Shown piece after piece: positions 1 through 64,000 of a DNA stretch of 64,000 bases. The stretch's first letter is position 1; every line of letters starts with the position of its first letter. The DNA is from Acidobacteriota bacterium (GTDB lineage Bacteria; Acidobacteriota; Terriglobia; Acidiferrales; UBA7541). Where the stretch lies: assembly GCA_003223215.1 (NCBI GenBank), contig QHYH01000097.1, positions 3,562 to 67,561 of the forward strand, read 5' to 3'. The position numbers were made by a program, and so were the translations under genes. The notes under the pieces are model-generated. The model did no database searches. It was not told the origin of the DNA and worked only from the letters and a program-made list of their open reading frames with translations.

Positions 1-2368
1 CTGTTAGCCATCCGCAAGAGCTCGTACTGTTTCATTGGGTCGCTCATACCCAAGGACCATATGTCTGGAGCAGCTCCCATTCCTACGGCGGCTGCGACAT
101 GGTGAACCCCGCTTCCCACAGCTCAAACTGCTCTTTTTCGTTCCCTGATTACGACAACTTCCGCACGCACTCGCAGTCCCTCCAAGGAATCGCCGCTTAC
201 GGGGGTGGGGTCGGCGTGCAGGTGGATTGGAATGGCCAAGCGACGCGCGCAAACGGCCAGTACGTGAACGGCGACTTTTTCTCCGTCTTGCAGGTGCGAC
301 CTGCCTGTGGCCGCATGCTCACCTCTGCTGACGACTCTGCGGCAGCGACCGCTGCCATTGTTCTGGATTTTCATTACTGGCAGATGCAGTTTAACAGCGA
401 CCCAAATGTAGTGGGTCGCTCGGTGCTCCTTAACGGGGTTCCCTTTACGATCGCTGGAATTGCTCCACCGGAGTTTTACGGACTCGCACCCGGCAGTCGC
501 GCGAATTTTTGGATACCTCTTCACGCGCGGGATTCGTTGGTCAAAGACAGGTTTGACAAGTTCGAGGCCAGATCCATCTGGCTCTATCTCGTTGGCAGGC
601 TGAAGCCGGGCGTTCCCGCCGAACGCGCGCGAGTCGAAGCGGAAGTGATGTTCCGCGCCTCATTGACGAGTGAGGCCAGCGCTGTGGCCGCTTCCACGAA
701 ACCCAATCCAGACCATCCGAACCAGGCTATCGATACTGATCTCGGGATTACATTTACCAGCGCGGAACGTGGCTTGGCATCACTTCGTCTGCAATACTCG
801 ACGCAGCTCTTCGTCTTGATGGCGGCTGCAGGTCTGGTTCTGCTCATCGCCTGCGCCAACATTGCGAACCTGCTGCTCGCGCGAGCCGAGGCCCGTCGCA
901 AGGAAATCGCCGTTCGCCTGGCGCTTGGGGCCAGCCGGCCACGTTTGCTCTCTCAATTGCTTACGGAGAGCATGCTGCTTGCGTTTCTCGGCTGCGCGGC
1001 CGGAGTTCTCGTCTCCTATTGGGCTACGCGCGGCCTTGTTTACGTCCTTTTTTCTTCGAAGGCTCCGGCCGCGTTTCTTGCCACTATTCGGCCGAACTAT
1101 GTTGTACTCGGCTTCTCGGCGGCCGTCGCTGTCGTAGCGGCTATTCTGTTTGGACTCGTTCCGGCGCTGACGAGCACGCGCGTTACGCTGGGTTCGACGC
1201 TCAAAATCGCGGGCACCAACGCATCACCGTGTGAAGGGCGCAGCCGATTAGGCCGTACACTCGTCACTCTCGAGATGGCCGTGGCTCTCGTCTTGGTCAT
1301 AGGCGCCGGCCTCTTTGTCCGCACACTGATTACGCTCGAAACGCTCGACCCGGGTTTTCGCACCGACCATCTTCTTCTTTTCTCCATCTCACGGAAAGAA
1401 TTCCTGCCCTCGGCCGAGAAATCCGAAGCCGCCTCGCGGCGTTGCCTGGAATCGAAAGCGTCACTTGGTCAGGTTTCCCGCTCCTGTACGGGGGCGTTAG
1501 TTCTACGAGCGTAAGCCTTGTCGAGCACCCTGACCTAGGCAATGAACTCGAAACCCAGATTTTGGAAATCGGTCCGGGCTATTTTGAAACCATGAAGATC
1601 CCGGTACTAAGCGGCAGGAGCATTACGCTTCAGGACTGCCGTAAAGACTCCTTGGGAATTTGGATCAATCGCGCTTTCGCTAACAAGTACCTGAAAGGTG
1701 CGCCGGCGATGGGCGCTCATGTCAAGTACGAGGAAAAAACATTCGAAGTTATGGGCATTGTGGGCGACGTGAAGTACCAAAGCGTGAAAGCCGACTTCCG
1801 CCCGACGGTCTATATACCGATGCCGAGCGGCGATTTTTCCTTCCAGGTAAGGACCGCGGTCAACCCGCAGGCCATGGAAAACCGCGTGCGAAGCGCCGTC
1901 GCCGAAATTGCGTCGACGATTGCAATTCAGGACGTTGGCACCTTGCAAGAAGGAATTGACTCCACCTTGTCCACGGAAAACGCCATGGCGCGCCTTTCCG
2001 CCGGCTTGGGATTTCTGGCGTTGCTTCTCGCGGCGATTGGTATTTACGGAGTGCTCGCGTACTCCGTGACTCGCCGCACAAGCGAAATCGCCATCCGCAT
2101 GTCTTTGGGAGCTATGCCGGACAATATTCTGAGACTAATTCTGAAAGAAGGCCTGACGCTGGCTTTTCTGGGTGCTGTTGTAGGGCTGCTGGCTTCGTGG
2201 GCTCTCACGCGCCTGGTGCAACAGTTTCTCTATGGTGTCAAGGCGCTAGACCCAGTGACCTTCTCCCTCGCCACGGCGATCCTGCTCGTGATAGCAGCAG
2301 TTGCGTGCGTCGTTCCCGCACGTCGCGCGACGCGCGTCGACCCGGTCATAGGGCTAAGGTACGAGTAA
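1..2368 (+). pseudogene. ADOP-type ABC transporter permease (MacB/FtsX-like), 5'-truncated by the window and frameshifted
   Basis: The reading frame is open from base 3, so the start lies outside the window. The first part (to about 1400) has the periplasmic MacB_PCD-like region, starting with the FSFPDYDNFR signature near 135, then an FtsX domain with membrane helices at roughly 800-1330. The frame then breaks: the continuation is in another frame, in phase by about 1415 (REIRSRLAALPGIESV), and runs to the stop at 2368 with a second periplasmic and FtsX unit. Two such units in one chain are the hallmark of the acidobacterial duplicated orphan permease family, which usually lacks a linked ATPase. 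Compared with relatives, a few residues are also missing at the junction, so either a small deletion or an assembly error would explain the break. It probably moved a substrate or peptide across the inner membrane, but nothing shows which one. Confidence 0.85.
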
Positions 2369-2673
2369 GCCATTTCGCGCCTCGTCTTGCCGCTGAAACC
2401 GCACAAGTTGCTCCTCTGAGTCTTTAGCTGCCGGTTCCCAGTGAAACACGTGGAATCAAGTCGCGGAAAGCAGGTCGTCGGAAGCGCATCTCGGCCGAGG
2501 TTGTAGCCTTGAAGACAGTTTGATTTAGCTTTGGATCACAGCCAATTCAAGCATTTTTGGATCCGGTTGTCACTCGTGCCGGCGAGAACTGCTCACAAAA
2601 ACCGGATGCATATCCCTTAATGCCGCCTTTTGCCGCCTCGTTTTTTTGTAACTACCGTCATGTCAGATAGATA
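2369..2673. other. Intergenic region between ADOP gene and tRNA-Sec
   Basis: About 300 bases without a convincing gene. A T-run (2641-2647) and a direct repeat of GCCGCC are visible, but I find no clean terminator hairpin for either flanking gene. Confidence 0.5.
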
Positions 2674-2772
2674 TGGCGGAAGCGTGTGGGAGTCGAACCC
2701 ACCCCCGAATCCGCGAAGGACACGGGCTATGGTTTTGAAGACCATGAGGACCACCGGGCCCTTTGCGCCTCC
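2674..2772 (-). tRNA. selC: tRNA-Sec (anticodon TCA)
   Basis: Read on the minus strand this folds as a selenocysteine tRNA. It has a long acceptor arm starting GGAGGCG and ending CGCTTCC-G with an encoded CCA (2674-2676). The D stem is 6 bp (AGGGCC/GGTCCT) closed by a 4-nt loop, which is typical of tRNA-Sec. The anticodon stem ATGGT/ACCAT encloses the loop CTTCAAA with anticodon TCA. A long variable arm follows, then a T arm GTGGG-TTCGACT-CCCAC. The 6-bp D stem, long extra arm and UCA anticodon together exclude tRNA-Ser and tRNA-Leu. One C-A mismatch sits at the base of the acceptor stem if 8 pairs are counted. It implies the genome encodes SelA, SelB and SelD and at least one selenoprotein elsewhere, because none is visible here. 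Confidence 0.93.
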
Positions 2773-2778
2773 GCGAGC

Positions 2779-2808
2779 AGTATAGAGGAGGTGTCGGCGC
2801 GCGCTCAA
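2779..2808 (-). promoter_or_regulatory. Promoter of tRNA-Sec
   Basis: On the minus strand TTGAGC (2803-2808), an 18-nt spacer and TATACT (2779-2784) form a sigma70-like promoter. The +7 position after the -10 box falls on 2772, the first base of the mature tRNA, so the transcript may carry no 5' leader. Confidence 0.55.
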
Positions 2809-2827
2809 GGCGGGCCCTCTCAAACTC

Positions 2828-5311
2828 TCAAACGCGCTGCGAGACGAGCGCGGAAGCGTGGCTGGTGCGAATGAGAGCAGCAACAAGCTCGTAAAGTACC
2901 GGGCTAGTGCAAACTTCGTAGTAACAATGCTCGGTGGCGCGACCTACTTTTCCGTCCGGAAGCAACTGGCGCGCGAAGGCTTTGCGGAGGACCAAAAGCT
3001 CGACGGATTCACCTTGAGGCACTTCGCCGTAAAAAAGCGTCACGTTTTGCTTGCCCCAGGGCATTTCCAACTTCGTTTCGATAGTGTCGAGGGAGATTTC
3101 CTCGGAAAGCTTTTTGAAGCCTTCCTCGTTGAGCTCGATGCCGTTCATGTTGTAGCGAACGAGGAATTCATCCAGCTCTTCGGCAGAAGCGCCTTCCATG
3201 GTGTTCAGGAATTGAAACACCGCGAAATGAGATTTCTGCTTGGCGAGCATGCGCTTGGCCAGCTTGGCGCAGCCGGAGAGGCGATCGGAGAGATTGAGCG
3301 CTTTGGAAATCATGATGCGCGAATCGCCGTCTACCCAATAGGTGGGCGCGTCCCCCTGAAAAGCCACTCCCAAACCAAGCTCAAGGGCGGGTAGGTCGCT
3401 CGAAGAAGCGCCTTCGTTGTAGGAATTGCACACCGCGAGAATCTGCCGGGAAAGGGTGCAGGCTTTCGCGACGGGACGCGCGTAAGCAGCAGACGATTCG
3501 GTCTCGAAAATGGCGAGAATGATGGCATCGCCTTCAATGAACACTTTCTTCGCATCGTAACGATCAAGCAGCTTCTTCACCGGCTCATGCAAGTTCAAGC
3601 TGAAATGTGAAGCGGGGTTCAGTCCGCGAGAGAGAAGATCCTGAGTCATGCGGGTGGAACCGCGGACGTCGGCCTTGATGATGACGTGAGAAATGACATT
3701 GTCCTGCGCCGGGCGGGCCTCTTCCTGAAGAACGCATTCATAGAGCCGGTTATTCAAGCGCGAGAGCTCGCGCGCCTTTTCCGTCGTGACCAGGTTGATG
3801 CGCTCCATGCTGGCTGTCAGGTGCTCGGCGTCTCGAAGATCCCGGTGCAAGCGAAAGAAGTCGCCGGCAAAGCGCAACACGGTTTCCTTCATTTCCTCGC
3901 GCGAGTAGCGCTGGATTCTCCTGGAGAGCTCCTCAATGGTTCTGAGTGCCAATTTTTTGGCCGGGACCTGCTTGATGACTTGTTCCACTTGCTTCAGTTC
4001 GTCCTTGGAGACCAGCGCTCGGCGAAGCTGCTGAAGATGCAAGGGCGGGCAGTATTCATCAACGATAGGACGCACTTCATAGCTGGCCAGGACATGGAGC
4101 AGCATTTCGTACTGCTCGAGGCGGTCAAGAAGCCGCGTCAAGAGCTGTGCGCGCAGAGGCGCGGATTCCGGTCCGCCCTTCGGGTCGAACAAACGCTGGG
4201 CGTTTTCCGGCTCATCGAGATACTCGCCAAGCCTTGAGGCTTTCCCTTTACGAAAGAAATCCAGCTTTTGTCGCGCATCTTCCACCTGAGGACCAAGCTC
4301 TTCGAGCTTGAGCTCCTGGTGTTTGAGCCGACCTTCTATGTCGTGCAAAGAAGCCTTAAGGTCGGCGGGATCGTCCGAGCTCAGCAGCCTATTGAAGAAG
4401 CCTTCTCCGCGGTCAAGGCGCTTTCTCGTAGCCTCGCGCTGCTCCTCGAGATTAGTAATTTCATTGCGAGTGGCCTGAACACGCTCGCGCAGAGCCGTAT
4501 GTGTTTCGACGGCCTCTTTATGGGCTGGATCATCAGCCACGGTGATTCCCGCCTCGCGCAGAAATTCCTGGAAGAGCGCGTCCATGGCCTCGAACCGGTC
4601 CGGGTCACGGACGTAATTGCCGAGCAGCACGTAATTCTCAAGAAAAAAGAGATCGTCTTTGCCTCCGTCAAGAAAAATCAGGCGGTTTTTACATAGTTCG
4701 TAGTAGGGAGCAAAATCTTCTCCGAACAAGGCGCGGCGGGTTTTGGCAATGGAGTTCTCTTCGATTTCAGCAAGAATCTGGGCCACCTGCTGGCCCACGC
4801 GCCGGACAACCTGGCGCCGTGAAGCCTGCAATTCCGACAAGCGGGCCTTGATCACGTGCGCCTGCTGGCTGCGCTCGAAATGTTCGCCGCGCTGGCGAAT
4901 CCATTCCTTCCCTTCCAGGATAATATTGGCGAACTGGTTGCCGATTTCAGAAGTCAGGAATTTCAGCAGGCTTAAACGGAAAAGGAGATCGATTTCAATA
5001 TTCTTGTGGTATTTGGCTTGAGTTAGCGCACTCTGCAGAAGCTCCGACAGCAATTTGCGGAACGCCGCGGAATCAAGCCCCCGAGTGGGCCGCGGCTCCA
5101 TGCCGAGAGAATGCGCGGAACTCGTGTGCTGGCGGATGAGGTCAAGCAGGTAATCGCGAGCCGCCTGAACAAACTTGGGGCTCAGGAAAACGTCGTGGTG
5201 AATGTTATCGACGCCGATGGCCAGCGTCCCCATGGGGATCGAGACGTTATAGCTTTTCAGCTCGATTCCCTGCGTCTCGGACGACTTCAATATGGTGTGT
5301 TCGCTGGGCAT
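2828..5311 (-). CDS. Large coiled-coil protein with C-terminal class III nucleotidyl cyclase-like domain, function unknown
   Basis: This is an 827-residue soluble protein without signal peptide or membrane segments, and I cannot assign it to a named family. Roughly the first 530 residues are helix-rich, with charged heptad-like stretches. The region near residues 540-680 resembles a class III adenylate/guanylate cyclase fold: KADVRGST (first metal Asp), then FIEGDAI (second Asp), and later NLSDRLSG, which matches the NxxxR transition-state pair. The usual RMEYTVIGD-type segment is diverged, so activity is uncertain. I chose the ATG at 5311; an in-frame TTG start at 5365 would add 18 residues. 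It lies between tRNA-Sec and tsaE, and that context says little about its role. It could be a cyclase-like signalling protein or only a fold relic. Confidence 0.75.
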   Translation of the reverse strand: MPSEHTILKSSETQGIELKSYNVSIPMGTLAIGVDNIHHDVFLSPKFVQAARDYLLDLIRQHTSSAHSLGMEPRPTRGLDSAAFRKLLSELLQSALTQAKYHKNIEIDLLFRLSLLKFLTSEIGNQFANIILEGKEWIRQRGEHFERSQQAHVIKARLSELQASRRQVVRRVGQQVAQILAEIEENSIAKTRRALFGEDFAPYYELCKNRLIFLDGGKDDLFFLENYVLLGNYVRDPDRFEAMDALFQEFLREAGITVADDPAHKEAVETHTALRERVQATRNEITNLEEQREATRKRLDRGEGFFNRLLSSDDPADLKASLHDIEGRLKHQELKLEELGPQVEDARQKLDFFRKGKASRLGEYLDEPENAQRLFDPKGGPESAPLRAQLLTRLLDRLEQYEMLLHVLASYEVRPIVDEYCPPLHLQQLRRALVSKDELKQVEQVIKQVPAKKLALRTIEELSRRIQRYSREEMKETVLRFAGDFFRLHRDLRDAEHLTASMERINLVTTEKARELSRLNNRLYECVLQEEARPAQDNVISHVIIKADVRGSTRMTQDLLSRGLNPASHFSLNLHEPVKKLLDRYDAKKVFIEGDAIILAIFETESSAAYARPVAKACTLSRQILAVCNSYNEGASSSDLPALELGLGVAFQGDAPTYWVDGDSRIMISKALNLSDRLSGCAKLAKRMLAKQKSHFAVFQFLNTMEGASAEELDEFLVRYNMNGIELNEEGFKKLSEEISLDTIETKLEMPWGKQNVTLFYGEVPQGESVELLVLRKAFARQLLPDGKVGRATEHCYYEVCTSPVLYELVAALIRTSHASALVSQRV

Positions 5312-5422
5312 GTGCTTCGGCCACAGGGCTCCTTCCAACCTAACAGCCGTACCGGGGCCGGGCAAGCAGTCCCGGGTGCAGGCGTAACCAGATAGTTAGC
5401 GGACAGGGGCCGGCGCGGGTAG

Positions 5423-5851
5423 TCAGACGGAATCCGACACGGAAATCCGGCGAGAATCGCCTCCCAGGTGCTCCAGTCGAACCCGAACCATCGGCCAGGG
5501 CGAGGGAAGCGGAAACTTTTCCGACCATTCCAGAATAGCGACGGCCGGGACCGCAAACATGTCCTCCAGTCCAAGTGTTTCAAAGTCGTGAAAACTCTCG
5601 ATGCGGTAGAGGTCGGCATGGTAGACCTTGGCCTGTTTGCCATAAACGTGAACAAGCGTGAAAGTGGGGCTGGTTACGTCGTCTTCATTGGCGGCGCCAA
5701 GGCCGGAGACCAGGCCCTTGGTCAGAGTCGTTTTCCCGGTGCCCAAATCGCCGGTCAAGAGCACTAAGACCGGCGCTTTCAGTCGTTTGGCGAATTCCCT
5801 GCCCCATTGTATGGTTTCCTCGGCAGAGTACGTGATCATCTGCTCAAGCAA
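5423..5851 (-). CDS. tsaE: tRNA threonylcarbamoyladenosine biosynthesis ATPase TsaE
   Basis: A protein of about 142 residues with the TsaE P-loop GDLGTGKTT near residue 35, the SPTFTLVHVY segment, and HADLYRIES further on. TsaE is the small ATPase that works with TsaB and TsaD to form t6A at position 37 of ANN-decoding tRNAs in the cytoplasm. The frame opens with TTG at 5851, overlapping the stop of nnr, but the ATG at 5839 just after that stop is an equally good start (138 residues). Overlap with nnr indicates translational coupling, a common arrangement in bacteria (the same pair is adjacent in E. coli as yjeF-yjeE). Confidence 0.93.
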   Translation of the reverse strand: MLEQMITYSAEETIQWGREFAKRLKAPVLVLLTGDLGTGKTTLTKGLVSGLGAANEDDVTSPTFTLVHVYGKQAKVYHADLYRIESFHDFETLGLEDMFAVPAVAILEWSEKFPLPSPWPMVRVRLEHLGGDSRRISVSDSV

Positions 5852-7454
5852 GGTCGCGCAACTCCGTGAGCAACTGATCGTACGTGTAAGGGAGAGTGTC
5901 TGCTATTTCGCCAGCCAAAAGCGTAATTTCTTCATGTCGGGGGGCTTTTTCATCTCCTGCCCGGCCGTGGAGATAGACGCCGAGCGCCAAGGCCGACTCC
6001 CAATTCTCCCTACCAAGCTGGGAAACCGTTCCCGCAAGAATTCCGGTCAGAACGTCGCCCGATCCGCCTTTGGCCATCCTAGGGCTTCCGGTGGTGTTCA
6101 CGAAGGCGCGGCCGTCCGGTGTGGCCAGAATCGTGTGAAATCCCTTAAGAATGATGTGTGCCTTCCAAGCTTTGGCTGCCTTCCAGGCGATTGCCAATCG
6201 GTCTGCCTGCACGGTGGCGCTCGACAGGCCGAGCAGCCGGGCCATCTCACCAGGATGTGGCGTCAGGGCAAGGTGCTTTGTCTTTCGCTTGACCAGATCC
6301 TGCCCTCGTCCCGCAAATGCGTTTAGTCCATCCGCGTCCAGAATGACTGGCAACTCGGTCTGGCGAACCAGGGAAGTGATGAATTTCTGCGTTTCCGCGT
6401 GAGTTCCAATCCCGGGCCCAATCGCTAGAAGGGTCCTGCCCTGCGTAAGAGCGTGAAGGCGGTTGGCGTTCCCGTTTGCCGCAGCGATCGTGCCCCATTT
6501 CGTGGAAACCAGTGGCTCAGTCATAAACTCGGCTTGAGACGCCGCGATGATGGGAAGCACAGCATCCGGACTGGCGACGGTCACCAACCCTGCTCCGGAG
6601 CGTAGCGCTCCACGACCAGCTAAAATGGCAGCGCCAGATTTGCCGAGCGATCCCGCGATCAGCAGGAGGTGGCCGTAGTTGCCTTTATGCGAATCCACGT
6701 GACGAACCAGAGGAAGGTCGAGGAATTCCCGCGGCTCGATCCAGGAGACCTTGCTTTTGCCAAGTTCGGTGATTAGTTCATAAGGCGATCCAATTTCCCT
6801 CACGTGAAGTCTTCCGCAGCATGCCGAACGAGCTGAAACCAGTTGACCGACCTTGGGAGCAGTGAAGGTGACAGTCGCGTGGGCGCAAACCACGGGCCCC
6901 TCAGAGGACTCCCCATCGGAAGGCAGGCCCGATGGAGTATCCAGAGCAACGACTGCCTCCGGATACAAAGAGGTGGCATCGCGCGAAATCTTGTTGACGT
7001 CTTCAACGACCGAAGCGAGGAGCCCCTCGACCTTACCCTTTAAGCCCGTGCCGAGGAGAGCGTCCACGATCAGGCGCGATTTGGCGATTTCACGGCGTGC
7101 CTGTTCCCAATTTTCGCAGGAAGTAATTTCCTGAATTTTGGCTCCCGACTTCTTGAGACGCGCGAGGTTTTCAGACGCATCTCCCGGAACGGCATCTTGT
7201 CTCGAGAAAAGATACACGACGGGTTTCAGACCCTTCTCTTGGAGAAGCCGTGCCGCGACGAACCCATCGCCGCCGTTATTCCCCTTGCCGCAAAGAACGG
7301 CCGCGTGACTCGCGGCCAGGTCGCCATAGGAAGAGCGAAGGAACTCAAAAAATCGGGTCCCCGCGTTTTCCATGAGCTGCAGGCTGGGGATGCCGTAGCG
7401 CTCCGTTGTTAAAAGGTCCACTTGGCGCATCTCGGCAGCGGTGAGAGCTTTCAT
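5844..7454 (-). CDS. nnr: Bifunctional NAD(P)H-hydrate repair enzyme Nnr
   Basis: A 536-residue fusion of the two NADHX repair activities. The N-terminal YjeF_N epimerase half (about 1-220) carries GKGNNGGDGFVAAR and converts R- to S-NAD(P)HX. The C-terminal half is the ADP/ATP-dependent dehydratase of the ribokinase-like fold, with LTPHPGEMARL and the catalytic GGSGDVLTGIL. Length and domain order are as in E. coli Nnr. It starts with ATG at 7454, 18 bases after the upstream SDR gene, and its stop overlaps tsaE. It acts in the cytoplasm as a metabolite-damage repair enzyme. Confidence 0.95.
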   Translation of the reverse strand: MKALTAAEMRQVDLLTTERYGIPSLQLMENAGTRFFEFLRSSYGDLAASHAAVLCGKGNNGGDGFVAARLLQEKGLKPVVYLFSRQDAVPGDASENLARLKKSGAKIQEITSCENWEQARREIAKSRLIVDALLGTGLKGKVEGLLASVVEDVNKISRDATSLYPEAVVALDTPSGLPSDGESSEGPVVCAHATVTFTAPKVGQLVSARSACCGRLHVREIGSPYELITELGKSKVSWIEPREFLDLPLVRHVDSHKGNYGHLLLIAGSLGKSGAAILAGRGALRSGAGLVTVASPDAVLPIIAASQAEFMTEPLVSTKWGTIAAANGNANRLHALTQGRTLLAIGPGIGTHAETQKFITSLVRQTELPVILDADGLNAFAGRGQDLVKRKTKHLALTPHPGEMARLLGLSSATVQADRLAIAWKAAKAWKAHIILKGFHTILATPDGRAFVNTTGSPRMAKGGSGDVLTGILAGTVSQLGRENWESALALGVYLHGRAGDEKAPRHEEITLLAGEIADTLPYTYDQLLTELRDLA

Positions 7455-7472
7455 AGGAAGTTCACAAAACGA

Positions 7473-8216
7473 TCAGAGCATCCAGCCGCCGCTGACATTG
7501 ACGACCTGCCCGGTGACATATTCAGCCTCTTCCGAAGCAAAAAAAGCCACGGCGGCGGCGACGTCTTCGACCGTGGGCGGGCGCCCAATCGGGAAACGCG
7601 CGTCGCGCATCCGGCGAGCCTCCTCGAGCGTCAATTCATTTTCGTCGATGCTGGAGGGGTTTACAACGTTCACGGTGATGCCATTCTTGGCCTCTTCAAG
7701 CGCCAAGGAGCGCGAAAGCGCAACCACGGCCGCCTTGGCCGCAGCGTATGCCGAGATTTTCGCTTGCCCAAACGCGCGTTCCGCTCCCACCGCGCCCATG
7801 TTGATGATGCGTCCCCAGCGCGCTCTCCTCATGTGGGGCAGCGCGGCACGGCTCATATAGAGAACGGTGAAAAGATTCGAGGCAAAGATGCTCTGCCAAT
7901 CCGGCAACGAGGATTCCCCGAGCATGCCCCAACGGAAATCGCCGACATTATTGACCACGATATCCAAGCGGCCGTAGCGGTCCGCGACAGTTTTGATCAG
8001 CCGATCGCAGCCATTCGAATCGGTGATGTCCGTCTCGACGGCAACGCAATCCGCGCCACCCGCCTGCAACTGGCGGAGCGTTTGCTGTGCGGCCACTTTA
8101 TTCGAGCGATAGGCAATGGCAATGCGCGCACCATCCTGCGCGAGCCGCAGCGCCAGCCCTCGGCCGATGCCCCGGCTCCCGCCGGTCACCAGCGCCACAC
8201 GATTCCGAAGCGACAT
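7473..8216 (-). CDS. SDR family oxidoreductase (FabG-like) with altered catalytic Ser
   Basis: A 247-residue short-chain dehydrogenase. The NAD(P)-binding motif TGGSRGIG lies near residue 12, the structural NNVG motif is present, and YAAAK supplies the catalytic Tyr and Lys. In the active-site strand the usual N-I-x-S is replaced by NMGAV, so the catalytic Ser appears to be Ala. Some atypical SDRs tolerate this, but it makes simple FabG activity doubtful. The ATG at 8216 is preferred over an in-frame TTG at 8231, because family alignment begins at SLRNRVALVTGG. It lies directly upstream of nnr and may be cotranscribed. The substrate is unknown. Confidence 0.85.
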   Translation of the reverse strand: MSLRNRVALVTGGSRGIGRGLALRLAQDGARIAIAYRSNKVAAQQTLRQLQAGGADCVAVETDITDSNGCDRLIKTVADRYGRLDIVVNNVGDFRWGMLGESSLPDWQSIFASNLFTVLYMSRAALPHMRRARWGRIINMGAVGAERAFGQAKISAYAAAKAAVVALSRSLALEEAKNGITVNVVNPSSIDENELTLEEARRMRDARFPIGRPPTVEDVAAAVAFFASEEAEYVTGQVVNVSGGWML

Positions 8217-8276
8217 GCTTTTCCCCGGCAAATCCCTTGAAGAGGTTTTCAGTATAACGTAGGCCCAGCAGGCGGA

Positions 8277-10274
8277 CTACCGGAGGCGCGTCACAATGAT
8301 GGTCATATCATCGGCTTGTTCGGGAGTTCCCGCCCACTCTTCCGCCGCGGCCATGAGCGATTCCGCAACCATCAACGGTTTGGCGCTTTGCAACCGGATA
8401 GCCGCCTCCCGGAGCCGCGCGATGCCGAATTCTTCCCCGTAAACGTTTTCGGGTTCGACCAGACCATCGCTGTAACCGATGAGCAGTGAATCGGGCGCAA
8501 CCAGCAACACGCCTTGCTCGTAGGAGTAATCCTCGAGGACGCCAAGCACCATGCCACCTTTGTCCAACAGATGCGACGAGCCGTTGCAAATCAGAAACGA
8601 GGGAAGGTGGCCGGCGTTGGTGTAGCGCAGCGTCCGCGTGGCACTGTCGTAGACGGCGATAAAAAAGGTGGCGAAGCGGTCGTCGCCCGTATTGCGCACC
8701 AGATGTTTGTTCAGCCTGGCCACGAGTTCGGCGGTGCTTAGGCTTTCGCTGCCTTCGGTCAGCGCCTGGCTGCGCAGGGCGGCTTGCAGGCTCGCCATGA
8801 GCAGCGCCGCGGAAATCCCCTTGCCGGAAATGTCGGCGATGGCGATAGCCACGTGCGTTGGGCTGAGTTGGATGAAATCGTAATAGTCCCCGCTCACCGA
8901 GCGCGCCGCTTTGCAGATGGCCTGGATTTCAACCCCCGGAACCGATGGCAGTGTGCTGGGGAACAGCTGGTTCTGGACTTCGCGCGCGATGGAGATTTCG
9001 TTCTCCAGGCGCTGGTGCTTGTCTCGCTCCTCGATGAGCTTGTCGATCGAACCCGTCATATCATTGAAAGATTCGGCCAGAACGCCAAGCTGGTCCGGCC
9101 GCTCGACGGGAATGCGATGAGACAGGTCTCCGGTCTTGACAAACTGCGTGGCTTTATACAAATCGGCGACCGCCCGCGTAATGCGCCGCGTCAATACAAT
9201 GCCGGTAGTCCACGCCACCGCTTCGATTAGAAGGAAAATGATCACCACAAGAACGAACAAGATGACATAAGTATTGCGGAGTTCTCCGAGCGAGGCGAAG
9301 ATTCGCGCGTTCAACCGCGATGGCCGTGCATTGGAAACTGCCAGCAAGGGCCGGGCCAGGTCGACCGTTCCGTCCTTCGCGACATAAACCGAGTCGAGAC
9401 GAGACACGACGTTCACCGGCGAATCGAGCCAGAACACCGCTGGTTGGAGTGTGCGGTTGCTGGCAACGATGCGCTCCGCCACGCGATATTTCTTGTCACC
9501 AGACGAGTACAGGACGCCCGGGGGCCCCGTCCCTTCGTAATTCTCCATGAGATTGAGCTGAATGACGCCCAAATCCGGCGCAATGGTTCTGAGGAATGCC
9601 GGGGTGACCGGCACGCGAAGAACAACGACGCGCGGCTCCTTGGAATCCCCAATCATCCGGAGGCTGATAAGCGAAAGCGGCTCGGAAACTGAATCTCCTT
9701 CTTGCAGCAGACCAGCGAATGAGTTTTTGCCCTGCGAGGCGAGTTTTTGCAGCAGCGAGAGGTCGCTAGAGAATTCGATTTCCAGGTTGGGAAGTTCACC
9801 GTCATGAACGGCGTGGGATTGCTCCGCGAGGATTCGTTCCGATTCGTTCTCGTTAATGCTCGCCGGCAGTGTCCGGTGCGCGATGGCAATATGCTGCGCA
9901 ATATCCGCGATCATTTCGATGCGCTGGTGGATGTCCTCGTAAAGAAGGTAAGCGCCCAATTGCGAATAAAGAATCCGGGCCGCGAGCACGACCAGAATGA
10001 AGAACGATAGGATCGGAACGACCGCAATGAACAAATAAGCGACGATGAGCCTGTTTCTCAGGCTCCAGAGCAACCGGCTTCTCCACCATCCGACGAAGCG
10101 TACGACAAGATAAATGCCTGCGACTACCGCCAGGAACTCGAGGAAGCTCGAAACCTTGCCGTTAATGCCAAGGAGTCCGACCAGCAGCCCTAACGCAACA
10201 ATCGCCGAGCAAGCAATGTCCAGCCACGACAAGCGGCTCCAGATTTCTTTCAGACGTGAGAAAAAGGATTTCAT
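8277..10274 (-). CDS. Membrane-bound SpoIIE/RsbU-type PP2C serine phosphatase with HAMP domain
   Basis: A 665-residue protein. Several membrane helices occupy about 20-110, an extracytoplasmic sensor region follows to about 340, then another helix and a HAMP domain (LTRRITRAVADLYKATQFV...). A short coiled coil leads into the SpoIIE-type PPM phosphatase domain (about 440-660), which has VSGDYYDF, DISGKG, YSDGL and ADDMT metal-site motifs. Such proteins dephosphorylate anti-anti-sigma factors in partner-switching stress or development pathways. No anti-sigma partner is encoded nearby. It starts with ATG at 10274. Confidence 0.92.
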   Translation of the reverse strand: MKSFFSRLKEIWSRLSWLDIACSAIVALGLLVGLLGINGKVSSFLEFLAVVAGIYLVVRFVGWWRSRLLWSLRNRLIVAYLFIAVVPILSFFILVVLAARILYSQLGAYLLYEDIHQRIEMIADIAQHIAIAHRTLPASINENESERILAEQSHAVHDGELPNLEIEFSSDLSLLQKLASQGKNSFAGLLQEGDSVSEPLSLISLRMIGDSKEPRVVVLRVPVTPAFLRTIAPDLGVIQLNLMENYEGTGPPGVLYSSGDKKYRVAERIVASNRTLQPAVFWLDSPVNVVSRLDSVYVAKDGTVDLARPLLAVSNARPSRLNARIFASLGELRNTYVILFVLVVIIFLLIEAVAWTTGIVLTRRITRAVADLYKATQFVKTGDLSHRIPVERPDQLGVLAESFNDMTGSIDKLIEERDKHQRLENEISIAREVQNQLFPSTLPSVPGVEIQAICKAARSVSGDYYDFIQLSPTHVAIAIADISGKGISAALLMASLQAALRSQALTEGSESLSTAELVARLNKHLVRNTGDDRFATFFIAVYDSATRTLRYTNAGHLPSFLICNGSSHLLDKGGMVLGVLEDYSYEQGVLLVAPDSLLIGYSDGLVEPENVYGEEFGIARLREAAIRLQSAKPLMVAESLMAAAEEWAGTPEQADDMTIIVTRLR

Positions 10275-10350
10275 GCCTTCAACGTCGGAAGGAATACTCT
10301 ACCTGAAGATGTGTTCGCGCGGAGCCAACCGCGCTCAAGATCGGCCCTTA

Positions 10351-11853
10351 TCAGAAATCCGTGCTGTGCGGAGCGCTTGCTCGCACTTCACTTAAGGATG
10401 GTTTGACGGCGTTGCGAACTTTGCTGTGGGTCACGCCGTAAGTGAAGTAAATCACCAACCCAATGACCAGCCAAACCACCAACCTGAGCTGCGTCCAGTA
10501 GGAAAGAGAAACGATTAGCAAGCCCGAGAACCCAATCGCCAGGATGGGAACCAACGGTACCAGCGGAGTTTTGAACGGGCGGTTTAACTCCGGGTGCGTC
10601 CGCCGCAGAACCCACACTCCGGCGCTGACCAGCGCAAAGGCGAGCAGCGTGCCCACACTCGTCATTTCGTCTAGGATATGCAGGGGAAGGAGCGTAGCCA
10701 GGATCGCCACAAAAACGCCCACGACGATGGAACTGATATACGGCGTGCGGAAGCGGGGATGGATCTTGCTGGCCCATGGCCATAGCAGGCCATCGCGCGA
10801 CATCGAGTAGAACACCCGCGACTGCCCCAGCAGCATCACCAGCATCACGGTAGCAAGCCCGGCTAGCGCACCCAGCTCGACCAGGAAAGTGGCCCACTGC
10901 TGCCCCGTGGTGCGAATTCCGACAACCACCGGGTCGGGCACGTTGAGCTGCGTGTACGGAACCAGGTGTGTCAGCAGCCCCGACACCAGAATGTAGAGCA
11001 CCGTGCAAATCACGAGGGAGCCGAGAATCCCGAGCGGCATATCCTTTTTCGGATTCTTGGCTTCCTGCGCCGCGGTGGATACGGCATCAAACCCGATATA
11101 GGCGAAAAACACCACACCGGCGCCGCGCAAAATTCCTGACCAGCCGAATTCTCCACGGACTCCCGTGTTCGCCGGAATAAAGGGGTGCCAGAAGTTCGGC
11201 TTCCAGTCATGGGAGGACAGAAACCTCGTGGCCAGAGCAATGAACAAGCAGACCACCGCAACTTTCAGAATCACAATCGCAGTCGTGAAATTAGCCGATT
11301 CCTTGATGCCGATCACCAAAATCGCAGTGATGGCCATGATGACGAGGAAACCGACGTAGTCGTACTTCAATTGCACCGGCAGGCCAAACAATGTGAAACT
11401 GGAAGTCGGTATGGCGGGCAGATTCCATCCGACGTCGCGCAGGAACGCTCGCAGGTGGCCGCTCCAACCGACCGCCACGGTCGCCGCGCCAAATGCGTAT
11501 TCGAGGATCAGGTCCCACCCGATAATCCACGCAATCAGCTCGCCAAGCGTCGCATAAGAATAGGTATAGGCGCTTCCGGCAATCGGGATCAGCGACGCGA
11601 ATTCCGCGTAGCACAGCCCTGCGAAGGCGCATGCGACGCCCGCAAGCACGAACGAAATGATGATCGCCGGCCCCGCAAACTGCGCCGCTGCCTGCCCCGT
11701 GATGACAAAGATTCCCGCGCCGATGATGGCCCCAATTCCCAACGTGACCAGGTTAATCGGGCCGAGAGCGCGCTTCAGGCAGTGCTCTCCCGATTCACCC
11801 GCCTCGTTCATCAGCGTTTCGATCGGTTTCGTTGCAAACAAGGGGCTGCCCAT
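10351..11853 (-). CDS. APC superfamily amino acid permease (cationic amino acid transporter type)
   Basis: A 500-residue integral membrane protein with about 12 hydrophobic segments. The first helix has GIGAIIGAGIFVITG, the substrate-binding motif of APC transporters, and the third carries YAEFASLIPIAGSAYTYSY, typical of CAT/YfnA-like permeases. It probably imports an amino acid by proton symport, and the exact substrate cannot be read from sequence. It lies immediately downstream of a second APC permease in the same direction with about 100 bases between, so the two could be cotranscribed. Confidence 0.9.
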   Translation of the reverse strand: MGSPLFATKPIETLMNEAGESGEHCLKRALGPINLVTLGIGAIIGAGIFVITGQAAAQFAGPAIIISFVLAGVACAFAGLCYAEFASLIPIAGSAYTYSYATLGELIAWIIGWDLILEYAFGAATVAVGWSGHLRAFLRDVGWNLPAIPTSSFTLFGLPVQLKYDYVGFLVIMAITAILVIGIKESANFTTAIVILKVAVVCLFIALATRFLSSHDWKPNFWHPFIPANTGVRGEFGWSGILRGAGVVFFAYIGFDAVSTAAQEAKNPKKDMPLGILGSLVICTVLYILVSGLLTHLVPYTQLNVPDPVVVGIRTTGQQWATFLVELGALAGLATVMLVMLLGQSRVFYSMSRDGLLWPWASKIHPRFRTPYISSIVVGVFVAILATLLPLHILDEMTSVGTLLAFALVSAGVWVLRRTHPELNRPFKTPLVPLVPILAIGFSGLLIVSLSYWTQLRLVVWLVIGLVIYFTYGVTHSKVRNAVKPSLSEVRASAPHSTDF

Positions 11854-11950
11854 GCAACTCCTCCTCTCGGAATCTGTCGGTCTCCTTTATCCCTGCCCAT
11901 TCGGCCTACAGCATTGTAGTGGTGCGGGGTGCTCGGCCCTACAAGAAAAT

Positions 11951-13507
11951 TCAACGATTTTCCGAAGCCAACCTGGAATTCCGTCGCGACCACAGCAAAT
12001 AAACCGGGACGCCCAAGAGCACGATGACCAAACCGGGCCAGGCCGTCTGCGTTCGGTAAAGCAGTAAAACAAACATGATGGCCGCGGCCGCAGCGATATA
12101 CAGCAAGGGCAAAAACGGGTAACCGAGCGCCCGATAAGGCCGCTCGGCCTCGGGCCGCTTCGCCCGCAGCACAAAAATCCCCGCGATGGTCAGCACATAA
12201 AAAATGAGCACGGAAAAGACCACATAATCGAGCAAGTCGTTGTAGAGATTGCCGTAGGTGACCACACCCGCTGTGTCCACGTGCCGCGTGCGCAGGAGGA
12301 TCAGGATGGTCACCCAGATTCCTTGATAGATCAGCGCCGAACCAGGTACCCCTTTATTGTTCAACCTGCCTGTGGAACGGAAGAACAGCCCGTCGCGAGC
12401 CATGGCGTAGGAAACGCGCGCGCCAGCAAGAATCAGCCCGTTGTTGCAGCCAAACGTCGAAACGATGATGGCCACGGCCATGATCGCCGCGCCGATAGGG
12501 CCAAAAATGGCGTTCAAAGCAGCGCTGGCTACGCGGTCGTCGGGAACGGTCTGAATTTGTACCATGGGCAAAGTAAATAAATAAGCGAGATTTGCCAGGC
12601 AGTACAGGGTGATAACGATGATCGTGCCAAGGGCCATCGAAAGCGCGACGTCGCGTTTCGGATTCTTCACTTCCGCCGCGGTGAAGCCGATGTTGTTCCA
12701 GGCATCTGCCGAAAACAGCGATCCGACTTGCGCGACCCCAAACGCGACAAACAATCCAAACGCGCCGCTCGAGGCCGAAACTGTGGGAACTAAGCTCTTC
12801 AGGAAATTCGCACCCGGCTCCAGCGTTTGCGGATTGTGCAGGGCCCACAGATGGCTGAAATTCTCTGTAATCGCCCCGGCGTTTCTTCCCACAAAAATTC
12901 CCAGAAGAACTAATCCCATCAAGGAAAGCGTCTTGGCGCTAGTAAAGATGTTCTGAATCAGCTTGCCGAGCCGCACCCCCAAGGTATTGAGAAACGTGAT
13001 AAAGAGGATCATGAGGATTCCGACCAGTTGCTGCACCGAGAGGCTGATCGCGTACTTCGATCCGAGCGAAATGGGATGGATAATCCACGCCTGCGGCGAG
13101 ACTGCCGGGAAGATTACACCGAGATATCTCGCAAACCCCACCGCCACTGCCGCGATCGTGCCCGTCTGGATCACGAGAAAAAGCGTCCAGCCATAAAGAA
13201 ATCCCCAAAGCGGCGAATAGGCTTCGCGCAAATACACATACTGCCCGCCCGCATGCGGAAAGAGTGCTGCCAGTTCGCCATAGGAGAGCGCTGCCGAAAT
13301 TGTCAGTAATCCCGTGAGAATCCAGGTGAGCAGCAGCCCGCCCGGTGACCCGGTCTGGCGCGAAATGTCCGCAGCCACGATGAAGATGCCGGAGCCGATC
13401 ATCGACCCAACGACGATCATCGTGCCGTCAAACAAACCGATCGCGCGCACAAAGCCATGTTCGCTTGCCGCGCTTACCGAGGAAATCGCCTGCGTGCTCT
13501 CAGCCAT
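11951..13507 (-). CDS. APC superfamily amino acid permease (LAT-like)
   Basis: A 518-residue membrane protein with about 12 helices. Helix 1 contains VGSMIGSGIFIV, and AALSYGELAALFPHAGGQYVY follows, as in L-type amino acid exchangers and polyamine or amino-acid permeases. It differs clearly from the neighbouring permease (10351-11853), so the pair is not a recent duplication. The ATG is at 13507, 22 bases downstream of thiE in the same direction. Confidence 0.9.
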   Translation of the reverse strand: MAESTQAISSVSAASEHGFVRAIGLFDGTMIVVGSMIGSGIFIVAADISRQTGSPGGLLLTWILTGLLTISAALSYGELAALFPHAGGQYVYLREAYSPLWGFLYGWTLFLVIQTGTIAAVAVGFARYLGVIFPAVSPQAWIIHPISLGSKYAISLSVQQLVGILMILFITFLNTLGVRLGKLIQNIFTSAKTLSLMGLVLLGIFVGRNAGAITENFSHLWALHNPQTLEPGANFLKSLVPTVSASSGAFGLFVAFGVAQVGSLFSADAWNNIGFTAAEVKNPKRDVALSMALGTIIVITLYCLANLAYLFTLPMVQIQTVPDDRVASAALNAIFGPIGAAIMAVAIIVSTFGCNNGLILAGARVSYAMARDGLFFRSTGRLNNKGVPGSALIYQGIWVTILILLRTRHVDTAGVVTYGNLYNDLLDYVVFSVLIFYVLTIAGIFVLRAKRPEAERPYRALGYPFLPLLYIAAAAAIMFVLLLYRTQTAWPGLVIVLLGVPVYLLWSRRNSRLASENR

Positions 13508-13528
13508 TCGTCATTTCCTTAGATGTGC

Positions 13529-14173
13529 TTAGGCACCCGCCGCGTGGTTCGCCTCTTGCAAAATCTTGATAAACTGCCGCGCGCGCCCTGCCGGGTCGCG
13601 CGCGCGGAGAATGTCGCTGACGACGGCCACCGAATGCGCCCCTGCCCGAACGAGGTCTGCCGCGCGCTCCAGCGTGATTCCCCCGATGGCCACGATGGGT
13701 TTGTCCGTCAGTGACCGCACTTCGCGGATCAATCCCGTTCCAACCACAGGATCCGCATTGGCCTTGGTAGACGTGGAAAAGACCGGCCCCACAGCAATAT
13801 AGTCTGCCGAAGTGGCGGCAGCCTGCTCGAATTGCGCGCGATTGTGTGTCGAGACGCCAACGAGCCTGTCTCGCCCGACGACGGCGCGCGCTTCTTCGAC
13901 GCTTAGATCCTCCTGGCCAACATGAACCCCGCCGGCTTCGGCAAGGGCGGCCACGTCGCAACGGTCGTTCACGATAAATGTGACCCCACGCGGTATCAGT
14001 TCCCCGGAAAGGCGCTTCGCGTTCTCAAGCAATTGACGGGAAGACGCGCCTTTGTTCCGGTACTGAAGAAGGCGGACGCCGGCGTCCACAAGTTGCCGGG
14101 CGCATTCTCTTTCGGGAGTGGTAAGCAACGCTGCGTCTAATATCACATACAGCCGTGGGAGAACAAGACGCAT
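13529..14173 (-). CDS. thiE: Thiamine-phosphate synthase
   Basis: A 214-residue TIM-barrel enzyme that joins hydroxymethylpyrimidine diphosphate and thiazole phosphate into thiamine phosphate. Signatures are LLQYRNK (diphosphate contact), FIVNDR, GVHVGQEDL, and the C-terminal VAIGGIT phosphate-binding loop. Full family length. The start ATG at 14173 lies only 6 bases after the accC stop. I saw no TPP riboswitch upstream, so this copy appears to be expressed with the acc genes rather than as a thiamine regulon member. Confidence 0.95.
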   Translation of the reverse strand: MRLVLPRLYVILDAALLTTPERECARQLVDAGVRLLQYRNKGASSRQLLENAKRLSGELIPRGVTFIVNDRCDVAALAEAGGVHVGQEDLSVEEARAVVGRDRLVGVSTHNRAQFEQAAATSADYIAVGPVFSTSTKANADPVVGTGLIREVRSLTDKPIVAIGGITLERAADLVRAGAHSVAVVSDILRARDPAGRARQFIKILQEANHAAGA

Positions 14174-14179
14174 GCCTGT

Positions 14180-15529
14180 TTATTTTCCGTTCGTTCCGAC
14201 GAGCCGGTCAATGAAGTGCGTATTGTAATTCCCCGCCACGAATCTAGGGTCCGCCACGATTCGCCGATGCAGCGGGATGGATGTCTTGATGCCCTCGATG
14301 ACAAACATCTCGAGGGCCCGCTTCATACGACCGATCGCTTCCGTGCGATCGCGGCCCTTGACGATGAGTTTGGCAATCAGCGAGTCATAGTAAGGGGGTA
14401 TGACGGCATCGGCGTAAGCCGCCGAATCCACGCGCACCCCCGTACCTCCCGGCGCCTGGAACGTCGTAATGCGCCCTGCCGAAGGCACAAAAGTATCCGG
14501 ATCCTCGGCGTTGATACGGCATTCGATGGCGTGGCCCGACGCAATGATGGCGCCGGTGGCGTCCTCCATTTTTTCGCCGGCAGCAATGCGCACTTGCGCT
14601 TTGATCAAATCGACGCCGGTGACCAGCTCGGTGACAGGGTGCTCGACCTGGATGCGAGTGTTCATTTCGATGAAGTAGAGCGAACCGTCCTGATCCATCA
14701 GAAACTCGACCGTTCCCGCGTTGGTGTAGCCGATTGTTTCCAGAGCCTTGACGACCCGCGCGCCAAGCTCCTTCCGCCGCTTGGCATCCATCACCGTGGA
14801 TGGTGATTCCTCCACCAGTTTTTGGTGCCGCCGCTGAATGCTGCATTCGCGCTCGCCCAAGTGAATCACTTTGCCGTGCTGGTCGCCGAGCACCTGAAAC
14901 TCGATATGGCGCGGAAATTCGAGAAACTTCTCCATGTAAACGTCGGGCGTGCCGAACGCCTGCTGCGCCTCGCTTCGCGCCGTTTGATACGCAGCGAGCA
15001 ATTCTTCCTGTTTGCGCACTACGCGCATACCCCGCCCGCCGCCGCCGGCCGAGGCTTTCAGGATCAATGGGTAGCCGATGCGCTCAGCTTCCTTGGCGAG
15101 CTGCTCTTCTCCTTCCACAACGCTGTCGCTCCCGGGAATCGTTGGCAGCCCGGCGGCCTTCACTTCGCGGCGCGCGCGGTCCTTCTCGCCCATCAGCTCG
15201 ATGACTTCCGGTCGCGGACCGATGAACGTAATTTCCGAAGCCTCACAGACCTTCGCAAAGTTGGCGTTTTCGGAAAGAAAGCCGTAGCCCGGATGGATGG
15301 CGTCCACGTTGGTGATTTCTGCCGCGCTGATTACCTGCGGAATGTTGAGATAACTCTCGCTGCTGCGCGGGGGCCCGATGCAGACCGCTTCGTCGGCAAA
15401 GCGCACATGCAGCGAATTGCGGTCCGCCTCGGAATAAACCGCCACGGTCGAAATACCCAGCTCTTTGCAGGCACAGATGACCCGCAGGGCAATTTCCCCT
15501 CGATTGGCGACTAGGATTTTGTGAAACAT
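14180..15529 (-). CDS. accC: Acetyl-CoA carboxylase, biotin carboxylase subunit
   Basis: A 449-residue biotin carboxylase. It begins [15 protein letters not shown] and has the ATP-grasp glycine loop GGGGRGMR. Further on are [30 protein letters not shown], and the C-terminal biotin carboxylase domain. It carboxylates the biotin on AccB with ATP and bicarbonate, the first step of fatty acid synthesis. It directly follows accB (15-base gap), the standard operon order. Confidence 0.97.
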
Positions 15530-15544
15530 AGCGCGGCGTGCCGG

Positions 15545-16072
15545 CTATTTCTTCCGACTAGGACGGATGCCGAAGAGCGGCTGTCCGTATTCGACGGGCT
15601 GTCCGTTTTCGACGAAAATGCGCATGACCTCTCCGGTCTCATCCGATTCGATTTCATTCATCAGCTTCATAGCTTCCACAATGCAAAGCGTCTGCCCCGT
15701 CTCGACGAAAGCTCCCAGTTTCACGAAAGGTTCTGAGCCGGGGCTGGGCGAACCGTAAAACGTGCCCACAATCGGAGACTTCACCAGATGCAGATCCTCG
15801 GTCAAGCGCGCTTCCGGCGCGCTTGCGGAAGCCTCCTGGACCGCGGGAGCAGCGCCTCCCGGATTGGCGACAATGATCTCGGGGGCCGCCGCCTGATGAG
15901 CAGCTAACACCAATCCTGAGGACGGCTTGCGCAGCCGGATATGCAAATCTCCCCGCGAATATTCAAACTCCTCGAGATTGTGTTCGGTCATGAACTGAAA
16001 AAGCTGCTCGATTTGCTGCATTTCCGGACTGGCAAACGTCGGACTGGACTTTGTGGGCTGTTTCCGTTTCAT
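15545..16072 (-). CDS. accB: Acetyl-CoA carboxylase, biotin carboxyl carrier protein
   Basis: A 175-residue BCCP. The biotinyl domain is at the C terminus (about 95-170) with the biotinylation motif EAMKLMNEIES, followed by the usual GQPVEYGQPLF. The N-terminal part is a short helical region, and the middle is an Ala/Pro-rich linker. It carries the carboxybiotin between AccC and the AccAD carboxyltransferase, whose genes are not in this window. It sits between the M24 peptidase gene and accC, an arrangement common in many bacteria. Confidence 0.96.
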   Translation of the reverse strand: MKRKQPTKSSPTFASPEMQQIEQLFQFMTEHNLEEFEYSRGDLHIRLRKPSSGLVLAAHQAAAPEIIVANPGGAAPAVQEASASAPEARLTEDLHLVKSPIVGTFYGSPSPGSEPFVKLGAFVETGQTLCIVEAMKLMNEIESDETGEVMRIFVENGQPVEYGQPLFGIRPSRKK

Positions 16073-16081
16073 GCCGTTTCT

Positions 16082-17164
16082 TTAAAGCTCGATGAGATCC
16101 CGCGGAGCGCGGGTCAGTACCTCGGTACGGCCGGCGTGCACGGCGACATCATCCTCAATGCGAACCCCGCCCCTGCCTGCGGCGTACACGCCAGGTTCAA
16201 TCGTAATTACGTTTCCGGCTTGCAGCCGCCGTTCTTGCCCCTTCGCGACCCTGGGGGCCTCGTGCACTTCCAATCCGAGCCCATGTCCTGTGCTGTGAAC
16301 AAACAGATGGTCTAGCCCGTAACCTCGAAGGACTCGCCTCGCGGCGGCGTCCACGTCCCCGCAGGACACTCCCTCTCTTGCGCTCGAGATGGCCGCTTCC
16401 TGCGCTTCCAGGACCGCCTTGTACCACGTCCGGATGCGCTGGGGTGCCCGCCCCAGAAAGAACGTGCGGGTAATGTCGCTGCAATAGTGGGCGAGTATAA
16501 CACCCAGGTCCAGCACCACCAACTCATTTTTCCTCAATCGCTTGCCAGTGGGCCGAGCGTGCGGCAGCGCGGCCCTGTCCCCAAAGGCAACAATGCTTTC
16601 AAACGACGGTCCCGAAGCTCCCCGTTTGCGCATCTGATACTCGATCTCCGCAGCAACCTCACTTTCGCGAACGCCGGGCTTCAACAGGCCGACGGCAAAA
16701 TCCATAATCTCCCCGGCGAGGACGGCCGCCCTGCGCATTGCGGTCAGTTCCCGAGCGTCCTTGCGCATTCTAAGTGTTTCCACGGACCCCGTCACGGGAA
16801 CCCATTTCCGCGGCCTCCCGGAAGCCTTCCTGGCGCCTTGCAGTTCAGACACCGTCATGTGGGCGGGATCGAAACCCACTCTCCGGGCTCGGAGACCGCG
16901 GAGCGCCTCGCCGACCGACTCCAGCAGGGCTCCTTCCTGCCGGCGGAGGCGGACCCCACTAGCTTCTGCCTTCGCCTGCACCATGAATCTCCCATCGGTA
17001 ATGAGGGTCGTCCCATTCTTTGACACGATCAATGCACCAGACTCGCCCGTGAATCCTGTCAGATAGAACCAGTTGGCCGGCCGGGTCACCAGCAGCGTGT
17101 CCACCCTCAATGAACCAAGGACGTTAAACAGTGCGGATCGTCGATGATGGAACCGTGTATCCAT
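16082..17164 (-). CDS. M24 family aminopeptidase (Xaa-Pro peptidase-like)
   Basis: A 360-residue pita-bread metallopeptidase. The N-terminal creatinase-like domain (about 1-130) is followed by the catalytic domain, with LDLGVILAHYCSDITRTF (two metal Asp), HSTGHGLGLEVHEAP (metal His) and ITIEPGVYAAGRGGVRIEDD (two metal Glu). It removes N-terminal residues ahead of proline or processes dipeptides in the cytoplasm. It is the first gene of the set peptidase-accB-accC-thiE, with 9 bases between its stop and accB. Confidence 0.92.
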   Translation of the reverse strand: MDTRFHHRRSALFNVLGSLRVDTLLVTRPANWFYLTGFTGESGALIVSKNGTTLITDGRFMVQAKAEASGVRLRRQEGALLESVGEALRGLRARRVGFDPAHMTVSELQGARKASGRPRKWVPVTGSVETLRMRKDARELTAMRRAAVLAGEIMDFAVGLLKPGVRESEVAAEIEYQMRKRGASGPSFESIVAFGDRAALPHARPTGKRLRKNELVVLDLGVILAHYCSDITRTFFLGRAPQRIRTWYKAVLEAQEAAISSAREGVSCGDVDAAARRVLRGYGLDHLFVHSTGHGLGLEVHEAPRVAKGQERRLQAGNVITIEPGVYAAGRGGVRIEDDVAVHAGRTEVLTRAPRDLIEL

Positions 17165-17283
17165 AGATTCGTCCGCAGGGGACTGTCGCCATTAGGCGAA
17201 CAGCGGAATGCGGCCTTCTTTCGCATATTCGTGCGTCTTCGCGTTTTGTTTGCCTAGAGCTATGCTCTTGGTATACTCTGCTT

Positions 17284-18166
17284 ATGCGCTTCGGCTACCA
17301 ATACCCGTCTCTACCCGAACCAAGCCCAAGTTCAGTTCCTCGAGAACCAGCTCCACGAGGCTTGCGAACTCAACAACGCCGCCCTTCAGGAACGGCGCGA
17401 CGCTTGAAAAGTTTGCCGCAAGAGCATCCACTACTACGACCAGGCCAAGCAGTTGAAGCCCATACGGGAAGAAGGGTTGCTCGGACTGGCCAACTTCGCC
17501 TGCTGCCAGGGGGTGCTCAGCCGGCTGGATAAAACCTTCCAGGCGTTCTTCGCGCGGATAACACGCGGCGAGAAGCCCGGCTTCCCGCGCTTCCGTTCGT
17601 TCCGGCGGTAAGACAGTATCACCTTTCCGTCCTACGGCGATGGCTGCCGATTGCTCGATGACGGCAAATTGCGTATCCAGGGCGCTGGCCTCGTCAAAGT
17701 GAAGCTGCACCGGCCGGTCGAGGATAAGATCAAGACCGTTACGATCAAGCGGGACGAAGGCCGCACACTGGTGGCCAAGGCGCACCGTAAAATCAGAAAC
17801 CAGCGTGCCGCCTTTCATCATGATCTCAGCCGTTGGCTGGTGGAACGCTACGGTTGATCGCGGTGGACGACTTGAACATCAAAAGGACTTTCGCGCGGAA
17901 TATTGGCCGGCCCGGTCCACGACGCCGGATGGAACTCTTTCTTTGCCAAACTCTGGTACAAGGCTGCAAGCGCCGGGCGAGAGCTGGTGAAGGAAGATCC
18001 GCCTGAAACCAGTCAAATGTGCGTGCGGAGCGGCCGTGCCCAAGACGCTTGCTGAGTGTTGGCATGAATGTCCCGTATGCGGGTTCTCGGCGCCTCGCGA
18101 CGTGGTCAGCGCGCAAGTCATACTGCAACCCGCCCGGATCGGGCGTTCGCGGCATAACGTAGAGGA
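17284..18166 (+). pseudogene. tnpB: Degenerate IS200/IS605-type tnpB (RNA-guided nuclease) remnant
   Basis: Read across frames on the plus strand the sequence is recognisably TnpB: RLYPNQAQVQFLENQL near 17310, KPGFPRFRSFRR near 17575, LVAKAHRKIRNQRA near 17770, IAVDDLNIK (RuvC-II) near 17855, and the zinc-ribbon end HECPVCGFSAPRDVVSAQ near 18065-18115. It is dead: one base is missing after the seventh codon, a TGA replaces a Trp codon near 17405, a TAA replaces a Tyr codon near 17610, and the segment holding RuvC-I is deleted between about 17763 and 17770. More shifts occur after 17850. No tnpA is present. Confidence 0.88.
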
Positions 18167-18255
18167 TGTCGTCTCATGCGTGAGGCGAGTAGCCGTCGCG
18201 TTTCATGGGGTTTCGCGGGCCGCCCTAAAGGACAGGCGACGGAGTGATCAGAAAC

Positions 18256-18285
18256 AAAACGAGGAGACCTCAGTCTCCTCGTTTT
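18256..18285 (-). terminator. Intrinsic terminator of the pil operon
   Basis: A perfect 13-bp hairpin (arms 18256-18268 and 18273-18285, loop of 4) with an A/T-rich outer stem lies about 30 bases after the pilQ stop. On the minus strand it ends in GTTTTGTTT. Confidence 0.75.
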
Positions 18286-18316
18286 GGGCCTTCAATGAAA
18301 AGAGATTTTCTTCGAA

Positions 18317-20353
18317 TTATCCGGGAATGATGCGCGGAGTCAGGAAGAACAGCAGCTCCTGAGACGACGTCGTGACGCTTCTCCTCCGGAACAGATTCCC
18401 GATCAACGGAAGGCTGCCAATGATCGGCACTTCCTGGATGTCCACGCGCTGCGAGGAGATGATCACTCCGCCGATGACCACGGTGCCGCCATCCGCCACG
18501 GTGACTTTGGTTTCCGCTGCTTGAGTGTCCAGTGCCGGGACCCCTTGAATGCGGGGAATACCTTGGTCGATCTGTGTGTTCTCGACCAGCACGTCCATGA
18601 AGATCGTGCCTTCCGCCGTGATCTGCGGCGTGACTTCGAGCTTCAATACCGCGTCAATATACTGGACGGAGATCGTGTTGTTGATGGTTGTCTGAATCGG
18701 AATCTTGGTACCTTGCTTCACCGTCGCCTTTTCGTTGTTTTGCGTGATGACCTTGGGCTTCGAGAGCAGCTTGCCTACGCCCTTGGCTTCCGCCATGGTG
18801 ATGAAAAAGTCCAGCGCAAAATTAGGCGACCGATGCGAAAAGCTGAAGGCGCTGCTCGGTGTGCCCGCAGACAAGAAGGTATTGAGCGGAGTCCCGCTAG
18901 TGATGCCATTGCCGCTTCCTGTTCCCTGACCGCAGACCACCGGCGAAGGCACAACTCCCGTCACGCCGCTGCAGCCTACCGACGGGTCGCCTCCGAAAAG
19001 CGACCGCCCGCCCGTCGTTGCGCCCGCAAACCCGAGTTCCGTTCCGATGTCCTCGGCAAAGCTGCGCGACGCCGAAACCACGCGGGCTTCGATTTCCACT
19101 TGCTGCGATTTGCGGTCGAGCTGCGCCCGCAGGTTGTCGATTACAGGTATAACCGAAGGGATGTCACGGATGATCAGGGTATTCGAACGATCATCGGAAA
19201 GGATGTCACCGCGAGCGCTCAGAAACTTCTTCAGTGTTTCCTTCAAAGTTGTTGCTTTGGCATAACTCAGAACCCGCGTGACTGTTACCGGCTCGACCGC
19301 CTCCGCCTGCGCCTTCACCAGGTCACGCTGGGACTCTGCCTCAGCCTTTAGCGTAGCCTTCGTCGCGATTCGCAGCACGTTCGCGTTCAGTTGTTTATCG
19401 AGACCGTTGTTCTGCAGCACGATGTCGAGGGCCTGATCCCACGCCACTTCATCGAGGACGATGGTCAGGCTCCCTTTGACGGCGGGGTCCAACACGACGT
19501 TTAATCCGCTGATTTCGTGGATCAGCCGGAAAAAGTCGCGCAGATCCACGTCCTTGAGGTTAACCGAGATGGGTTCTCCCGTGTACCTTGCCACCGACTG
19601 CATCGCCAGGGGTGCTGGCGTTTGCGCCGCCGAGGTGGCCAGCGTGGTTGCCGCGGTGTTGGCCTGCTGAACGGCCTGCTGGGCCGCCTGCTGCGGGTTC
19701 GGTTCCGGGCGGGCCGGCGGATCCTTCTCGCTGAACGATGCAAGCGGGGCTGAGGGCTGGGTCAGTTCGCCTGGCAAGGCAAAGCGAGGAGCAGGAATCT
19801 GGGCGGAGCGAGCAGCATGCTCCGCGGGCTTTTGCGGCGCAGGGGCGCTCGAATCGCTGCTTGGCCGCGCCGTCTGGTCATTCAGTGACGTCGTCAGCGT
19901 CGGACGCTGCGAAACACTGACCGGCGCCGATGTCGGAGTGGCAAAAGAAATGACCACCGCTTGGCCGTCCCGTGACACTTGATAAGGCGCAGCTCCCGTG
20001 AGGTCGATTACCACGCGCGCAACTTCGGGTTGATATTGGCTCATACGCACGTCGAGCACGGGAGCCGACATCCCGGGAATAACCGTCTTGCGAACGGCTA
20101 GCTTCGCCCCTACGAAGTCCAGCACCAAACGATCCGGGTGCTGCATGCGGGCCGGCCGCACGTCGAGCTTGCCTTCGCCTTCCACGCGTACCGCCGACTG
20201 TTCCGGCGCCTGAGTGATAGCCACGCTGGAAATGACCGCGGCCGACTTGCTTGCGCTCGAGGGCACCAGCGTCTGTGCCGGCACCGACGTCGGCAGCGTT
20301 AGGCTCGCGAGGATCAGGCAGCCGTACTTGAGGGCTGGCCAATTCGTCTTCAT
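18317..20353 (-). CDS. pilQ: Type IV pilus secretin PilQ
   Basis: A 678-residue outer-membrane secretin with a signal peptide ending about residue 26. An AMIN domain follows (about 45-130), then a Pro/Ala/Gln-rich linker. Next come a secretin/TonB short N-terminal domain (ISVNLKDVDLRDFFRLIHEISGLNVVLDP) and an N domain. The C-terminal secretin barrel (about 430-678) ends with VPIIGSLPLIGNLF and FLTPRIIPG. It forms the gated pore for the pilus fibre. It is the last gene of pilMNOPQ, its start overlaps the end of pilP, and a strong terminator follows. Confidence 0.95.
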   Translation of the reverse strand: MKTNWPALKYGCLILASLTLPTSVPAQTLVPSSASKSAAVISSVAITQAPEQSAVRVEGEGKLDVRPARMQHPDRLVLDFVGAKLAVRKTVIPGMSAPVLDVRMSQYQPEVARVVIDLTGAAPYQVSRDGQAVVISFATPTSAPVSVSQRPTLTTSLNDQTARPSSDSSAPAPQKPAEHAARSAQIPAPRFALPGELTQPSAPLASFSEKDPPARPEPNPQQAAQQAVQQANTAATTLATSAAQTPAPLAMQSVARYTGEPISVNLKDVDLRDFFRLIHEISGLNVVLDPAVKGSLTIVLDEVAWDQALDIVLQNNGLDKQLNANVLRIATKATLKAEAESQRDLVKAQAEAVEPVTVTRVLSYAKATTLKETLKKFLSARGDILSDDRSNTLIIRDIPSVIPVIDNLRAQLDRKSQQVEIEARVVSASRSFAEDIGTELGFAGATTGGRSLFGGDPSVGCSGVTGVVPSPVVCGQGTGSGNGITSGTPLNTFLSAGTPSSAFSFSHRSPNFALDFFITMAEAKGVGKLLSKPKVITQNNEKATVKQGTKIPIQTTINNTISVQYIDAVLKLEVTPQITAEGTIFMDVLVENTQIDQGIPRIQGVPALDTQAAETKVTVADGGTVVIGGVIISSQRVDIQEVPIIGSLPLIGNLFRRRSVTTSSQELLFFLTPRIIPG

Positions 20354-21177
20354 TGCTGTTCTCCTGAACTGGTGGAGTAAATTCGTTTGTTCACTTGGCG
20401 TTCCAAGGGCTTGCCGAAAGCATCTTTCCCTTCTTCGTGGAACGAAACGCCATCCATGGTGATCTTATCGACGCTGCCGTCATACAGGTGGTCGCCCTCC
20501 CGCAGGAAATAAGTTCTCGACTGAGGGTTCGAAACCACGGCGATCATTCCGTTCGGGGCGCGCACGATTCCGTCCAGCCGCAGTGTGCTCACTTGCAGCC
20601 CCGCTTTGCCCGGGGGAAGGTTTGGTGCGGCCTTGGCGGTCCCGTGGCTAACTAAAGACTCAAAAGGATCTCGACGCGCCGCCTTCAGTTCGCTTTCGGC
20701 TGCAGCTTTGGGTGCGCTCTCCGTACCGGCGGGTTTTTCTACAGCCTTGCCGGCAGATTTCGCTGCGGCTTTGCTCTGCTCTGGTTTCTTACTCGCCTTG
20801 ACGGGTTGTTTCGCCGGTGCCGCGGCTGTTGGTTTCGCGGCTGGCTGGGGTGCCGGCTTTGCCGTTTGCGCCGAAGGCTTCGCCGCTGCAGTCGGCGCCG
20901 GCTTTGCTGGCGCTTGCGCTGCAGGCTTGGCCGCCGTTGGCGAGGCCGGCTTGGCCGGAGTTTGCGAGGCCGGCTTGGCCGGAGTTTGTGTCGCGGGCTT
21001 TGCAGGAGCCTGCTGCGCAGGTTTTGCCGGTGGCTTCGAAGCTTGCTGCGCCGCTTGTGCCCCTTGCTCGGCCACGGAGTCTCCGGTAGCCGGCGGTAGT
21101 GGGTTCATTTGCGCGCGCAAACGTGGAGCTGCTGCCCCGATCAAAAGCCCTAGTCCGAGTGTCATTACTGAACGCAT
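20350..21177 (-). CDS. pilP: Type IV pilus assembly protein PilP with Pro/Ala/Lys-rich spacer
   Basis: A 275-residue protein. An N-terminal signal-like segment (1-22) lacks an obvious lipobox Cys, unlike typical PilP lipoproteins. Residues about 45-150 are low complexity, built on a repeated PAKPA unit. The PilP domain proper is at the C terminus (about 180-265), with LDGIVRAPNGMIAVVSNPQSRTYFLREGDHL. PilP links PilN/O to PilQ in the periplasm. It overlaps pilQ by 4 bases, and pilO starts the set upstream. Confidence 0.9.
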   Translation of the reverse strand: MRSVMTLGLGLLIGAAAPRLRAQMNPLPPATGDSVAEQGAQAAQQASKPPAKPAQQAPAKPATQTPAKPASQTPAKPASPTAAKPAAQAPAKPAPTAAAKPSAQTAKPAPQPAAKPTAAAPAKQPVKASKKPEQSKAAAKSAGKAVEKPAGTESAPKAAAESELKAARRDPFESLVSHGTAKAAPNLPPGKAGLQVSTLRLDGIVRAPNGMIAVVSNPQSRTYFLREGDHLYDGSVDKITMDGVSFHEEGKDAFGKPLERQVNKRIYSTSSGEQQ

Positions 21178-21194
21178 AGTTCGCCTATTCCCGC

Positions 21195-21839
21195 TCAGGG
21201 TTTCCCAGCCACGCTGCCAGGCTTGGCTCCCGCTGCAGGAGCCCCACCGGAATCAGCAGGCTTGGTGAAAAACGTTGTTGCCGTGAAAGTTCCGGAAACC
21301 GTCGTTCCCGGGTGCACCGGGAACTTTGTCCCCTTGGAGTTCTCGGGGGCGTCAAATGCCAGGTCGCCAACGTTGATGATTCGGGACAAGCGACCCAGCC
21401 GCCCAAAAAAGTCCAGCACGTTGAAGTATGGGCCGTCCGCCTGGATTTCAAACGGCATCTCGTAGTGATACTCCTTGGGCACAATCGCCAGCGACTTGAG
21501 GCTGCGGATCTGCACGCTCGATGCGCTCGCGGCCCCCTGGATCAGCCGGATGAACTCATCCGCTTCCTTTTCCTCGGGGACGATCGTCTTCAGCGTTTCC
21601 AGTTGCTTCGAAAGGGCATCCATCTGCTGCTTCAGTTCGCTGTAGCGCTGTTTGTACACTTGAAGCTGCGTCACTTCCTGATTCAACTGCGTCCGCTTTA
21701 CCACTGCCGCATCCACCTCGTCGCGCTCGCGGGCAATCGGCGAGCCCGGGACGAAAACGCCCAGTGCGGTGAGCACAACAGCAACGGCAACGGCCACGAG
21801 GGCCTGCATAAACACCGACATGTCGCGTAAGCTGGCCAT
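21195..21839 (-). CDS. pilO: Type IV pilus inner-membrane protein PilO
   Basis: A 214-residue bitopic protein. A single membrane helix at about 12-32 is followed by a coiled coil (about 45-95) and a ferredoxin-like periplasmic domain. The coiled coil and its VPEEKEADEFIRLIQ segment are typical of PilO. It pairs with PilN to form the alignment complex of the pilus machine. It lies 9 bases after pilN and 17 before pilP. Confidence 0.93.
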   Translation of the reverse strand: MASLRDMSVFMQALVAVAVAVVLTALGVFVPGSPIARERDEVDAAVVKRTQLNQEVTQLQVYKQRYSELKQQMDALSKQLETLKTIVPEEKEADEFIRLIQGAASASSVQIRSLKSLAIVPKEYHYEMPFEIQADGPYFNVLDFFGRLGRLSRIINVGDLAFDAPENSKGTKFPVHPGTTVSGTFTATTFFTKPADSGGAPAAGAKPGSVAGKP

Positions 21840-21848
21840 GGTCTCGCC

Positions 21849-22493
21849 TTAACCTTTCCCCGCCGGCGTCTTGGCAGCCGTGAGCGCCTGGGTGGTGGCA
21901 GGCCGGGCCTGCGCCGGCTGCGGCGGAGCGATTTCCGCCGTAATCTGGAAAACGAAAGTCTGGACGGCCTGGTTCTTGTCGTCCTGTTTGGATTCCAGGA
22001 TTTCCACCTTCTGGAAATACCCGGAACGCTTCAACGCGGTTATGAAGTTCGCCACCGCATTGATCGAGGCCGAAGCCCCATCCATCGCCAGCGTGTTTCC
22101 CTTGCGCGTCATTTGCGTCAGCCACAGGTTTTCCGTGCGCGACACCGTATTGGCCACCATGTCCAGCAGCTCTTGTCCGCCGGTGCGGTCCCGTTGCAAC
22201 TGCTCGATGGTGTTCACACGCAGCTGCAGAACCGCCTTCTGCTTTTCAAAGGCCTCGACTTGCTGCTTGGTCTGCTCGAGTTCCGTCTTCTGGATCTGCA
22301 GCGCCTTGATCTTGTTGTTTTCTTCGGTGAGTTGTTTTTCCCAGGTGTAGTAGAAAAACCCGAGAACGAGTACTCCCACCAGCACGCCGGCACCGATAAA
22401 CGCCACTGGCATGGCTCCGCCGGTGTCCACCGCCATCGTCGGCCGCCGCGAGGCCTTGGGTCGTGTTTGTCCGAGAAGGTTTATGCGAATCAT
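21849..22493 (-). CDS. pilN: Type IV pilus inner-membrane protein PilN
   Basis: A 214-residue bitopic protein. The cytoplasmic N-terminal motif MIRINLLG binds PilM. One membrane helix lies at about 28-50, followed by a coiled coil and a periplasmic ferredoxin-like fold. It is the second gene of the pil operon, starting right after pilM. Confidence 0.95.
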   Translation of the reverse strand: MIRINLLGQTRPKASRRPTMAVDTGGAMPVAFIGAGVLVGVLVLGFFYYTWEKQLTEENNKIKALQIQKTELEQTKQQVEAFEKQKAVLQLRVNTIEQLQRDRTGGQELLDMVANTVSRTENLWLTQMTRKGNTLAMDGASASINAVANFITALKRSGYFQKVEILESKQDDKNQAVQTFVFQITAEIAPPQPAQARPATTQALTAAKTPAGKG

Positions 22494-22495
22494 GG

Positions 22496-23548
22496 CTAGT
22501 CGAAGCTCCTCAGTGCCAGACCAACGGCAATCGCCAGCCGCGGCGCAATGTCGCGGATCTGATCATCGCTGTGCCGGCTGGGATTGATGAGCACTCTGCG
22601 GAATGGATTCAATTCCTCCACAGGCATGGCAAACTCTTCGCGCAGCAGGTCGACAAGGCCGGGCACCCGCGCCGTCCCTCCCGCCGCAACAATTCGCTGG
22701 ATGTTTTCGCCGCTGGCCGTGGCCCGGAAAAAGTCAAACGTCTTCTGGATTTCCAAGGTCAGAATGTCGGACACGCTGCGCAGAATCTGCTGCCTCTGGT
22801 CGTCGGTTACGCTCGGCAGCGTGTCGCCTTTCTTCAGGCGCTCGGCGTCTTCAAAGCTCAGGTCCAATTCCTTTTGCAAGGCGTCGGTGTACTGGTTCCC
22901 GCCCACGCTCACGTCGCGCGTAAACAACGGAATCCCGCCGCGCACGATGTTAATATTCATCACGCTCGCGCCGATATTCAGCAGCGCCACCGTCTGCGCG
23001 CTGTCCGGCTCGTAATTCACTTCGAAGCAGTTCTGCAGCGCGAACGCATCGATGTCCACGATCGTCGGCGTCTTTCCTGCCTGCGCCAGCACGTTGGTGT
23101 GATTCAGGATCTTGTCTTTCTTCACCGCCACAAGCAGCACGTCCATCTGCGAATCCATCGACTCGAGCAGTTGGTAGCTCAGGTTCACGTCCGCGATATC
23201 GAAGGGAATGTGCTGGCTGGCTTCCGACGGAATCCGGTCATATAACTCTTCTTCGGTCATCAGCGGCAGCGGCACGCGCTTGACGATCACCGAGTGCCCC
23301 GAAACCGAAGTCGCTACATTCTTGGTCTTGATGCGCTCCGCATCGAAGATCTTGCTGATGGCGTTGGCCACCTGGGGCGCGTCCATGATGGCGCCGTCCA
23401 CGACCGTGTCCGGAGCGAGCGATTCCATCCCGAAGCTCACCAGCTCATAGCCTGCCTTGGTGGCTTTGAGCTCCACGGCCTTGATGGAGCTGGACCCGAT
23501 GTCCAGCCCTACGATCTGCTTGCTCTTTTTCCCGCCTAGTAGCCCCAT
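22496..23548 (-). CDS. pilM: Type IV pilus assembly ATPase-fold protein PilM
   Basis: A 350-residue actin-like cytoplasmic protein with GLDIGSSSIKAVEL (phosphate-1), the VSGHSVIVKRVPLP segment and VVAAGGTARVPGLVDLL (adenosine motif). It binds the PilN N terminus and couples the inner-membrane complex to the cytoplasmic motor. First structural gene of pilMNOPQ. The motor ATPases (PilB/PilT) and the pilin are not in this window. Confidence 0.96.
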   Translation of the reverse strand: MGLLGGKKSKQIVGLDIGSSSIKAVELKATKAGYELVSFGMESLAPDTVVDGAIMDAPQVANAISKIFDAERIKTKNVATSVSGHSVIVKRVPLPLMTEEELYDRIPSEASQHIPFDIADVNLSYQLLESMDSQMDVLLVAVKKDKILNHTNVLAQAGKTPTIVDIDAFALQNCFEVNYEPDSAQTVALLNIGASVMNINIVRGGIPLFTRDVSVGGNQYTDALQKELDLSFEDAERLKKGDTLPSVTDDQRQQILRSVSDILTLEIQKTFDFFRATASGENIQRIVAAGGTARVPGLVDLLREEFAMPVEELNPFRRVLINPSRHSDDQIRDIAPRLAIAVGLALRSFD

Positions 23549-23590
23549 TGCGGCCTCTCTCTGACGATGCTTGTTCGAACTCGACCCGGA

Positions 23591-23788
23591 TTACCTGCGT
23601 CTCCCGACTGCGAGGGTCATCTTTCGCTCCATCCAGCGGTCCAGGATGGTCTTCCGCAGCTTCCAGCGATTGCCAAGCTTAAACGCCGGTATCTCCCCCT
23701 CCGTGATGTAACGGTAGAGCGTATCCGGGGAGATACCCAGGTATTGCGACGCCTGCCTTACGTTCATGACTTCGCGCGATTCAATCAC
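23591..23788 (-). CDS. Small excisionase-family helix-turn-helix protein
   Basis: A 65-residue protein that is almost entirely a MerR/excisionase-type winged helix: MNVRQASQYLGISPDTLYRYITEGEIPAFKLGNRWKL is the diagnostic segment. It lies 42 bases upstream of pilM in the same direction, and the only good promoter is ahead of it, so it is probably the first gene of the pil operon. It could autoregulate the operon. The MN at residues 8-9 could also be the start. Confidence 0.85.
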   Translation of the reverse strand: MIESREVMNVRQASQYLGISPDTLYRYITEGEIPAFKLGNRWKLRKTILDRWMERKMTLAVGRRR

Positions 23789-23893
23789 AGTGGAACGCCA
23801 CCCCGGCGGTTGAACTCACGCCCGCATTTCACAAACATACAGGTGCGCCCCATTGCGCTGCGGATCGGGATTGAGGGCACAACCCGTGCTTGC

Positions 23894-23922
23894 TTTATGA
23901 CATTGTGCGCTCCGACCGTCAA
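23894..23922 (-). promoter_or_regulatory. Promoter of the HTH-pilMNOPQ operon
   Basis: On the minus strand TTGACG (23917-23922), a 17-nt spacer and CATAAA (23894-23899) form a sigma70-like promoter about 105 bases ahead of the HTH gene. The rest of the 23789-24197 gap holds AT-rich sequence and a TAGTACTA palindrome near 23990, but no gene. Confidence 0.5.
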
Positions 23923-24197
23923 GGGGATCTATGGGTCAGTTGCCCTAAGAATACGGGTAGTTCTAGGCAGTTTGGGGGGTATTTTCGGATAGTACTACTA
24001 TACCTGTAGTGGCGTCTCGATTGCGGACACAATTAGTTGCGCTTTTTTGGCAAAGGCCAGCTGTCCCCGCGTACCGTTAATCCTTTATCTGCAGCCTCCA
24101 AAATCAAAAGCCACTATCTCTTTTTTACTCACACTATCTCCTTTTTACCCAATAATTTCCCCTATTTCTTCGATTTGTGTTCGCCCCATTTTGCGCT

Positions 24198-24218
24198 AAA
24201 ATTGACCGGAAAACGGTC
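24198..24218 (-). terminator. Intrinsic terminator after ubiD-family gene
   Basis: On the minus strand GACCG-TTTTC-CGGTC is followed by AATTTT, 20 bases after the stop of the decarboxylase gene. The stem is short (5 bp). Confidence 0.5.
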
Positions 24219-24238
24219 GTCTTTAGCCCTCGAAAACG

Positions 24239-25855
24239 TCACTCGAGCGACAGGGTTTTCCACAATTTATCCACAGCTTTCTTGGTCGCTTCATCCATGC
24301 GAATCTCATCGGGCCATGGCCGGGTGAACCCCTCGGAGGCCCATTTCCTTGTGGCATCGACCCCCATCTTCGATCCGAAGTCCTGCATCCTCGCCGCGTG
24401 GTCCAGGGTGTCCATCGGACCCAGCAAGACCTGCACATCCCGCTCCGGGTCCAGGGCACAGAGCGCCTTCCACACCACCTCGCTGTAGTTGTGTATGTCC
24501 ACGTCGTGGTCTACCACCACGATGACCTTGGTGAACATGGCCTGCCCCAGCGACCAAATGGCATTCATGACTTTTCGCGCGTGCCCGGGATAGGACTTCC
24601 GAATCGCCACAATCATCAAATTATGAAAAATCCCCTCCGCCGGCATCGACACGTCCACAATTTCCGGGTACTGCATCTTCATCACCGGCAGAAAGATCCG
24701 CTCCACCGCGTAGCCCATGTAAAAATCCTCCTGCGGCGGCGGCCCCACTACCGTCGTCAAGTAAATCGGCTCCTTGCGGTGTGTCGCGCACTCCACGTGA
24801 AAGACCGGGTACTCCCCTTCGAGCGAATAAAACCCGGTGTGATCGCCAAAGGGGCCCTCCGTCCGCAGTTCGTTCAGATTCACATACCCCTCAAGCACAA
24901 TCTCCGCATTCGCCGGCACTTCCAACTCATTCGTCTGGCACGCCACCATCTCTACCGGCTCGCGCCGCAAGAATCCCGCGAACATCATTTCGTCCAGATC
25001 CGGCGGAATGGGCAGCATCCCCGCCAGCGCCGTCGCCGGGTCCGTGCCAATCGCCACGCTCACCGGAATCCTTCCCTCCGGATTCTGCTCCCGCGCGCGC
25101 CGGAAATGCTCCGCTCCGTGCTTCTGCGTCTGCCAGTGCATTCCCGTGGTGCGCTCGTCATAAACCTGCATCCGGTACATCCCGACGTTGCGCTTCCCGG
25201 TCTCCGGATTCTTCGTAAACACCAGCGGAAATGTGATGAATCGCCCACTGTCCTGCGGCCAGCACTTCAAAATCGGAAAGTCGAACAGGTTCACATCCTT
25301 GCCTTTGCGCACGACTTCCTGGCAGTCGCCCGTTCTTACGCTCCTTGGAAAGAACGATGCGAGCTCGGCCAGCTTCGGCAGCATCTTGATCTTGTCGAAG
25401 AGCCCCTGGGGCGTCTCCATCTTCAAGAATCCCTGAATCCGCTCGGCGATCTCGTCGAGTCTATTCACCTCGAACGCCAAGCACATTCGTCCAACACTCC
25501 CAAATCCATTGATAAGCAGCGGAATCCGTGACCCTTTGGGCTTTTCAAACAACAGCGCCGGGCCCAAGCCTCCGCTCGAACCGTAAGACAGGGGGGCGTC
25601 TGACGCGACCTGGTCGAAGACCGCGGAATGTGCTCCCCCTCTCGAAGCGTGGGTGGGACCCTTGGGTCCAACATTGGATCCAGCACTAGAGTAGGCCTTT
25701 AGCCCCTGTGGAATTGCCCCTCGCCGCGCCTCGCGGCCCAGCCGCTGGACCACTTCCGTAATCTCCAGCACCGGATCCACTTCCGTGCGCACTCGCCGCA
25801 ACTCCCCTTCCTTCTCGAGCCTGCCTGTAAACTCATGCAAATTCCGATACGCCAC
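24239..25855 (-). CDS. UbiD-family decarboxylase with an in-frame 51-residue insertion
   Basis: A 538-residue UbiD-type decarboxylase. Such enzymes use prenylated FMN to remove carboxyl groups from ubiquinone or menaquinone precursors or aromatic acids. Typical segments are RNLHEFTGRLEKEGELRRV, GPALLFEKPKGS, NVGMYRMQV (cofactor-binding region) and GPFGDHTGFYS. I chose the GTG at 25855 because GGAGGGG precedes it by a few bases and the family begins at AYRNLHEF. An in-frame ATG at 25984 would add 43 unlikely residues. Residues about 47-97 are absent from relatives and look like an inserted repeat (see 25565-25717). Whether the enzyme tolerates this is unknown. No ubiX partner is adjacent. Confidence 0.9.
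   Translation of the reverse strand: MAYRNLHEFTGRLEKEGELRRVRTEVDPVLEITEVVQRLGREARRGAIPQGLKAYSSAGSNVGPKGPTHASRGGAHSAVFDQVASDAPLSYGSSGGLGPALLFEKPKGSRIPLLINGFGSVGRMCLAFEVNRLDEIAERIQGFLKMETPQGLFDKIKMLPKLAELASFFPRSVRTGDCQEVVRKGKDVNLFDFPILKCWPQDSGRFITFPLVFTKNPETGKRNVGMYRMQVYDERTTGMHWQTQKHGAEHFRRAREQNPEGRIPVSVAIGTDPATALAGMLPIPPDLDEMMFAGFLRREPVEMVACQTNELEVPANAEIVLEGYVNLNELRTEGPFGDHTGFYSLEGEYPVFHVECATHRKEPIYLTTVVGPPPQEDFYMGYAVERIFLPVMKMQYPEIVDVSMPAEGIFHNLMIVAIRKSYPGHARKVMNAIWSLGQAMFTKVIVVVDHDVDIHNYSEVVWKALCALDPERDVQVLLGPMDTLDHAARMQDFGSKMGVDATRKWASEGFTRPWPDEIRMDEATKKAVDKLWKTLSLE
25565..25717 (-). repeat. 153-bp in-frame insertion in the UbiD gene, candidate interspersed repeat
   Basis: This block interrupts the continuous family sequence between REARRG and GPALLFEKP. 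On the minus strand it begins ATTCCACAGGGGCTAAAG, which resembles an interspersed repeat I associate with Terriglobia intergenic regions (recalled, not searched). Its length is divisible by three and it contains no stop. Confidence 0.5.
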
Positions 25856-26139
25856 TCTTCCCCTCCTGAAGCGCAGGACGTGTCCGCGAGCCCTGCGGCT
25901 TCCTTCCCGAAGCGATGCTCCTGGTGCCGGGGCTTTCCCTCCTGCCTGCCCTTTCCTCGACGCGGCACACAGCACAAACCGCAAACTCTATCACGAACAC
26001 CAATACTCCCCATTGTTTCCGCGACCAAGAAGCCCTCGAAGGATTTAGTTTAGTCCGCCGGAGTTACGAACGGGTCGTCCCAGGTGTCCCTGCGGCTGTG
26101 ACAAAGACAGCGAAGCGCAAAAAAGCTCGGCGCGTACAT

Positions 26140-26214
26140 TTACCAGATGCGCCGTAAGGCTCCGTTCTTGAGAACGGGGATATAAGGCGCAGGTTTTGGT
26201 GTATCGTTCTTTTG
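26140..26214 (+). repeat. 75-bp IS605-type end remnant, copy 1 of an inverted pair
   Basis: It matches the reverse complement of 43955-44029 with only 2 differences in 75 bases, counted by eye. It contains the perfect palindrome CGTTCTTGAGAACG. Nothing else of the element is recognisable here, so this looks like a solitary end left between ubiD and the next gene. The remainder of the 25856-26301 gap shows no gene. Confidence 0.8.
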
Positions 26215-26301
26215 CGAAGTCTTGAGAAGTCGAATTGTTTTGAACGCCTTGACTGCCGGCGCCACAGGGCGGCAAAATCAAACGCGCTTGTTTGCCTCCC
26301 T

Positions 26302-27027
26302 CTAGTTTGGTCCGGCAGCCGAGCGCTCCAGTTCGCAGGTGTCCCACTGAGCGTTGGTGATCTCGTTGCGGGAAATGCCGCCCATGATTTTCTTACCTCG
26401 GTAAACCACGCAACCGTTCTGGGTACAATCGCCCAGCGACAGTGCAATGTAGTTCGCCCATTTATCGGCCTTGTCGTTCCATGGCGCGCACTCATGGGCC
26501 GGAGCGGATCCGGCGCACGAGACCAGGCCCCGATTGACGGTAATGCCGGTTACCGGGTCGCCATAATTGCCGCAGGTGAGCACGAAGGTTTGCTGATGGC
26601 CGAGGTAAATAATCGGGATGACGTCCGGCTCGCCCTCGAGAGAAAATTTCTGCGCCGGTGTGATCTTCAACGTGCCTCCGCCGTGGATCTCCACAATATT
26701 CGCAAGATAGGAAGAATTCTGGACCGGAGCAAAGTCCGGATTCCGCTCACACGCGGAAGCGATGGCCAATCGAGACATTCGCTCGCCATCCAATACGTAC
26801 GGAACCGGGAAGCGCGCCACGCACGCTTTGAATTTCCCTTCCCTGTCCGCTTGTTTCCTTGCTTCATGTTTGCGGTACAGGTGCGCGCTGAGGAAGAAGA
26901 TACCCGCGCCAAGTACCGAGATTCCCGCAACCCAGAAGAACACTTTCCGGAACGGTTTGTGGTAGACCGCAAGCACAAGAACAACGGAGGTTACTACGGA
27001 TGCGAATAGAGCTGTTCCGAGCGTCAT
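26302..27027 (-). CDS. Hypothetical membrane-anchored protein
   Basis: A 241-residue protein that I do not recognise. Two hydrophobic segments (about 3-22 and 29-47) are followed by a hydrophilic domain with several Cys residues (for example near 70, 92, 154, 172, 181, 202, 208 and 232), consistent with an exported disulfide-bearing domain. Codon use looks native. It stands alone, with the IS605-type remnant downstream and a gene-poor stretch upstream. It starts with ATG at 27027. Confidence 0.65.
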   Translation of the reverse strand: MTLGTALFASVVTSVVLVLAVYHKPFRKVFFWVAGISVLGAGIFFLSAHLYRKHEARKQADREGKFKACVARFPVPYVLDGERMSRLAIASACERNPDFAPVQNSSYLANIVEIHGGGTLKITPAQKFSLEGEPDVIPIIYLGHQQTFVLTCGNYGDPVTGITVNRGLVSCAGSAPAHECAPWNDKADKWANYIALSLGDCTQNGCVVYRGKKIMGGISRNEITNAQWDTCELERSAAGPN

Positions 27028-27675
27028 GATGTTCCCCGTTCTGTGATTATATTGGTTTCCTCAGCAGCGGTGGCGCAACCGGTGTGCAATGTCAAACGTC
27101 CCCGGCGCCGCCTCTGCTCTTCCCGCAAGCGCGCGTTGCCGAGCTCTCGAGATTCTATTTACGAAAGGTTGCCGCCCCAAAGCAACTGTTACTCGCGTCA
27201 GGTGCCATTACGCGAGCCCGAAATCATTTGGAGGTGATGCTTAGGAAGACGGTGGCTTGGAAGTGGCAAGCGCGCACGGTGGAACTGCCAAAGCCTAGCC
27301 CTAGACCTGATGCGCGGAAACGAGCGCAGGATCCATACTGGCCAGAACTTCGTCGCAACCTGAGACGCCTTTGTCTCATTTCCGCTAGAGACCTTGAGTC
27401 AGGGTCCCGGCCTGCCGCCCCCGGACCTTTTTGTTTCGACCGCAACCCCCAGCAAAAACAAACACTTACCGATCCGTCCCAAAGACTCTTCCTTCCTACA
27501 CGGCAGCCCGATTTGGCCGCTGAATTGCCATTATCCGCCGGGGATAGGAAGGGATGCCCGAGGCGAGCTCTCAGGATAGCGCTCCTGTCAGCAAGCACAG
27601 GCTCGGCAGGAACACGTCCGGACTGGCTCGGCCGTCGCAGGTATTTGATTCCTCGCCGGCCCTCGAACAACAAAA
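27028..27675. other. Gene-poor stretch
   Basis: About 650 bases with no convincing gene. Open frames exist on both strands but show no family signature, no signal peptide and no good ribosome site. A small hairpin TGAGAC/GTCTCA followed by TTTCC lies at 27361-27381. Confidence 0.45.
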
Positions 27676-28167
27676 ATGGCAAACTTACTTCACCAGTTGC
27701 TGCGTTTGGATTACGTCTCGTGCGTTCTCACGATTCTCGGCACCATTCTCCTCGGTAGGAAACTCTGGCAGGGCTGGGTCGTGGCTGCCGTTAACAGCGC
27801 TGTCGTCTGCGTCATCGGCGTACGCACGGCGCAGTTCGGCTTCGTTCCCGCGAATCTCCTCTGCATCGCTCTCTACACCAGCAACCTTGTCACTTGGCGC
27901 CTCCGTTCCTCCGACCATGCCGCCAAACAGGACGCCACGGAGGGCGCAAACTCACGGGCTCCACGCAGGACCTTCTCGCCGCCGCACCGGTCGGCGTCGG
28001 CCGCGCTTCCGGCGCATAACGATCGCCCGCTTCCTTCAAAACGAGCGAGCGGGCGCCACCGCGATCCCGAGGTGGAGCGCCCGCTCCGAGACAAAATGAC
28101 TCTCGGTGAATTACCGCACGATGAGCGTGGGAGCTACGTTCGACGAAACGGGCAGCGCCGTGCTTGA
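27676..28167 (+). CDS. Small integral membrane protein, function unknown
   Basis: The first 75 residues look real. They contain three hydrophobic helices, and LGRKLWQGW and GFVPANLLCIALYTSNLVTWR suggest a small PnuC- or YgjV-like membrane fold. After about residue 78 the sequence becomes Arg/Pro-rich and overlaps the convergent phosphoesterase gene by about 60 bases, so the C-terminal half is probably readthrough caused by loss of the native stop or a frameshift. ATG at 27676. Confidence 0.5.
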   Translation: MANLLHQLLRLDYVSCVLTILGTILLGRKLWQGWVVAAVNSAVVCVIGVRTAQFGFVPANLLCIALYTSNLVTWRLRSSDHAAKQDATEGANSRAPRRTFSPPHRSASAALPAHNDRPLPSKRASGRHRDPEVERPLRDKMTLGELPHDERGSYVRRNGQRRA

Positions 28168-30466
28168 CCGCAGCACCGCGCTCGCATGGAGCATGGTCCT
28201 TGCTGAGAGACTTCGGCAAAGCGTTGCAGACACCTCCACGGTCTCGACTCCGCCCACTCCGATGCGACCCACCGTACCGACCACTTGCGCCCCGTAAACC
28301 CTAAGCGCGTCGCTCGTTGCTCCCGCAAACGCCGCCCCGTCCGGCAGATGAATCACCACTTGCGCGCCGTTCAGGGCGTATGCACTCCCGTTGCGGACGC
28401 GCACGCTATAGGTGATCGTGCTGCCGGCTACCGCTTGTTGCGGCCCGTCGATGTGTACGCTGACGCCGTCTTCGACTTCCGGCTTCGCCACTGTGAATCT
28501 GTCCAGCAACGCCGGCTGCCCGGCCGCCGGTGCTGACACCACGTTGCCCGTGGTGGGATCGACGAGCGTATCCGGAATTGGATCGTTCAGCGGTGTCCCG
28601 TTGACATCGGTGCCAAACGGCGCCGGATTCGACGCACTCGCCGACGAACTCGGCTCGAGCGGCTCGCTGATCTGATACAGCGTCAGCTTATTGCCGCGAA
28701 CCACTACGTCGGCAAACGAAAAGACCTTGGCCTTGAACTTTGTCGTGATTTTCGGCCCGCTCCCTGCTCCGGGGAGCACCGCTGACATCTCGTTGTCGGT
28801 TAAATGCGTATCCAGCCAAGAAGCTGGACCTTTCGCAAAATTGATTCCGCCGAGGCTAAACGTCCCGGTTGCCGAATCTTCCTGATCCACGCTGACGCCG
28901 CTCCCGCGCGGTTGCAAGAAGCCGTTGTCGAAATCGCGGTTCCCGCCGCTCCTTCGACCAGGTACAGCACGCCGTCGGGGACTGTCTGAGTTGCGCCGTC
29001 GAAAGACGTGTCAATGTCCACTGCCGCAGGCCCTGCCGGGCTTGGTGCGGCGGCCACGCCCGCCTCCGCCCGCAATGGAAAAGTGCGCTGATAGTTGTGC
29101 TCGTGGCCGTTGAACACCAGGTTCACGCCATGGTCTTCCATGAACTTTGCCACACCGCGCATCTGGAAATTGCGAACAGTGGCATTGCCCGACGAGAACG
29201 CCGGCTGGTGAAACACCACGATTTTCCAGGTTAGCGAACTGGAATCGAGATCGTTGATCAGCCATTCCCGCAGAACTGACGGATACGCCGAAAACGCTTG
29301 CGGCGCCGTTAGGTAATTCGCCGTGCCGTCCAGTTGGCCGCCAAAAACGTGCGGGTTTGCCTCGAGAAACACAAAATGAACATTTCCGTAGTCGAACGAG
29401 TAGTTGCTCATATGGTCGATTTGCCGCTTCGGCCCGTTTCCCGAGTCCACCTTCGTCGAATCACGGTAAGCTTGAATCGCGTCGGGCGATGTGTACGACT
29501 TGCCCTGGAAGCTGAAGAACATGCCGTCGTCGGCCACGGAATCCCCGGTCCAGGTAAACTCCTGATCCACGCCGACCGGACCATTCAGTGGGAAATAGTA
29601 ATTGTTGAAGTACGCTACGGCGTCCCCGCCATCCGTATTACCTGTAAAGCGTCCTCCTCCATCGCCTCCCAACATGTTTACGTTTACGCCGGTCCCGCCG
29701 GTGTCGTGGTTCCCCACGACGATGAAGAACGGAAGGCTCCGCACGAATGGGGCGCCCGTTTCGTTGGAATCCGTATCGCTATTCCATACCGGCATCCAGT
29801 AATCGCGATAGCTTCCTTCCGCGCCATTCGTGTACACATTGTCGCCCGTGTTCAAAGCCAAGTCCGCATGCGGCAGCGGGGGCCCGCCAGCCACAGCGAG
29901 ATTTTCTGTGTTGTACATCAAATGAACGATTCGCGCCTCGTAGTCCGCAATCCGCGCGGGATTGGAGCCCGGTACGGGCGGAAAGAATCCTTCATCGCCC
30001 TCGACGAGGAACGAAAATTGGTTGCTTTGCTTCCGGGTGTGGAAAAATGCCCTGAATCCTCCCGCGGGCATTCCTGGACCGGTCACGCGATAGAAGTACG
30101 TCGTATCGTAGGCGAGATTTTTCAGGATCGCCGCGTAATTCGAATGTGGGCCTGATGCCGTGGGCGGCACGGGCAAGGTGAGATCCGCCGAGAGGTAATT
30201 GTCGACCACTCGCCCTGACGGCGTGACGGAAGCTCCGTAACTCGGCGTTGTACCGAATTCCACCGTGTAGCCACTCGGATTCGGCGCGGATTCGTCCGTT
30301 TGCCAGGCCACAATCATTTGATCTTTGGTCCCAAACGCACCCGCATCTCCCAGTTCAATGTAAGGTTTGTAGGGGACCTCCTGCGCCGTTGCCGCTGGCG
30401 CAAAACACGCTGCAACAGCAATCCCCAACAAAGCACACCAGAATCCTGAGACGGAATCCTTCTCAT
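28111..30466 (-). pseudogene. Exported purple-acid-phosphatase-like metallophosphoesterase with C-terminal DUF11-like domain, frameshifted
   Basis: One gene in two or three frames. From about 30440 to 28945 it encodes a secretion signal ending ATAQ and a fibronectin-like N domain. The metallophosphatase domain then follows with NTGDNVY, VVGNHD and FNGHEHNYQRTF metal ligands. After VEGAAG near 28945 one base is missing. The sequence resumes in the next frame (NRDFDNGFLQPRGSG) and runs to 28111, ending in a bacterial Ig-like/DUF11-type repeat. A second shift is likely near 30441-30447: the ATG at 30466 has a good GGGGGA ribosome site but is out of frame with the signal peptide. Decay or assembly error would both explain this. 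If intact it would be a periplasmic or surface phosphoesterase. Confidence 0.8.
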
Positions 30467-30982
30467 TTTCTTTCCCCCTTCGTTTTGAAAGCCATTTCTT
30501 TCCCGGCCACGACGCTGCGTAAGGCATTTGAACGACCAACAAGGACAACCCGCTCAAACGCACCCCTCCCGATTGCGGTCATCTCGTTTGCCCCGAGCGC
30601 GACCGAGAGGAACAGAATGAGGGATCACGCCGGGAGCGCCGATGCACGCACGCCAGGCCGTGCGGGAACACCAAATCCTTTAATCTCAGTGCCTTCCGCG
30701 GGGTTTCAGTGCTGGGCTGCTGAAGGACGCGTTCTTGAAGCCGCGCAGAAAGGAACTTCTCAGGACTACGTTACAGGCGTGTATCTCCCCGCTAAATTTC
30801 TTGTACCACTTCGGTGAGCCGAACTGTCGGCTCTTTCTTCCACTGCTGCCGGCTTTTGCACTTTGACCGCGACCTGCCAGGGCAATGTCCTTCAAGACCT
30901 ATGGGGCCCAGAACGAGCCGCCGCGCGGGAGTTGTCACCCCTGAAGGGTCTCAGGATCGAGTATCATCGTAAGTACAAACCC
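30467..30982. other. Intergenic region upstream of the cysteine desulfurase gene
   Basis: About 500 bases with no gene that I can support. It contains one clear hairpin (30816-30833, listed separately). No recognisable IscR-type or T-box element was found. Confidence 0.45.
30816..30839 (+). terminator. Terminator-like hairpin of unclear ownership
   Basis: GAGCCGA-ACTG-TCGGCTC followed by TTTCTT on the plus strand. No plus-strand gene ends just upstream, so it may be an orphan or part of the desulfurase leader. Confidence 0.35.
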
Positions 30983-32182
30983 ATGAAGCGCGTCTATCTC
31001 GATTACAACGCCACCACCTCGGTCGAGCCGGAGGTGCTCGACGCCATGCTTCCCTATTTCTCTGCCGAATTTGGCAACGCCTCCTCCATCCACACCTTCG
31101 GCCAGCGGGCCCGGGCTGCCGTCGAGACCGCCCGCGAGCAAGTTGCCGCACTCATTGGCGCAAGAGCCCAAGAGATTTTCTTCACCAGCGGCGGCACCGA
31201 ATCCGACAATCACGCCATCTTCGGCATCGTCTCGTCATCCTTCACCTCCGCTAACTCCTCTACCTCCGCCCGGCCTCACATCATCACATCTCTAGTGGAG
31301 CACGAAGCCGTCCTCAACGCTTGCCAAGCCCTCGCAAAGCAAGGTGTTGCCGTCACCTATCTTCATGTGGATCAAGACGGCTCGATCGACCCGCAAGATC
31401 TCGAAGCGGCCCTTCGCAAAGAAACCGTGCTGATCTCGATCATGCACGCCAACAACGAACTAGGCACCGTTCAGCCCCTTGAAGAAATCGGCCGCGTCGC
31501 CAAACAAGCCGACGTTTATTTCCATAGCGATGCGGTGCAATCTGCGGGGAAAATTCCCATCGACGTGAATCAGTTCCAGCTCGATCTGCTTTCTCTGTCC
31601 GGCCACAAACTTTATGCCCCCAAGGGCATTGGCGCGCTTTACGTCCGTGGCAGCACGCGCTTGAAGCAACTCCTTTACGGCGGTCATCACCAACGTGGCG
31701 TTCGTCCCGGCACGGAGAATGTTGCCGGCATCGTCGGCCTCGGCAAAGCCGCTGAGATCGCTCGGCACTCGCTCGCGAACGACGCCAAGCGCCTGAGCGC
31801 GCTCCGCGATCAACTCGAGCACGGTCTTCTCAACCGGGTACCCCATTCGCGCATCAATGGTGCCCGCGCTGTGCGCACTCCAAACACCGCCAATCTTGTT
31901 TTTCCCGGCGTCGAAGGCGAAGCGCTGCTCATCGCGCTTGACCTGAAGGGCCTGGCCTGCTCGACGGGCGCGGCTTGTTCCTCTGGCGCCGTCGAGCCTT
32001 CTCACGTCCTCACGGCCATCGGATTGCCGACCGAAGAAGCGCGTGCCAGCCTGCGCTTCAGCCTTGGCCGCCACACTACGCAAGCCGACATTGATTTTGC
32101 TTTGCAGGTCATCCCCGCGGGTGTCGAGCAACTTCGCCAACTCTCTCCGACGTATCAAAAGGAGGCAGCCGCCAAGACCTAG
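30983..32182 (+). CDS. Cysteine desulfurase (NifS/IscS family)
   Basis: A 399-residue PLP enzyme that takes sulfur from cysteine as a persulfide. It begins RVYLDYNATT. SGGTESDNHAI is the PLP phosphate site, SGHKLYAPKG carries the PLP lysine, and ACSTGAACSSGAVEPSHVL holds the catalytic Cys loop. I chose the ATG at 30983 because family homology starts there. It lies 121 bases upstream of mnmA in the same direction, which suggests it supplies sulfur for tRNA 2-thiolation, as in the Bacillus YrvO-MnmA pair. No Fe-S scaffold gene (iscU or sufB) is nearby, which supports that reading. Confidence 0.93.
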   Translation: MKRVYLDYNATTSVEPEVLDAMLPYFSAEFGNASSIHTFGQRARAAVETAREQVAALIGARAQEIFFTSGGTESDNHAIFGIVSSSFTSANSSTSARPHIITSLVEHEAVLNACQALAKQGVAVTYLHVDQDGSIDPQDLEAALRKETVLISIMHANNELGTVQPLEEIGRVAKQADVYFHSDAVQSAGKIPIDVNQFQLDLLSLSGHKLYAPKGIGALYVRGSTRLKQLLYGGHHQRGVRPGTENVAGIVGLGKAAEIARHSLANDAKRLSALRDQLEHGLLNRVPHSRINGARAVRTPNTANLVFPGVEGEALLIALDLKGLACSTGAACSSGAVEPSHVLTAIGLPTEEARASLRFSLGRHTTQADIDFALQVIPAGVEQLRQLSPTYQKEAAAKT

Positions 32183-32272
32183 CCGTGTTTTCTTTCCCCC
32201 GGCATTTCGAGCCGAACGAGAACTTCTTTCTCGCCGAGCGATTTTGGCCAGGAGAAATCTTCTTTCGATTTT

Positions 32273-32300
32273 TTGCGACGGTGCCCCGGGCCGCTACAAT
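32273..32300 (+). promoter_or_regulatory. Promoter of mnmA
   Basis: TTGCGA (32273-32278), a 16-nt spacer and TACAAT (32295-32300). The predicted start (about 32307) falls between two candidate ATG codons (32304 and 32313), implying a nearly leaderless message. Confidence 0.5.
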
Positions 32301-32303
32301 GAA

Positions 32304-33464
32304 ATGACCACTATGAAAGCCGCAACCCAATTCGACACGCTTCCCGAGCGCAGAGAGACGCAGCAAGACCTCGTGGCCGTCGCCATGTCGGGTGGCGTGG
32401 ATTCCTCGACCGTTGCGGCTCTTCTGCAGCAGCAAGGCCGTTCGGTTGTCGGCCTGACCATGCAGCTCTGGAACCAGCGCCGCTTGCCCATGTTGCAGGG
32501 CGACGGCCCGGCGCAGCATCGCTGCTGCTCGCTCGACGATGTCTACGACGCGAAGGCCGTCGCACGGCACTTGAACTTTCCGCATTACGTGGTGAATTTC
32601 GAAGAGCAGTTCGAGTCGCGCGTGGTGCGCCCGTTTGTGGAGCATTATCTTGCCGGGCGCACGCCAATCGCCTGCACCAATTGCAATACCGACGTGAAGT
32701 TCGAGCCGCTCCTGCGCATGGCGCGGCAAATCGGCGCAGAGCGGCTCGCCACCGGCCATTACGCGCGCATACGCAGGAATGAAGCGACCGGCCGCCGGGA
32801 ACTCCTGCGTGCGCGCGATGAAACCAAAGACCAGTCTTATTTTCTCTGGGGGCTCACGCAGGAGCAGCTTTCGCGCAGCGAATTTCCGCTCGGCGAGCTG
32901 AGCAAGGGCGAAGTGCGCACGCTGGCCCGCCGCGCGAATCTTCCTGTGGCCGAGAAGCCCGACAGCATGGAATTGTGTTTCGTGCCGAATGGCGACTACG
33001 TACAATTCATACATGCGTATTCGCGCGAGCGCGGAACTCCCCTAAGCGAGGCGGGAGGCGAGATTGTCAACGAAGATGGCGAGGTGATTGGCCGCCACAA
33101 CGGCGTTCACAATTTCACCATCGGCCAGCGCAAGGGCCTCGGATTCGCCGCCGGCAAGCCGCTCTATGTTCTCTCGATTGATCCGCAGACGAATCGCGTC
33201 GTTGTCGGCGAGGACGAAGCCCTTCGCAGGCGGAGCTTCGAAGTCGAAAGCCTGAATTGGGTTTCGATCGCGCCACCACCGGTACCTCTCCGCGCCAGCG
33301 TCAAGATTCGCCATAAACACGATCCCGCCCCGGCAAGCGTCGAACCTATCGGTCAAAACTGCATGCGCATCACCTTCGACACGCCGCAGCGCGCCATCAC
33401 CCCCGGCCAGGCAGCGGTCTTCTACGACGGCGACCGCGTCCTCGCAGGCGCCTGGATCCGCTGA
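32304..33464 (+). CDS. mnmA: tRNA-specific 2-thiouridylase MnmA
   Basis: A protein of about 386 residues that thiolates U34 of tRNA-Glu, -Gln and -Lys. AMSGGVDSS is the PP-loop, IACTNCNTDVKF carries the first catalytic Cys, MELCFVPNGDY carries the second, and GQRKGLG lies in the central domain. A C-terminal barrel completes it. ATGs at 32304 and 32313 are both possible. The promoter position favours the second, and neither has a ribosome site. The upstream cysteine desulfurase probably provides the persulfide. Confidence 0.95.
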   Translation: MTTMKAATQFDTLPERRETQQDLVAVAMSGGVDSSTVAALLQQQGRSVVGLTMQLWNQRRLPMLQGDGPAQHRCCSLDDVYDAKAVARHLNFPHYVVNFEEQFESRVVRPFVEHYLAGRTPIACTNCNTDVKFEPLLRMARQIGAERLATGHYARIRRNEATGRRELLRARDETKDQSYFLWGLTQEQLSRSEFPLGELSKGEVRTLARRANLPVAEKPDSMELCFVPNGDYVQFIHAYSRERGTPLSEAGGEIVNEDGEVIGRHNGVHNFTIGQRKGLGFAAGKPLYVLSIDPQTNRVVVGEDEALRRRSFEVESLNWVSIAPPPVPLRASVKIRHKHDPAPASVEPIGQNCMRITFDTPQRAITPGQAAVFYDGDRVLAGAWIR

Positions 33465-33544
33465 GGCGAGTTTTTAACCTTTTTTGCTTCTTAGATTCGG
33501 AGCGAAAGCAAGAATCAAAAGGCGCAGGCAGCACCGTCGTCTTT

Positions 33545-33576
33545 CAAAAAAACAAAAGCGACAGCTTTTGTGTTTT
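33545..33576. terminator. Bidirectional terminator between mnmA and the convergent gene
   Basis: Hairpin ACAAAAGC-GACA-GCTTTTGT (33552-33571), flanked by an A-run on the left and GTTTT on the right, so it can serve both convergent units. Confidence 0.6.
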
Positions 33577-33676
33577 CTGAGAGCTAAGAAACACTAAACA
33601 GGGCTTGCCGCCGGAAACATTTCTGACGCCCGAGCACACGCCATTCCCGTCTAGCTTTTACAACGGACAACCGAGA

Positions 33677-34210
33677 CTAGATGAAGAGCTCTTCTTCCTG
33701 CGGTTCTCGGGGTTCATCGCTGCGCCGGCGGTCCGGGCGGCCATCCCATCCGCGCCGTCGAGAACGAAGAAGATCGAGACCGACCTTGATTCCCTGCACC
33801 AATGCCGAGGCTTTGTGCATGGGCCGCCAGAAACTGTTTTTGACTTGTGAGCCCGCATCTTCGACGGCTTCGAGCGCGCCCGTCAGGATGTGGTCCAGGT
33901 GCACCAACTGGCCCCGCAGGCGATCGGCCGCTTCCGTGAACACGCGGTCCACTTTTTGAGCTTGCCCTCGCGCCAAATAAACAATATGCGAGGCGTCGTT
34001 CACCATGCTGGAGATTTTGGGCTGCGTATCGTCGAGCAGAATCTGCACACGCGTGAGAATCGGCCCCATACGCGACTGCACTTCGCTGACCAGGCGGTTC
34101 AAGTTCTCAGAAGTGCGACGCGTCTGGAGAAACAGCGCCGTCAGAATCACCACTTGCACGACCAGAGCCAGCGCCGCCACAATGCTGAAGATTTCGAGCC
34201 ACACCTGCAT
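33677..34210 (-). CDS. Membrane-anchored coiled-coil protein (DUF948-like)
   Basis: A 177-residue protein. One N-terminal membrane helix (about 5-28) is followed by a long amphipathic helical region with TRVQILLDDTQPKISSMVNDASHIV-like spacing. It ends in a basic then acidic C-terminal tail. This resembles the small DUF948-type envelope proteins that often sit beside YtxH proteins. It lies 58 bases after the ytxH-like gene in the same direction. The function is unknown, possibly a general stress or envelope role. Confidence 0.75.
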   Translation of the reverse strand: MQVWLEIFSIVAALALVVQVVILTALFLQTRRTSENLNRLVSEVQSRMGPILTRVQILLDDTQPKISSMVNDASHIVYLARGQAQKVDRVFTEAADRLRGQLVHLDHILTGALEAVEDAGSQVKNSFWRPMHKASALVQGIKVGLDLLRSRRRGWDGRPDRRRSDEPREPQEEELFI

Positions 34211-34267
34211 AGCTGCCCCGCTTGCCCCGCTAGGGGAGGAAACCCGGCCTTGCCGGAAACTTCGTCT

Positions 34268-34558
34268 TTACGACTGCTTGGACTCCCGAAGGTACGCTTC
34301 GCGTCCCGCTTCCACCGCAGCCGAAATCGAATCCTTCTTGCGCACCGCCACTTCCTTTCCGCGTTCGATCAGTTCATCGGCGCGCTCGCGCAGTTCGCGC
34401 GCTTTGCGCTGCGCATAGTCCTTGCCTTCGTCCGCCTTCTTCGAAAGATAATCGCGCGTTTCGTCGCCGGCCTTTGGCGCAAAAAGAACGCCTACCAGTG
34501 CGCCGAGACCAAGACCCACCAAAAAGTACGTCACCTTGGAACCTACGCTGTCCGCCAT
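34268..34558 (-). CDS. YtxH domain-containing protein
   Basis: A 96-residue protein. The YtxH segment near the N terminus (FLVGLGLGALVGVLFAPKAGDETRDYL) is a glycine-rich membrane helix followed by the invariant APKAGxETR motif. The rest is a charged amphipathic helix. I chose the ATG at 34558 because GGAGG precedes it by 5 bases. Such proteins are stress-associated in Firmicutes and common but uncharacterised in Acidobacteriota. It is probably cotranscribed with the downstream DUF948-like gene. Confidence 0.88.
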   Translation of the reverse strand: MADSVGSKVTYFLVGLGLGALVGVLFAPKAGDETRDYLSKKADEGKDYAQRKARELRERADELIERGKEVAVRKKDSISAAVEAGREAYLRESKQS

Positions 34559-34636
34559 AACAACCTCCAATCCCAACCTAGCACAGCAAGGGTGAAGCTG
34601 CAATCCTTCCTAACCGGAATAAGCCATGCGAGACGG

Positions 34637-36466
34637 TTACTGCTTGTCCGGATGCTCGAGGCCCGCAAGAATTTTTTCTGCGCTTTTTCGCGAAATAATC
34701 TCGCTTAGTTTTTCGACGCCGGCTTGACGAATCTTTGCGACGCTCCCAAATTCCTTCAGCAGTTTTTGCGCCGTCCTCGGTCCTACGCCAGGAATGTCGT
34801 TGAGCACGCTGTGGGTTTGCCGCTTGCCGCGGCGCTGACGATGAAACGTCACCGCGAAGCGGTGCGTCTCGTCGCGAATTTGTTGGATCAAGTGGAGCAC
34901 CGGCGAATGGCGCTCCAGAGTGATGGGTTCGTCTTCCTGACCCAGGACGAAGAGAATTTCTTCTTTCTTGGCGATGCTGGCCACGGCCTGATTGATGATT
35001 TGCAGCGATTCGAGGGCTTGGGCGGCGGCGTGCAACTGCCCGATGCCTCCGTCGATCAGAATGAGGCTTGGCAATGCCCTCTTCTCTTCCTGCAAGCGGC
35101 GGTAGCGGCGCGTGACCGCTTCCCCCATGCTGGAAAAATCGTCGTTCAAGCGCGGCAGAGCGCCATTGCCGCCATCACCATGGATGATGAATTTTCGATA
35201 GTCCGATTTTTTCATCCGCCCGTTTTCCCAAACCACCATGGACGCGACGGTATCGGTTCCCTGGATGTGCGAAATGTCAAAGCTTTCGATGCGTTTGGGC
35301 TCTTCAAGCAAGTTCAGAGCATTCTGGAGCGCCTCACCGATGGCTTTGGAAGTCGGCTTGAGCACGCGGAAGCGCTGTTCGAACGAGTGCTTGGCGTTGT
35401 TCTCCACCAGATCCAAAAAGGCGCGCTTCGAACCGCGTTGCGGTGTGAGAATTTCCACTTTGTGCCCGGCGTGCTCGGTAAGCGTTTCTTCGAGCAAACC
35501 GCGTTCTTCAAAGTCTTCCGAGACGTGAATGGCTTTCGGCAGATACTCCGCTTCGAGATAAAGCTGCTTCAGCACCGAAGGCACAAACTCCTTGGGATCA
35601 AATTCCTCGAGATCTTCCCAATAGAATTCGCGGCGATCCACCACGCGCCCTCCGCGCAAATGGAAGAGGTTCGCGGCCACCAGCGGCGCCTCGGCGTAGT
35701 AGGCAAAAACGTCGGTATCGTCGCCCTGCGCGGCGGCGATGCGCTGCCGCTCCTCGATATCCTCGAGCGTGCGCAGCAAGTCGCGGTACGCCGCCGCTTG
35801 TTCGAACAACTCGTTCTCCGCCGCGGCGCTCATGCGCGCTTCGAGGCTCTTCATCAGGTCGTGCCGGCGCCCTTCGAGGAACATGCGCGCGTCGCGCGCC
35901 GCCTCGGCGTAGCGCTCATCGCTGGTGAGCCCGCAAACGCAGGGGCCGAGGCAGCGCTTGATGTAGTACTGCAAGCAAGGCCGCGGATGGTTGCGCGTCA
36001 AATCCACCGCGCACGATGGAACCATAAAGCGCTTGTGAATGAAGTGCAGAATACGCCGCGCCAAACCTGCTGGAAAATACGGCCCGAAATAGAGCGAACC
36101 GTCTTTCTTGATGCGCCGGGTGAAATACACGCGCGGATACTTCTCTGCCGCAGTGAACTTGATGTAGGGATAGGTCTTGTCGTCGCGGAGCAGGACGTTG
36201 AACTTCGGCCGGTATTTCTTGATCAGATTGTGCTCGAGGGCCAGGGCTTCGCGTTCGTTGCCGACGACAATGGTTTCCAGGTCGGCGATTTCGCGCGCGA
36301 GCGAGCCAGTTTTGGCGTCAATCCAGCGCGACTCAATGAAATAGGAGCGCACGCGGCCGCGCAGGTTGCGCGCTTTGCCAACGTATAGCACCGTTTCGCC
36401 CGCGTCCTTAAAAAGGTACACGCCGGGGCTTTCGGGAAGCTGAGCGGCTTTTTCGCGAGGCTCCAT
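34637..36466 (-). CDS. uvrC: Excinuclease ABC subunit C
   Basis: A 609-residue nucleotide excision repair nuclease. The GIY-YIG domain is at the N terminus (PGVYLFKDAGETVLYVGKARNLR). A Cys cluster CLQYYIKRCLGPC follows, then a UVR motif near 210-245 and the RNase H-like UvrC domain (ESFDISHIQGTDTVASMVVWENG). The chain ends in helix-hairpin-helix motifs (LNDIPGVGPRTAQKLL). Full length. It makes both incisions around lesions marked by UvrAB. uvrA is also in this window (40.7-43.7 kb), but the two are not in one operon. Confidence 0.96.
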   Translation of the reverse strand: MEPREKAAQLPESPGVYLFKDAGETVLYVGKARNLRGRVRSYFIESRWIDAKTGSLAREIADLETIVVGNEREALALEHNLIKKYRPKFNVLLRDDKTYPYIKFTAAEKYPRVYFTRRIKKDGSLYFGPYFPAGLARRILHFIHKRFMVPSCAVDLTRNHPRPCLQYYIKRCLGPCVCGLTSDERYAEAARDARMFLEGRRHDLMKSLEARMSAAAENELFEQAAAYRDLLRTLEDIEERQRIAAAQGDDTDVFAYYAEAPLVAANLFHLRGGRVVDRREFYWEDLEEFDPKEFVPSVLKQLYLEAEYLPKAIHVSEDFEERGLLEETLTEHAGHKVEILTPQRGSKRAFLDLVENNAKHSFEQRFRVLKPTSKAIGEALQNALNLLEEPKRIESFDISHIQGTDTVASMVVWENGRMKKSDYRKFIIHGDGGNGALPRLNDDFSSMGEAVTRRYRRLQEEKRALPSLILIDGGIGQLHAAAQALESLQIINQAVASIAKKEEILFVLGQEDEPITLERHSPVLHLIQQIRDETHRFAVTFHRQRRGKRQTHSVLNDIPGVGPRTAQKLLKEFGSVAKIRQAGVEKLSEIISRKSAEKILAGLEHPDKQ

Positions 36467-36608
36467 GGAAAGTTATAACTTCTTCGTTTCAGGCTCTAGG
36501 CAAAAAAGCCGCACCCGCACCGGGCCCGGTTTCTCGGCTTTGTTTTCGCGCCATAACTTCCATCATACTAAAGGGAATCGAAACAGAGGGAGAGAGCTAC
36601 TGGCTTTT

Positions 36609-37097
36609 ATGAGATGCAAGAGATTCCTTCCTTGGCTCGCGGCTCTGGGCGTTCTCGAGATGGCGTCCCTCGGCTACGCCCAGGATCCGCAACAAGGGTC
36701 CTCGTCGAAGCCTCCCGACGCCGCGGCTCCTGCTGCTGCCAAGAAGTCCGACAAACCGGGCAAATCCGATACCGATTCCGCCAAGAATGCGCCGGATCAG
36801 CCGAAGTGGGACCCCTTGCGCGCGGAAAAAGACATTGAGGTGGCCGAGCACTACATGCATATCGGGGATTACGATGCGGCCATCGACCGCCTCGAGGACG
36901 CTATCGACTCCAAGCCGGGCTACGCGATTCCTTTCCGCTACCTCGGCGAAGCACAGGAGAAAAAGGGGCTGAAAAAGCAGGCCGTCAAGTCCTACCAGCG
37001 CTACCTCGATTTGTATCCGCACGCAGAAGACGCAGCAAAAATCAAAAAGAAAATCGAAAAGCTCTACAAGGAAGTGGCAAAGGAGAAAAAAAACTAG
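36609..37097 (+). CDS. Exported TPR-repeat protein
   Basis: A 162-residue protein with a signal peptide (cleavage near LGYAQ, residue 25). A Pro/Ala/Lys-rich linker follows, then about two tetratricopeptide repeats (about 75-150: AEHYMHIGDYDAAIDRLEDAIDSKPGYAIPFRYLGEAQEKKGLKKQAVKSY is the core, in which both repeats are visible). The C terminus is very Lys-rich. ATG at 36609 with AGGGAG about 14 bases upstream. It is divergent from uvrC. BamD-like or other envelope scaffolding is possible. Confidence 0.8.
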   Translation: MRCKRFLPWLAALGVLEMASLGYAQDPQQGSSSKPPDAAAPAAAKKSDKPGKSDTDSAKNAPDQPKWDPLRAEKDIEVAEHYMHIGDYDAAIDRLEDAIDSKPGYAIPFRYLGEAQEKKGLKKQAVKSYQRYLDLYPHAEDAAKIKKKIEKLYKEVAKEKKN

Positions 37098-37390
37098 CAT
37101 GGCTCGGGAAAGAAGAAAAAGTTTGCTGCGGTAACGTTCCTTCCCTGCTCCCTCCAAGCTTGTGTTGGCGGAGTCCGGCGACGTCCGTGACAAGCGCGGC
37201 AACCTCTGTCATCCAGCCCGAAAACCAGCCCGAGGATCGCGGGCCAGGCGACGGTTGCAGCGACCGCGCAGCAATCCCGAACTCCAGAAGCTTTGCGTCA
37301 TGGCAGCCCATATCGAGCAAGATGGGCAGGCCGGCAAATTCTGGCGGTACTTGTTCAGGAACCAGTGGCGGAAGCCAACCATCCTGTTCT
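37098..37390. other. Intergenic region between two convergent genes
   Basis: About 290 bases between the TPR gene and the SprT-like gene. No gene or clean terminator is evident. Confidence 0.45.
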
Positions 37391-38167
37391 CTACCACTTC
37401 ACCTGGTGCGAAACAAATGCCATCGGCGAAGCGCCGCCGCGGGCGAGGCGGTCGAGGATGCGGCGGGCGCGGTCGAATTCCGGGAAGCGCTTTTCTTCTT
37501 CGCGAAACCCGCGCGAATGGGAAACCAGCGTGCAGCCCGAGCGCCGCGTGGGATGCTTGACATGCAGCATCTCGTGAAACAGCACGTATTCCACGGCGCA
37601 TTGCGGCACCCGGGGATGGTCGAGGCGGCGATTGAGCAGAATCTGGTTCGGCCCCGGATCGTAGCAACCGAATTGACGACGCCAGTCGCGAAGGCTCCAA
37701 CCGATGTGCGGCCGCTCGAGCTCTCCCGCGAAATATCTGCCGTTCAATTCAGCAAAGAGCTTTTCCAGATTGAAATGCCGGCCTTGGGCACCGTTGTGGC
37801 GCGGGAGAACGCGGCGGAGTCGCATACGGTTCATGCGGCTGCGCGTGCGGCCGGAGCGCGCGTATTCGGGATAGGGCGCGACGAGCGAGGCGGGCGCTTT
37901 GCGGCGGTAGATGCGGGCGAGCAGCAGCGCCGCCGCGGCCTCCAGCACGGGAAGCGGCGCGCGGCGCAAAAGATCGGAGAGGCGCACGAACACCGCTTCT
38001 TCGCGACGCCGAATGGTGAGCGTCAAGCTGGAATAGGGATAAAACTCGACGCGGAAGCGCGGCGGACGTCCGTCGCACCCCAGGCGGGTGAACATGCGCT
38101 GAAACAGGGCTGCGCCGCCAGGGACAAAGGAATCCTTCTTGCCGGGAACGTCCTTCACGCCACTCAT
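37391..38167 (-). CDS. SprT-like zinc metallopeptidase
   Basis: A protein of about 258 residues. The C-terminal half has the SprT-like core: LFAELNGRYFAGELERPHIGWS, then VEYVLFHEMLHVKHP with the HExxH-type zinc motif (HEMLH), and a downstream His/Glu-rich FREEEKRFPEFDRA. The N-terminal half is basic, with a FxRLGCDGRPPRFRVEFYPYSS strand region. I chose the ATG at 38167; a TTG at 38227 is also in frame. SprT-like proteins include DNA-protein crosslink proteases, and a gene order downstream of uvrA would fit, but bacterial members are uncharacterised. Confidence 0.82.
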   Translation of the reverse strand: MSGVKDVPGKKDSFVPGGAALFQRMFTRLGCDGRPPRFRVEFYPYSSLTLTIRRREEAVFVRLSDLLRRAPLPVLEAAAALLLARIYRRKAPASLVAPYPEYARSGRTRSRMNRMRLRRVLPRHNGAQGRHFNLEKLFAELNGRYFAGELERPHIGWSLRDWRRQFGCYDPGPNQILLNRRLDHPRVPQCAVEYVLFHEMLHVKHPTRRSGCTLVSHSRGFREEEKRFPEFDRARRILDRLARGGASPMAFVSHQVKW

Positions 38168-38282
38168 TTCCCCACGAAATAGCCGCCGCGGCAAGGCCCA
38201 TATTGGACATCGCTCCCAGAAACCCAACGGTCGGGAAGGTTTCCCCGTTTCGCTCGAGATTGATAAGCCAGAACCCTCTGAA

Positions 38283-38804
38283 TCAATGCTTGCGGCGGAT
38301 AGGGGGAGGCGAGACCTTTTTCTTTGCTTTTTCCGCGTCGCTCATCGCGTCCTGCGTTCCCTCGATGGCGTCGTCCAAATTGTCTTTGTAGATTTCCAGC
38401 TCCGGGCCATTCGTAGAGTACTTTTGGAGAATGGGAAGAAACTCTTTGGTGCGCGAGGCCATAAGGTCAATGCCCTTGCGGATGTCCTCCTGCTTCTCGA
38501 TGCCAAGCTGGATGGTGTCGGCCGCGTCATCCACGCACCCGATGTAGGCATTGAGCAACGCATTCAACATCTCGCCGTGGTGGTTCGACGAAGGATGCTC
38601 GATTTCATATTGAAATTTCTTCAGGCGGTCCTCGGCAAAAGTGAGAAACAGGCGGATGCGCTCGTTGGGCGTTTCCGCGTCGCGGATCTTGTCTGCTTCG
38701 AGGGCGCTCAGGTAGTCCTTTTGCGGCGCCGCCGCGGTGCAGATGGGCAAGACAGTCCAGAACAAACCAGAGGCCCAGAGCAGGGCTGTCGATTTGCATT
38801 TCAT
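38283..38804 (-). CDS. Exported hypothetical protein
   Basis: A 173-residue protein with a signal peptide (about 1-25, ending CTAAAP) and an all-helical body. I do not recognise the family. It contains LLNAYIGCVDDAADTIQLGIEKQEDIRKGI and a basic C terminus. Its start overlaps the stop of the preceding exported protein by 4 bases (ATGA), so the two are translationally coupled and may work together. Part of the apparent operon uvrA-TPR-this pair. Confidence 0.75.
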   Translation of the reverse strand: MKCKSTALLWASGLFWTVLPICTAAAPQKDYLSALEADKIRDAETPNERIRLFLTFAEDRLKKFQYEIEHPSSNHHGEMLNALLNAYIGCVDDAADTIQLGIEKQEDIRKGIDLMASRTKEFLPILQKYSTNGPELEIYKDNLDDAIEGTQDAMSDAEKAKKKVSPPPIRRKH

Positions 38805-39316
38805 GGTTGTTTCTCCTCGGGAGGGGCTGCGGGTTTGACTGGGGCGGGCCGGAGAGGAAAAAGCAGCCGGATCATCTCATCGTCCATGGTGATCAAATCC
38901 TGGCGGACGAGCTGAAGGGGAGGCTTGTAAGCAGGAGGCGCGGCGAGCATCGAGTCTTCCACTTCGCGAATTCCCTGCTTCACCTGCATCTCTATCTGGC
39001 GGTAACCATTGGAGTGTTTTTCGGCGTCCGGATGCTGCTTCTTTAAGGCATCGAGGGCGGCACGAACATTGTCGCGGTACTTCTCCATAGTCGCGTCAAC
39101 CGCGTTGTTGTCGCCGGCCTTGCCCGCACGCCGCGACTCCTCAAATTGCGCGTCACCCAGCTTGACCAGGAGTTTTGCTTTCCTGACGGAATTGTTCTCG
39201 CGATCGAATTTCGCCTGCAGTTCCGCGACGCTTTCCTGGGCAATCGCGGGAAACAAAACCATGGAAACCACTGCCGCGCTACCAAACATGTGCCGGAATT
39301 TTTGGAACGCGCTCAT
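38801..39316 (-). CDS. Exported hypothetical protein
   Basis: A 171-residue protein with a signal peptide (about 1-26, cleavage near AIAQ). A helical region with ELQAKFDRENNSVRKAKLLVKLG follows, then a Pro/Ala-rich C terminus. The AKLLVKLGDAQFEE part is TPR-like. It starts 3 bases after the TPR gene's stop and is coupled to the next gene. Unknown function. Confidence 0.75.
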   Translation of the reverse strand: MSAFQKFRHMFGSAAVVSMVLFPAIAQESVAELQAKFDRENNSVRKAKLLVKLGDAQFEESRRAGKAGDNNAVDATMEKYRDNVRAALDALKKQHPDAEKHSNGYRQIEMQVKQGIREVEDSMLAAPPAYKPPLQLVRQDLITMDDEMIRLLFPLRPAPVKPAAPPEEKQP

Positions 39317-39319
39317 CGG

Positions 39320-40717
39320 TCACTTCTTCCCTTCCAGCATGCGTCGCAGAACCTTGCTTCGCTCCTGAGCTTGCCAGACTTGATTGGGATTCTTGTCCTG
39401 GTCAAGCTCGAGGAACTTCTGATAGGCGTCCAGGGCTGGTTTCGGCTGGTTCAAACTATCGTAGCAGAGCGCGCGGAGGAACCAACTCCCTGCGCCGGGA
39501 GCTTCGAACTGATCGATGTGATCCAGGACCACGAGCGTGGCTGCGTAATTTTTCGAAAGATAGTACGTGGTGCTGAGATCTTTCCAGTAGTCGATGTTCT
39601 TGGCATCGAGCTGGATGGCAGTCTTGAGTTCCTTCTCGGCGTTGGGAAAATCGCGCACTTGCAAAAAAGTCCGTCCCAAGCCGCCGCGAAGCTGCGGGTC
39701 GTTCGGGGCAAGAGCCACCGCCTGATGCAGCGTGGCGATGGCCGCGGTCCACTTTTTCTGCGCGATTTGGATGTCTGCACGGAGCTTCAAGGATTCCACG
39801 CCCGGCTTGCCCGCATCCGCGCGATCCAGCTCCGCGAGAGCCGCGTCGTTCTGACCTTGATCCATGAGGAGACGGATAAGGCGTGCGTGTGCTCGAGTGT
39901 CATCCGGGTTGATCTCCAGGTATTCGCGATACGCGGCAACGGCTTCCGGCTTCTTCTGCGCTTCGAGACTTTCCGCCAGGCCACGAAGTCCGTGTGCGCC
40001 CTTGGGTTGAACTTCCAGGGCGCGGCGGAATCGGACTTCCGCTTCCGCCGGCTTGCCGGAACGGAGGCTCGTCCAGCCCAGGTACTCTAGCGCATGGACC
40101 TCGTTGGGATCGAGATCGAGGAGAGCCGCGAACGCTTGAGCGGCGCCGGCGCGGTCGCCGGAGCGATCCAGCGCGACGGCGAGGAGATAGCGCGGGCGGC
40201 TTTCCGCGGGAAGCAGCTCGACGGCCTTGCGCAGCGGCGCAACCGCCGCGGTCTCGTCGTGGTTTTCCAAAAGCAGCATGCCCAGGTTCACGTAGGCGGC
40301 GGACATTCTAGGATCGAGCCGAGCGGCGCGCTCGTATTCGGCTTGCGCCTCCTTTGGCTTCTTGAGCGCCGTGTAAACATAAGCAAGCTGAAAATGGCCG
40401 TAGGCCAAGTCCGGCTGATCAGCGAGAACCTTCTCGAGAGGCGGGATGGCGGCCGCAAACTTCTTTTCGTCAATATCGCGCTGCGCCTCGTCGAGCAGGT
40501 CGTTGAGAGGATTGGCAAGCTTCTCCGTTTTCGTTTGGCCGAGCGGTTGCGCTTGCGAGGCCCTCGGAGCTTGCGACGACAAAAGCGCTTCCCTCTGAAG
40601 CGCGGTTTTGTCGTCGGAGCTTCGCGCCAAAGGTTGCGGCGATCCCGGGAAGAGAAAGACAAGCACGGCACAGAAAAACGTGAGTGCGGAATTTCTTGCG
40701 AAAGCCGGGAGCATCAT
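39320..40717 (-). CDS. Exported TPR-repeat protein
   Basis: A 465-residue protein with a signal peptide (about 1-32), a polar linker, then about ten tetratricopeptide repeats covering residues 75-450 (for example LAYGHFQLAYVYTALKKP, AAYVNLGMLLLENHDE, VHALEYLGWTSLRSGKP). It probably scaffolds protein contacts in the periplasm. Its ATG overlaps the uvrA stop (ATGA), so the two are coupled although their functions seem unrelated. Confidence 0.85.
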   Translation of the reverse strand: MMLPAFARNSALTFFCAVLVFLFPGSPQPLARSSDDKTALQREALLSSQAPRASQAQPLGQTKTEKLANPLNDLLDEAQRDIDEKKFAAAIPPLEKVLADQPDLAYGHFQLAYVYTALKKPKEAQAEYERAARLDPRMSAAYVNLGMLLLENHDETAAVAPLRKAVELLPAESRPRYLLAVALDRSGDRAGAAQAFAALLDLDPNEVHALEYLGWTSLRSGKPAEAEVRFRRALEVQPKGAHGLRGLAESLEAQKKPEAVAAYREYLEINPDDTRAHARLIRLLMDQGQNDAALAELDRADAGKPGVESLKLRADIQIAQKKWTAAIATLHQAVALAPNDPQLRGGLGRTFLQVRDFPNAEKELKTAIQLDAKNIDYWKDLSTTYYLSKNYAATLVVLDHIDQFEAPGAGSWFLRALCYDSLNQPKPALDAYQKFLELDQDKNPNQVWQAQERSKVLRRMLEGKK

Positions 40718-43700
40718 GGTTCAGCCGAAGCCGTTTTATTTCCGTTCGTGATGGTTGCCGAGCCGCCATTGGGCTTGGATGCGCCATTTGGCGGGCGCTT
40801 TGCCCGACCGTTCGGGGCCTGACCATTGCCATTCAAAACGCGCGACAGAAAGCGGCCGGTGTGCGATTGCGCGTTGCGGGCAACCTGCTCCGGGGTTCCG
40901 CTGGCGATAATCTTGCCGCCCTGGTCGCCGCCTTCCGGGCCCAGGTCGATCAGCCAATCTGCGGATTTGATGACGTCGAGATTGTGTTCGATGACCAGAA
41001 CAGATGCGCCGCCCTCGAGCAACTTGCGAAAAGCGCTGAGCAATTTGGCGATGTCATCAAAGTGCAAGCCGGTGGTCGGCTCGTCGAGAATGTAGAGAAT
41101 GCCGGAATTGTCGGTTTGCGTGAGGTGCGCCGCAAGTTTCAGCCGTTGCGCTTCGCCGCCGGAAAGCGTGGTGGCGGACTGTCCAAGCCGCAGATAGCCG
41201 AGGCCGATTTCGTTGAGAATGCGCAGCTTGGACACAATCTTTGGAACGTTGACAAAGAACGCCAGCGCTTCGCGCACGGTAAGCTGAAGCACTTCGTGAA
41301 TATTTTTCCCGTGATAATGCACTTCTAAAACGCCGCTCTTGAAGCGCGTGCCGCGACACTCTTCGCAAATCAGCTCGACGTCCGCGAGAAACTGCATTTC
41401 CACGGTGACCGTGCCATCGCCCTGGCAGGTTTCGCAGCGCCCGCCCGGCACGTTGAAGGAGAAATGCCCGGCGGCGTAGCCGCGGCGTTTGGCGTCGGGC
41501 GTTTCCGCAAAAACTTCGCGAATGGCGTCGAAAGCTTTCAAGTACGTGGCGGGGTTCGAACGCGGCGTGCGCCCGATGGGAGACTGATCCACAATCACCA
41601 CCTCACGGATGTTCGAATCGCCCTCGAGGCGGTGGCAAAATTCCTGAACGCTCCCGCCAACGCGCTTGGCCGCCACCGCTTTGTACAAAACGTCGTGCAC
41701 CAGCGTGGATTTGCCGGACCCACTTACGCCGGTCACCACCGTGAGCGTGCCAAGCGGAATCATGACATCGAGGTTTTGCAAGTTGTGCAAACTGGCGCCG
41801 AAAAGACGCAAGAACTTGCCCGCAGGTTTGTGACGTTTGTTAGGGACGGGAATGCGCAATTCGCCGTTGAGATAGCGGCCAGTGAGCGATTTGGGCTCCT
41901 CGAGAAGCGCAGCGTAAGGGCCGGCAAAAAGCAGCTTGCCTCCAAGCTCCCCCGCGCCGGGACCCAAGTCAATGACGTGATCGGCGGCTTGAATCGTTTC
42001 CGGGTCGTGTTCCACGACGAGAACGGTGTTCCCCAAGTCGCGCAGGGATTTCAGGATGTCGATGAGGCGTTGCGTGTCGCGCGGATGCAAGCCAATGGAA
42101 GGTTCATCCAGTACGTAAAGAGCGCCGACCAGGTGCGAGCCGAGCGAGGTCGCAAGTTGAATGCGCTGCGCTTCACCGCCCGAGAGCGTGGACGTGAGGC
42201 GGTCGAGCGTGAGGTAGTCCAGACCCACTTCATCCAGAAACTGCAAGCGCGTGCGTATCTCTTCGAGGATTTTGTCTGCGATTTTCAGTTGCGCCTCGGA
42301 AAGCTGCACACCCGAAAAAAACCCGCGCGCTTCCTTGACCGTAAACTTGCAGACATCCGTGATGGATTTCCCCGCGACCCGCACGGCTCGCGCTTCGGCG
42401 CGCAAACGCGTGCCGCCGCACTCGGGACAGCTGGCGTAGCCGCGGTAGCGGCTCAGAAACACACGCACATGCAGCTTATATTTCTTGCGCTCCAGCCACT
42501 GGAAAAACCCCTTCACCCCTTGATAATCGTTTTCCGGATCGCCTTCGAGCACCAGGCGCCGGTGCTCCGGGGCGAGCTGCCGCCACGGAACGCTCGTCGC
42601 AATGCCCCGCTCGCGCGCCCACGACTTCAAACCCTGGAAAAGTCCGCGATAGCGCGGCTTGGCCCAGGGCTCGATCGCGCCTTCTTCGATGGATTTGCCG
42701 GGATCGGGTACGACCAGATTCAAGTCAAAATCAATGGTGTTGCCAAAGCCCTGGCAGCGAGGACACGCGCCGTAAGGACTGTTGAACGAAAAAAGCCGCG
42801 GCTCCGGTTCCTGATACAGCGTGCCGTCATTTTTGCATTCGAATCTTTCGTTGAAACTCAGACGCTCGCCCGCTTTTCCCGGGCTATCAGCGATAAATTC
42901 GAGAATAGCTTCGCCCTGCCCTTCGCGATAGCAGATCTCGATGGAGTCCACCAGACGCGAGCGCGATTCGGGATTCACGGCCAAGCGATCCACAAGCACA
43001 TAGACTGGCTTGGCAAAATCCACATCCAGCAGAGTTTCCGGCGAAGAAAACTCGTGCACCCGGCCGGCCTGGTACAGGCGATTGAAGCCGCGCTTTTGCA
43101 ATTCGAGCAGTCCTTGGCGCACTCCATCGGCAGCAGGAGCAGCCGCCGTTTTCTTGCTCGTTCGTTTTGAGGCGTTCGGTGCGGCGGGTGCCGCAACGCG
43201 AAACTGGTAGAGAACATAGAATCGCCGCCCCTGCCCGAGCGACAAAACACGCGTGGCAATTTCGTCCGGGTTGTCCCTGCGTACCTCCGCGCCGCATTTA
43301 ACGCAAAAGGTCTGGCCGCACCGCGCAAAGAGCAGCCTCAGATAATCGTAGATTTCCGTAGAGGTCGCCACCGTCGAGCGTGGATTGCGCGTCGCATTTT
43401 TCTGGCGAATGGCTACGGCCGGGGCGATTCCGGAAATTTCGTCCACCTCCGGCTTTTCCATGCGTTCTAGGAATTGCCGCGCGTAAGCGGAAAGTGATTC
43501 GACGTAGCGGCGCTGCCCTTCCGCATAAATGGTGTCGAAGGCGAGCGACGATTTGCCCGAGCCGCTCACGCCGGTCACGACGGTGATGGCGTTGTGGGGA
43601 ATGTCTACCGTGACGTTTTTGAGGTTGTGAACGCGCGCGCCCCGGACACGCAACGTGTCCGGTTCGGGCTTCAAAGCTTCTGTAGATGCGCTGATCTGTT

Positions 43701-43749
43701 TGGTCGCCAAAGCCAAGCCTAGACAGCAGGTTAGAAAGCCACCGCCCAA
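40714..43749 (-). CDS. uvrA: Excinuclease ABC subunit A
   Basis: A protein of about 1011 residues, the damage-recognition ATPase of nucleotide excision repair. Two ABC modules are visible: GVSGSGKSSLAFDTIYAEG near residue 60 and GVSGSGKSTLVHDVLY near residue 680. Signature motifs LSGGEAQR and Walker B LYILDEPTTGLH or LYVLDEPSIGLH are also present. Zinc-binding Cys clusters include GACPRCQGFG, CPECGGTRL and CETCQGDG...CEECRGTRF. The family length is about 940-1000. No ATG lies near the expected start. TTG codons at 43749 or a little downstream must serve, so the exact start is uncertain. Confidence 0.96.
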   Translation of the reverse strand: MGGGFLTCCLGLALATKQISASTEALKPEPDTLRVRGARVHNLKNVTVDIPHNAITVVTGVSGSGKSSLAFDTIYAEGQRRYVESLSAYARQFLERMEKPEVDEISGIAPAVAIRQKNATRNPRSTVATSTEIYDYLRLLFARCGQTFCVKCGAEVRRDNPDEIATRVLSLGQGRRFYVLYQFRVAAPAAPNASKRTSKKTAAAPAADGVRQGLLELQKRGFNRLYQAGRVHEFSSPETLLDVDFAKPVYVLVDRLAVNPESRSRLVDSIEICYREGQGEAILEFIADSPGKAGERLSFNERFECKNDGTLYQEPEPRLFSFNSPYGACPRCQGFGNTIDFDLNLVVPDPGKSIEEGAIEPWAKPRYRGLFQGLKSWARERGIATSVPWRQLAPEHRRLVLEGDPENDYQGVKGFFQWLERKKYKLHVRVFLSRYRGYASCPECGGTRLRAEARAVRVAGKSITDVCKFTVKEARGFFSGVQLSEAQLKIADKILEEIRTRLQFLDEVGLDYLTLDRLTSTLSGGEAQRIQLATSLGSHLVGALYVLDEPSIGLHPRDTQRLIDILKSLRDLGNTVLVVEHDPETIQAADHVIDLGPGAGELGGKLLFAGPYAALLEEPKSLTGRYLNGELRIPVPNKRHKPAGKFLRLFGASLHNLQNLDVMIPLGTLTVVTGVSGSGKSTLVHDVLYKAVAAKRVGGSVQEFCHRLEGDSNIREVVIVDQSPIGRTPRSNPATYLKAFDAIREVFAETPDAKRRGYAAGHFSFNVPGGRCETCQGDGTVTVEMQFLADVELICEECRGTRFKSGVLEVHYHGKNIHEVLQLTVREALAFFVNVPKIVSKLRILNEIGLGYLRLGQSATTLSGGEAQRLKLAAHLTQTDNSGILYILDEPTTGLHFDDIAKLLSAFRKLLEGGASVLVIEHNLDVIKSADWLIDLGPEGGDQGGKIIASGTPEQVARNAQSHTGRFLSRVLNGNGQAPNGRAKRPPNGASKPNGGSATITNGNKTASAEP

Positions 43750-43790
43750 ACTTCAAATTATACGGCGGCCGTCAAAGGCGAGCAAACCTA

Positions 43791-44029
43791 GTTGACATCC
43801 TCCCCGCCCTCAAAAAAAAGGGCGAGGATTCCTAGGAAGCCTGGTTTGGTTTCAACCAGAGCACTTTCGGCGGGTTCCTGTTTCATCGATCGGCCTTACT
43901 GCGCCGCATCTCCCTAGGCTTCACATCGGGCCTGCCCGGGCCTAGGTCTTGCGACAAAAGAACGATACACCAAAACCTGCGCCTTATATCCCCGTTCTCA
44001 AGAACGCAGCCTTACGGCCCATCTGGTAA
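43791..44029 (-). mobile_element. Non-autonomous IS605/tnpB-derived mini-element
   Basis: A 239-bp relic. On the minus strand it begins with the 75-bp end (44029-43955) shared with 26140-26214. A short tnpB-like tail follows, in which MKQEPAESALVETKPG can be read. It ends in the hairpin 43797-43829 (ATCCTCCCCGCCCT...AGGGCGAGGAT), followed by GTCAAC, as at the right end of many IS200/IS605 elements. Two ends without a transposase is the structure of a mini-element. It lies between uvrA and the LiaF-like gene. Confidence 0.65.
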
Positions 44030-44063
44030 CCTCCCGGGCAGGAACGCTTCGCTCCATGCCGGA

Positions 44064-45008
44064 TCACGGCTCCTGGTTGAGCACAATCTCCCCGATTCCC
44101 CCGGTGACCTTCAGGCGAATCGTCGCAGGTGATTTTCCGTAGGCCTCGTTGGTATAAGAGTCGCCATCCTGCTTCAGGCCGTAGGTGCGGATGGAGCCGA
44201 TCCCGCCCGATGCCTCGGCGATAACCCCGATTTTCTTCGGCAGCCGAATGTTCGCCTGGCCCACGCCGCCTTCGATGTCGGCGGTCAGATCCGTCTTGCG
44301 GTCGCCGGTCAGGTCCACATTCACCTCGCCAGCCCCCACGTGGAGATCCAGGCGCGCAAGGGGAACGTCCCGAAAATCCAGGTTGCCCTGCCCCGCTGCC
44401 ATCTCCACGCGCAGCTCCAGAGGAAGAGTCTTGCTGAAACGCAAATTCCATTCGTTTCTCGAATTGCCAAAGTGAACGGGGTGAGAGTCCTGGGCGACCG
44501 TGATTTCACCGACGCCATCGGTGACGTGATAATCGACGCGCGGTTCATCGTAGCTGTCCGTAAACCGGAAATCGGCATCGAGCGCGTGCGGGGAATCGCC
44601 GCTGATGGTAAGTTCACCCGCGCTGATCTCCAATCTGGCGTGCACGGACCTGGCGCCCTGGAGGTCCACGGTCTGCGTGGTATGCTTTGCGTCCATGTGA
44701 AAGCCATGCCTGCGCGCATAGCCACGGCCATGCCCGAGAAGCGCAACCAGGACCACCACAAACGCCAGAATCCCGACCGTGGAGCCCACGTAAATGCCCG
44801 GACGCGCGTTGGGGTTGCGGCTTCTCTGAAAATTGTCGTAAATCATTCCCAGCCCGACGAAGACGAGAATCAGCGGCCAGTAATCCAGCAAAATGGCCAA
44901 CGGCTCGAAGCCCGGACGCCAATTGCGCACCAGGAAGAGAGCTCCGACCATAATCAGGATAATTGGCAGGACCAATGACACTCGCCGTGGATTGCTGTCC
45001 TCGGGCAT
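44064..45008 (-). CDS. LiaF-like membrane protein with C-terminal adhesin-like beta domain
   Basis: A 314-residue protein. The N-terminal 75 residues have two membrane helices of the LiaI/LiaF type (LPIILIMVGALFLVRNW and LDYWPLILVFVGLGMIYDNF), and a third helix lies near 80-100. Residues about 115-312 form a repetitive beta region (GELTISG, GQGNLDFRDV, GEVNVDLTGD, GQANIRLPKKIGV, GGIGSIRTYGL) like the DUF2154/toast-rack domains. LiaF-type proteins sense envelope stress, but no LiaRS pair is adjacent. The ATG at 45008 has GGAGG 6 bases upstream. Confidence 0.82.
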   Translation of the reverse strand: MPEDSNPRRVSLVLPIILIMVGALFLVRNWRPGFEPLAILLDYWPLILVFVGLGMIYDNFQRSRNPNARPGIYVGSTVGILAFVVVLVALLGHGRGYARRHGFHMDAKHTTQTVDLQGARSVHARLEISAGELTISGDSPHALDADFRFTDSYDEPRVDYHVTDGVGEITVAQDSHPVHFGNSRNEWNLRFSKTLPLELRVEMAAGQGNLDFRDVPLARLDLHVGAGEVNVDLTGDRKTDLTADIEGGVGQANIRLPKKIGVIAEASGGIGSIRTYGLKQDGDSYTNEAYGKSPATIRLKVTGGIGEIVLNQEP

Positions 45009-45172
45009 GGCGCACCTCCACACTCCGTATTACGCACGCGGTTGAAAAATAGTTCAGCCGGGAAGAATACCGTACCACCACAAACCAAAGGGCGTAGTTC
45101 CAACCAGGAAGCATCGCGCCCTGCCCCTGAGACTGACGACGGGTTTGCTGTGATAGAGTTCCGTGGAAGGGC

Positions 45173-46393
45173 GTGAAGACCAGCGTGAACACGTACAGGA
45201 GAGTCTTCTGGATTGTGCTCGACAGCGTCGGAATCGGCGAATTGCCGGATGCGCCGGATTACGGCGACGTCGGAAGAAATACTCTGGGCCACATCGCGGA
45301 GTCGCGACCCCTGCAAATTCCCAACCTGGTGCGCCTGGGCCTGGCGAATATCGCTCCGCTCGAATCTCAAACCGCCCCGTCGGCTCCCATGGGGGCCTAC
45401 GGCAAAGCAGCAACGCGTTCTCCCGGAAAAGACACCACCACCGGCCATTGGGAGATGGCCGGAGTGTGGCTCGAGCAAGCCTTTCCCGTTTACAAGAACG
45501 GGTTCCCGCGCGAGTTGATCGAAGAGTTCGAGAAACAGATCGGCAGAAAGACCATCGGCAACAAGCCGGCGTCGGGAACGGAAATCATCCAGGAACTGGG
45601 TGAAGAGCATGTCCGGACCAGCAAGCCCATCGTCTACACCTCAGGCGACAGCGTCTTTCAGATTGCCGCGCATGAAGACGTGATTCCCCTCGCTGAACTT
45701 TATCGCATGTGCGAAACGGCGCGGCACTTGCTCGACGGGGAGCACCGCGTCGGGCGCGTAATTGCCCGCCCATTTACGGGAGCCCCGGGGCACTTCATCC
45801 GCACCCCGCGGCGTCACGACTATGCCGTGGATCCGCCCAAGCCGATGCTCCTCGATGTGCTTGCCGAGCGCAAAGTCCGTGTGCTGGGCGTCGGGAAAAT
45901 TCACGACATTTACAACGGGCGCGGCGTAGACGAATACCTCACCAGCAAGGGCAATGCGGACGGCATGGAGAAAGTAACAACCGCCGCGAAAGCGCGCAAA
46001 GACGGGTTGATTTTCTGCAACCTCGTGGATTTCGACATGCTTTACGGCCACCGCAAGGACGTCGAAGGGTTCGCGAAATCGCTGGAAGAGTTTGACCGCA
46101 TGCTCGGTGATTTCCTGCCGCTGCTGAGCCTTTCCGATCTGCTGCTGATCACCGCGGACCACGGCTGTGATCCGGACCCGCGCTGGCCAACTACGGACCA
46201 CTCGCGCGAATATGTTCCTATCCTCGCCTACTCCCCGGAAAGCGGTCGAGGAACAAATCTCGGCGTGCGCGACACACTAGCGGACATGGGCCAAACCATC
46301 GCCGAGAATTTTGGCGGTTCAATTCCCCACGGGAGAAGCTTCCTCCACGCCCTGCGCCCCAAAAATCTGCACGTCGAGACTCCCCACGCCTAA
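45173..46393 (+). CDS. deoB: Phosphopentomutase
   Basis: A 406-residue alkaline-phosphatase-superfamily enzyme interconverting ribose/deoxyribose 1- and 5-phosphate. Motifs are VLDSVGIGELPDA (metal Asp), DTTTGHWEMAG (phospho-Thr), DFDMLYGHRKD and TADHGCDP (metal ligands). The GTG at 45173 with GGAAGG upstream is the probable start. The last dozen residues (after SFLHAL) are beyond the usual family end and are encoded by the hairpin of the IS605-type right end at 46382-46402, so the native stop seems to have been replaced. Confidence 0.95.
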   Translation: MKTSVNTYRRVFWIVLDSVGIGELPDAPDYGDVGRNTLGHIAESRPLQIPNLVRLGLANIAPLESQTAPSAPMGAYGKAATRSPGKDTTTGHWEMAGVWLEQAFPVYKNGFPRELIEEFEKQIGRKTIGNKPASGTEIIQELGEEHVRTSKPIVYTSGDSVFQIAAHEDVIPLAELYRMCETARHLLDGEHRVGRVIARPFTGAPGHFIRTPRRHDYAVDPPKPMLLDVLAERKVRVLGVGKIHDIYNGRGVDEYLTSKGNADGMEKVTTAAKARKDGLIFCNLVDFDMLYGHRKDVEGFAKSLEEFDRMLGDFLPLLSLSDLLLITADHGCDPDPRWPTTDHSREYVPILAYSPESGRGTNLGVRDTLADMGQTIAENFGGSIPHGRSFLHALRPKNLHVETPHA

Positions 46394-46710
46394 AACGCGG
46401 GGGATTCTTTTGGAGTTACTAAGCAGCATTGCTGCTCGTCTCCAGCGATGTTTCCTGCACCACAGGCACATGCTTGAGTTCGCACCCAAGTCTTACTGTG
46501 CCTCCACAGGCGGATACCGAGCGTCCCTCGGCTAAGATTCGCAAACCCTCGACAAAGATATGGACGACAGCGTTTTCGTCCCGCTGGTGTTCCATTCTGC
46601 AATGGGGGCACTTCCAACGGTCTTCGAGTTTGCGTTCTGCGTTCTTCTGATGGCAAACGTTTTCGACATTTCGATCAAACGTTGCACTACGTGGTCAACA
46701 GCTCGGAAAC
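46382..46710 (-). pseudogene. tnpB: tnpB C-terminal remnant with IS605-type right end
   Basis: On the minus strand (about 46667 to 46419) one frame reads VENVCHQKNAERKLEDRW, then KCPHCRMEHQRDENAV (zinc ribbon and the RuvC-III DxN motif), then a tail ending SSNAA and a stop at 46419-46421. Further upstream the homology (RAVDHVVQRLIEMS) continues in another frame, so the gene is broken. The right end is the hairpin CCCCGCG/CGTGGGG at 46382-46402, which overlaps the deoB stop. The N-terminal two thirds are missing. The rest of the gap to 46790 has nothing recognisable. Confidence 0.82.
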
Positions 46711-46790
46711 ATGACCGGTCAGCCGCTAGCCTACCACGCCGAGCAGGAGCTCAAACGGCTTAAGAAAGAACCGTCTCTTGTTTTGTGCCA

Positions 46791-47621
46791 TTAGTTCAAG
46801 CACTTTGGGGATGGCGAGGAGCGCGGGGAATTTTCAGCCGTGCTGTCGCTCGGGGCGTTGGTTGCCCTTTGCGAACGGGCCTTGACGCCGGAGACGACCA
46901 GCTGCAGTCCCCCGCAAAGGGCGAGCAGAGCGATCACGGCACGAAGCCGGTGAGCCGGAATGCGGCGCGAGAGCAGGCAACCCAGGAGCACGCCGGGCAG
47001 CCCGCCAAGAAGCAACGGAAAAAGCACAGACGAGCTGATCGAGCCTATGGCCCAGTGGAAAATACCGCCGATCACTGCCAATACCAGGCCGAAAAGCAGG
47101 TCCGTGCCGACGACTTGCGAAGGCGTCATTTCCGAGTAATTGAGAAGCAGCACCGTGCCGAGCGCGCCGGCTCCGGCGGAAGAGAAACCTGATTCGACGC
47201 CGATAGGAAAAGCAAGCCAGGGCAGCCATTGGGAATTCCTGTAAATGAATTCGGGCTTGCGTGCGCGCGGCGCAAAATGAAGAGCTGCAGTGAGAGCCAA
47301 CACGACTCCGAGAAGGATGACGACGGTCGAGTTGCCGCCGCGGGCGGTCACAAAGCGAAGCACCAAGGTTCCCGACAAAAGGCCCGGAACCGCGCCGCGC
47401 AGCAGCAGCCAGAAATACCGCGAGTGAATCTGGCGGCTGAAGAGATAGAAAGGGGCGGCAACCAAACGCACAAACCCCGCGAACACAAAGGCAGTGCCGA
47501 CAGCTTCCCCGGCAGGAAGACCCGCAAAAAGCAGGAGAGCGGGCACGGTGAAACTTCCGCCGCCGATTCCGGTAAGTCCGACGGCGAGCGCAATAACGAA
47601 TCCGATCAGAAGTTGCGTCAT
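46791..47621 (-). CDS. TauE/SafE-type sulfite or organosulfonate exporter/permease
   Basis: A 276-residue membrane protein with about 8 helices. The N-terminal GFVIALAVGLTGIGGGSFTVPALLL and the second-half GVESGFSSAGAGALGTVLLLNY are the paired glycine-rich motifs of the family. The ATG at 47621 overlaps the cysH stop (ATGA), and it is the last gene of the cys operon. It therefore probably moves sulfate or sulfite, or exports excess sulfite, for the pathway. Confidence 0.88.
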   Translation of the reverse strand: MTQLLIGFVIALAVGLTGIGGGSFTVPALLLFAGLPAGEAVGTAFVFAGFVRLVAAPFYLFSRQIHSRYFWLLLRGAVPGLLSGTLVLRFVTARGGNSTVVILLGVVLALTAALHFAPRARKPEFIYRNSQWLPWLAFPIGVESGFSSAGAGALGTVLLLNYSEMTPSQVVGTDLLFGLVLAVIGGIFHWAIGSISSSVLFPLLLGGLPGVLLGCLLSRRIPAHRLRAVIALLALCGGLQLVVSGVKARSQRATNAPSDSTAENSPRSSPSPKCLN

Positions 47622-48325
47622 TCCGCACGCTCCGAAAAAGTGTGAATGCCGCATTCCAGCTTGCGACCGCCCCAGCGCCCCGAGCGCGCGTTGGCCGGAT
47701 CAGCGGGAAGCGCCGTGCAAGGCTCGCAGCCGATGCTGGGATAGCCGGCGTCGTAAAGCTGCAGATAAGCTAGACGGTGACCGCCGGTGTATTCCCAAAC
47801 TTGTGCCCAAGCCCAATCGGCGAGCGGGCTGACCTTGAGCAAAGTCTTGCCGCTCGGAAGACGATGATGCTCAATCTTTTTTAGATTTGCGCGCGTGGGC
47901 GATTGCTCGCGGCGCAGACCGGTGAACCAAATGTCAAAAGGCTCCAGCGCCTTCATGAGCGGCGCGACTTTGCGAAGCTGACAACACGCCGTAGGGTCCG
48001 ATTGATACAGCAAGCCGCGCTCCGCTTCCTGCTGCGCCACGGTTTTTTCCGGGAGAACGCTTACCAAGTTCAGGTTCCACTCCGCGGCCAGGCGGTCGCG
48101 GAACTCGCAGGTGGCGGCGAAGTGGTAGCCCGTCTCTAGAAAAAGCACCGGGATCTGCGGCAGGCGCTTCCGTAGAAGATCGAGCACGATGACGTCCTCT
48201 GCTTGAAAACTGCACGTGAGACAGGCGCGCGCGGCTTGCGAATCAGCCAGAACCACATCCAGAAACTGCTCGATGTTCAAAGCTTCGCTCTGTTGCGAGG
48301 AGAAAGTGTTGAAAGCCACGTTCAT
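47618..48325 (-). CDS. cysH: Adenylyl-sulfate (APS) reductase, CysH family
   Basis: A 235-residue protein of the PAPS/APS reductase family. LTCSFQAEDVIVLDLL is the nucleotide-binding PP-loop region, and GLRREQSPTRA is the conserved substrate loop. A Cys-Cys pair (about 114-115, CCQLRKV) and a later CxxC (CEPC) are the four ligands of the [4Fe-4S] cluster that marks APS-type rather than PAPS-type enzymes. The C-terminal LECGIH holds the catalytic Cys. It reduces activated sulfate to sulfite with thioredoxin. The ATG at 48325 lies next to the cysN stop, with AAAGGA upstream. Confidence 0.93.
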   Translation of the reverse strand: MNVAFNTFSSQQSEALNIEQFLDVVLADSQAARACLTCSFQAEDVIVLDLLRKRLPQIPVLFLETGYHFAATCEFRDRLAAEWNLNLVSVLPEKTVAQQEAERGLLYQSDPTACCQLRKVAPLMKALEPFDIWFTGLRREQSPTRANLKKIEHHRLPSGKTLLKVSPLADWAWAQVWEYTGGHRLAYLQLYDAGYPSIGCEPCTALPADPANARSGRWGGRKLECGIHTFSERAE

Positions 48326-48326
48326 T

Positions 48327-50087
48327 TCAAAATTCCTTTCCGGCCGGCTTGTGTTCTGGAGAAAGGCGCAGTTTTCCGGCAAAGCTCAGCGTGTCTTGGA
48401 TGAGTTGCGCACCATTGGTTTCTGCGTCTTGCTTTACCGCGGCCGGGATTTCTGTTGCCTTGAAAATGTCCTCGAGAGGAAGCTCGGGCAGGTCTTCCGG
48501 CGCTAGCGTTGTATTCGTGCAAAGCACGACCAGGCCCGCGGCGTAGAGCGCAGTCAGGAACCCTGCGAGCACCGGCGAAGCCACGCCGGAGCCATCCACA
48601 ACGACGGACTCGAAACCGCCTTGAAACAGTGCCCGCTCGAGCGACTTTGCCAGCGACAGGCGGTCGCCGAGCAGCAGAATCCCTGGCTTGTGGCCGTGAC
48701 GGAGGTGCCTTTCTTGCGCCGTGAGGTCTCCGGGTGCGGCCACACGCGTAGCGGGGTTCCGCTCCTCGAGGCTCGTCGTGTCCGCGACAAACGTTTCGCG
48801 GACCATGCCGGCTCCCACGGTGGCGTTCGAGAATGGATCAATCAGAATGAAGCTGCCGGTAGCACGGCTCGTGGTGTAAGCGTCAAGAAAAAGCGGCTGA
48901 CTCGTCTCGACCTCCACTTCCGCGATACCGTTCATTTCCAGTCGTTCGGCGGGCTCGTGTTCGAAGCTGTTCACGTTGACGCGATGAAGAATCCGGCGAA
49001 CGCAGGCCTTGACCGATCGCGTAGTCTGTTTCAAAAGAAGCGGCTTTTCGATCCAAAGCGGATCCACGTGAAGCCAGACCACCGCGGCGGAAAAGTTGCG
49101 CGAGACCGCGGGAAGACTCGACGGAGAAACCAACATGTCCCCGCGACTCAAATCGATTTCGTTTTCGAGCTGCACAGCGATCGACTGTGGCGCAAACGCC
49201 TGTTCCCGGTCGCCGTCAAACCCGACAATCCTTTTGACACGCGTTTCCTGGTGGGACGGGAGCGCCACAAGCGCATCCCCCGGACGCAGCGAGCCGCTCG
49301 CCAATTGCCCCGCAAATCCGCGAAAGTGAGAATCCGGCCGAATGACGTACTGAATGGGAAAGCGCACGCGATCGAGCGAGCGAATTTGGCGAAACTCCAC
49401 CGTTTCGAGATGGCCTAAAAGAGTCGGTCCCGAATACCACGGCATGTTTTCGCTAGCGCTGACGATGTTGTCGCCCGCCAGCGCGCTAATCGGAATGCAC
49501 TCGACCAAAGGGATGCCCAATTGTGCAGCGAGCGCCAGGAAATCGCGTTGTAAACGGATGAAAACATCTTCGCGGTAACCCACGAGGTCCATTTTGTTGA
49601 TCGCCGCAACAACCGAGCGAATCCCCAGAAGGGAGGCGATGTACGCATGGCGGTTCGTCTGGGTAAGCAGGCCCTTGGTGGCGTCGACCAGGATGATCGC
49701 CAGGTCCGCCGTGGAAGCGCCCGTGGCCATGTTGCGTGTGTACTGTTCGTGGCCCGGCGTGTCAGCAATAATGAATTTGCGGCGGGAGGTGCTGAAGTAA
49801 CGATAGGCAACGTCTATGGTGATGCCCTGCTCGCGCTCAGCGCGCAAACCGTCGGTCAGCAGAGAGAAATCGAAAGCGCCGCCGGAGCGGTTAATTTTGC
49901 TCTTTTGCACCGAGGCGACGTGATCTTCATAGACGGCCTTCGCATCATGCAGCAGGCGGCCGATCAGCGTGGACTTGCCGTCGTCCACGCTGCCGGCGGT
50001 GGTAAAGCGCAATAGATCTTTGCGCAAGTCGCCGTCAAGAAACGCCGCAAGGCTTTCCGACCGTTTAGAAGCGGCAAACGTCAGCAT
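48327..50087 (-). CDS. cysN: Sulfate adenylyltransferase large subunit CysN with degenerate APS kinase domain
   Basis: A 586-residue protein. Residues about 20-450 are CysN: the GTPase motifs GSVDDGKSTLIGRLL, DTPGHEQYTRNM and NKMDLV, then the two beta-barrel domains. Residues about 459-560 align with a CysC (APS kinase) domain, but the expected P-loop GLSGAGKST reads LLGDRLSLAKS, and other kinase motifs are missing. With CysD it makes APS from ATP and sulfate, driven by GTP. The tail is probably structural. ATG at 50087 overlaps the cysD stop (TGATG). Confidence 0.94.
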   Translation of the reverse strand: MLTFAASKRSESLAAFLDGDLRKDLLRFTTAGSVDDGKSTLIGRLLHDAKAVYEDHVASVQKSKINRSGGAFDFSLLTDGLRAEREQGITIDVAYRYFSTSRRKFIIADTPGHEQYTRNMATGASTADLAIILVDATKGLLTQTNRHAYIASLLGIRSVVAAINKMDLVGYREDVFIRLQRDFLALAAQLGIPLVECIPISALAGDNIVSASENMPWYSGPTLLGHLETVEFRQIRSLDRVRFPIQYVIRPDSHFRGFAGQLASGSLRPGDALVALPSHQETRVKRIVGFDGDREQAFAPQSIAVQLENEIDLSRGDMLVSPSSLPAVSRNFSAAVVWLHVDPLWIEKPLLLKQTTRSVKACVRRILHRVNVNSFEHEPAERLEMNGIAEVEVETSQPLFLDAYTTSRATGSFILIDPFSNATVGAGMVRETFVADTTSLEERNPATRVAAPGDLTAQERHLRHGHKPGILLLGDRLSLAKSLERALFQGGFESVVVDGSGVASPVLAGFLTALYAAGLVVLCTNTTLAPEDLPELPLEDIFKATEIPAAVKQDAETNGAQLIQDTLSFAGKLRLSPEHKPAGKEF

Positions 50088-51064
50088 CAGAAATAGCCCT
50101 CGCGTTTCTTCAATTCCATCGATCCTTCCTCGTCGTGGTCGATGGCGCGGTTCTCGCGTTCGGACCGTCGGAAGGAGATCATCTCTTCAATAATCTTTGG
50201 AACGGTATCCGCCTCGGAGCGAATCGCGCCTGTGCACGGAATGCACCCGAGCGAGCGCATGCGGCACTTGATCCATTGAACTTTTTCGCCAGGCAAAAGT
50301 TCGTCGCGAGAGTAGATCAGCACGATCGTGCGGTTGCGCACGACCGCCTGGCGTTCGCGCGCGTAATAAAGCGGAACGATGGGGATCTTTTCCGCGTGGA
50401 TGTAGAGCCAAACGTCGAGTTCCGTCCAGTTGGACAGCGGAAAAACGCGAATGCTTTCCGATCTTTCGATGCGCGAGTTGAAAAGATTCCAAAGCTCCGG
50501 GCGCTGGTTTTTGGGATCCCATTGGCCCTGCGAATCGCGAAAAGAATAAATGCGCTCCTTGGCGCGGGATTTTTCTTCATCACGCCGCGCGCCGCCGAAA
50601 GCGGCGTTGAACCCTCCGGCAGAAAGCGCATCGAGCAAAGCTTTCGTTTTCAACAAGCCGCAGCATCTCTGCGTGCCGAGCGCAAAAGGATTGGCGCCGC
50701 GCGCGAGCGCCTCGCGGTTTTGATGCACGATGAGCTCCGCGCCGATTTCACGCGTGTAGGAATCGCGAAACTCGATCATTTCAGGGAATTTGTAACTGGT
50801 GTCGATGTGCAGCAGCGGAAAGGGAATTTTCCCCGGGTAAAAGGCTTTTTGCGCCAAGCGCAGCATGACCGAGGAATCTTTGCCGACCGAATATAGCATG
50901 ACGGGCCGGGAAAATTCCGCGGCAGCTTCGCGCAGGATAAAGATGCTTTCATCTTCGAGGGTCGCAAGATCGCCGAGACGGCCCTCCAGCGCAGTCGGAA
51001 AGAAAGTTTCGGAAAGTTCCGGTATCAGCGTTTCCTCTGGCAGCCGCAGCGCTCGAACAGTCAT
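50087..51064 (-). CDS. cysD: Sulfate adenylyltransferase small subunit CysD
   Basis: A 325-residue PP-loop ATP pyrophosphatase: [36 protein letters not shown] and [15 protein letters not shown] are diagnostic. It adenylates sulfate with CysN. The preferred start is the ATG at 51064, with GGAAGGGAC about 7-15 bases upstream. An in-frame TTG at 51142 would extend it into the leader terminator, so that longer form is rejected. It is the first gene of cysD-cysN-cysH-tauE and follows a structured leader with an intrinsic terminator. Confidence 0.96.
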
Positions 51065-51105
51065 ATCCTGGGTCCCTTCCCGGAAAAATGTCCCCAAAAG
51101 ACACA

Positions 51106-51139
51106 AAACCCACCTGCCAGCTCTCCTGGCGGTGGGTTT
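51106..51139 (-). terminator. Terminator in the cys leader
   Basis: Stem AAACCCACC/GGTGGGTTT plus GCCAG/CTGGC with one bulged base and a 5-nt loop. On the minus strand it is followed by TGTGTCTTTT. It lies about 40 bases ahead of cysD, inside the transcript, as expected of an attenuator. Confidence 0.8.
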
Positions 51140-51167
51140 CAAAACTCAATCGGCTAGATGTTTGTAC

Positions 51168-51257
51168 CTAGACCGCTTGCCTCCCTGCGCCAGAAGACAC
51201 TCCCGCACAACAACAGCCGCTTGCGCGATTCTGGCGAAGTTGGCTCGCGTAACTCAC
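51168..51257 (-). CDS. Cys-operon leader peptide with three consecutive Cys codons
   Basis: A 29-codon frame starting with GTG at 51257 and ending at TAG (51168-51170). Codons 15-17 are TGT TGT TGT (51207-51215). The GTG lies 8 bases downstream of the -10 box, so it is probably at or next to the transcript's 5' end, making the peptide leaderless. The sequence is low complexity, and the three Cys residues are the only striking part. Leaderless polycysteine peptides controlling sulfur genes are known from mycobacteria; the analogy is mine. It is too short to be proven by sequence alone. Confidence 0.6.
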   Translation of the reverse strand: MSYASQLRQNRASGCCCAGVSSGAGRQAV

Positions 51258-51264
51258 GGTTAAC

Positions 51265-51293
51265 AGTGTACCCTGCATGCCCTATAGATGCAA
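51265..51293 (-). promoter_or_regulatory. Promoter of the cys operon
   Basis: On the minus strand TTGCAT (51288-51293), a 17-nt spacer and TACACT (51265-51270). The predicted start is 51257-51258. Confidence 0.65.
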
Positions 51294-51726
51294 CCCGGCC
51301 AAGCAACGATACTTTTTCTGCATGCTATCGGTTTTTTGCAAGCTGGGGTGGCCTGAAGCGACATCCCAGCTTTCCCCTCCAAATGACTCTTCGCCGCAAC
51401 ACAGACCGTTCCGCAACGGCCCTCGCGAGATGGTGGTGTCACGGAGGGAGGCGGTCAGACCGCAGGCGCGGACCTGACGCTCCAGCGGGAAACGGGCACA
51501 CCAAAGCGGCTCAGACGATGGCCTTAACGTGCACGACCGGCTCTCGGGGAGAAAACCCGGGGTCGGCCGGGGCGCTGGCAGTCTTCCAGGCCGGCTCGTG
51601 AGCACGATCTTGTACGGTCTTTTTTGCGAGGCAAATCGCTGCCCTCCCAGCAACCGCATGGCAAGGAAGGGCTGTTGACGGCAAATAATATATTTATGGA
51701 AAAGAGCCCTTAGTCTGGGGCCGTCG
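51294..51726. other. Intergenic region between the cys promoter and the VWFA gene
   Basis: About 430 bases with no gene that I can support. An imperfect hairpin (AGCTGGG near 51339 / CCCAGCT near 51365) and an AT-rich patch near 51685 are the only visible structures. Confidence 0.45.
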
Positions 51727-52869
51727 TCACTTGCCGGAGGCGGTGTTATCGAGCGGGGCGTAGTAGCCGTTGCGCGTGCGGGCAACCAGCTTGCCTCGGC
51801 CACGCGGTGGAGTCACTTCGACGGTCACGCTGCGGAAAGTGCCGTCGCGCCGGGTATTCGTGGGATAGTAGGCCAGCGTGTACTGGTTGCGGATGTCATG
51901 CGCCACTTGCTGGCAAATGTTGTGCACGTCTTCGACGTTCTCCGGGAAATACGAAACGCCGCCTGAAGCTCTAGCGATATCTTCCAGCGCCCGCCTGGCC
52001 TTCTTGGCGCTTTTCTTGCTTTCCTGGCTCAGCAACCCGATGGTGTAAATCACCGTGTCCGTCTTCTGAATTTCGTGGATGGTTTTCTCCAGTGTAAAAT
52101 GACTGGAATTATCTTCCCCGTCGGTGACAATCAGCAGCACATGCTTGTCGCGGCCGGCCTTTTTCAGGTGATCGATCGAACCGACGATGGCGTCGTAAAG
52201 CGCGGTGCTGCCGCGTGAATCAATGCGCTCCAGCGCTTCTTTCAGCTCCGGAACGCTGCTGGTGAAGTCCTTGTCCAGGTCGAGATAGAAGTCGTCATTG
52301 AAATTCACGACGAATACTTCATCCTGCGGATTGCTGGCCTGGACGAGAGTGAGCGCGGCTTCATTCACCTTGGGCCGCTTGTCGCGCATGCTGCCGCTGT
52401 TGTCAATCACCAGTCCCATACTGACGGGCACGTCTTCGCGTTTGAACAGAGAAAGTTTCTGCTCAATCTTGTCCTCGAAAACTCGGAAATTCTGCGCTGT
52501 CAAGCCGTCCGCAAAACGCTGACGGTCATCCAGCACGGTCGTGTGCAGAACAACCAGGTTCACCCTGCTAACGATGGTCGCGCCCTGCTTTTCAGTAGTG
52601 TTCTGGCCGGGCGGAGGAGGAACTGGATTCGCTACGGGAATCTGCGCGCGGACAGCCGGCGCGCAGAACATGCCTAGAGACAAAAACACGCCAAGAAGGA
52701 ACGCCGCGGCGCCTGGAAGATGGCGAGCGTAACTAATGGCTGGGAGCGTAATACCCCGTCTTGGCGAAGACAGTGAGCGGGGGGAGCCCTCTTGGGGCGC
52801 GCAATTTGATCTTGATCTTCCGCCACCTCGCGTCGTGCGCTTTGTTGCTTGGTCGATAGCCGAGCACAT
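51727..52869 (-). CDS. Secreted VWFA-domain protein (acidobacterial VWFA-related family)
   Basis: The C-terminal 300 residues are a von Willebrand factor A domain with the MIDAS motif DNSGSM, followed by SRGSTALYDAI and IVTDGEDN. The N-terminal secretion signal ends near AVRAQ. The sequence ends YYAPLDN, like the neighbour. The start is unclear: the ATG at 52869 is the only standard in-frame start nearby, but it would add about 55 residues overlapping the upstream gene before the signal peptide. Tandem with 52733-53875, so a duplication or partner pair. Such proteins are widespread and uncharacterised in Acidobacteriota. Confidence 0.8.
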   Translation of the reverse strand: MCSAIDQATKRTTRGGGRSRSNCAPQEGSPRSLSSPRRGITLPAISYARHLPGAAAFLLGVFLSLGMFCAPAVRAQIPVANPVPPPPGQNTTEKQGATIVSRVNLVVLHTTVLDDRQRFADGLTAQNFRVFEDKIEQKLSLFKREDVPVSMGLVIDNSGSMRDKRPKVNEAALTLVQASNPQDEVFVVNFNDDFYLDLDKDFTSSVPELKEALERIDSRGSTALYDAIVGSIDHLKKAGRDKHVLLIVTDGEDNSSHFTLEKTIHEIQKTDTVIYTIGLLSQESKKSAKKARRALEDIARASGGVSYFPENVEDVHNICQQVAHDIRNQYTLAYYPTNTRRDGTFRSVTVEVTPPRGRGKLVARTRNGYYAPLDNTASGK

Positions 52870-53875
52870 ATTGGTTTCGCAGCTCCATGCCGATTTTCGT
52901 CGCGATATCCGGTAGGTCTTCCAGTCTCTCAACGGCGAACACGCGGCCCCCGGTCATTTCCGTGACTTCGCTCAGGAGCGAGGGCCCTTTCAGCTCTTCC
53001 GGTGTCCTGTTGCGAGATCCCAGCGGGTCAAAGATCCCGATAGCATAGAGCTGGGTATCGGCTTCCCTCACCAGGCGCTTGATATCGTTTTCGTTGTACC
53101 TACTGTGATTATCTCCTCCGTCCGATAGGATAAGCAAGGCACGTTTGGCGTTGTGTGCACCCCTCATCTCGCTGAGGCCCAGGTAGATGGCGTCCAGAAG
53201 GGCAGTGCGGCCCTTCGGGGAGGTAAGCATCAAGCGGCTCTGCAGGTCTTCGACGCTGTTGGTAAACGCACTGGTCAGCTCGGCGCGTTCGTTGAAGCTG
53301 ACCAGGAAGAACTCATCTTGCGGGTTGGCGGTCTTGAAGAATTGCAAGGCCGCTTCGCGGGCCTTGCCTACCTTGTTGGACATACTGCCGCTGAAATCAA
53401 AAACTACGCCGATCGAGATGGGCACGTCCTCGGCGGAAAACGTGACTATTTCCTGCTCGACGTTGTCTTCGTAGACGCGGAAGTTGTCGGGATCGAGGCC
53501 GGTAACGAGTCGATTGTAAGGATCGGTGACCGTCACATTAACCAGCGCCACCTCCACATCGACATGCAGCGTGCCACCGGGCTTGAACGCTTTACCCGGG
53601 GTATCTTTCTGCACGTCGTCGACTGCTTTGGTCTTCGGCTTGGTGTCATCGACTGTCGCTTTGGAGTCTTCCTCTCTTACCTCTTCTTTTTTCGGCTCTT
53701 CTTTCTTGGGATCGTCTTTGGGTTTGTTGTCGTCAGGGGGAGCCTGGGCAGCAGCCTGAAGGAGGGCCTGGGCGCAAAGGAAGCAAACAACAAGAAGAAG
53801 CCGGAAAGCTACAAACACAACGCGACGCATCTCAGTACGTGACTGCGGAACAGTCACAGGCAAATCGCGTCTCAC
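52733..53875 (-). CDS. Secreted VWFA-domain protein (acidobacterial VWFA-related family)
   Basis: A 380-residue protein with a signal peptide (about 15-44, ending AAAQ). A highly charged Lys/Glu/Asp linker follows (about 48-95), then a beta region (VDVEVALVNVTVTDPYNRLVTGLDPDNFRVYED). The VWFA domain has FDFSGSM as the MIDAS motif, KGRTALLDAI and LSDGGDN. Both the GTG at 53875 and the ATG at 53830 are possible starts. It ends GYYAPSH, like its neighbour, and probably binds a ligand outside the cell. It overlaps the next gene in tandem. Confidence 0.88.
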   Translation of the reverse strand: MRRDLPVTVPQSRTEMRRVVFVAFRLLLVVCFLCAQALLQAAAQAPPDDNKPKDDPKKEEPKKEEVREEDSKATVDDTKPKTKAVDDVQKDTPGKAFKPGGTLHVDVEVALVNVTVTDPYNRLVTGLDPDNFRVYEDNVEQEIVTFSAEDVPISIGVVFDFSGSMSNKVGKAREAALQFFKTANPQDEFFLVSFNERAELTSAFTNSVEDLQSRLMLTSPKGRTALLDAIYLGLSEMRGAHNAKRALLILSDGGDNHSRYNENDIKRLVREADTQLYAIGIFDPLGSRNRTPEELKGPSLLSEVTEMTGGRVFAVERLEDLPDIATKIGMELRNQYVLGYRPSNKAHDARWRKIKIKLRAPRGLPPLTVFAKTGYYAPSH

Positions 53876-54076
53876 GGCACCCCCTACGTCTCGGTCGGAC
53901 CGAGACGGCCGGGTGGGTCGGTTTCACTTAAATTCTACCACTCGGCTTGCTGAAAACAAGGATAATCCTGCGGGGCCGAAGTTCGAACGGGTAGCATCGC
54001 CGCACAAAATGGTCCCGACTATGTGGAACCGTGGAGAACAGGGGCTTATTCCCTGACACTCGGGAGTCCAAAACAG

Positions 54077-54826
54077 ATGGGTTCGCTTAAAGTAGTCGTG
54101 GTCATACCGGCGCGCTATGCGTCCACGCGCTTGCCAGGAAAGCCTTTAGTATCTCTCGCGGGGAAGCCCATGATTCAGCGCGTTTACGAGCGAGCCAAAC
54201 TCGCACAACGAGTCGATCGCGTCGTCGTCGCAACCGACGACGAACGCATTCTGAAAGCCGTCGAGGGCTTCGGGGGCGAAGCGCGCATGACACGCGTCGA
54301 CCACCGCACCGGCACAGAGCGCGTGGCGGAAGTGGCCGCACACGAAGAAGGCGAAGTCTTTTTGAACGTGCAGGGCGACGAGCCGCTTCTCGACCCCGTG
54401 GCCGTCGATACCGCGGTAGCCTCGCTGCTGGAAGAGCCAGTAGCTTCGATTGGCACGGTGGCCACGCTGATCAAAACACCCGCAGACATCATGGATCCCA
54501 ACGTGGTGAAGACCGTGCTGGATTTCGACGGCGCTGCGCTTTACTTCTCGCGTGCGCCGATTCCGTGGGTGCGCGATACGGCAAGCAACATTCAAGTGCG
54601 GCACCTGAAGCATCTGGGACTGTACGTTTTCCAGCGCGACGCCTTGCTCGAATATCCTACGCTGCCGCAGGGCGAGCTTGAGCGCATCGAACAGCTCGAG
54701 CAACTGCGCTGGCTCGAAAATGGCTGGAAGATGCGCGTCGCGGAAGTGGAGCACGATGCAGTGAGCGTAGACGTTGCGGAAGACGTGGCGCGTGTGGAGA
54801 AATTGATCTATTCTAAAGGCGGCTAA
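54077..54826 (+). CDS. kdsB: 3-deoxy-manno-octulosonate cytidylyltransferase
   Basis: A 249-residue nucleotidyltransferase activating Kdo with CTP to CMP-Kdo for lipopolysaccharide. The N-terminal VVIPARYASTRLPGKPL is the nucleotide-binding signature, and NVQGDEPLLDP and the YFSRAPIPW segment follow. ATG at 54077 chosen, because the in-frame upstream ATG at 54023 would add 18 unrelated residues. It lies divergently from the VWFA pair, with kdsA, kdsD and kdsC about 7 kb downstream on the same strand. Confidence 0.96.
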   Translation: MGSLKVVVVIPARYASTRLPGKPLVSLAGKPMIQRVYERAKLAQRVDRVVVATDDERILKAVEGFGGEARMTRVDHRTGTERVAEVAAHEEGEVFLNVQGDEPLLDPVAVDTAVASLLEEPVASIGTVATLIKTPADIMDPNVVKTVLDFDGAALYFSRAPIPWVRDTASNIQVRHLKHLGLYVFQRDALLEYPTLPQGELERIEQLEQLRWLENGWKMRVAEVEHDAVSVDVAEDVARVEKLIYSKGG

Positions 54827-54883
54827 AGTCAGTTATTTTCATACAGTTGCGCGAGTTTTGCTTCCGGCTCCCGCCAAAATCCG

Positions 54884-54903
54884 GCGAGGGGCATCCCTCG
54901 CCT
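54884..54903 (+). terminator. Hairpin after kdsB
   Basis: GGCGAGGG-GCAT-CCCTCGCC, about 58 bases after the kdsB stop. There is no T-run, so it may be a terminator of another kind or a repeat-type hairpin. Confidence 0.4.
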
Positions 54904-55021
54904 AAAGCAGAGTGCAACTCGACAGCCTGCCACCGTCTTGAGCTTAGTAGTTAGCGTGAGTCAAGCGCAGCATTCCCTGGCAACCTGCTGCAGGATAACG
55001 CTGCGCCCTCACAAGTTGCGA

Positions 55022-56614
55022 TTATTGCTGTGCTTCCAGGACACCGGCGACGATGCGCATGGCACCGTTATTGTCCCGGTTGGCAAAGAAGGCCAGTTGC
55101 GGGTTAACGATATAGACAGCCATGTGAATCGGAGCAACTCCGGAAAGATTGACGTTCATCATGTTGTTGCTGGTCCCGTCCCCGTTCAGCGTGATCTGAC
55201 CGGACGTGCCGACGTCGGTGTTCAGCGTCACTCCGGTGAACTGGAAGATATCCGAAGTGCCGCTGAGGTTCAGATTCGAGATGGTGGCTTGGGCGAGCAG
55301 ATCTTCCTCATCGGCGAAAGAGCCGCCGCTTGTGACAAGGCCGCTCCAGCTCATGGCGTAGGGTCCGGAAATGTTGCTGCTCGAAAATGGACTGCCCGAT
55401 TGCGCGGCAAGGGAACCGTCAGCGACGACCGCAGCAAGACCGCTCGCGGGAGCGCCGCTGACTTCTTGCATGACGCCGCTACTTGGCGAGCTAAGGTAAA
55501 AGACGAACGAATAGACGTTGACGGACGAAGACTGGAAGGAAAGCGTGCCACGCCCGGTCGTCGGGTCATAGCCAATGGTTCCCATGGACAAGCTGCCGCT
55601 GCCAAACTCAGTCTGGGAGCCGCCATTGTTCACGTCCATGATGATGTTGCTTAGACTGCTGCCTGAGACGCTAAGGCGGCCGACGCGAGTCAGGCCCCCA
55701 TTCGCCGAGGCGCCCGACACCAAAAAGGCAAAACTGCCGCTCGGAGCTGGTGGCGGAGTACCGCCAGATTGTGCAACGGCATCACCCGTGAGCATCGGGC
55801 CGGTTGTCGCAGAATTGATGCTGATGAATCTCACGCGGCTGGAATCCACGATATAAAACGCATAGGTCTGGCCTTCAATCGTGGCTGTGCCGCGCCCCGC
55901 GGTCGTGTTCGCGGGGTCCGCGACGAAGTTTCCGGTGATGCTCGCGCTGCTCGTCAAACTACCGTTGTCGTTCGCGTCTTCGAGCCCGGACGTGATTACT
56001 CCACCGCTTGCCGTAAAACGCCCAACCAGGGACTCAGGGTTGGGACCGCCAGGAGGTTGGGTTCCGTCCAGCCCGGTAAAATCGAACACGTAAGATCCGG
56101 AAACTCCGGAGGCAAACGCAGCCGAATTCTGTAGAACGAAATTGCCGCTACCCGTGGAAGCTTGATTGCCGCTCGCGGTCTCATCCATCATGAAACCGCC
56201 GCTCGTGGAAGTGAGAACGATGGCAAAGTTGATGGTGGCGGGGGCGCCATTGGAAGTTACGTTAAACGTTAAAGTGCCTCGCCCATCGGCGCTGACGGTG
56301 TAGCTGCCGCCCATTATGGGATTAGGCGCGGATGAAGTCGTGCTGGTTCCACCTGCATCCACAAGGTCATATACGCCGCCTTGAATGACGCCGGAGCCGT
56401 TGGCGGTGAAGCTGCCCGTCCGCGAGAAAGGCGTCGCTGAGGTGGCGCCGCTGGCGATGGCTTCGCCGCTGGTGACGAAGGCATAGGTACCGTTCAGGCT
56501 GGAGGGACCATATTTGCCGGTAGGAGGAGGCGGCGTGATAGTGGAACCGCCGCCACTGCAGGCCGCAATCCAAAGGGCAGCCGCTGCGACGAGCGCTGTA
56601 AACAGGCGGTTCAT
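55022..56614 (-). CDS. Secreted lipoprotein with about four beta-rich repeats
   Basis: A 530-residue protein with a lipoprotein signal (lipobox IAAC, Cys at residue 19). The body is Gly/Ser/Thr-rich, built of about four related units of 100-130 residues, each opening with a phrase like LNGTYAF, VSGSYVF, PSGSFAF or ISGPYAM and containing GRGTLTF- or GRGTATI-type strands. This looks like a surface or periplasmic beta-structured adhesin-like protein common in Acidobacteriota. Its start overlaps the stop of the small exported gene upstream by 4 bases. The function is unknown. Confidence 0.85.
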   Translation of the reverse strand: MNRLFTALVAAAALWIAACSGGGSTITPPPPTGKYGPSSLNGTYAFVTSGEAIASGATSATPFSRTGSFTANGSGVIQGGVYDLVDAGGTSTTSSAPNPIMGGSYTVSADGRGTLTFNVTSNGAPATINFAIVLTSTSGGFMMDETASGNQASTGSGNFVLQNSAAFASGVSGSYVFDFTGLDGTQPPGGPNPESLVGRFTASGGVITSGLEDANDNGSLTSSASITGNFVADPANTTAGRGTATIEGQTYAFYIVDSSRVRFISINSATTGPMLTGDAVAQSGGTPPPAPSGSFAFLVSGASANGGLTRVGRLSVSGSSLSNIIMDVNNGGSQTEFGSGSLSMGTIGYDPTTGRGTLSFQSSSVNVYSFVFYLSSPSSGVMQEVSGAPASGLAAVVADGSLAAQSGSPFSSSNISGPYAMSWSGLVTSGGSFADEEDLLAQATISNLNLSGTSDIFQFTGVTLNTDVGTSGQITLNGDGTSNNMMNVNLSGVAPIHMAVYIVNPQLAFFANRDNNGAMRIVAGVLEAQQ

Positions 56615-57078
56615 CGCACACCTCGCAGAGCTTCCCTTTGCGCTGGCGTCAAGGTAGAAGCGGGCTTAAGCGGAAAGCCTCTGGCGTTGCGCACGGCGAC
56701 GGCCAGTGCGCCTTTTTGCACGACGCGGGCAGCAAAGTAAGTGCCGTTGCCGAGGGACATGGGTTCGCCCACGATGCGAACGTTGTCGCCGGGATGCAGC
56801 TCAAGGTGGCCGGCCTCGAGCACCTTGGCGTTGCCGACATGGACATCCGTTTGTCCCGAGCCGGTTTGGATAGTGAGGTGCGCTCCGATGGGCGGAACGG
56901 CCGCATTGGATTCGTATTTTACGACCGTGCCGACGAGCGAGATTTCACGGTTGGCATTATAGGTTCGCAGCAACTGCTCATCGGAAGGCATGGCCTTCTG
57001 AGCGCTTGCCGCAAGGGAAAACGTCAGCGAGCCGGCGAATATGAGAGTCAGAAGTAGCGGTCGATTGGTAGATTTCAT
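56611..57078 (-). CDS. Exported hypothetical protein (OB-fold-like)
   Basis: A 155-residue protein with a signal peptide (about 1-26, ASAQ). The central region resembles a small OB-fold beta barrel: EISLVGTVVKYESN, HLTIQTGSGQTDVHVG, GDNVRIVGEPMSLGNGTYFAARVV. A Pro-containing C terminus ends REALRGVR. It is translationally coupled (ATGA) to the lipoprotein gene, so the pair likely acts together at the envelope. Confidence 0.78.
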   Translation of the reverse strand: MKSTNRPLLLTLIFAGSLTFSLAASAQKAMPSDEQLLRTYNANREISLVGTVVKYESNAAVPPIGAHLTIQTGSGQTDVHVGNAKVLEAGHLELHPGDNVRIVGEPMSLGNGTYFAARVVQKGALAVAVRNARGFPLKPASTLTPAQREALRGVR

Positions 57079-57410
57079 TGCCCCTTCCCACGCGTAAGAG
57101 TGCCACTCTCGCTCGACGGACCCACGCGATCCGTTTCGCGAAGCAAACGCTATTCGCTCAATCCATTAGACAGCGAATCCCTTGCCAAAGGTTTCGTCGG
57201 GAAACCGGAAGTTCAGCGTCCTAACACTGAACCGGCGAGCTTCACAAAGTATTCCCCGTTTACTTGAAACCCGTTCCCGGAAGGAAAGTTTCGAGGGCGA
57301 AAGGCCAGAATTTCAAGAGCTGCCGAAGTGTAAGATGAGGGTACAATGGAAGCGGCGTTGCGTCCAAGAGGGCGTCTTGCGGTTCCGGAGTGGTATAGCG
57401 CGAGGGTGAA
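57079..57410. other. Divergent intergenic region
   Basis: About 330 bases between the exported hypothetical gene and the S41 protease gene. A TACAAT at 57342-57347 could be a -10 box for the protease, but no convincing -35 accompanies it. No other gene is seen. Confidence 0.4.
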
Positions 57411-59021
57411 ATGAAACCAGAGCGTCGCGGGTTGGTTCTCGTGGTGGTGGTCGTGGCTCTATCAGCCGCGTTGGGCGGGATGTACGGCGCGAACGTGCGG
57501 GCCACGGCGTCCTCGTATGAGGACACCCAGAGTGCGGTGCGAAGTTTTACGCGGGTGCTGGACGCGGTCGAAGCCAACTACGCGGAGAAAGTGGACGTCG
57601 ACAAGATCGTCTATCAAGGGGCGATCCCCGGGATGCTGCGCGTGCTCGATCCGCACTCAAGCTTTTTCGACGCCCGGCAGTGGGCGTCAAACCTGGAAGA
57701 CCGCCGTGGCAGGTACTACGGCGTGGGCATGACGGTGATCGCCCGGGGAGAGCACACCGTCGTGATGTCCCCCTACGTGGGCACTCCGGCGTATAAGGCC
57801 GGAATCCGGCCGGGCGACGTGATTGTCAAGATCGACGACAAGCCCGCGCAGGGCCTGAGCTCGTCGGAAATTGCCGACCTTTTGCGGGGCTCCAGGGGAA
57901 CAACCGTCAAGATTACCGTGTCTCGCGAGGGCTACGCCGACCCGCTGGTTTTCAGCGTAACGCGTGATGAAATCCCGCGGCACGCCGTCGATCTGGCGTA
58001 TGAGATCAAGCCAGGGATCGGCTACATCCGGCTTTCCGGGTTCAACGAAAAGACCGATGGCGAACTGGGCGAGGCGATGAAGCAGTTAAATGCGTCTACG
58101 CTCGACGGCTTGATTCTGGACATGCGGGGCAATCCCGGCGGGCTGCTGGACGAAGCCATCGCCGTTGGCGATATGCTCCTGGACAAGGGCCAATTGATCG
58201 TATCGCATCGGGGACGCGCTTCCGCGGAGCGCCGGTATTATGCCCTGCGCGGGAACCAGGGTAACGATATGCCGCTGGTTATTCTGGTCAATAACAATTC
58301 CGCCTCGGCCACGGAGATCGTGGCTGGAGCCGTGCAGGACCACGATCGCGGCGTGATCGTCGGCGGGACCACGTTTGGCAAAGGACTGGTGCAAACGCTT
58401 CAACCGCTGAGCGAAAACACGGGCCTGGCGCTCACCATCGCGCGCTACTACACTCCGAGCGGCAGGCTCATTCAGCGGGATTACAAATCGATTTCGCTGC
58501 TCGAGTATTACGAGCGCAAAATCCCCGAGCACCCGACCGAAGTCCGGCTAACCGACAGCGGAAGGCAGGTCACGGGAGGAGGGGGAATCACTCCCGACAT
58601 AACCGTTCACGAACCGGAGAGCAATCATTTTGAAAAGGAACTGTTCCGTACGGGTGTGTTTTTCCCGTTGGATACTACCGTCGGCGGATTTACGCGGCAC
58701 TACTTGGGAACGCGACCCACGATCACCAAGGATTTTGCAGCGGATGACGCAGTGATGGCGGACTTCCGCAAATACCTCTCCAGCCAGAACGTCCGTTACA
58801 CGGAGCCGGAACTGGCGGAAAGTCTGGAGTGGGTGAAACGCAAGATCAAGCAAGAGGTTTTTCTGTCCACGTTTGGCCAGCAAGAAGGGTTCAAGGTTGA
58901 GCTACAAACCGATCCGCAGTTATTGGCGGCAATTGAGGCGATTCCTCAGGCGCGCGCGCTGTACGAGAAGGCGCGAAAGATTATCGCGGAGCGCGCCGGG
59001 ACGCCAACTTATCGGCCATAA
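57411..59021 (+). CDS. S41 family C-terminal processing peptidase
   Basis: A 536-residue periplasmic protease. An N-terminal membrane anchor or signal (about 7-27) is followed by a short helical region, a PDZ domain (about 100-180; GVGMTVIARGEHTVVMSPYVGTPAYKAGIRPGDVI) and the S41 catalytic core with NNNSASATEI (Ser) and GGTTFGKGLVQ (Lys). CtpA/Prc-type enzymes cleave C termini of envelope proteins. The C-terminal 100 residues are family-typical helices. It is the first gene of the plus-strand run before pyrG. Confidence 0.93.
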   Translation: MKPERRGLVLVVVVVALSAALGGMYGANVRATASSYEDTQSAVRSFTRVLDAVEANYAEKVDVDKIVYQGAIPGMLRVLDPHSSFFDARQWASNLEDRRGRYYGVGMTVIARGEHTVVMSPYVGTPAYKAGIRPGDVIVKIDDKPAQGLSSSEIADLLRGSRGTTVKITVSREGYADPLVFSVTRDEIPRHAVDLAYEIKPGIGYIRLSGFNEKTDGELGEAMKQLNASTLDGLILDMRGNPGGLLDEAIAVGDMLLDKGQLIVSHRGRASAERRYYALRGNQGNDMPLVILVNNNSASATEIVAGAVQDHDRGVIVGGTTFGKGLVQTLQPLSENTGLALTIARYYTPSGRLIQRDYKSISLLEYYERKIPEHPTEVRLTDSGRQVTGGGGITPDITVHEPESNHFEKELFRTGVFFPLDTTVGGFTRHYLGTRPTITKDFAADDAVMADFRKYLSSQNVRYTEPELAESLEWVKRKIKQEVFLSTFGQQEGFKVELQTDPQLLAAIEAIPQARALYEKARKIIAERAGTPTYRP

Positions 59022-59403
59022 GTTCGCGGGAGGTAAGGCTAGCCTCTGGATTCACGCCAGGTGCAAGTGCGTTGCTAGAGCAACCTTAGCTGGTCAGGAC
59101 AGAATTCAGATAGGATGACCGTGACGTCGTCCGCGACGGTCGTCCCTGCGTAAAGTCTGGCATTCTCCGGCACGGAGAGCATTCGGAAGAAAACTGGGAG
59201 CGCCTAGCCGGCGAGAATCCACCCCCACTTCAGAAATCGCATCCGGAACGCTCCTTTTCGAACGTTCTCACTTTACGCCCTGAGGGATGGCAGACTTAAT
59301 CACTAGGATTAGGTTTGGTCGGAAGGCGGCTCGCTGTTGGGCGTGGATGCGAGCGGCAGACAGCGTGTAAAATGCCCGCTTTTTGCTGGCAAAATCGCTG
59401 GAT
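59022..59403. other. Intergenic region before the pyrG promoter
   Basis: About 380 bases with no gene that I can support. CG-rich, with several short inverted repeats (for example CCGTGACG...CGTCCGCGACGG near 59120) but no clean terminator. Confidence 0.4.
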
Positions 59404-61174
<1,771 letters not shown>

Positions 61175-61290
61175 AGGTCAAAGCGATTTTTTTGCCTCTC
61201 TGTCTGGTTGTGCTTTTTGAAAACACCACTTGTGAAATGGGCGAGCCAGTGCTCAATGCCTGATGCTCCTATGCTATCTTCGTTAGCCTA

Positions 61291-62133
61291 ATGGGGACCG
61301 CACGCGAAATCGAGTTGGGCAAGCTGCGCCTGGGAGCCGGAAATGCGCTGTTTCTGATCGCCGGACCATGCGTGATTGAAAGCGAATTGCACGCGTGCGT
61401 GATGGCGGAAAAGGTGGCGAAGATCGCCGCCGATGCCGGCCTGCCGTATATTTTCAAAGCGTCTTATGACAAGGCCAATCGTTCTTCGCTGAAAGCGTTT
61501 CGCGGGCCCGGAATGAAGGAAGGTCTGCGCATTCTCGAAAAAATCAAAAAAGAATTCAAGGTGCCGGTGCTTACGGACATTCATGAGGCTTCGCAGGCAG
61601 AGGCGGTCGCAGAGGTTTGCGATATCTTACAAATTCCCGCGTTTTTGGCGCGGCAAACGGATTTGCTGATTGCCGCCGGCAAGACCGCCCGCATCATCAA
61701 CATCAAGAAGGGACAGTTCCTTTCGCCGTGGGATATGGACAACGCTGCGGAGAAAGTGGAGAGCACGGGAAACAAGAAAATTATTTTGACGGAGCGCGGC
61801 ACCTCGTTTGGCTACCAGAATTTGGTGGTGGACATGCGCTCGTTCCCGGTGATGCAGCGGACCGGCTATCCCGTGGTTTTTGACGTGACGCATTCCGTGC
61901 AGCTTCCCGGAGGACAGGGCCGCTCGAGCGGAGGACAGCCGCAATTCATTGAGCCGCTTGCGCGCGCAGCCGTGGCCGCAGGCGTGGATGGGGTTTTTCT
62001 CGAGACGCACGACAATCCCGCGGCGGCCCGCTCGGACGGGCCAAACGCTTTGCCGCTTTCCGAACTGCAGGCGCTGCTTTTGAAGTTGAAGAGCCTCAAT
62101 ACCGTCGTTCGCCGCTGGAGCACGTCGTCATGA
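61291..62133 (+). CDS. kdsA: 3-deoxy-8-phosphooctulonate synthase (Kdo-8-P synthase)
   Basis: A 280-residue TIM-barrel enzyme joining arabinose 5-phosphate and phosphoenolpyruvate. Motifs are FLIAGPCVIES, FKASYDKANRSS, LTDIHEASQAE and NIKKGQFLSPWDM. The Asn in the last motif region and the Cys in GPCVIES are positions that separate metal-independent from metal-dependent forms, so the type cannot be fixed by eye. It overlaps kdsD by 4 bases (ATGA), showing coupling. Confidence 0.95.
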   Translation: MGTAREIELGKLRLGAGNALFLIAGPCVIESELHACVMAEKVAKIAADAGLPYIFKASYDKANRSSLKAFRGPGMKEGLRILEKIKKEFKVPVLTDIHEASQAEAVAEVCDILQIPAFLARQTDLLIAAGKTARIINIKKGQFLSPWDMDNAAEKVESTGNKKIILTERGTSFGYQNLVVDMRSFPVMQRTGYPVVFDVTHSVQLPGGQGRSSGGQPQFIEPLARAAVAAGVDGVFLETHDNPAAARSDGPNALPLSELQALLLKLKSLNTVVRRWSTSS

Positions 62134-63089
62134 GCCTGGAAACGGCCCGCCGCGTACTCCAGATTGAGGCCCAGGCGATTCAGGATATGCTCGCGCGTCT
62201 CAACGCCAATTTTGAAAGAGCGGTGGACGTTTTATTCGCCTGCAAGGGGCGCGTGGCCGTAAGCGGCATGGGCAAGTCTGGGCTGATTGGCCGAAAGATT
62301 TCTGCGACACTCTCGAGCACGGGCACGACGTCGTTTTTTCTGCATCCCGCCGAAGCGCTGCACGGGGACCTGGGCATGCTGGCGCGGGGCGACGCGATGC
62401 TGGCGGTTTCCTACGGCGGAGAAACACAGGAGATCATTCAACTGCTGGAAGCGCTGAAACGTCTGGAAATGCCGCTGGTTACGTTGACGGGTTGTGCGCA
62501 GTCCACGCTCGCAAAAGCCAGCGACGTCGTCGTGGACGTCAGCGTGAAGGAAGAAGCGTGTTCGCTCAATCTCGCGCCGACGGCAAGCACAACGGTTGCG
62601 ATGGCAGTGGGCGATGCGCTCGCGGTTGCGCTTCTCGAAAAGCACAATTTCCGGCACGATGATTTTGCCGCGCTGCATCCGGCAGGACGGCTTGGGAAAA
62701 AATTGGTGCGGGTGGAGCATCTGATGCATTCCGGCTCGGCGCTTCCGCGCGTCGCTCAGGATAGCTCCATGCCGGATGTTTTTCATGAAATGAGCGCGAA
62801 GGGCTTGGGCATGACCACCGTGGTGGAGGCGGATGGCCGCCTCGCGGGGATTCTGACCGACGGGGACTTGCGGCGCTTGATGGAGAAGCATCGCGGCGCC
62901 GTGCTCGAAATGTGCGCGGCCGACGGCATGACGAAGACTCCGCAAACCATCGGGCCGCATGTGCTGGCAAGCGAGGCTCTGAATTTGATGGAGAAGAAAA
63001 AGATTACATCGGTGGTGGTCGTGGATGAGAGGCGGCGCGTGCTCGGCGTGGTGCATTTGCACGACTTGTGGACGCTCGAATTGATGTAA
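62130..63089 (+). CDS. kdsD: Arabinose-5-phosphate isomerase (KpsF/GutQ family)
   Basis: A 319-residue protein. The N-terminal SIS domain (about 30-185) has GMGKSGLIGRKISATLSSTGT and LTGCAQSTLAKASD. Two CBS domains follow (about 205-315). It interconverts ribulose 5-phosphate and arabinose 5-phosphate, the first step of Kdo synthesis. The ATG overlaps the kdsA stop, and kdsC follows. Confidence 0.95.
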   Translation: MSLETARRVLQIEAQAIQDMLARLNANFERAVDVLFACKGRVAVSGMGKSGLIGRKISATLSSTGTTSFFLHPAEALHGDLGMLARGDAMLAVSYGGETQEIIQLLEALKRLEMPLVTLTGCAQSTLAKASDVVVDVSVKEEACSLNLAPTASTTVAMAVGDALAVALLEKHNFRHDDFAALHPAGRLGKKLVRVEHLMHSGSALPRVAQDSSMPDVFHEMSAKGLGMTTVVEADGRLAGILTDGDLRRLMEKHRGAVLEMCAADGMTKTPQTIGPHVLASEALNLMEKKKITSVVVVDERRRVLGVVHLHDLWTLELM

Positions 63090-63151
63090 CGATTCGCTGC
63101 GAAAAACGCGAAGAGAGGACAAAGGAAAGCAGAGAAGAGAGGGAGAGAACC

Positions 63152-63700
63152 TTGGCAAAGATTCCGGCGAAAGTGGCCAGCAAGGCCAAACAGATTTCCG
63201 TGCTGCTCATGGACGTGGACGGTACGCTCACCGACGGTAGCGTAACGCTGGCGTCGACACCGGACAACCATGCCCTCGAAGTCAAGACGTTCGACGCACA
63301 CGACGGCCAGGGGCTTACGCTCGCGGTGACGGCAGGCCTGCGCACCGGCGTCATCACCGGGCGAAGCAGCGCGGCTTTGCGTCGTCGGTGCAAAGAGTTG
63401 GACATTGAATTTGTTTACGAAAAGCAAGGGCACAAAATCGCGGCTTACGAAGATGTTTTACGCAAAACCGGCGCGAAGGAATCCGAGGTCGCCTTTCTCG
63501 GCGACGACTTGCCGGACCTGACCATCATGCGCCGCGTCGGCCTTGCCGTCGCCGTCGCCAACGCGGCTCCCGAAGTGAGGCGCGCGGCGGATTATCGAAC
63601 GAAGGCCGTCGGTGGCAAAGGCGCCGCGCGCGAAGTCGTCGAGCTCATTCTCAAATCCAAGGGCATTTGGGAGGAGATGATCGACAAGGCTCGAGCGTAG
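63152..63700 (+). CDS. kdsC: 3-deoxy-D-manno-octulosonate 8-phosphate phosphatase
   Basis: A 182-residue C0-type HAD phosphatase: LLMDVDGTLTDG (nucleophile), VITGRSSAAL and FLGDDLPDL (metal Asp). It dephosphorylates Kdo-8-P. The TTG at 63152, with GGGAGAG just upstream, is the likely start. An in-frame upstream start at 63068 would overlap kdsD and add 28 very charged residues. It completes the Kdo route kdsA-D-C, with kdsB upstream. No lptC is seen before the window ends. Confidence 0.93.
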   Translation: MAKIPAKVASKAKQISVLLMDVDGTLTDGSVTLASTPDNHALEVKTFDAHDGQGLTLAVTAGLRTGVITGRSSAALRRRCKELDIEFVYEKQGHKIAAYEDVLRKTGAKESEVAFLGDDLPDLTIMRRVGLAVAVANAAPEVRRAADYRTKAVGGKGAAREVVELILKSKGIWEEMIDKARA

Positions 63701-63802
63701 GCCTGCGTCGAACAAAAGGCCTCCCCTTGTCTTGCCAAGCCTCACGGTATATCGTCCAGCGCCACACCGGACGTGCGCATGGCGCCACCGAGAAGCCCTC
63801 GG

Positions 63803-64000
63803 ATGCAATCCCTGATTTACCTGGTTTTGGTTCTCGCGTTCAGTTCGTTTTTCTATTTTCTCATTCTTCATTCGGGCAGCCTCGGCAATGGCCGCGGTAT
63901 GTACGTTTTGGGGCTGATCTAGTGCCCGGCGCTGGAGGGCATGCTGACGCTGCGATTCAACGGGCGAAGCATTTCAGAACTCGGCTGGAAATGGGGTCAA
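63803..64000 (+). pseudogene. CPBP-family intramembrane protease, interrupted by amber codon and cut by window end
   Basis: A frame beginning with ATG at 63803 gives a hydrophobic N-terminal helix (LIYLVLVLAFSSFFYFLIL) and GNGRGMYVLGLI, then TAG at 63920-63922. Downstream the same frame continues CPALEGMLTLRFNGRSISELGWKWG, the well-known opening of CPBP/Abi-type CAAX proteases, in which a Trp normally stands where the stop is. A single TGG-to-TAG change explains it. The rest lies outside the window. Confidence 0.75.

Follow-up and report, generated by a model that had tools for sequence, protein, structure and literature searches.

A probable leaderless transcription attenuator for cysteine upstream of cysD in Terriglobia, and related leaders at other operons

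Attenuators of the trp, thr and his type in E. coli carry sensor codons in a leader peptide and follow a logic of three RNA pairings, 1:2, 2:3 and 3:4. A different control is reported from mycobacteria, wherein the poly-Cys uORFs studied by Canestrari in 2020 are said to control access to the ribosome-binding site. The original prediction for the locus described here had pointed to such leaderless polycysteine peptides at mycobacterial sulfur genes, and the literature indeed describes leaderless poly-Cys uORFs at work in mycobacteria (Canestrari 2020, as cited in PMC13236596). Cys leader peptides that lack terminators are described from Mycobacterium, P. acnes and B. longum (PMC1262725). The trpL leader of Sinorhizobium meliloti is a leaderless attenuator, with a transcript that starts with the leader-peptide ATG (PMC7298713), and a Cys transcription attenuator has been proposed for the uORFC-8-2 motif upstream of cysS in Rhodobacterales (PMC8632094). 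From Acidobacteria, predicted attenuators have been reported without assigned functions (PMC2965389).

We analyzed the leader upstream of cysD in a 64-kb stretch of DNA (the window), whose nearest matches among named records are Acidobacteria gp2 MAGs, in agreement with its initial assignment as Acidobacteriota-like. The leader is best read as a transcription attenuator in which the ribosome mediates the sensing of charged tRNA-Cys, a reading to which we give a probability of about 0.9. This reading is based on the conserved Cys cluster, the spacing of the -10 box, the terminator and the exclusive 1:2, 2:3 and 3:4 pairings, and the comparison of divergent leaders supports the cysteine-responsive transcription attenuator that had been proposed from the single sequence.

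The Acidobacteriota leaders share the 1:2 / 2:3 / 3:4 logic and the leader-peptide sensor codons with the E. coli-type attenuators. Unlike those, they are probably leaderless and mostly have their sensor codons after segment 1 and before segment 2; their ORF extends across segment 2, and the segments are reused at operons that serve different amino acids. The mycobacterial uORFs are, like them, poly-Cys and placed before several sulfur operons, and are leaderless, cysteine-responsive and ribosome-coordinated, as the Acidobacteriota leaders are predicted to be. They have no conserved terminators, whereas the Acidobacteriota leaders have intrinsic terminators and covarying antiterminators. Transcription attenuation and a transcript start at the leader start codon (probable in the Acidobacteriota leaders) are common to S. 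meliloti trpL, which differs in that it concerns Trp and one operon and belongs to the Alphaproteobacteria (PMC7298713). The uORFC-8-2 motif likewise has a tandem-Cys uORF, an intrinsic terminator and a proposed ribosome-mediated transcription attenuation; it differs in phylum, in its target (cysS) and in having two Cys codons, and the available part of its description contains neither a multi-operon regulon nor a platform common to other amino acids (PMC8632094).

A literature search found no paper that describes this Acidobacteriota system. Because Cys attenuators and leaderless attenuators have each been published, the earlier claim of novelty was too strong for the principle. What is new, as far as could be checked, is the combination of a predicted Cys attenuator, probable leaderless initiation and a putative multi-operon regulon in Acidobacteriota, together with its scale.

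The cysD leader and its conservation

All leader features lie on the minus strand of the window, and direct re-reading of that strand confirmed every coordinate originally given for them. A -35-like hexamer, TTGCAT (51288 to 51293), is placed 17 nt before a -10-like hexamer, TACACT (51265 to 51270), which lies 7 nt before the leader GTG; a TANACT-type box at 6 to 8 nt is kept across leaders. The promoter-like pair matches 8 of the 12 consensus bases. The GTG at 51257 opens a probably leaderless ORF of 29 codons plus TAG (VSYASQLRQNRASGCCCAGVSSGAGRQAV*, 51168 to 51257), which was defined by sequence and comparison and continues AGT TAC GCG AGC CAA CTT CGC CAG AAT CGC GCA AGC GGC TGT TGT TGT ... 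GTC TAG, with the stop codon at 51170 to 51168. The putative sensor codons are the TGT TGT TGT triplet, Cys codons 15 to 17 (51207 to 51215), which falls in a conserved Cys cluster. The window contains just two short ORFs that encode Cys-Cys-Cys, and of these only the leader ORF has a -10 box at the distance expected for a leaderless start.

Segment 1 (CGCCAGAA, 51229 to 51236), identified by folding and a permutation test, has segment 2 as its partner. Segment 2 (TTCTGGCG, 51188 to 51195) lies within the leader ORF, past the Cys codons, and folding and comparison allow it to pair with segment 1 or with segment 3. Between segments 2 and 3, a small predicted hairpin holds the leader stop codon (51152 to 51174), and relatives have GGCTAG/CTAGCC versions of it. 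Segment 3 (CGCCAGGA, 51124 to 51131), assigned from sequence and comparison, contributes to the 5′ arm and to the loop of the intrinsic terminator hairpin (3:4; CCCACCGCCAG/CTGGCAGGTGGG, 51106 to 51139), which was recognized by folding and comparison and has a bulged A and a T tract. When positions 51257 to 51107 were folded without constraints, exactly 1:2 and 3:4 formed (z = -3.8; 0 of 200 shuffles equally stable). Neither the window promoter nor the leader terminator passes a plain consensus promoter/terminator scan because of the 8/12 promoter match and the bulged stem. Both calls therefore rest on comparison, not on the single sequence.

Behind the leader, also on the minus strand, NCBIfam models assign cysD (sulfate adenylyltransferase small subunit, CysD; 50087 to 51064, start ATG at 51064), cysN (sulfate adenylyltransferase large subunit, CysN; 48327 to 50087) and a cysH-type APS/PAPS reductase (cysH / PRK02090; 47618 to 48382, with the ORF taken from its first possible start), which bears out the predicted cysD-N-H order. 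The last gene of the run (ORF at 46791 to 47654, minus strand) encodes a membrane protein that has no match in an NCBIfam search, and its initial TauE-like label is a candidate name only. The window additionally contains a tRNA-Sec (selenocysteine tRNA) gene at 2678 to 2772 on the minus strand (Rfam tRNA-Sec, 65.4 bits).

A long structured leader with a terminator upstream of sulfur genes would also fit a metabolite riboswitch (for SAM or O-acetylserine, for example) or a T-box that governs the terminator. We consider this extremely unlikely: Rfam returned no leader family or riboswitch match for the window at the gathering threshold or for seven related loci at E ≤ 1, the uORF, the three segments and the terminator use up nearly the whole leader, and the sensor codons agree with the pathway of the downstream gene.

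To assess conservation, we used 110 cysD loci, taken both from the genome's relatives and from publicly available genomes, with some genomes present twice. The set spans the Terriglobia, including Candidatus Acidiferrales, Granulicella, Edaphobacter, Terriglobus and others. An early test of the attenuator reading, whether relatives keep the Cys cluster, came out in its favor in that most Terriglobia loci have a Cys-rich uORF upstream of cysD, with clusters such as CCMCC, CCMCMCC, CCCTCC and CCCCC in most of the 110. In the more distant families of the class (loci L112-L124 and L126-L130), a leader of the window type is absent before cysD. Seven Granulicella/Edaphobacter loci (L081, L028, L089, L084, L077, L083 and L075) carry poly-Cys uORFs before cysD, such as MVVFVSCACCCCRMLPCPCPRCCR, behind TATACT-type boxes and without an intrinsic terminator. 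The readout thus seems to have changed between families.

Outside the Cys cluster, the leader peptide is variable except for an SSGAG motif near its C terminus, which is the coding image of segment 2. Conservation of the cluster and of SSGAG could point to a functional Cys-rich small protein, perhaps metal- or redox-sensing, for which the RNA structure is secondary. This explanation is very improbable given that the rest of the peptide varies freely, that SSG merely codes segment 2 (TCTTCTGGC), and that Thr or Trp/Tyr codons are found on the same platform before aspartokinase or DAHP synthase.

The position of the -10 box was examined by comparing in-frame with out-of-frame ATG/GTG codons in the same DNA for 102 leaders with a Cys cluster. 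A TANNNT box lies 6 to 8 nt upstream of 66 of 182 in-frame starts versus 2 of 56 out-of-frame starts (Fisher p = 1.8e-7), a statistic to which close relatives contribute leaders that are not independent of one another. A Shine-Dalgarno-like stretch was seen at only one boxed start. Since this distance corresponds to normal -10 to +1 spacing, the start codon is probably at or adjoining the RNA 5′ end in vivo, and the conserved spacing supports the predicted RNA start close to 51257.

Alternative pairings and the switch

Terminators were located by folding before T tracts, which yielded 46 leaders with a terminator preceded at short distance by a Cys cluster. Nearly every leader of the window lineage has a strong terminator and T tract between the uORF and cysD, and in most leaders the stop codon lies 23 to 35 nt before the terminator. 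The 2:3 pairing is better than in dinucleotide shuffles (p ≤ 0.05) for 38 of the 46 leaders and does not exceed shuffles at that threshold for 8. For the window leader alone, 1:2 is marginal against shuffles (p = 0.06).

In the nearest alignment, the segments are nearly invariant and 5 of 7 pairs never vary, so covariation there is limited. Therefore, we turned to divergent lineages and to arm swapping. The terminator arm differs between lineages, with CCCACCGCCAG replaced by CCCGCCCTCGG, CCCACGCACTG, CCATCGCCGGT or other versions; segment 2 and the 3′ arm vary together with the 5′ arm, and in both pairings many positions of the arm show changes on both sides. Positions 12 and 13 of the arm, which are mostly in the terminator loop, are still paired in 2:3, with A-U, G-C and C-G variants. 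The arm-swap permutation tests employed 44 leaders of divergent sequence, reduced to one leader per distinct arm. For 2:3 (23 arm classes), a leader's own arm gave -17.9 kcal/mol versus -14.75 ± 0.52 kcal/mol for swapped arms, and for 1:2 (24 classes) own segments gave -19.7 versus -14.9 ± 0.62, with 0 of 20,000 permutations as good in either test. Both pairings are thus kept through compensating sequence change over 23 to 24 divergent lineages. The segments lie where they were first placed, and the mutually exclusive 1:2 / 2:3 / 3:4 logic extends to the family as a whole, in which a predicted 2:3 antiterminator that excludes the terminator is conserved through sequence change.

These data bear on a translational (or Rho-dependent) poly-Cys attenuator like that of mycobacteria, wherein a stalled ribosome frees the cysD ribosome-binding site and intrinsic termination is not involved. 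Mycobacterial leaderless poly-Cys uORFs with a ribosome-binding-site mechanism are described (cited in PMC13236596), Cys leaders without terminators were found in mycobacteria (Seliverstov 2005, PMC1262725), and the Acidobacteriaceae leaders examined are mostly poly-Cys uORFs without a terminator. We nevertheless judge this mechanism improbable for the window lineage, in which a strong T-tract terminator separates the uORF from cysD and segment 2 covaries with the 5′ arm of that terminator. The mycobacterial type has no intrinsic terminator and acts on the ribosome-binding site; in the window leader, the terminator is present and covaries.

In the transcription attenuator that we favor, the RNA would begin at or next to the leader GTG, and a ribosome would load at the 5′ end and translate the leader. 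With ample Cys-tRNA, the ribosome would pass segment 2 to the stop codon and leave, 1:2 and 3:4 would form, and transcription would terminate before cysD. Under a shortage of Cys-tRNA, the ribosome would be expected to wait at Cys codons 15 to 17, which lie in the would-be loop of 1:2. The waiting ribosome would block 1:2 and free segment 2, and 2:3 would form before arm 4 is made, with the small hairpin as a cap. Once 2:3 has formed, polymerase would read on into cysD-N-H and the next gene, and cysteine shortage would thereby induce the operon.

Folding calculations indicate what kind of switch this would be. At equilibrium, 39 of 40 ribosome-free leaders favor the terminator, and it still wins in most leaders, the window leader included, when the 5′ part is hidden as by a stalled ribosome. 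Since in most leaders the terminator prevails irrespective of the ribosome, equilibrium folding was not accepted as a demonstration of the switch. In nascent RNA before the last arm, the antiterminator is favored (mean 0.55 free, 0.72 stalled). Masking segment 1, which had been suggested as a check, made no difference: in nascent RNA of the window leader that lacks arm 4, the preference of segment 2 for segment 3 is 0.75 with or without segment 1. Given that the terminator is favored at equilibrium and that 1:2 does not outcompete 2:3 in nascent RNA, the switch would be largely kinetic and co-transcriptional. In the window leader, the 1:2 stem may be insufficient by itself and contributes to an uncertain degree, and 2:3 may be opposed mainly by a ribosome in transit over segment 2.

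Related leaders before other operons

Leaders in the genome that holds the window (G000) were catalogued by searches with a pattern (segment 2 plus terminator arm) and with a covariance model built from 31 leaders. Within the genus, 35 of 36 genomes, this one included, hold at least one model match at E ≤ 1e-4; some of the matches are partial. The attenuator was initially described for a single operon, cysD-N-H-tauE. It is found there, but its scope is larger and takes in several sulfur operons as well as Thr and aromatic versions.

Three further Cys attenuators of the window type were identified in this genome, before genes for a NirA-family, a rhodanese and an outer-membrane protein. The first (MRNCCQMMCCRCACSAACQSSSISGQRSFRT, L153 / L146; G000:C215:208152-210119, minus strand), which emerged from a search of the genome for additional sulfur genes, precedes a NIR_SIR-domain gene of the NirA/sulfite-reductase family and has TATTCT 8 nt before its ATG and a terminator of its own. 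Its uORF, -10 spacing and terminator are kept in 15 close relatives, in which 1:2 and 2:3 are mostly above shuffles. This arrangement suggests that the reductase acts on sulfite, not nitrite. Another leader (MKLRSRNNAAICICCMRVSSGAGRLSI, L243; G000:C4:5500-5658, minus strand) lies before a rhodanese-domain protein, and another (MSSPGHSHQNAPSTCCICCREASSGRGRLVI, L244; G000:C109:32230-32398, minus strand) before a TonB-receptor-like outer-membrane beta-barrel protein with a carboxypeptidase-regulatory domain, which may import organic sulfur. In relatives, Cys leaders precede siroheme synthase CysG (L274) and a second NIR_SIR type (L252-L254). They also occur before genes with no obvious link to sulfur, namely a PQQ-domain dehydrogenase-like gene (L250, G004:C241) and a Porin_5 gene (L272, G039:C32). 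The fetched flanks of cysS and of the cysteine synthase genes (PALP family) in the window genome hold no leader of this kind. In contig C246 of that genome (L138 / L183), a PALP (cysM-like) gene, a JAMM-like protease gene and a gene for a CysO-like sulfur carrier stand in a row, as in mycobacteria. The poly-Cys tail of this CysO (GGCCCC, L138) was considered as a further regulator and rejected because the tail after GG varies in relatives. Cys leaders before several sulfur operons would constitute a regulon in which the ribosome does the coordinating and a regulatory protein plays no part.

A fifth leader of the same genome (MMTIATKRIKSMSTTSTKTNKTISASGDGRNS, L263; G000:C148:100528-100618, plus strand), a partial model match, is rich in Thr, Ser and Ile and precedes aspartokinase. 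Aspartokinase leaders with the same arrangement, such as MSANLTKRKPSRITRSIISTTTITTIMCTTTASGDGRNR, occur in relatives (L282, L284-L287, L289-L291, L293 and L294), and the leader MNARLANSYWWYRFTWHPSGWRGVFL of a relative (L292; G032:C319, minus strand) has Trp/Tyr/Phe sensor codons before DAHP synthase. For the aspartokinase and DAHP synthase leaders, 2:3 is above shuffles and 1:2 mostly so. The Thr and Trp/Tyr sensor codons agree with the pathways of their downstream genes, a match that is hard to explain except by charged-tRNA sensing. One RNA platform thus appears to serve several amino acids via swapped sensor codons; the Thr/aromatic and Cys leaders may share a common ancestor or may have converged on the same design.

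Meaning for the Terriglobia

The finding offers one attenuator family a function, and a sensor open to testing, in a soil phylum that is abundant and has received little study. It would combine probable leaderless initiation with intrinsic-terminator attenuation over several operons, and would extend to reuse of the platform across amino acids. We think it likely that Terriglobia possess a modular family of leaderless attenuators, copied before many operons, that forms ribosome-directed regulons without protein regulators for sulfur and at least the threonine and aromatic pathways, and in which the codons predict the target pathway. Such leaders could serve as a tool for function prediction, in that a gene's pathway would be readable from the sensor codons ahead of it. 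If this is true, the NirA-family reductases would be sulfite reductases and the outer-membrane beta-barrel protein would be a transporter of organic sulfur.
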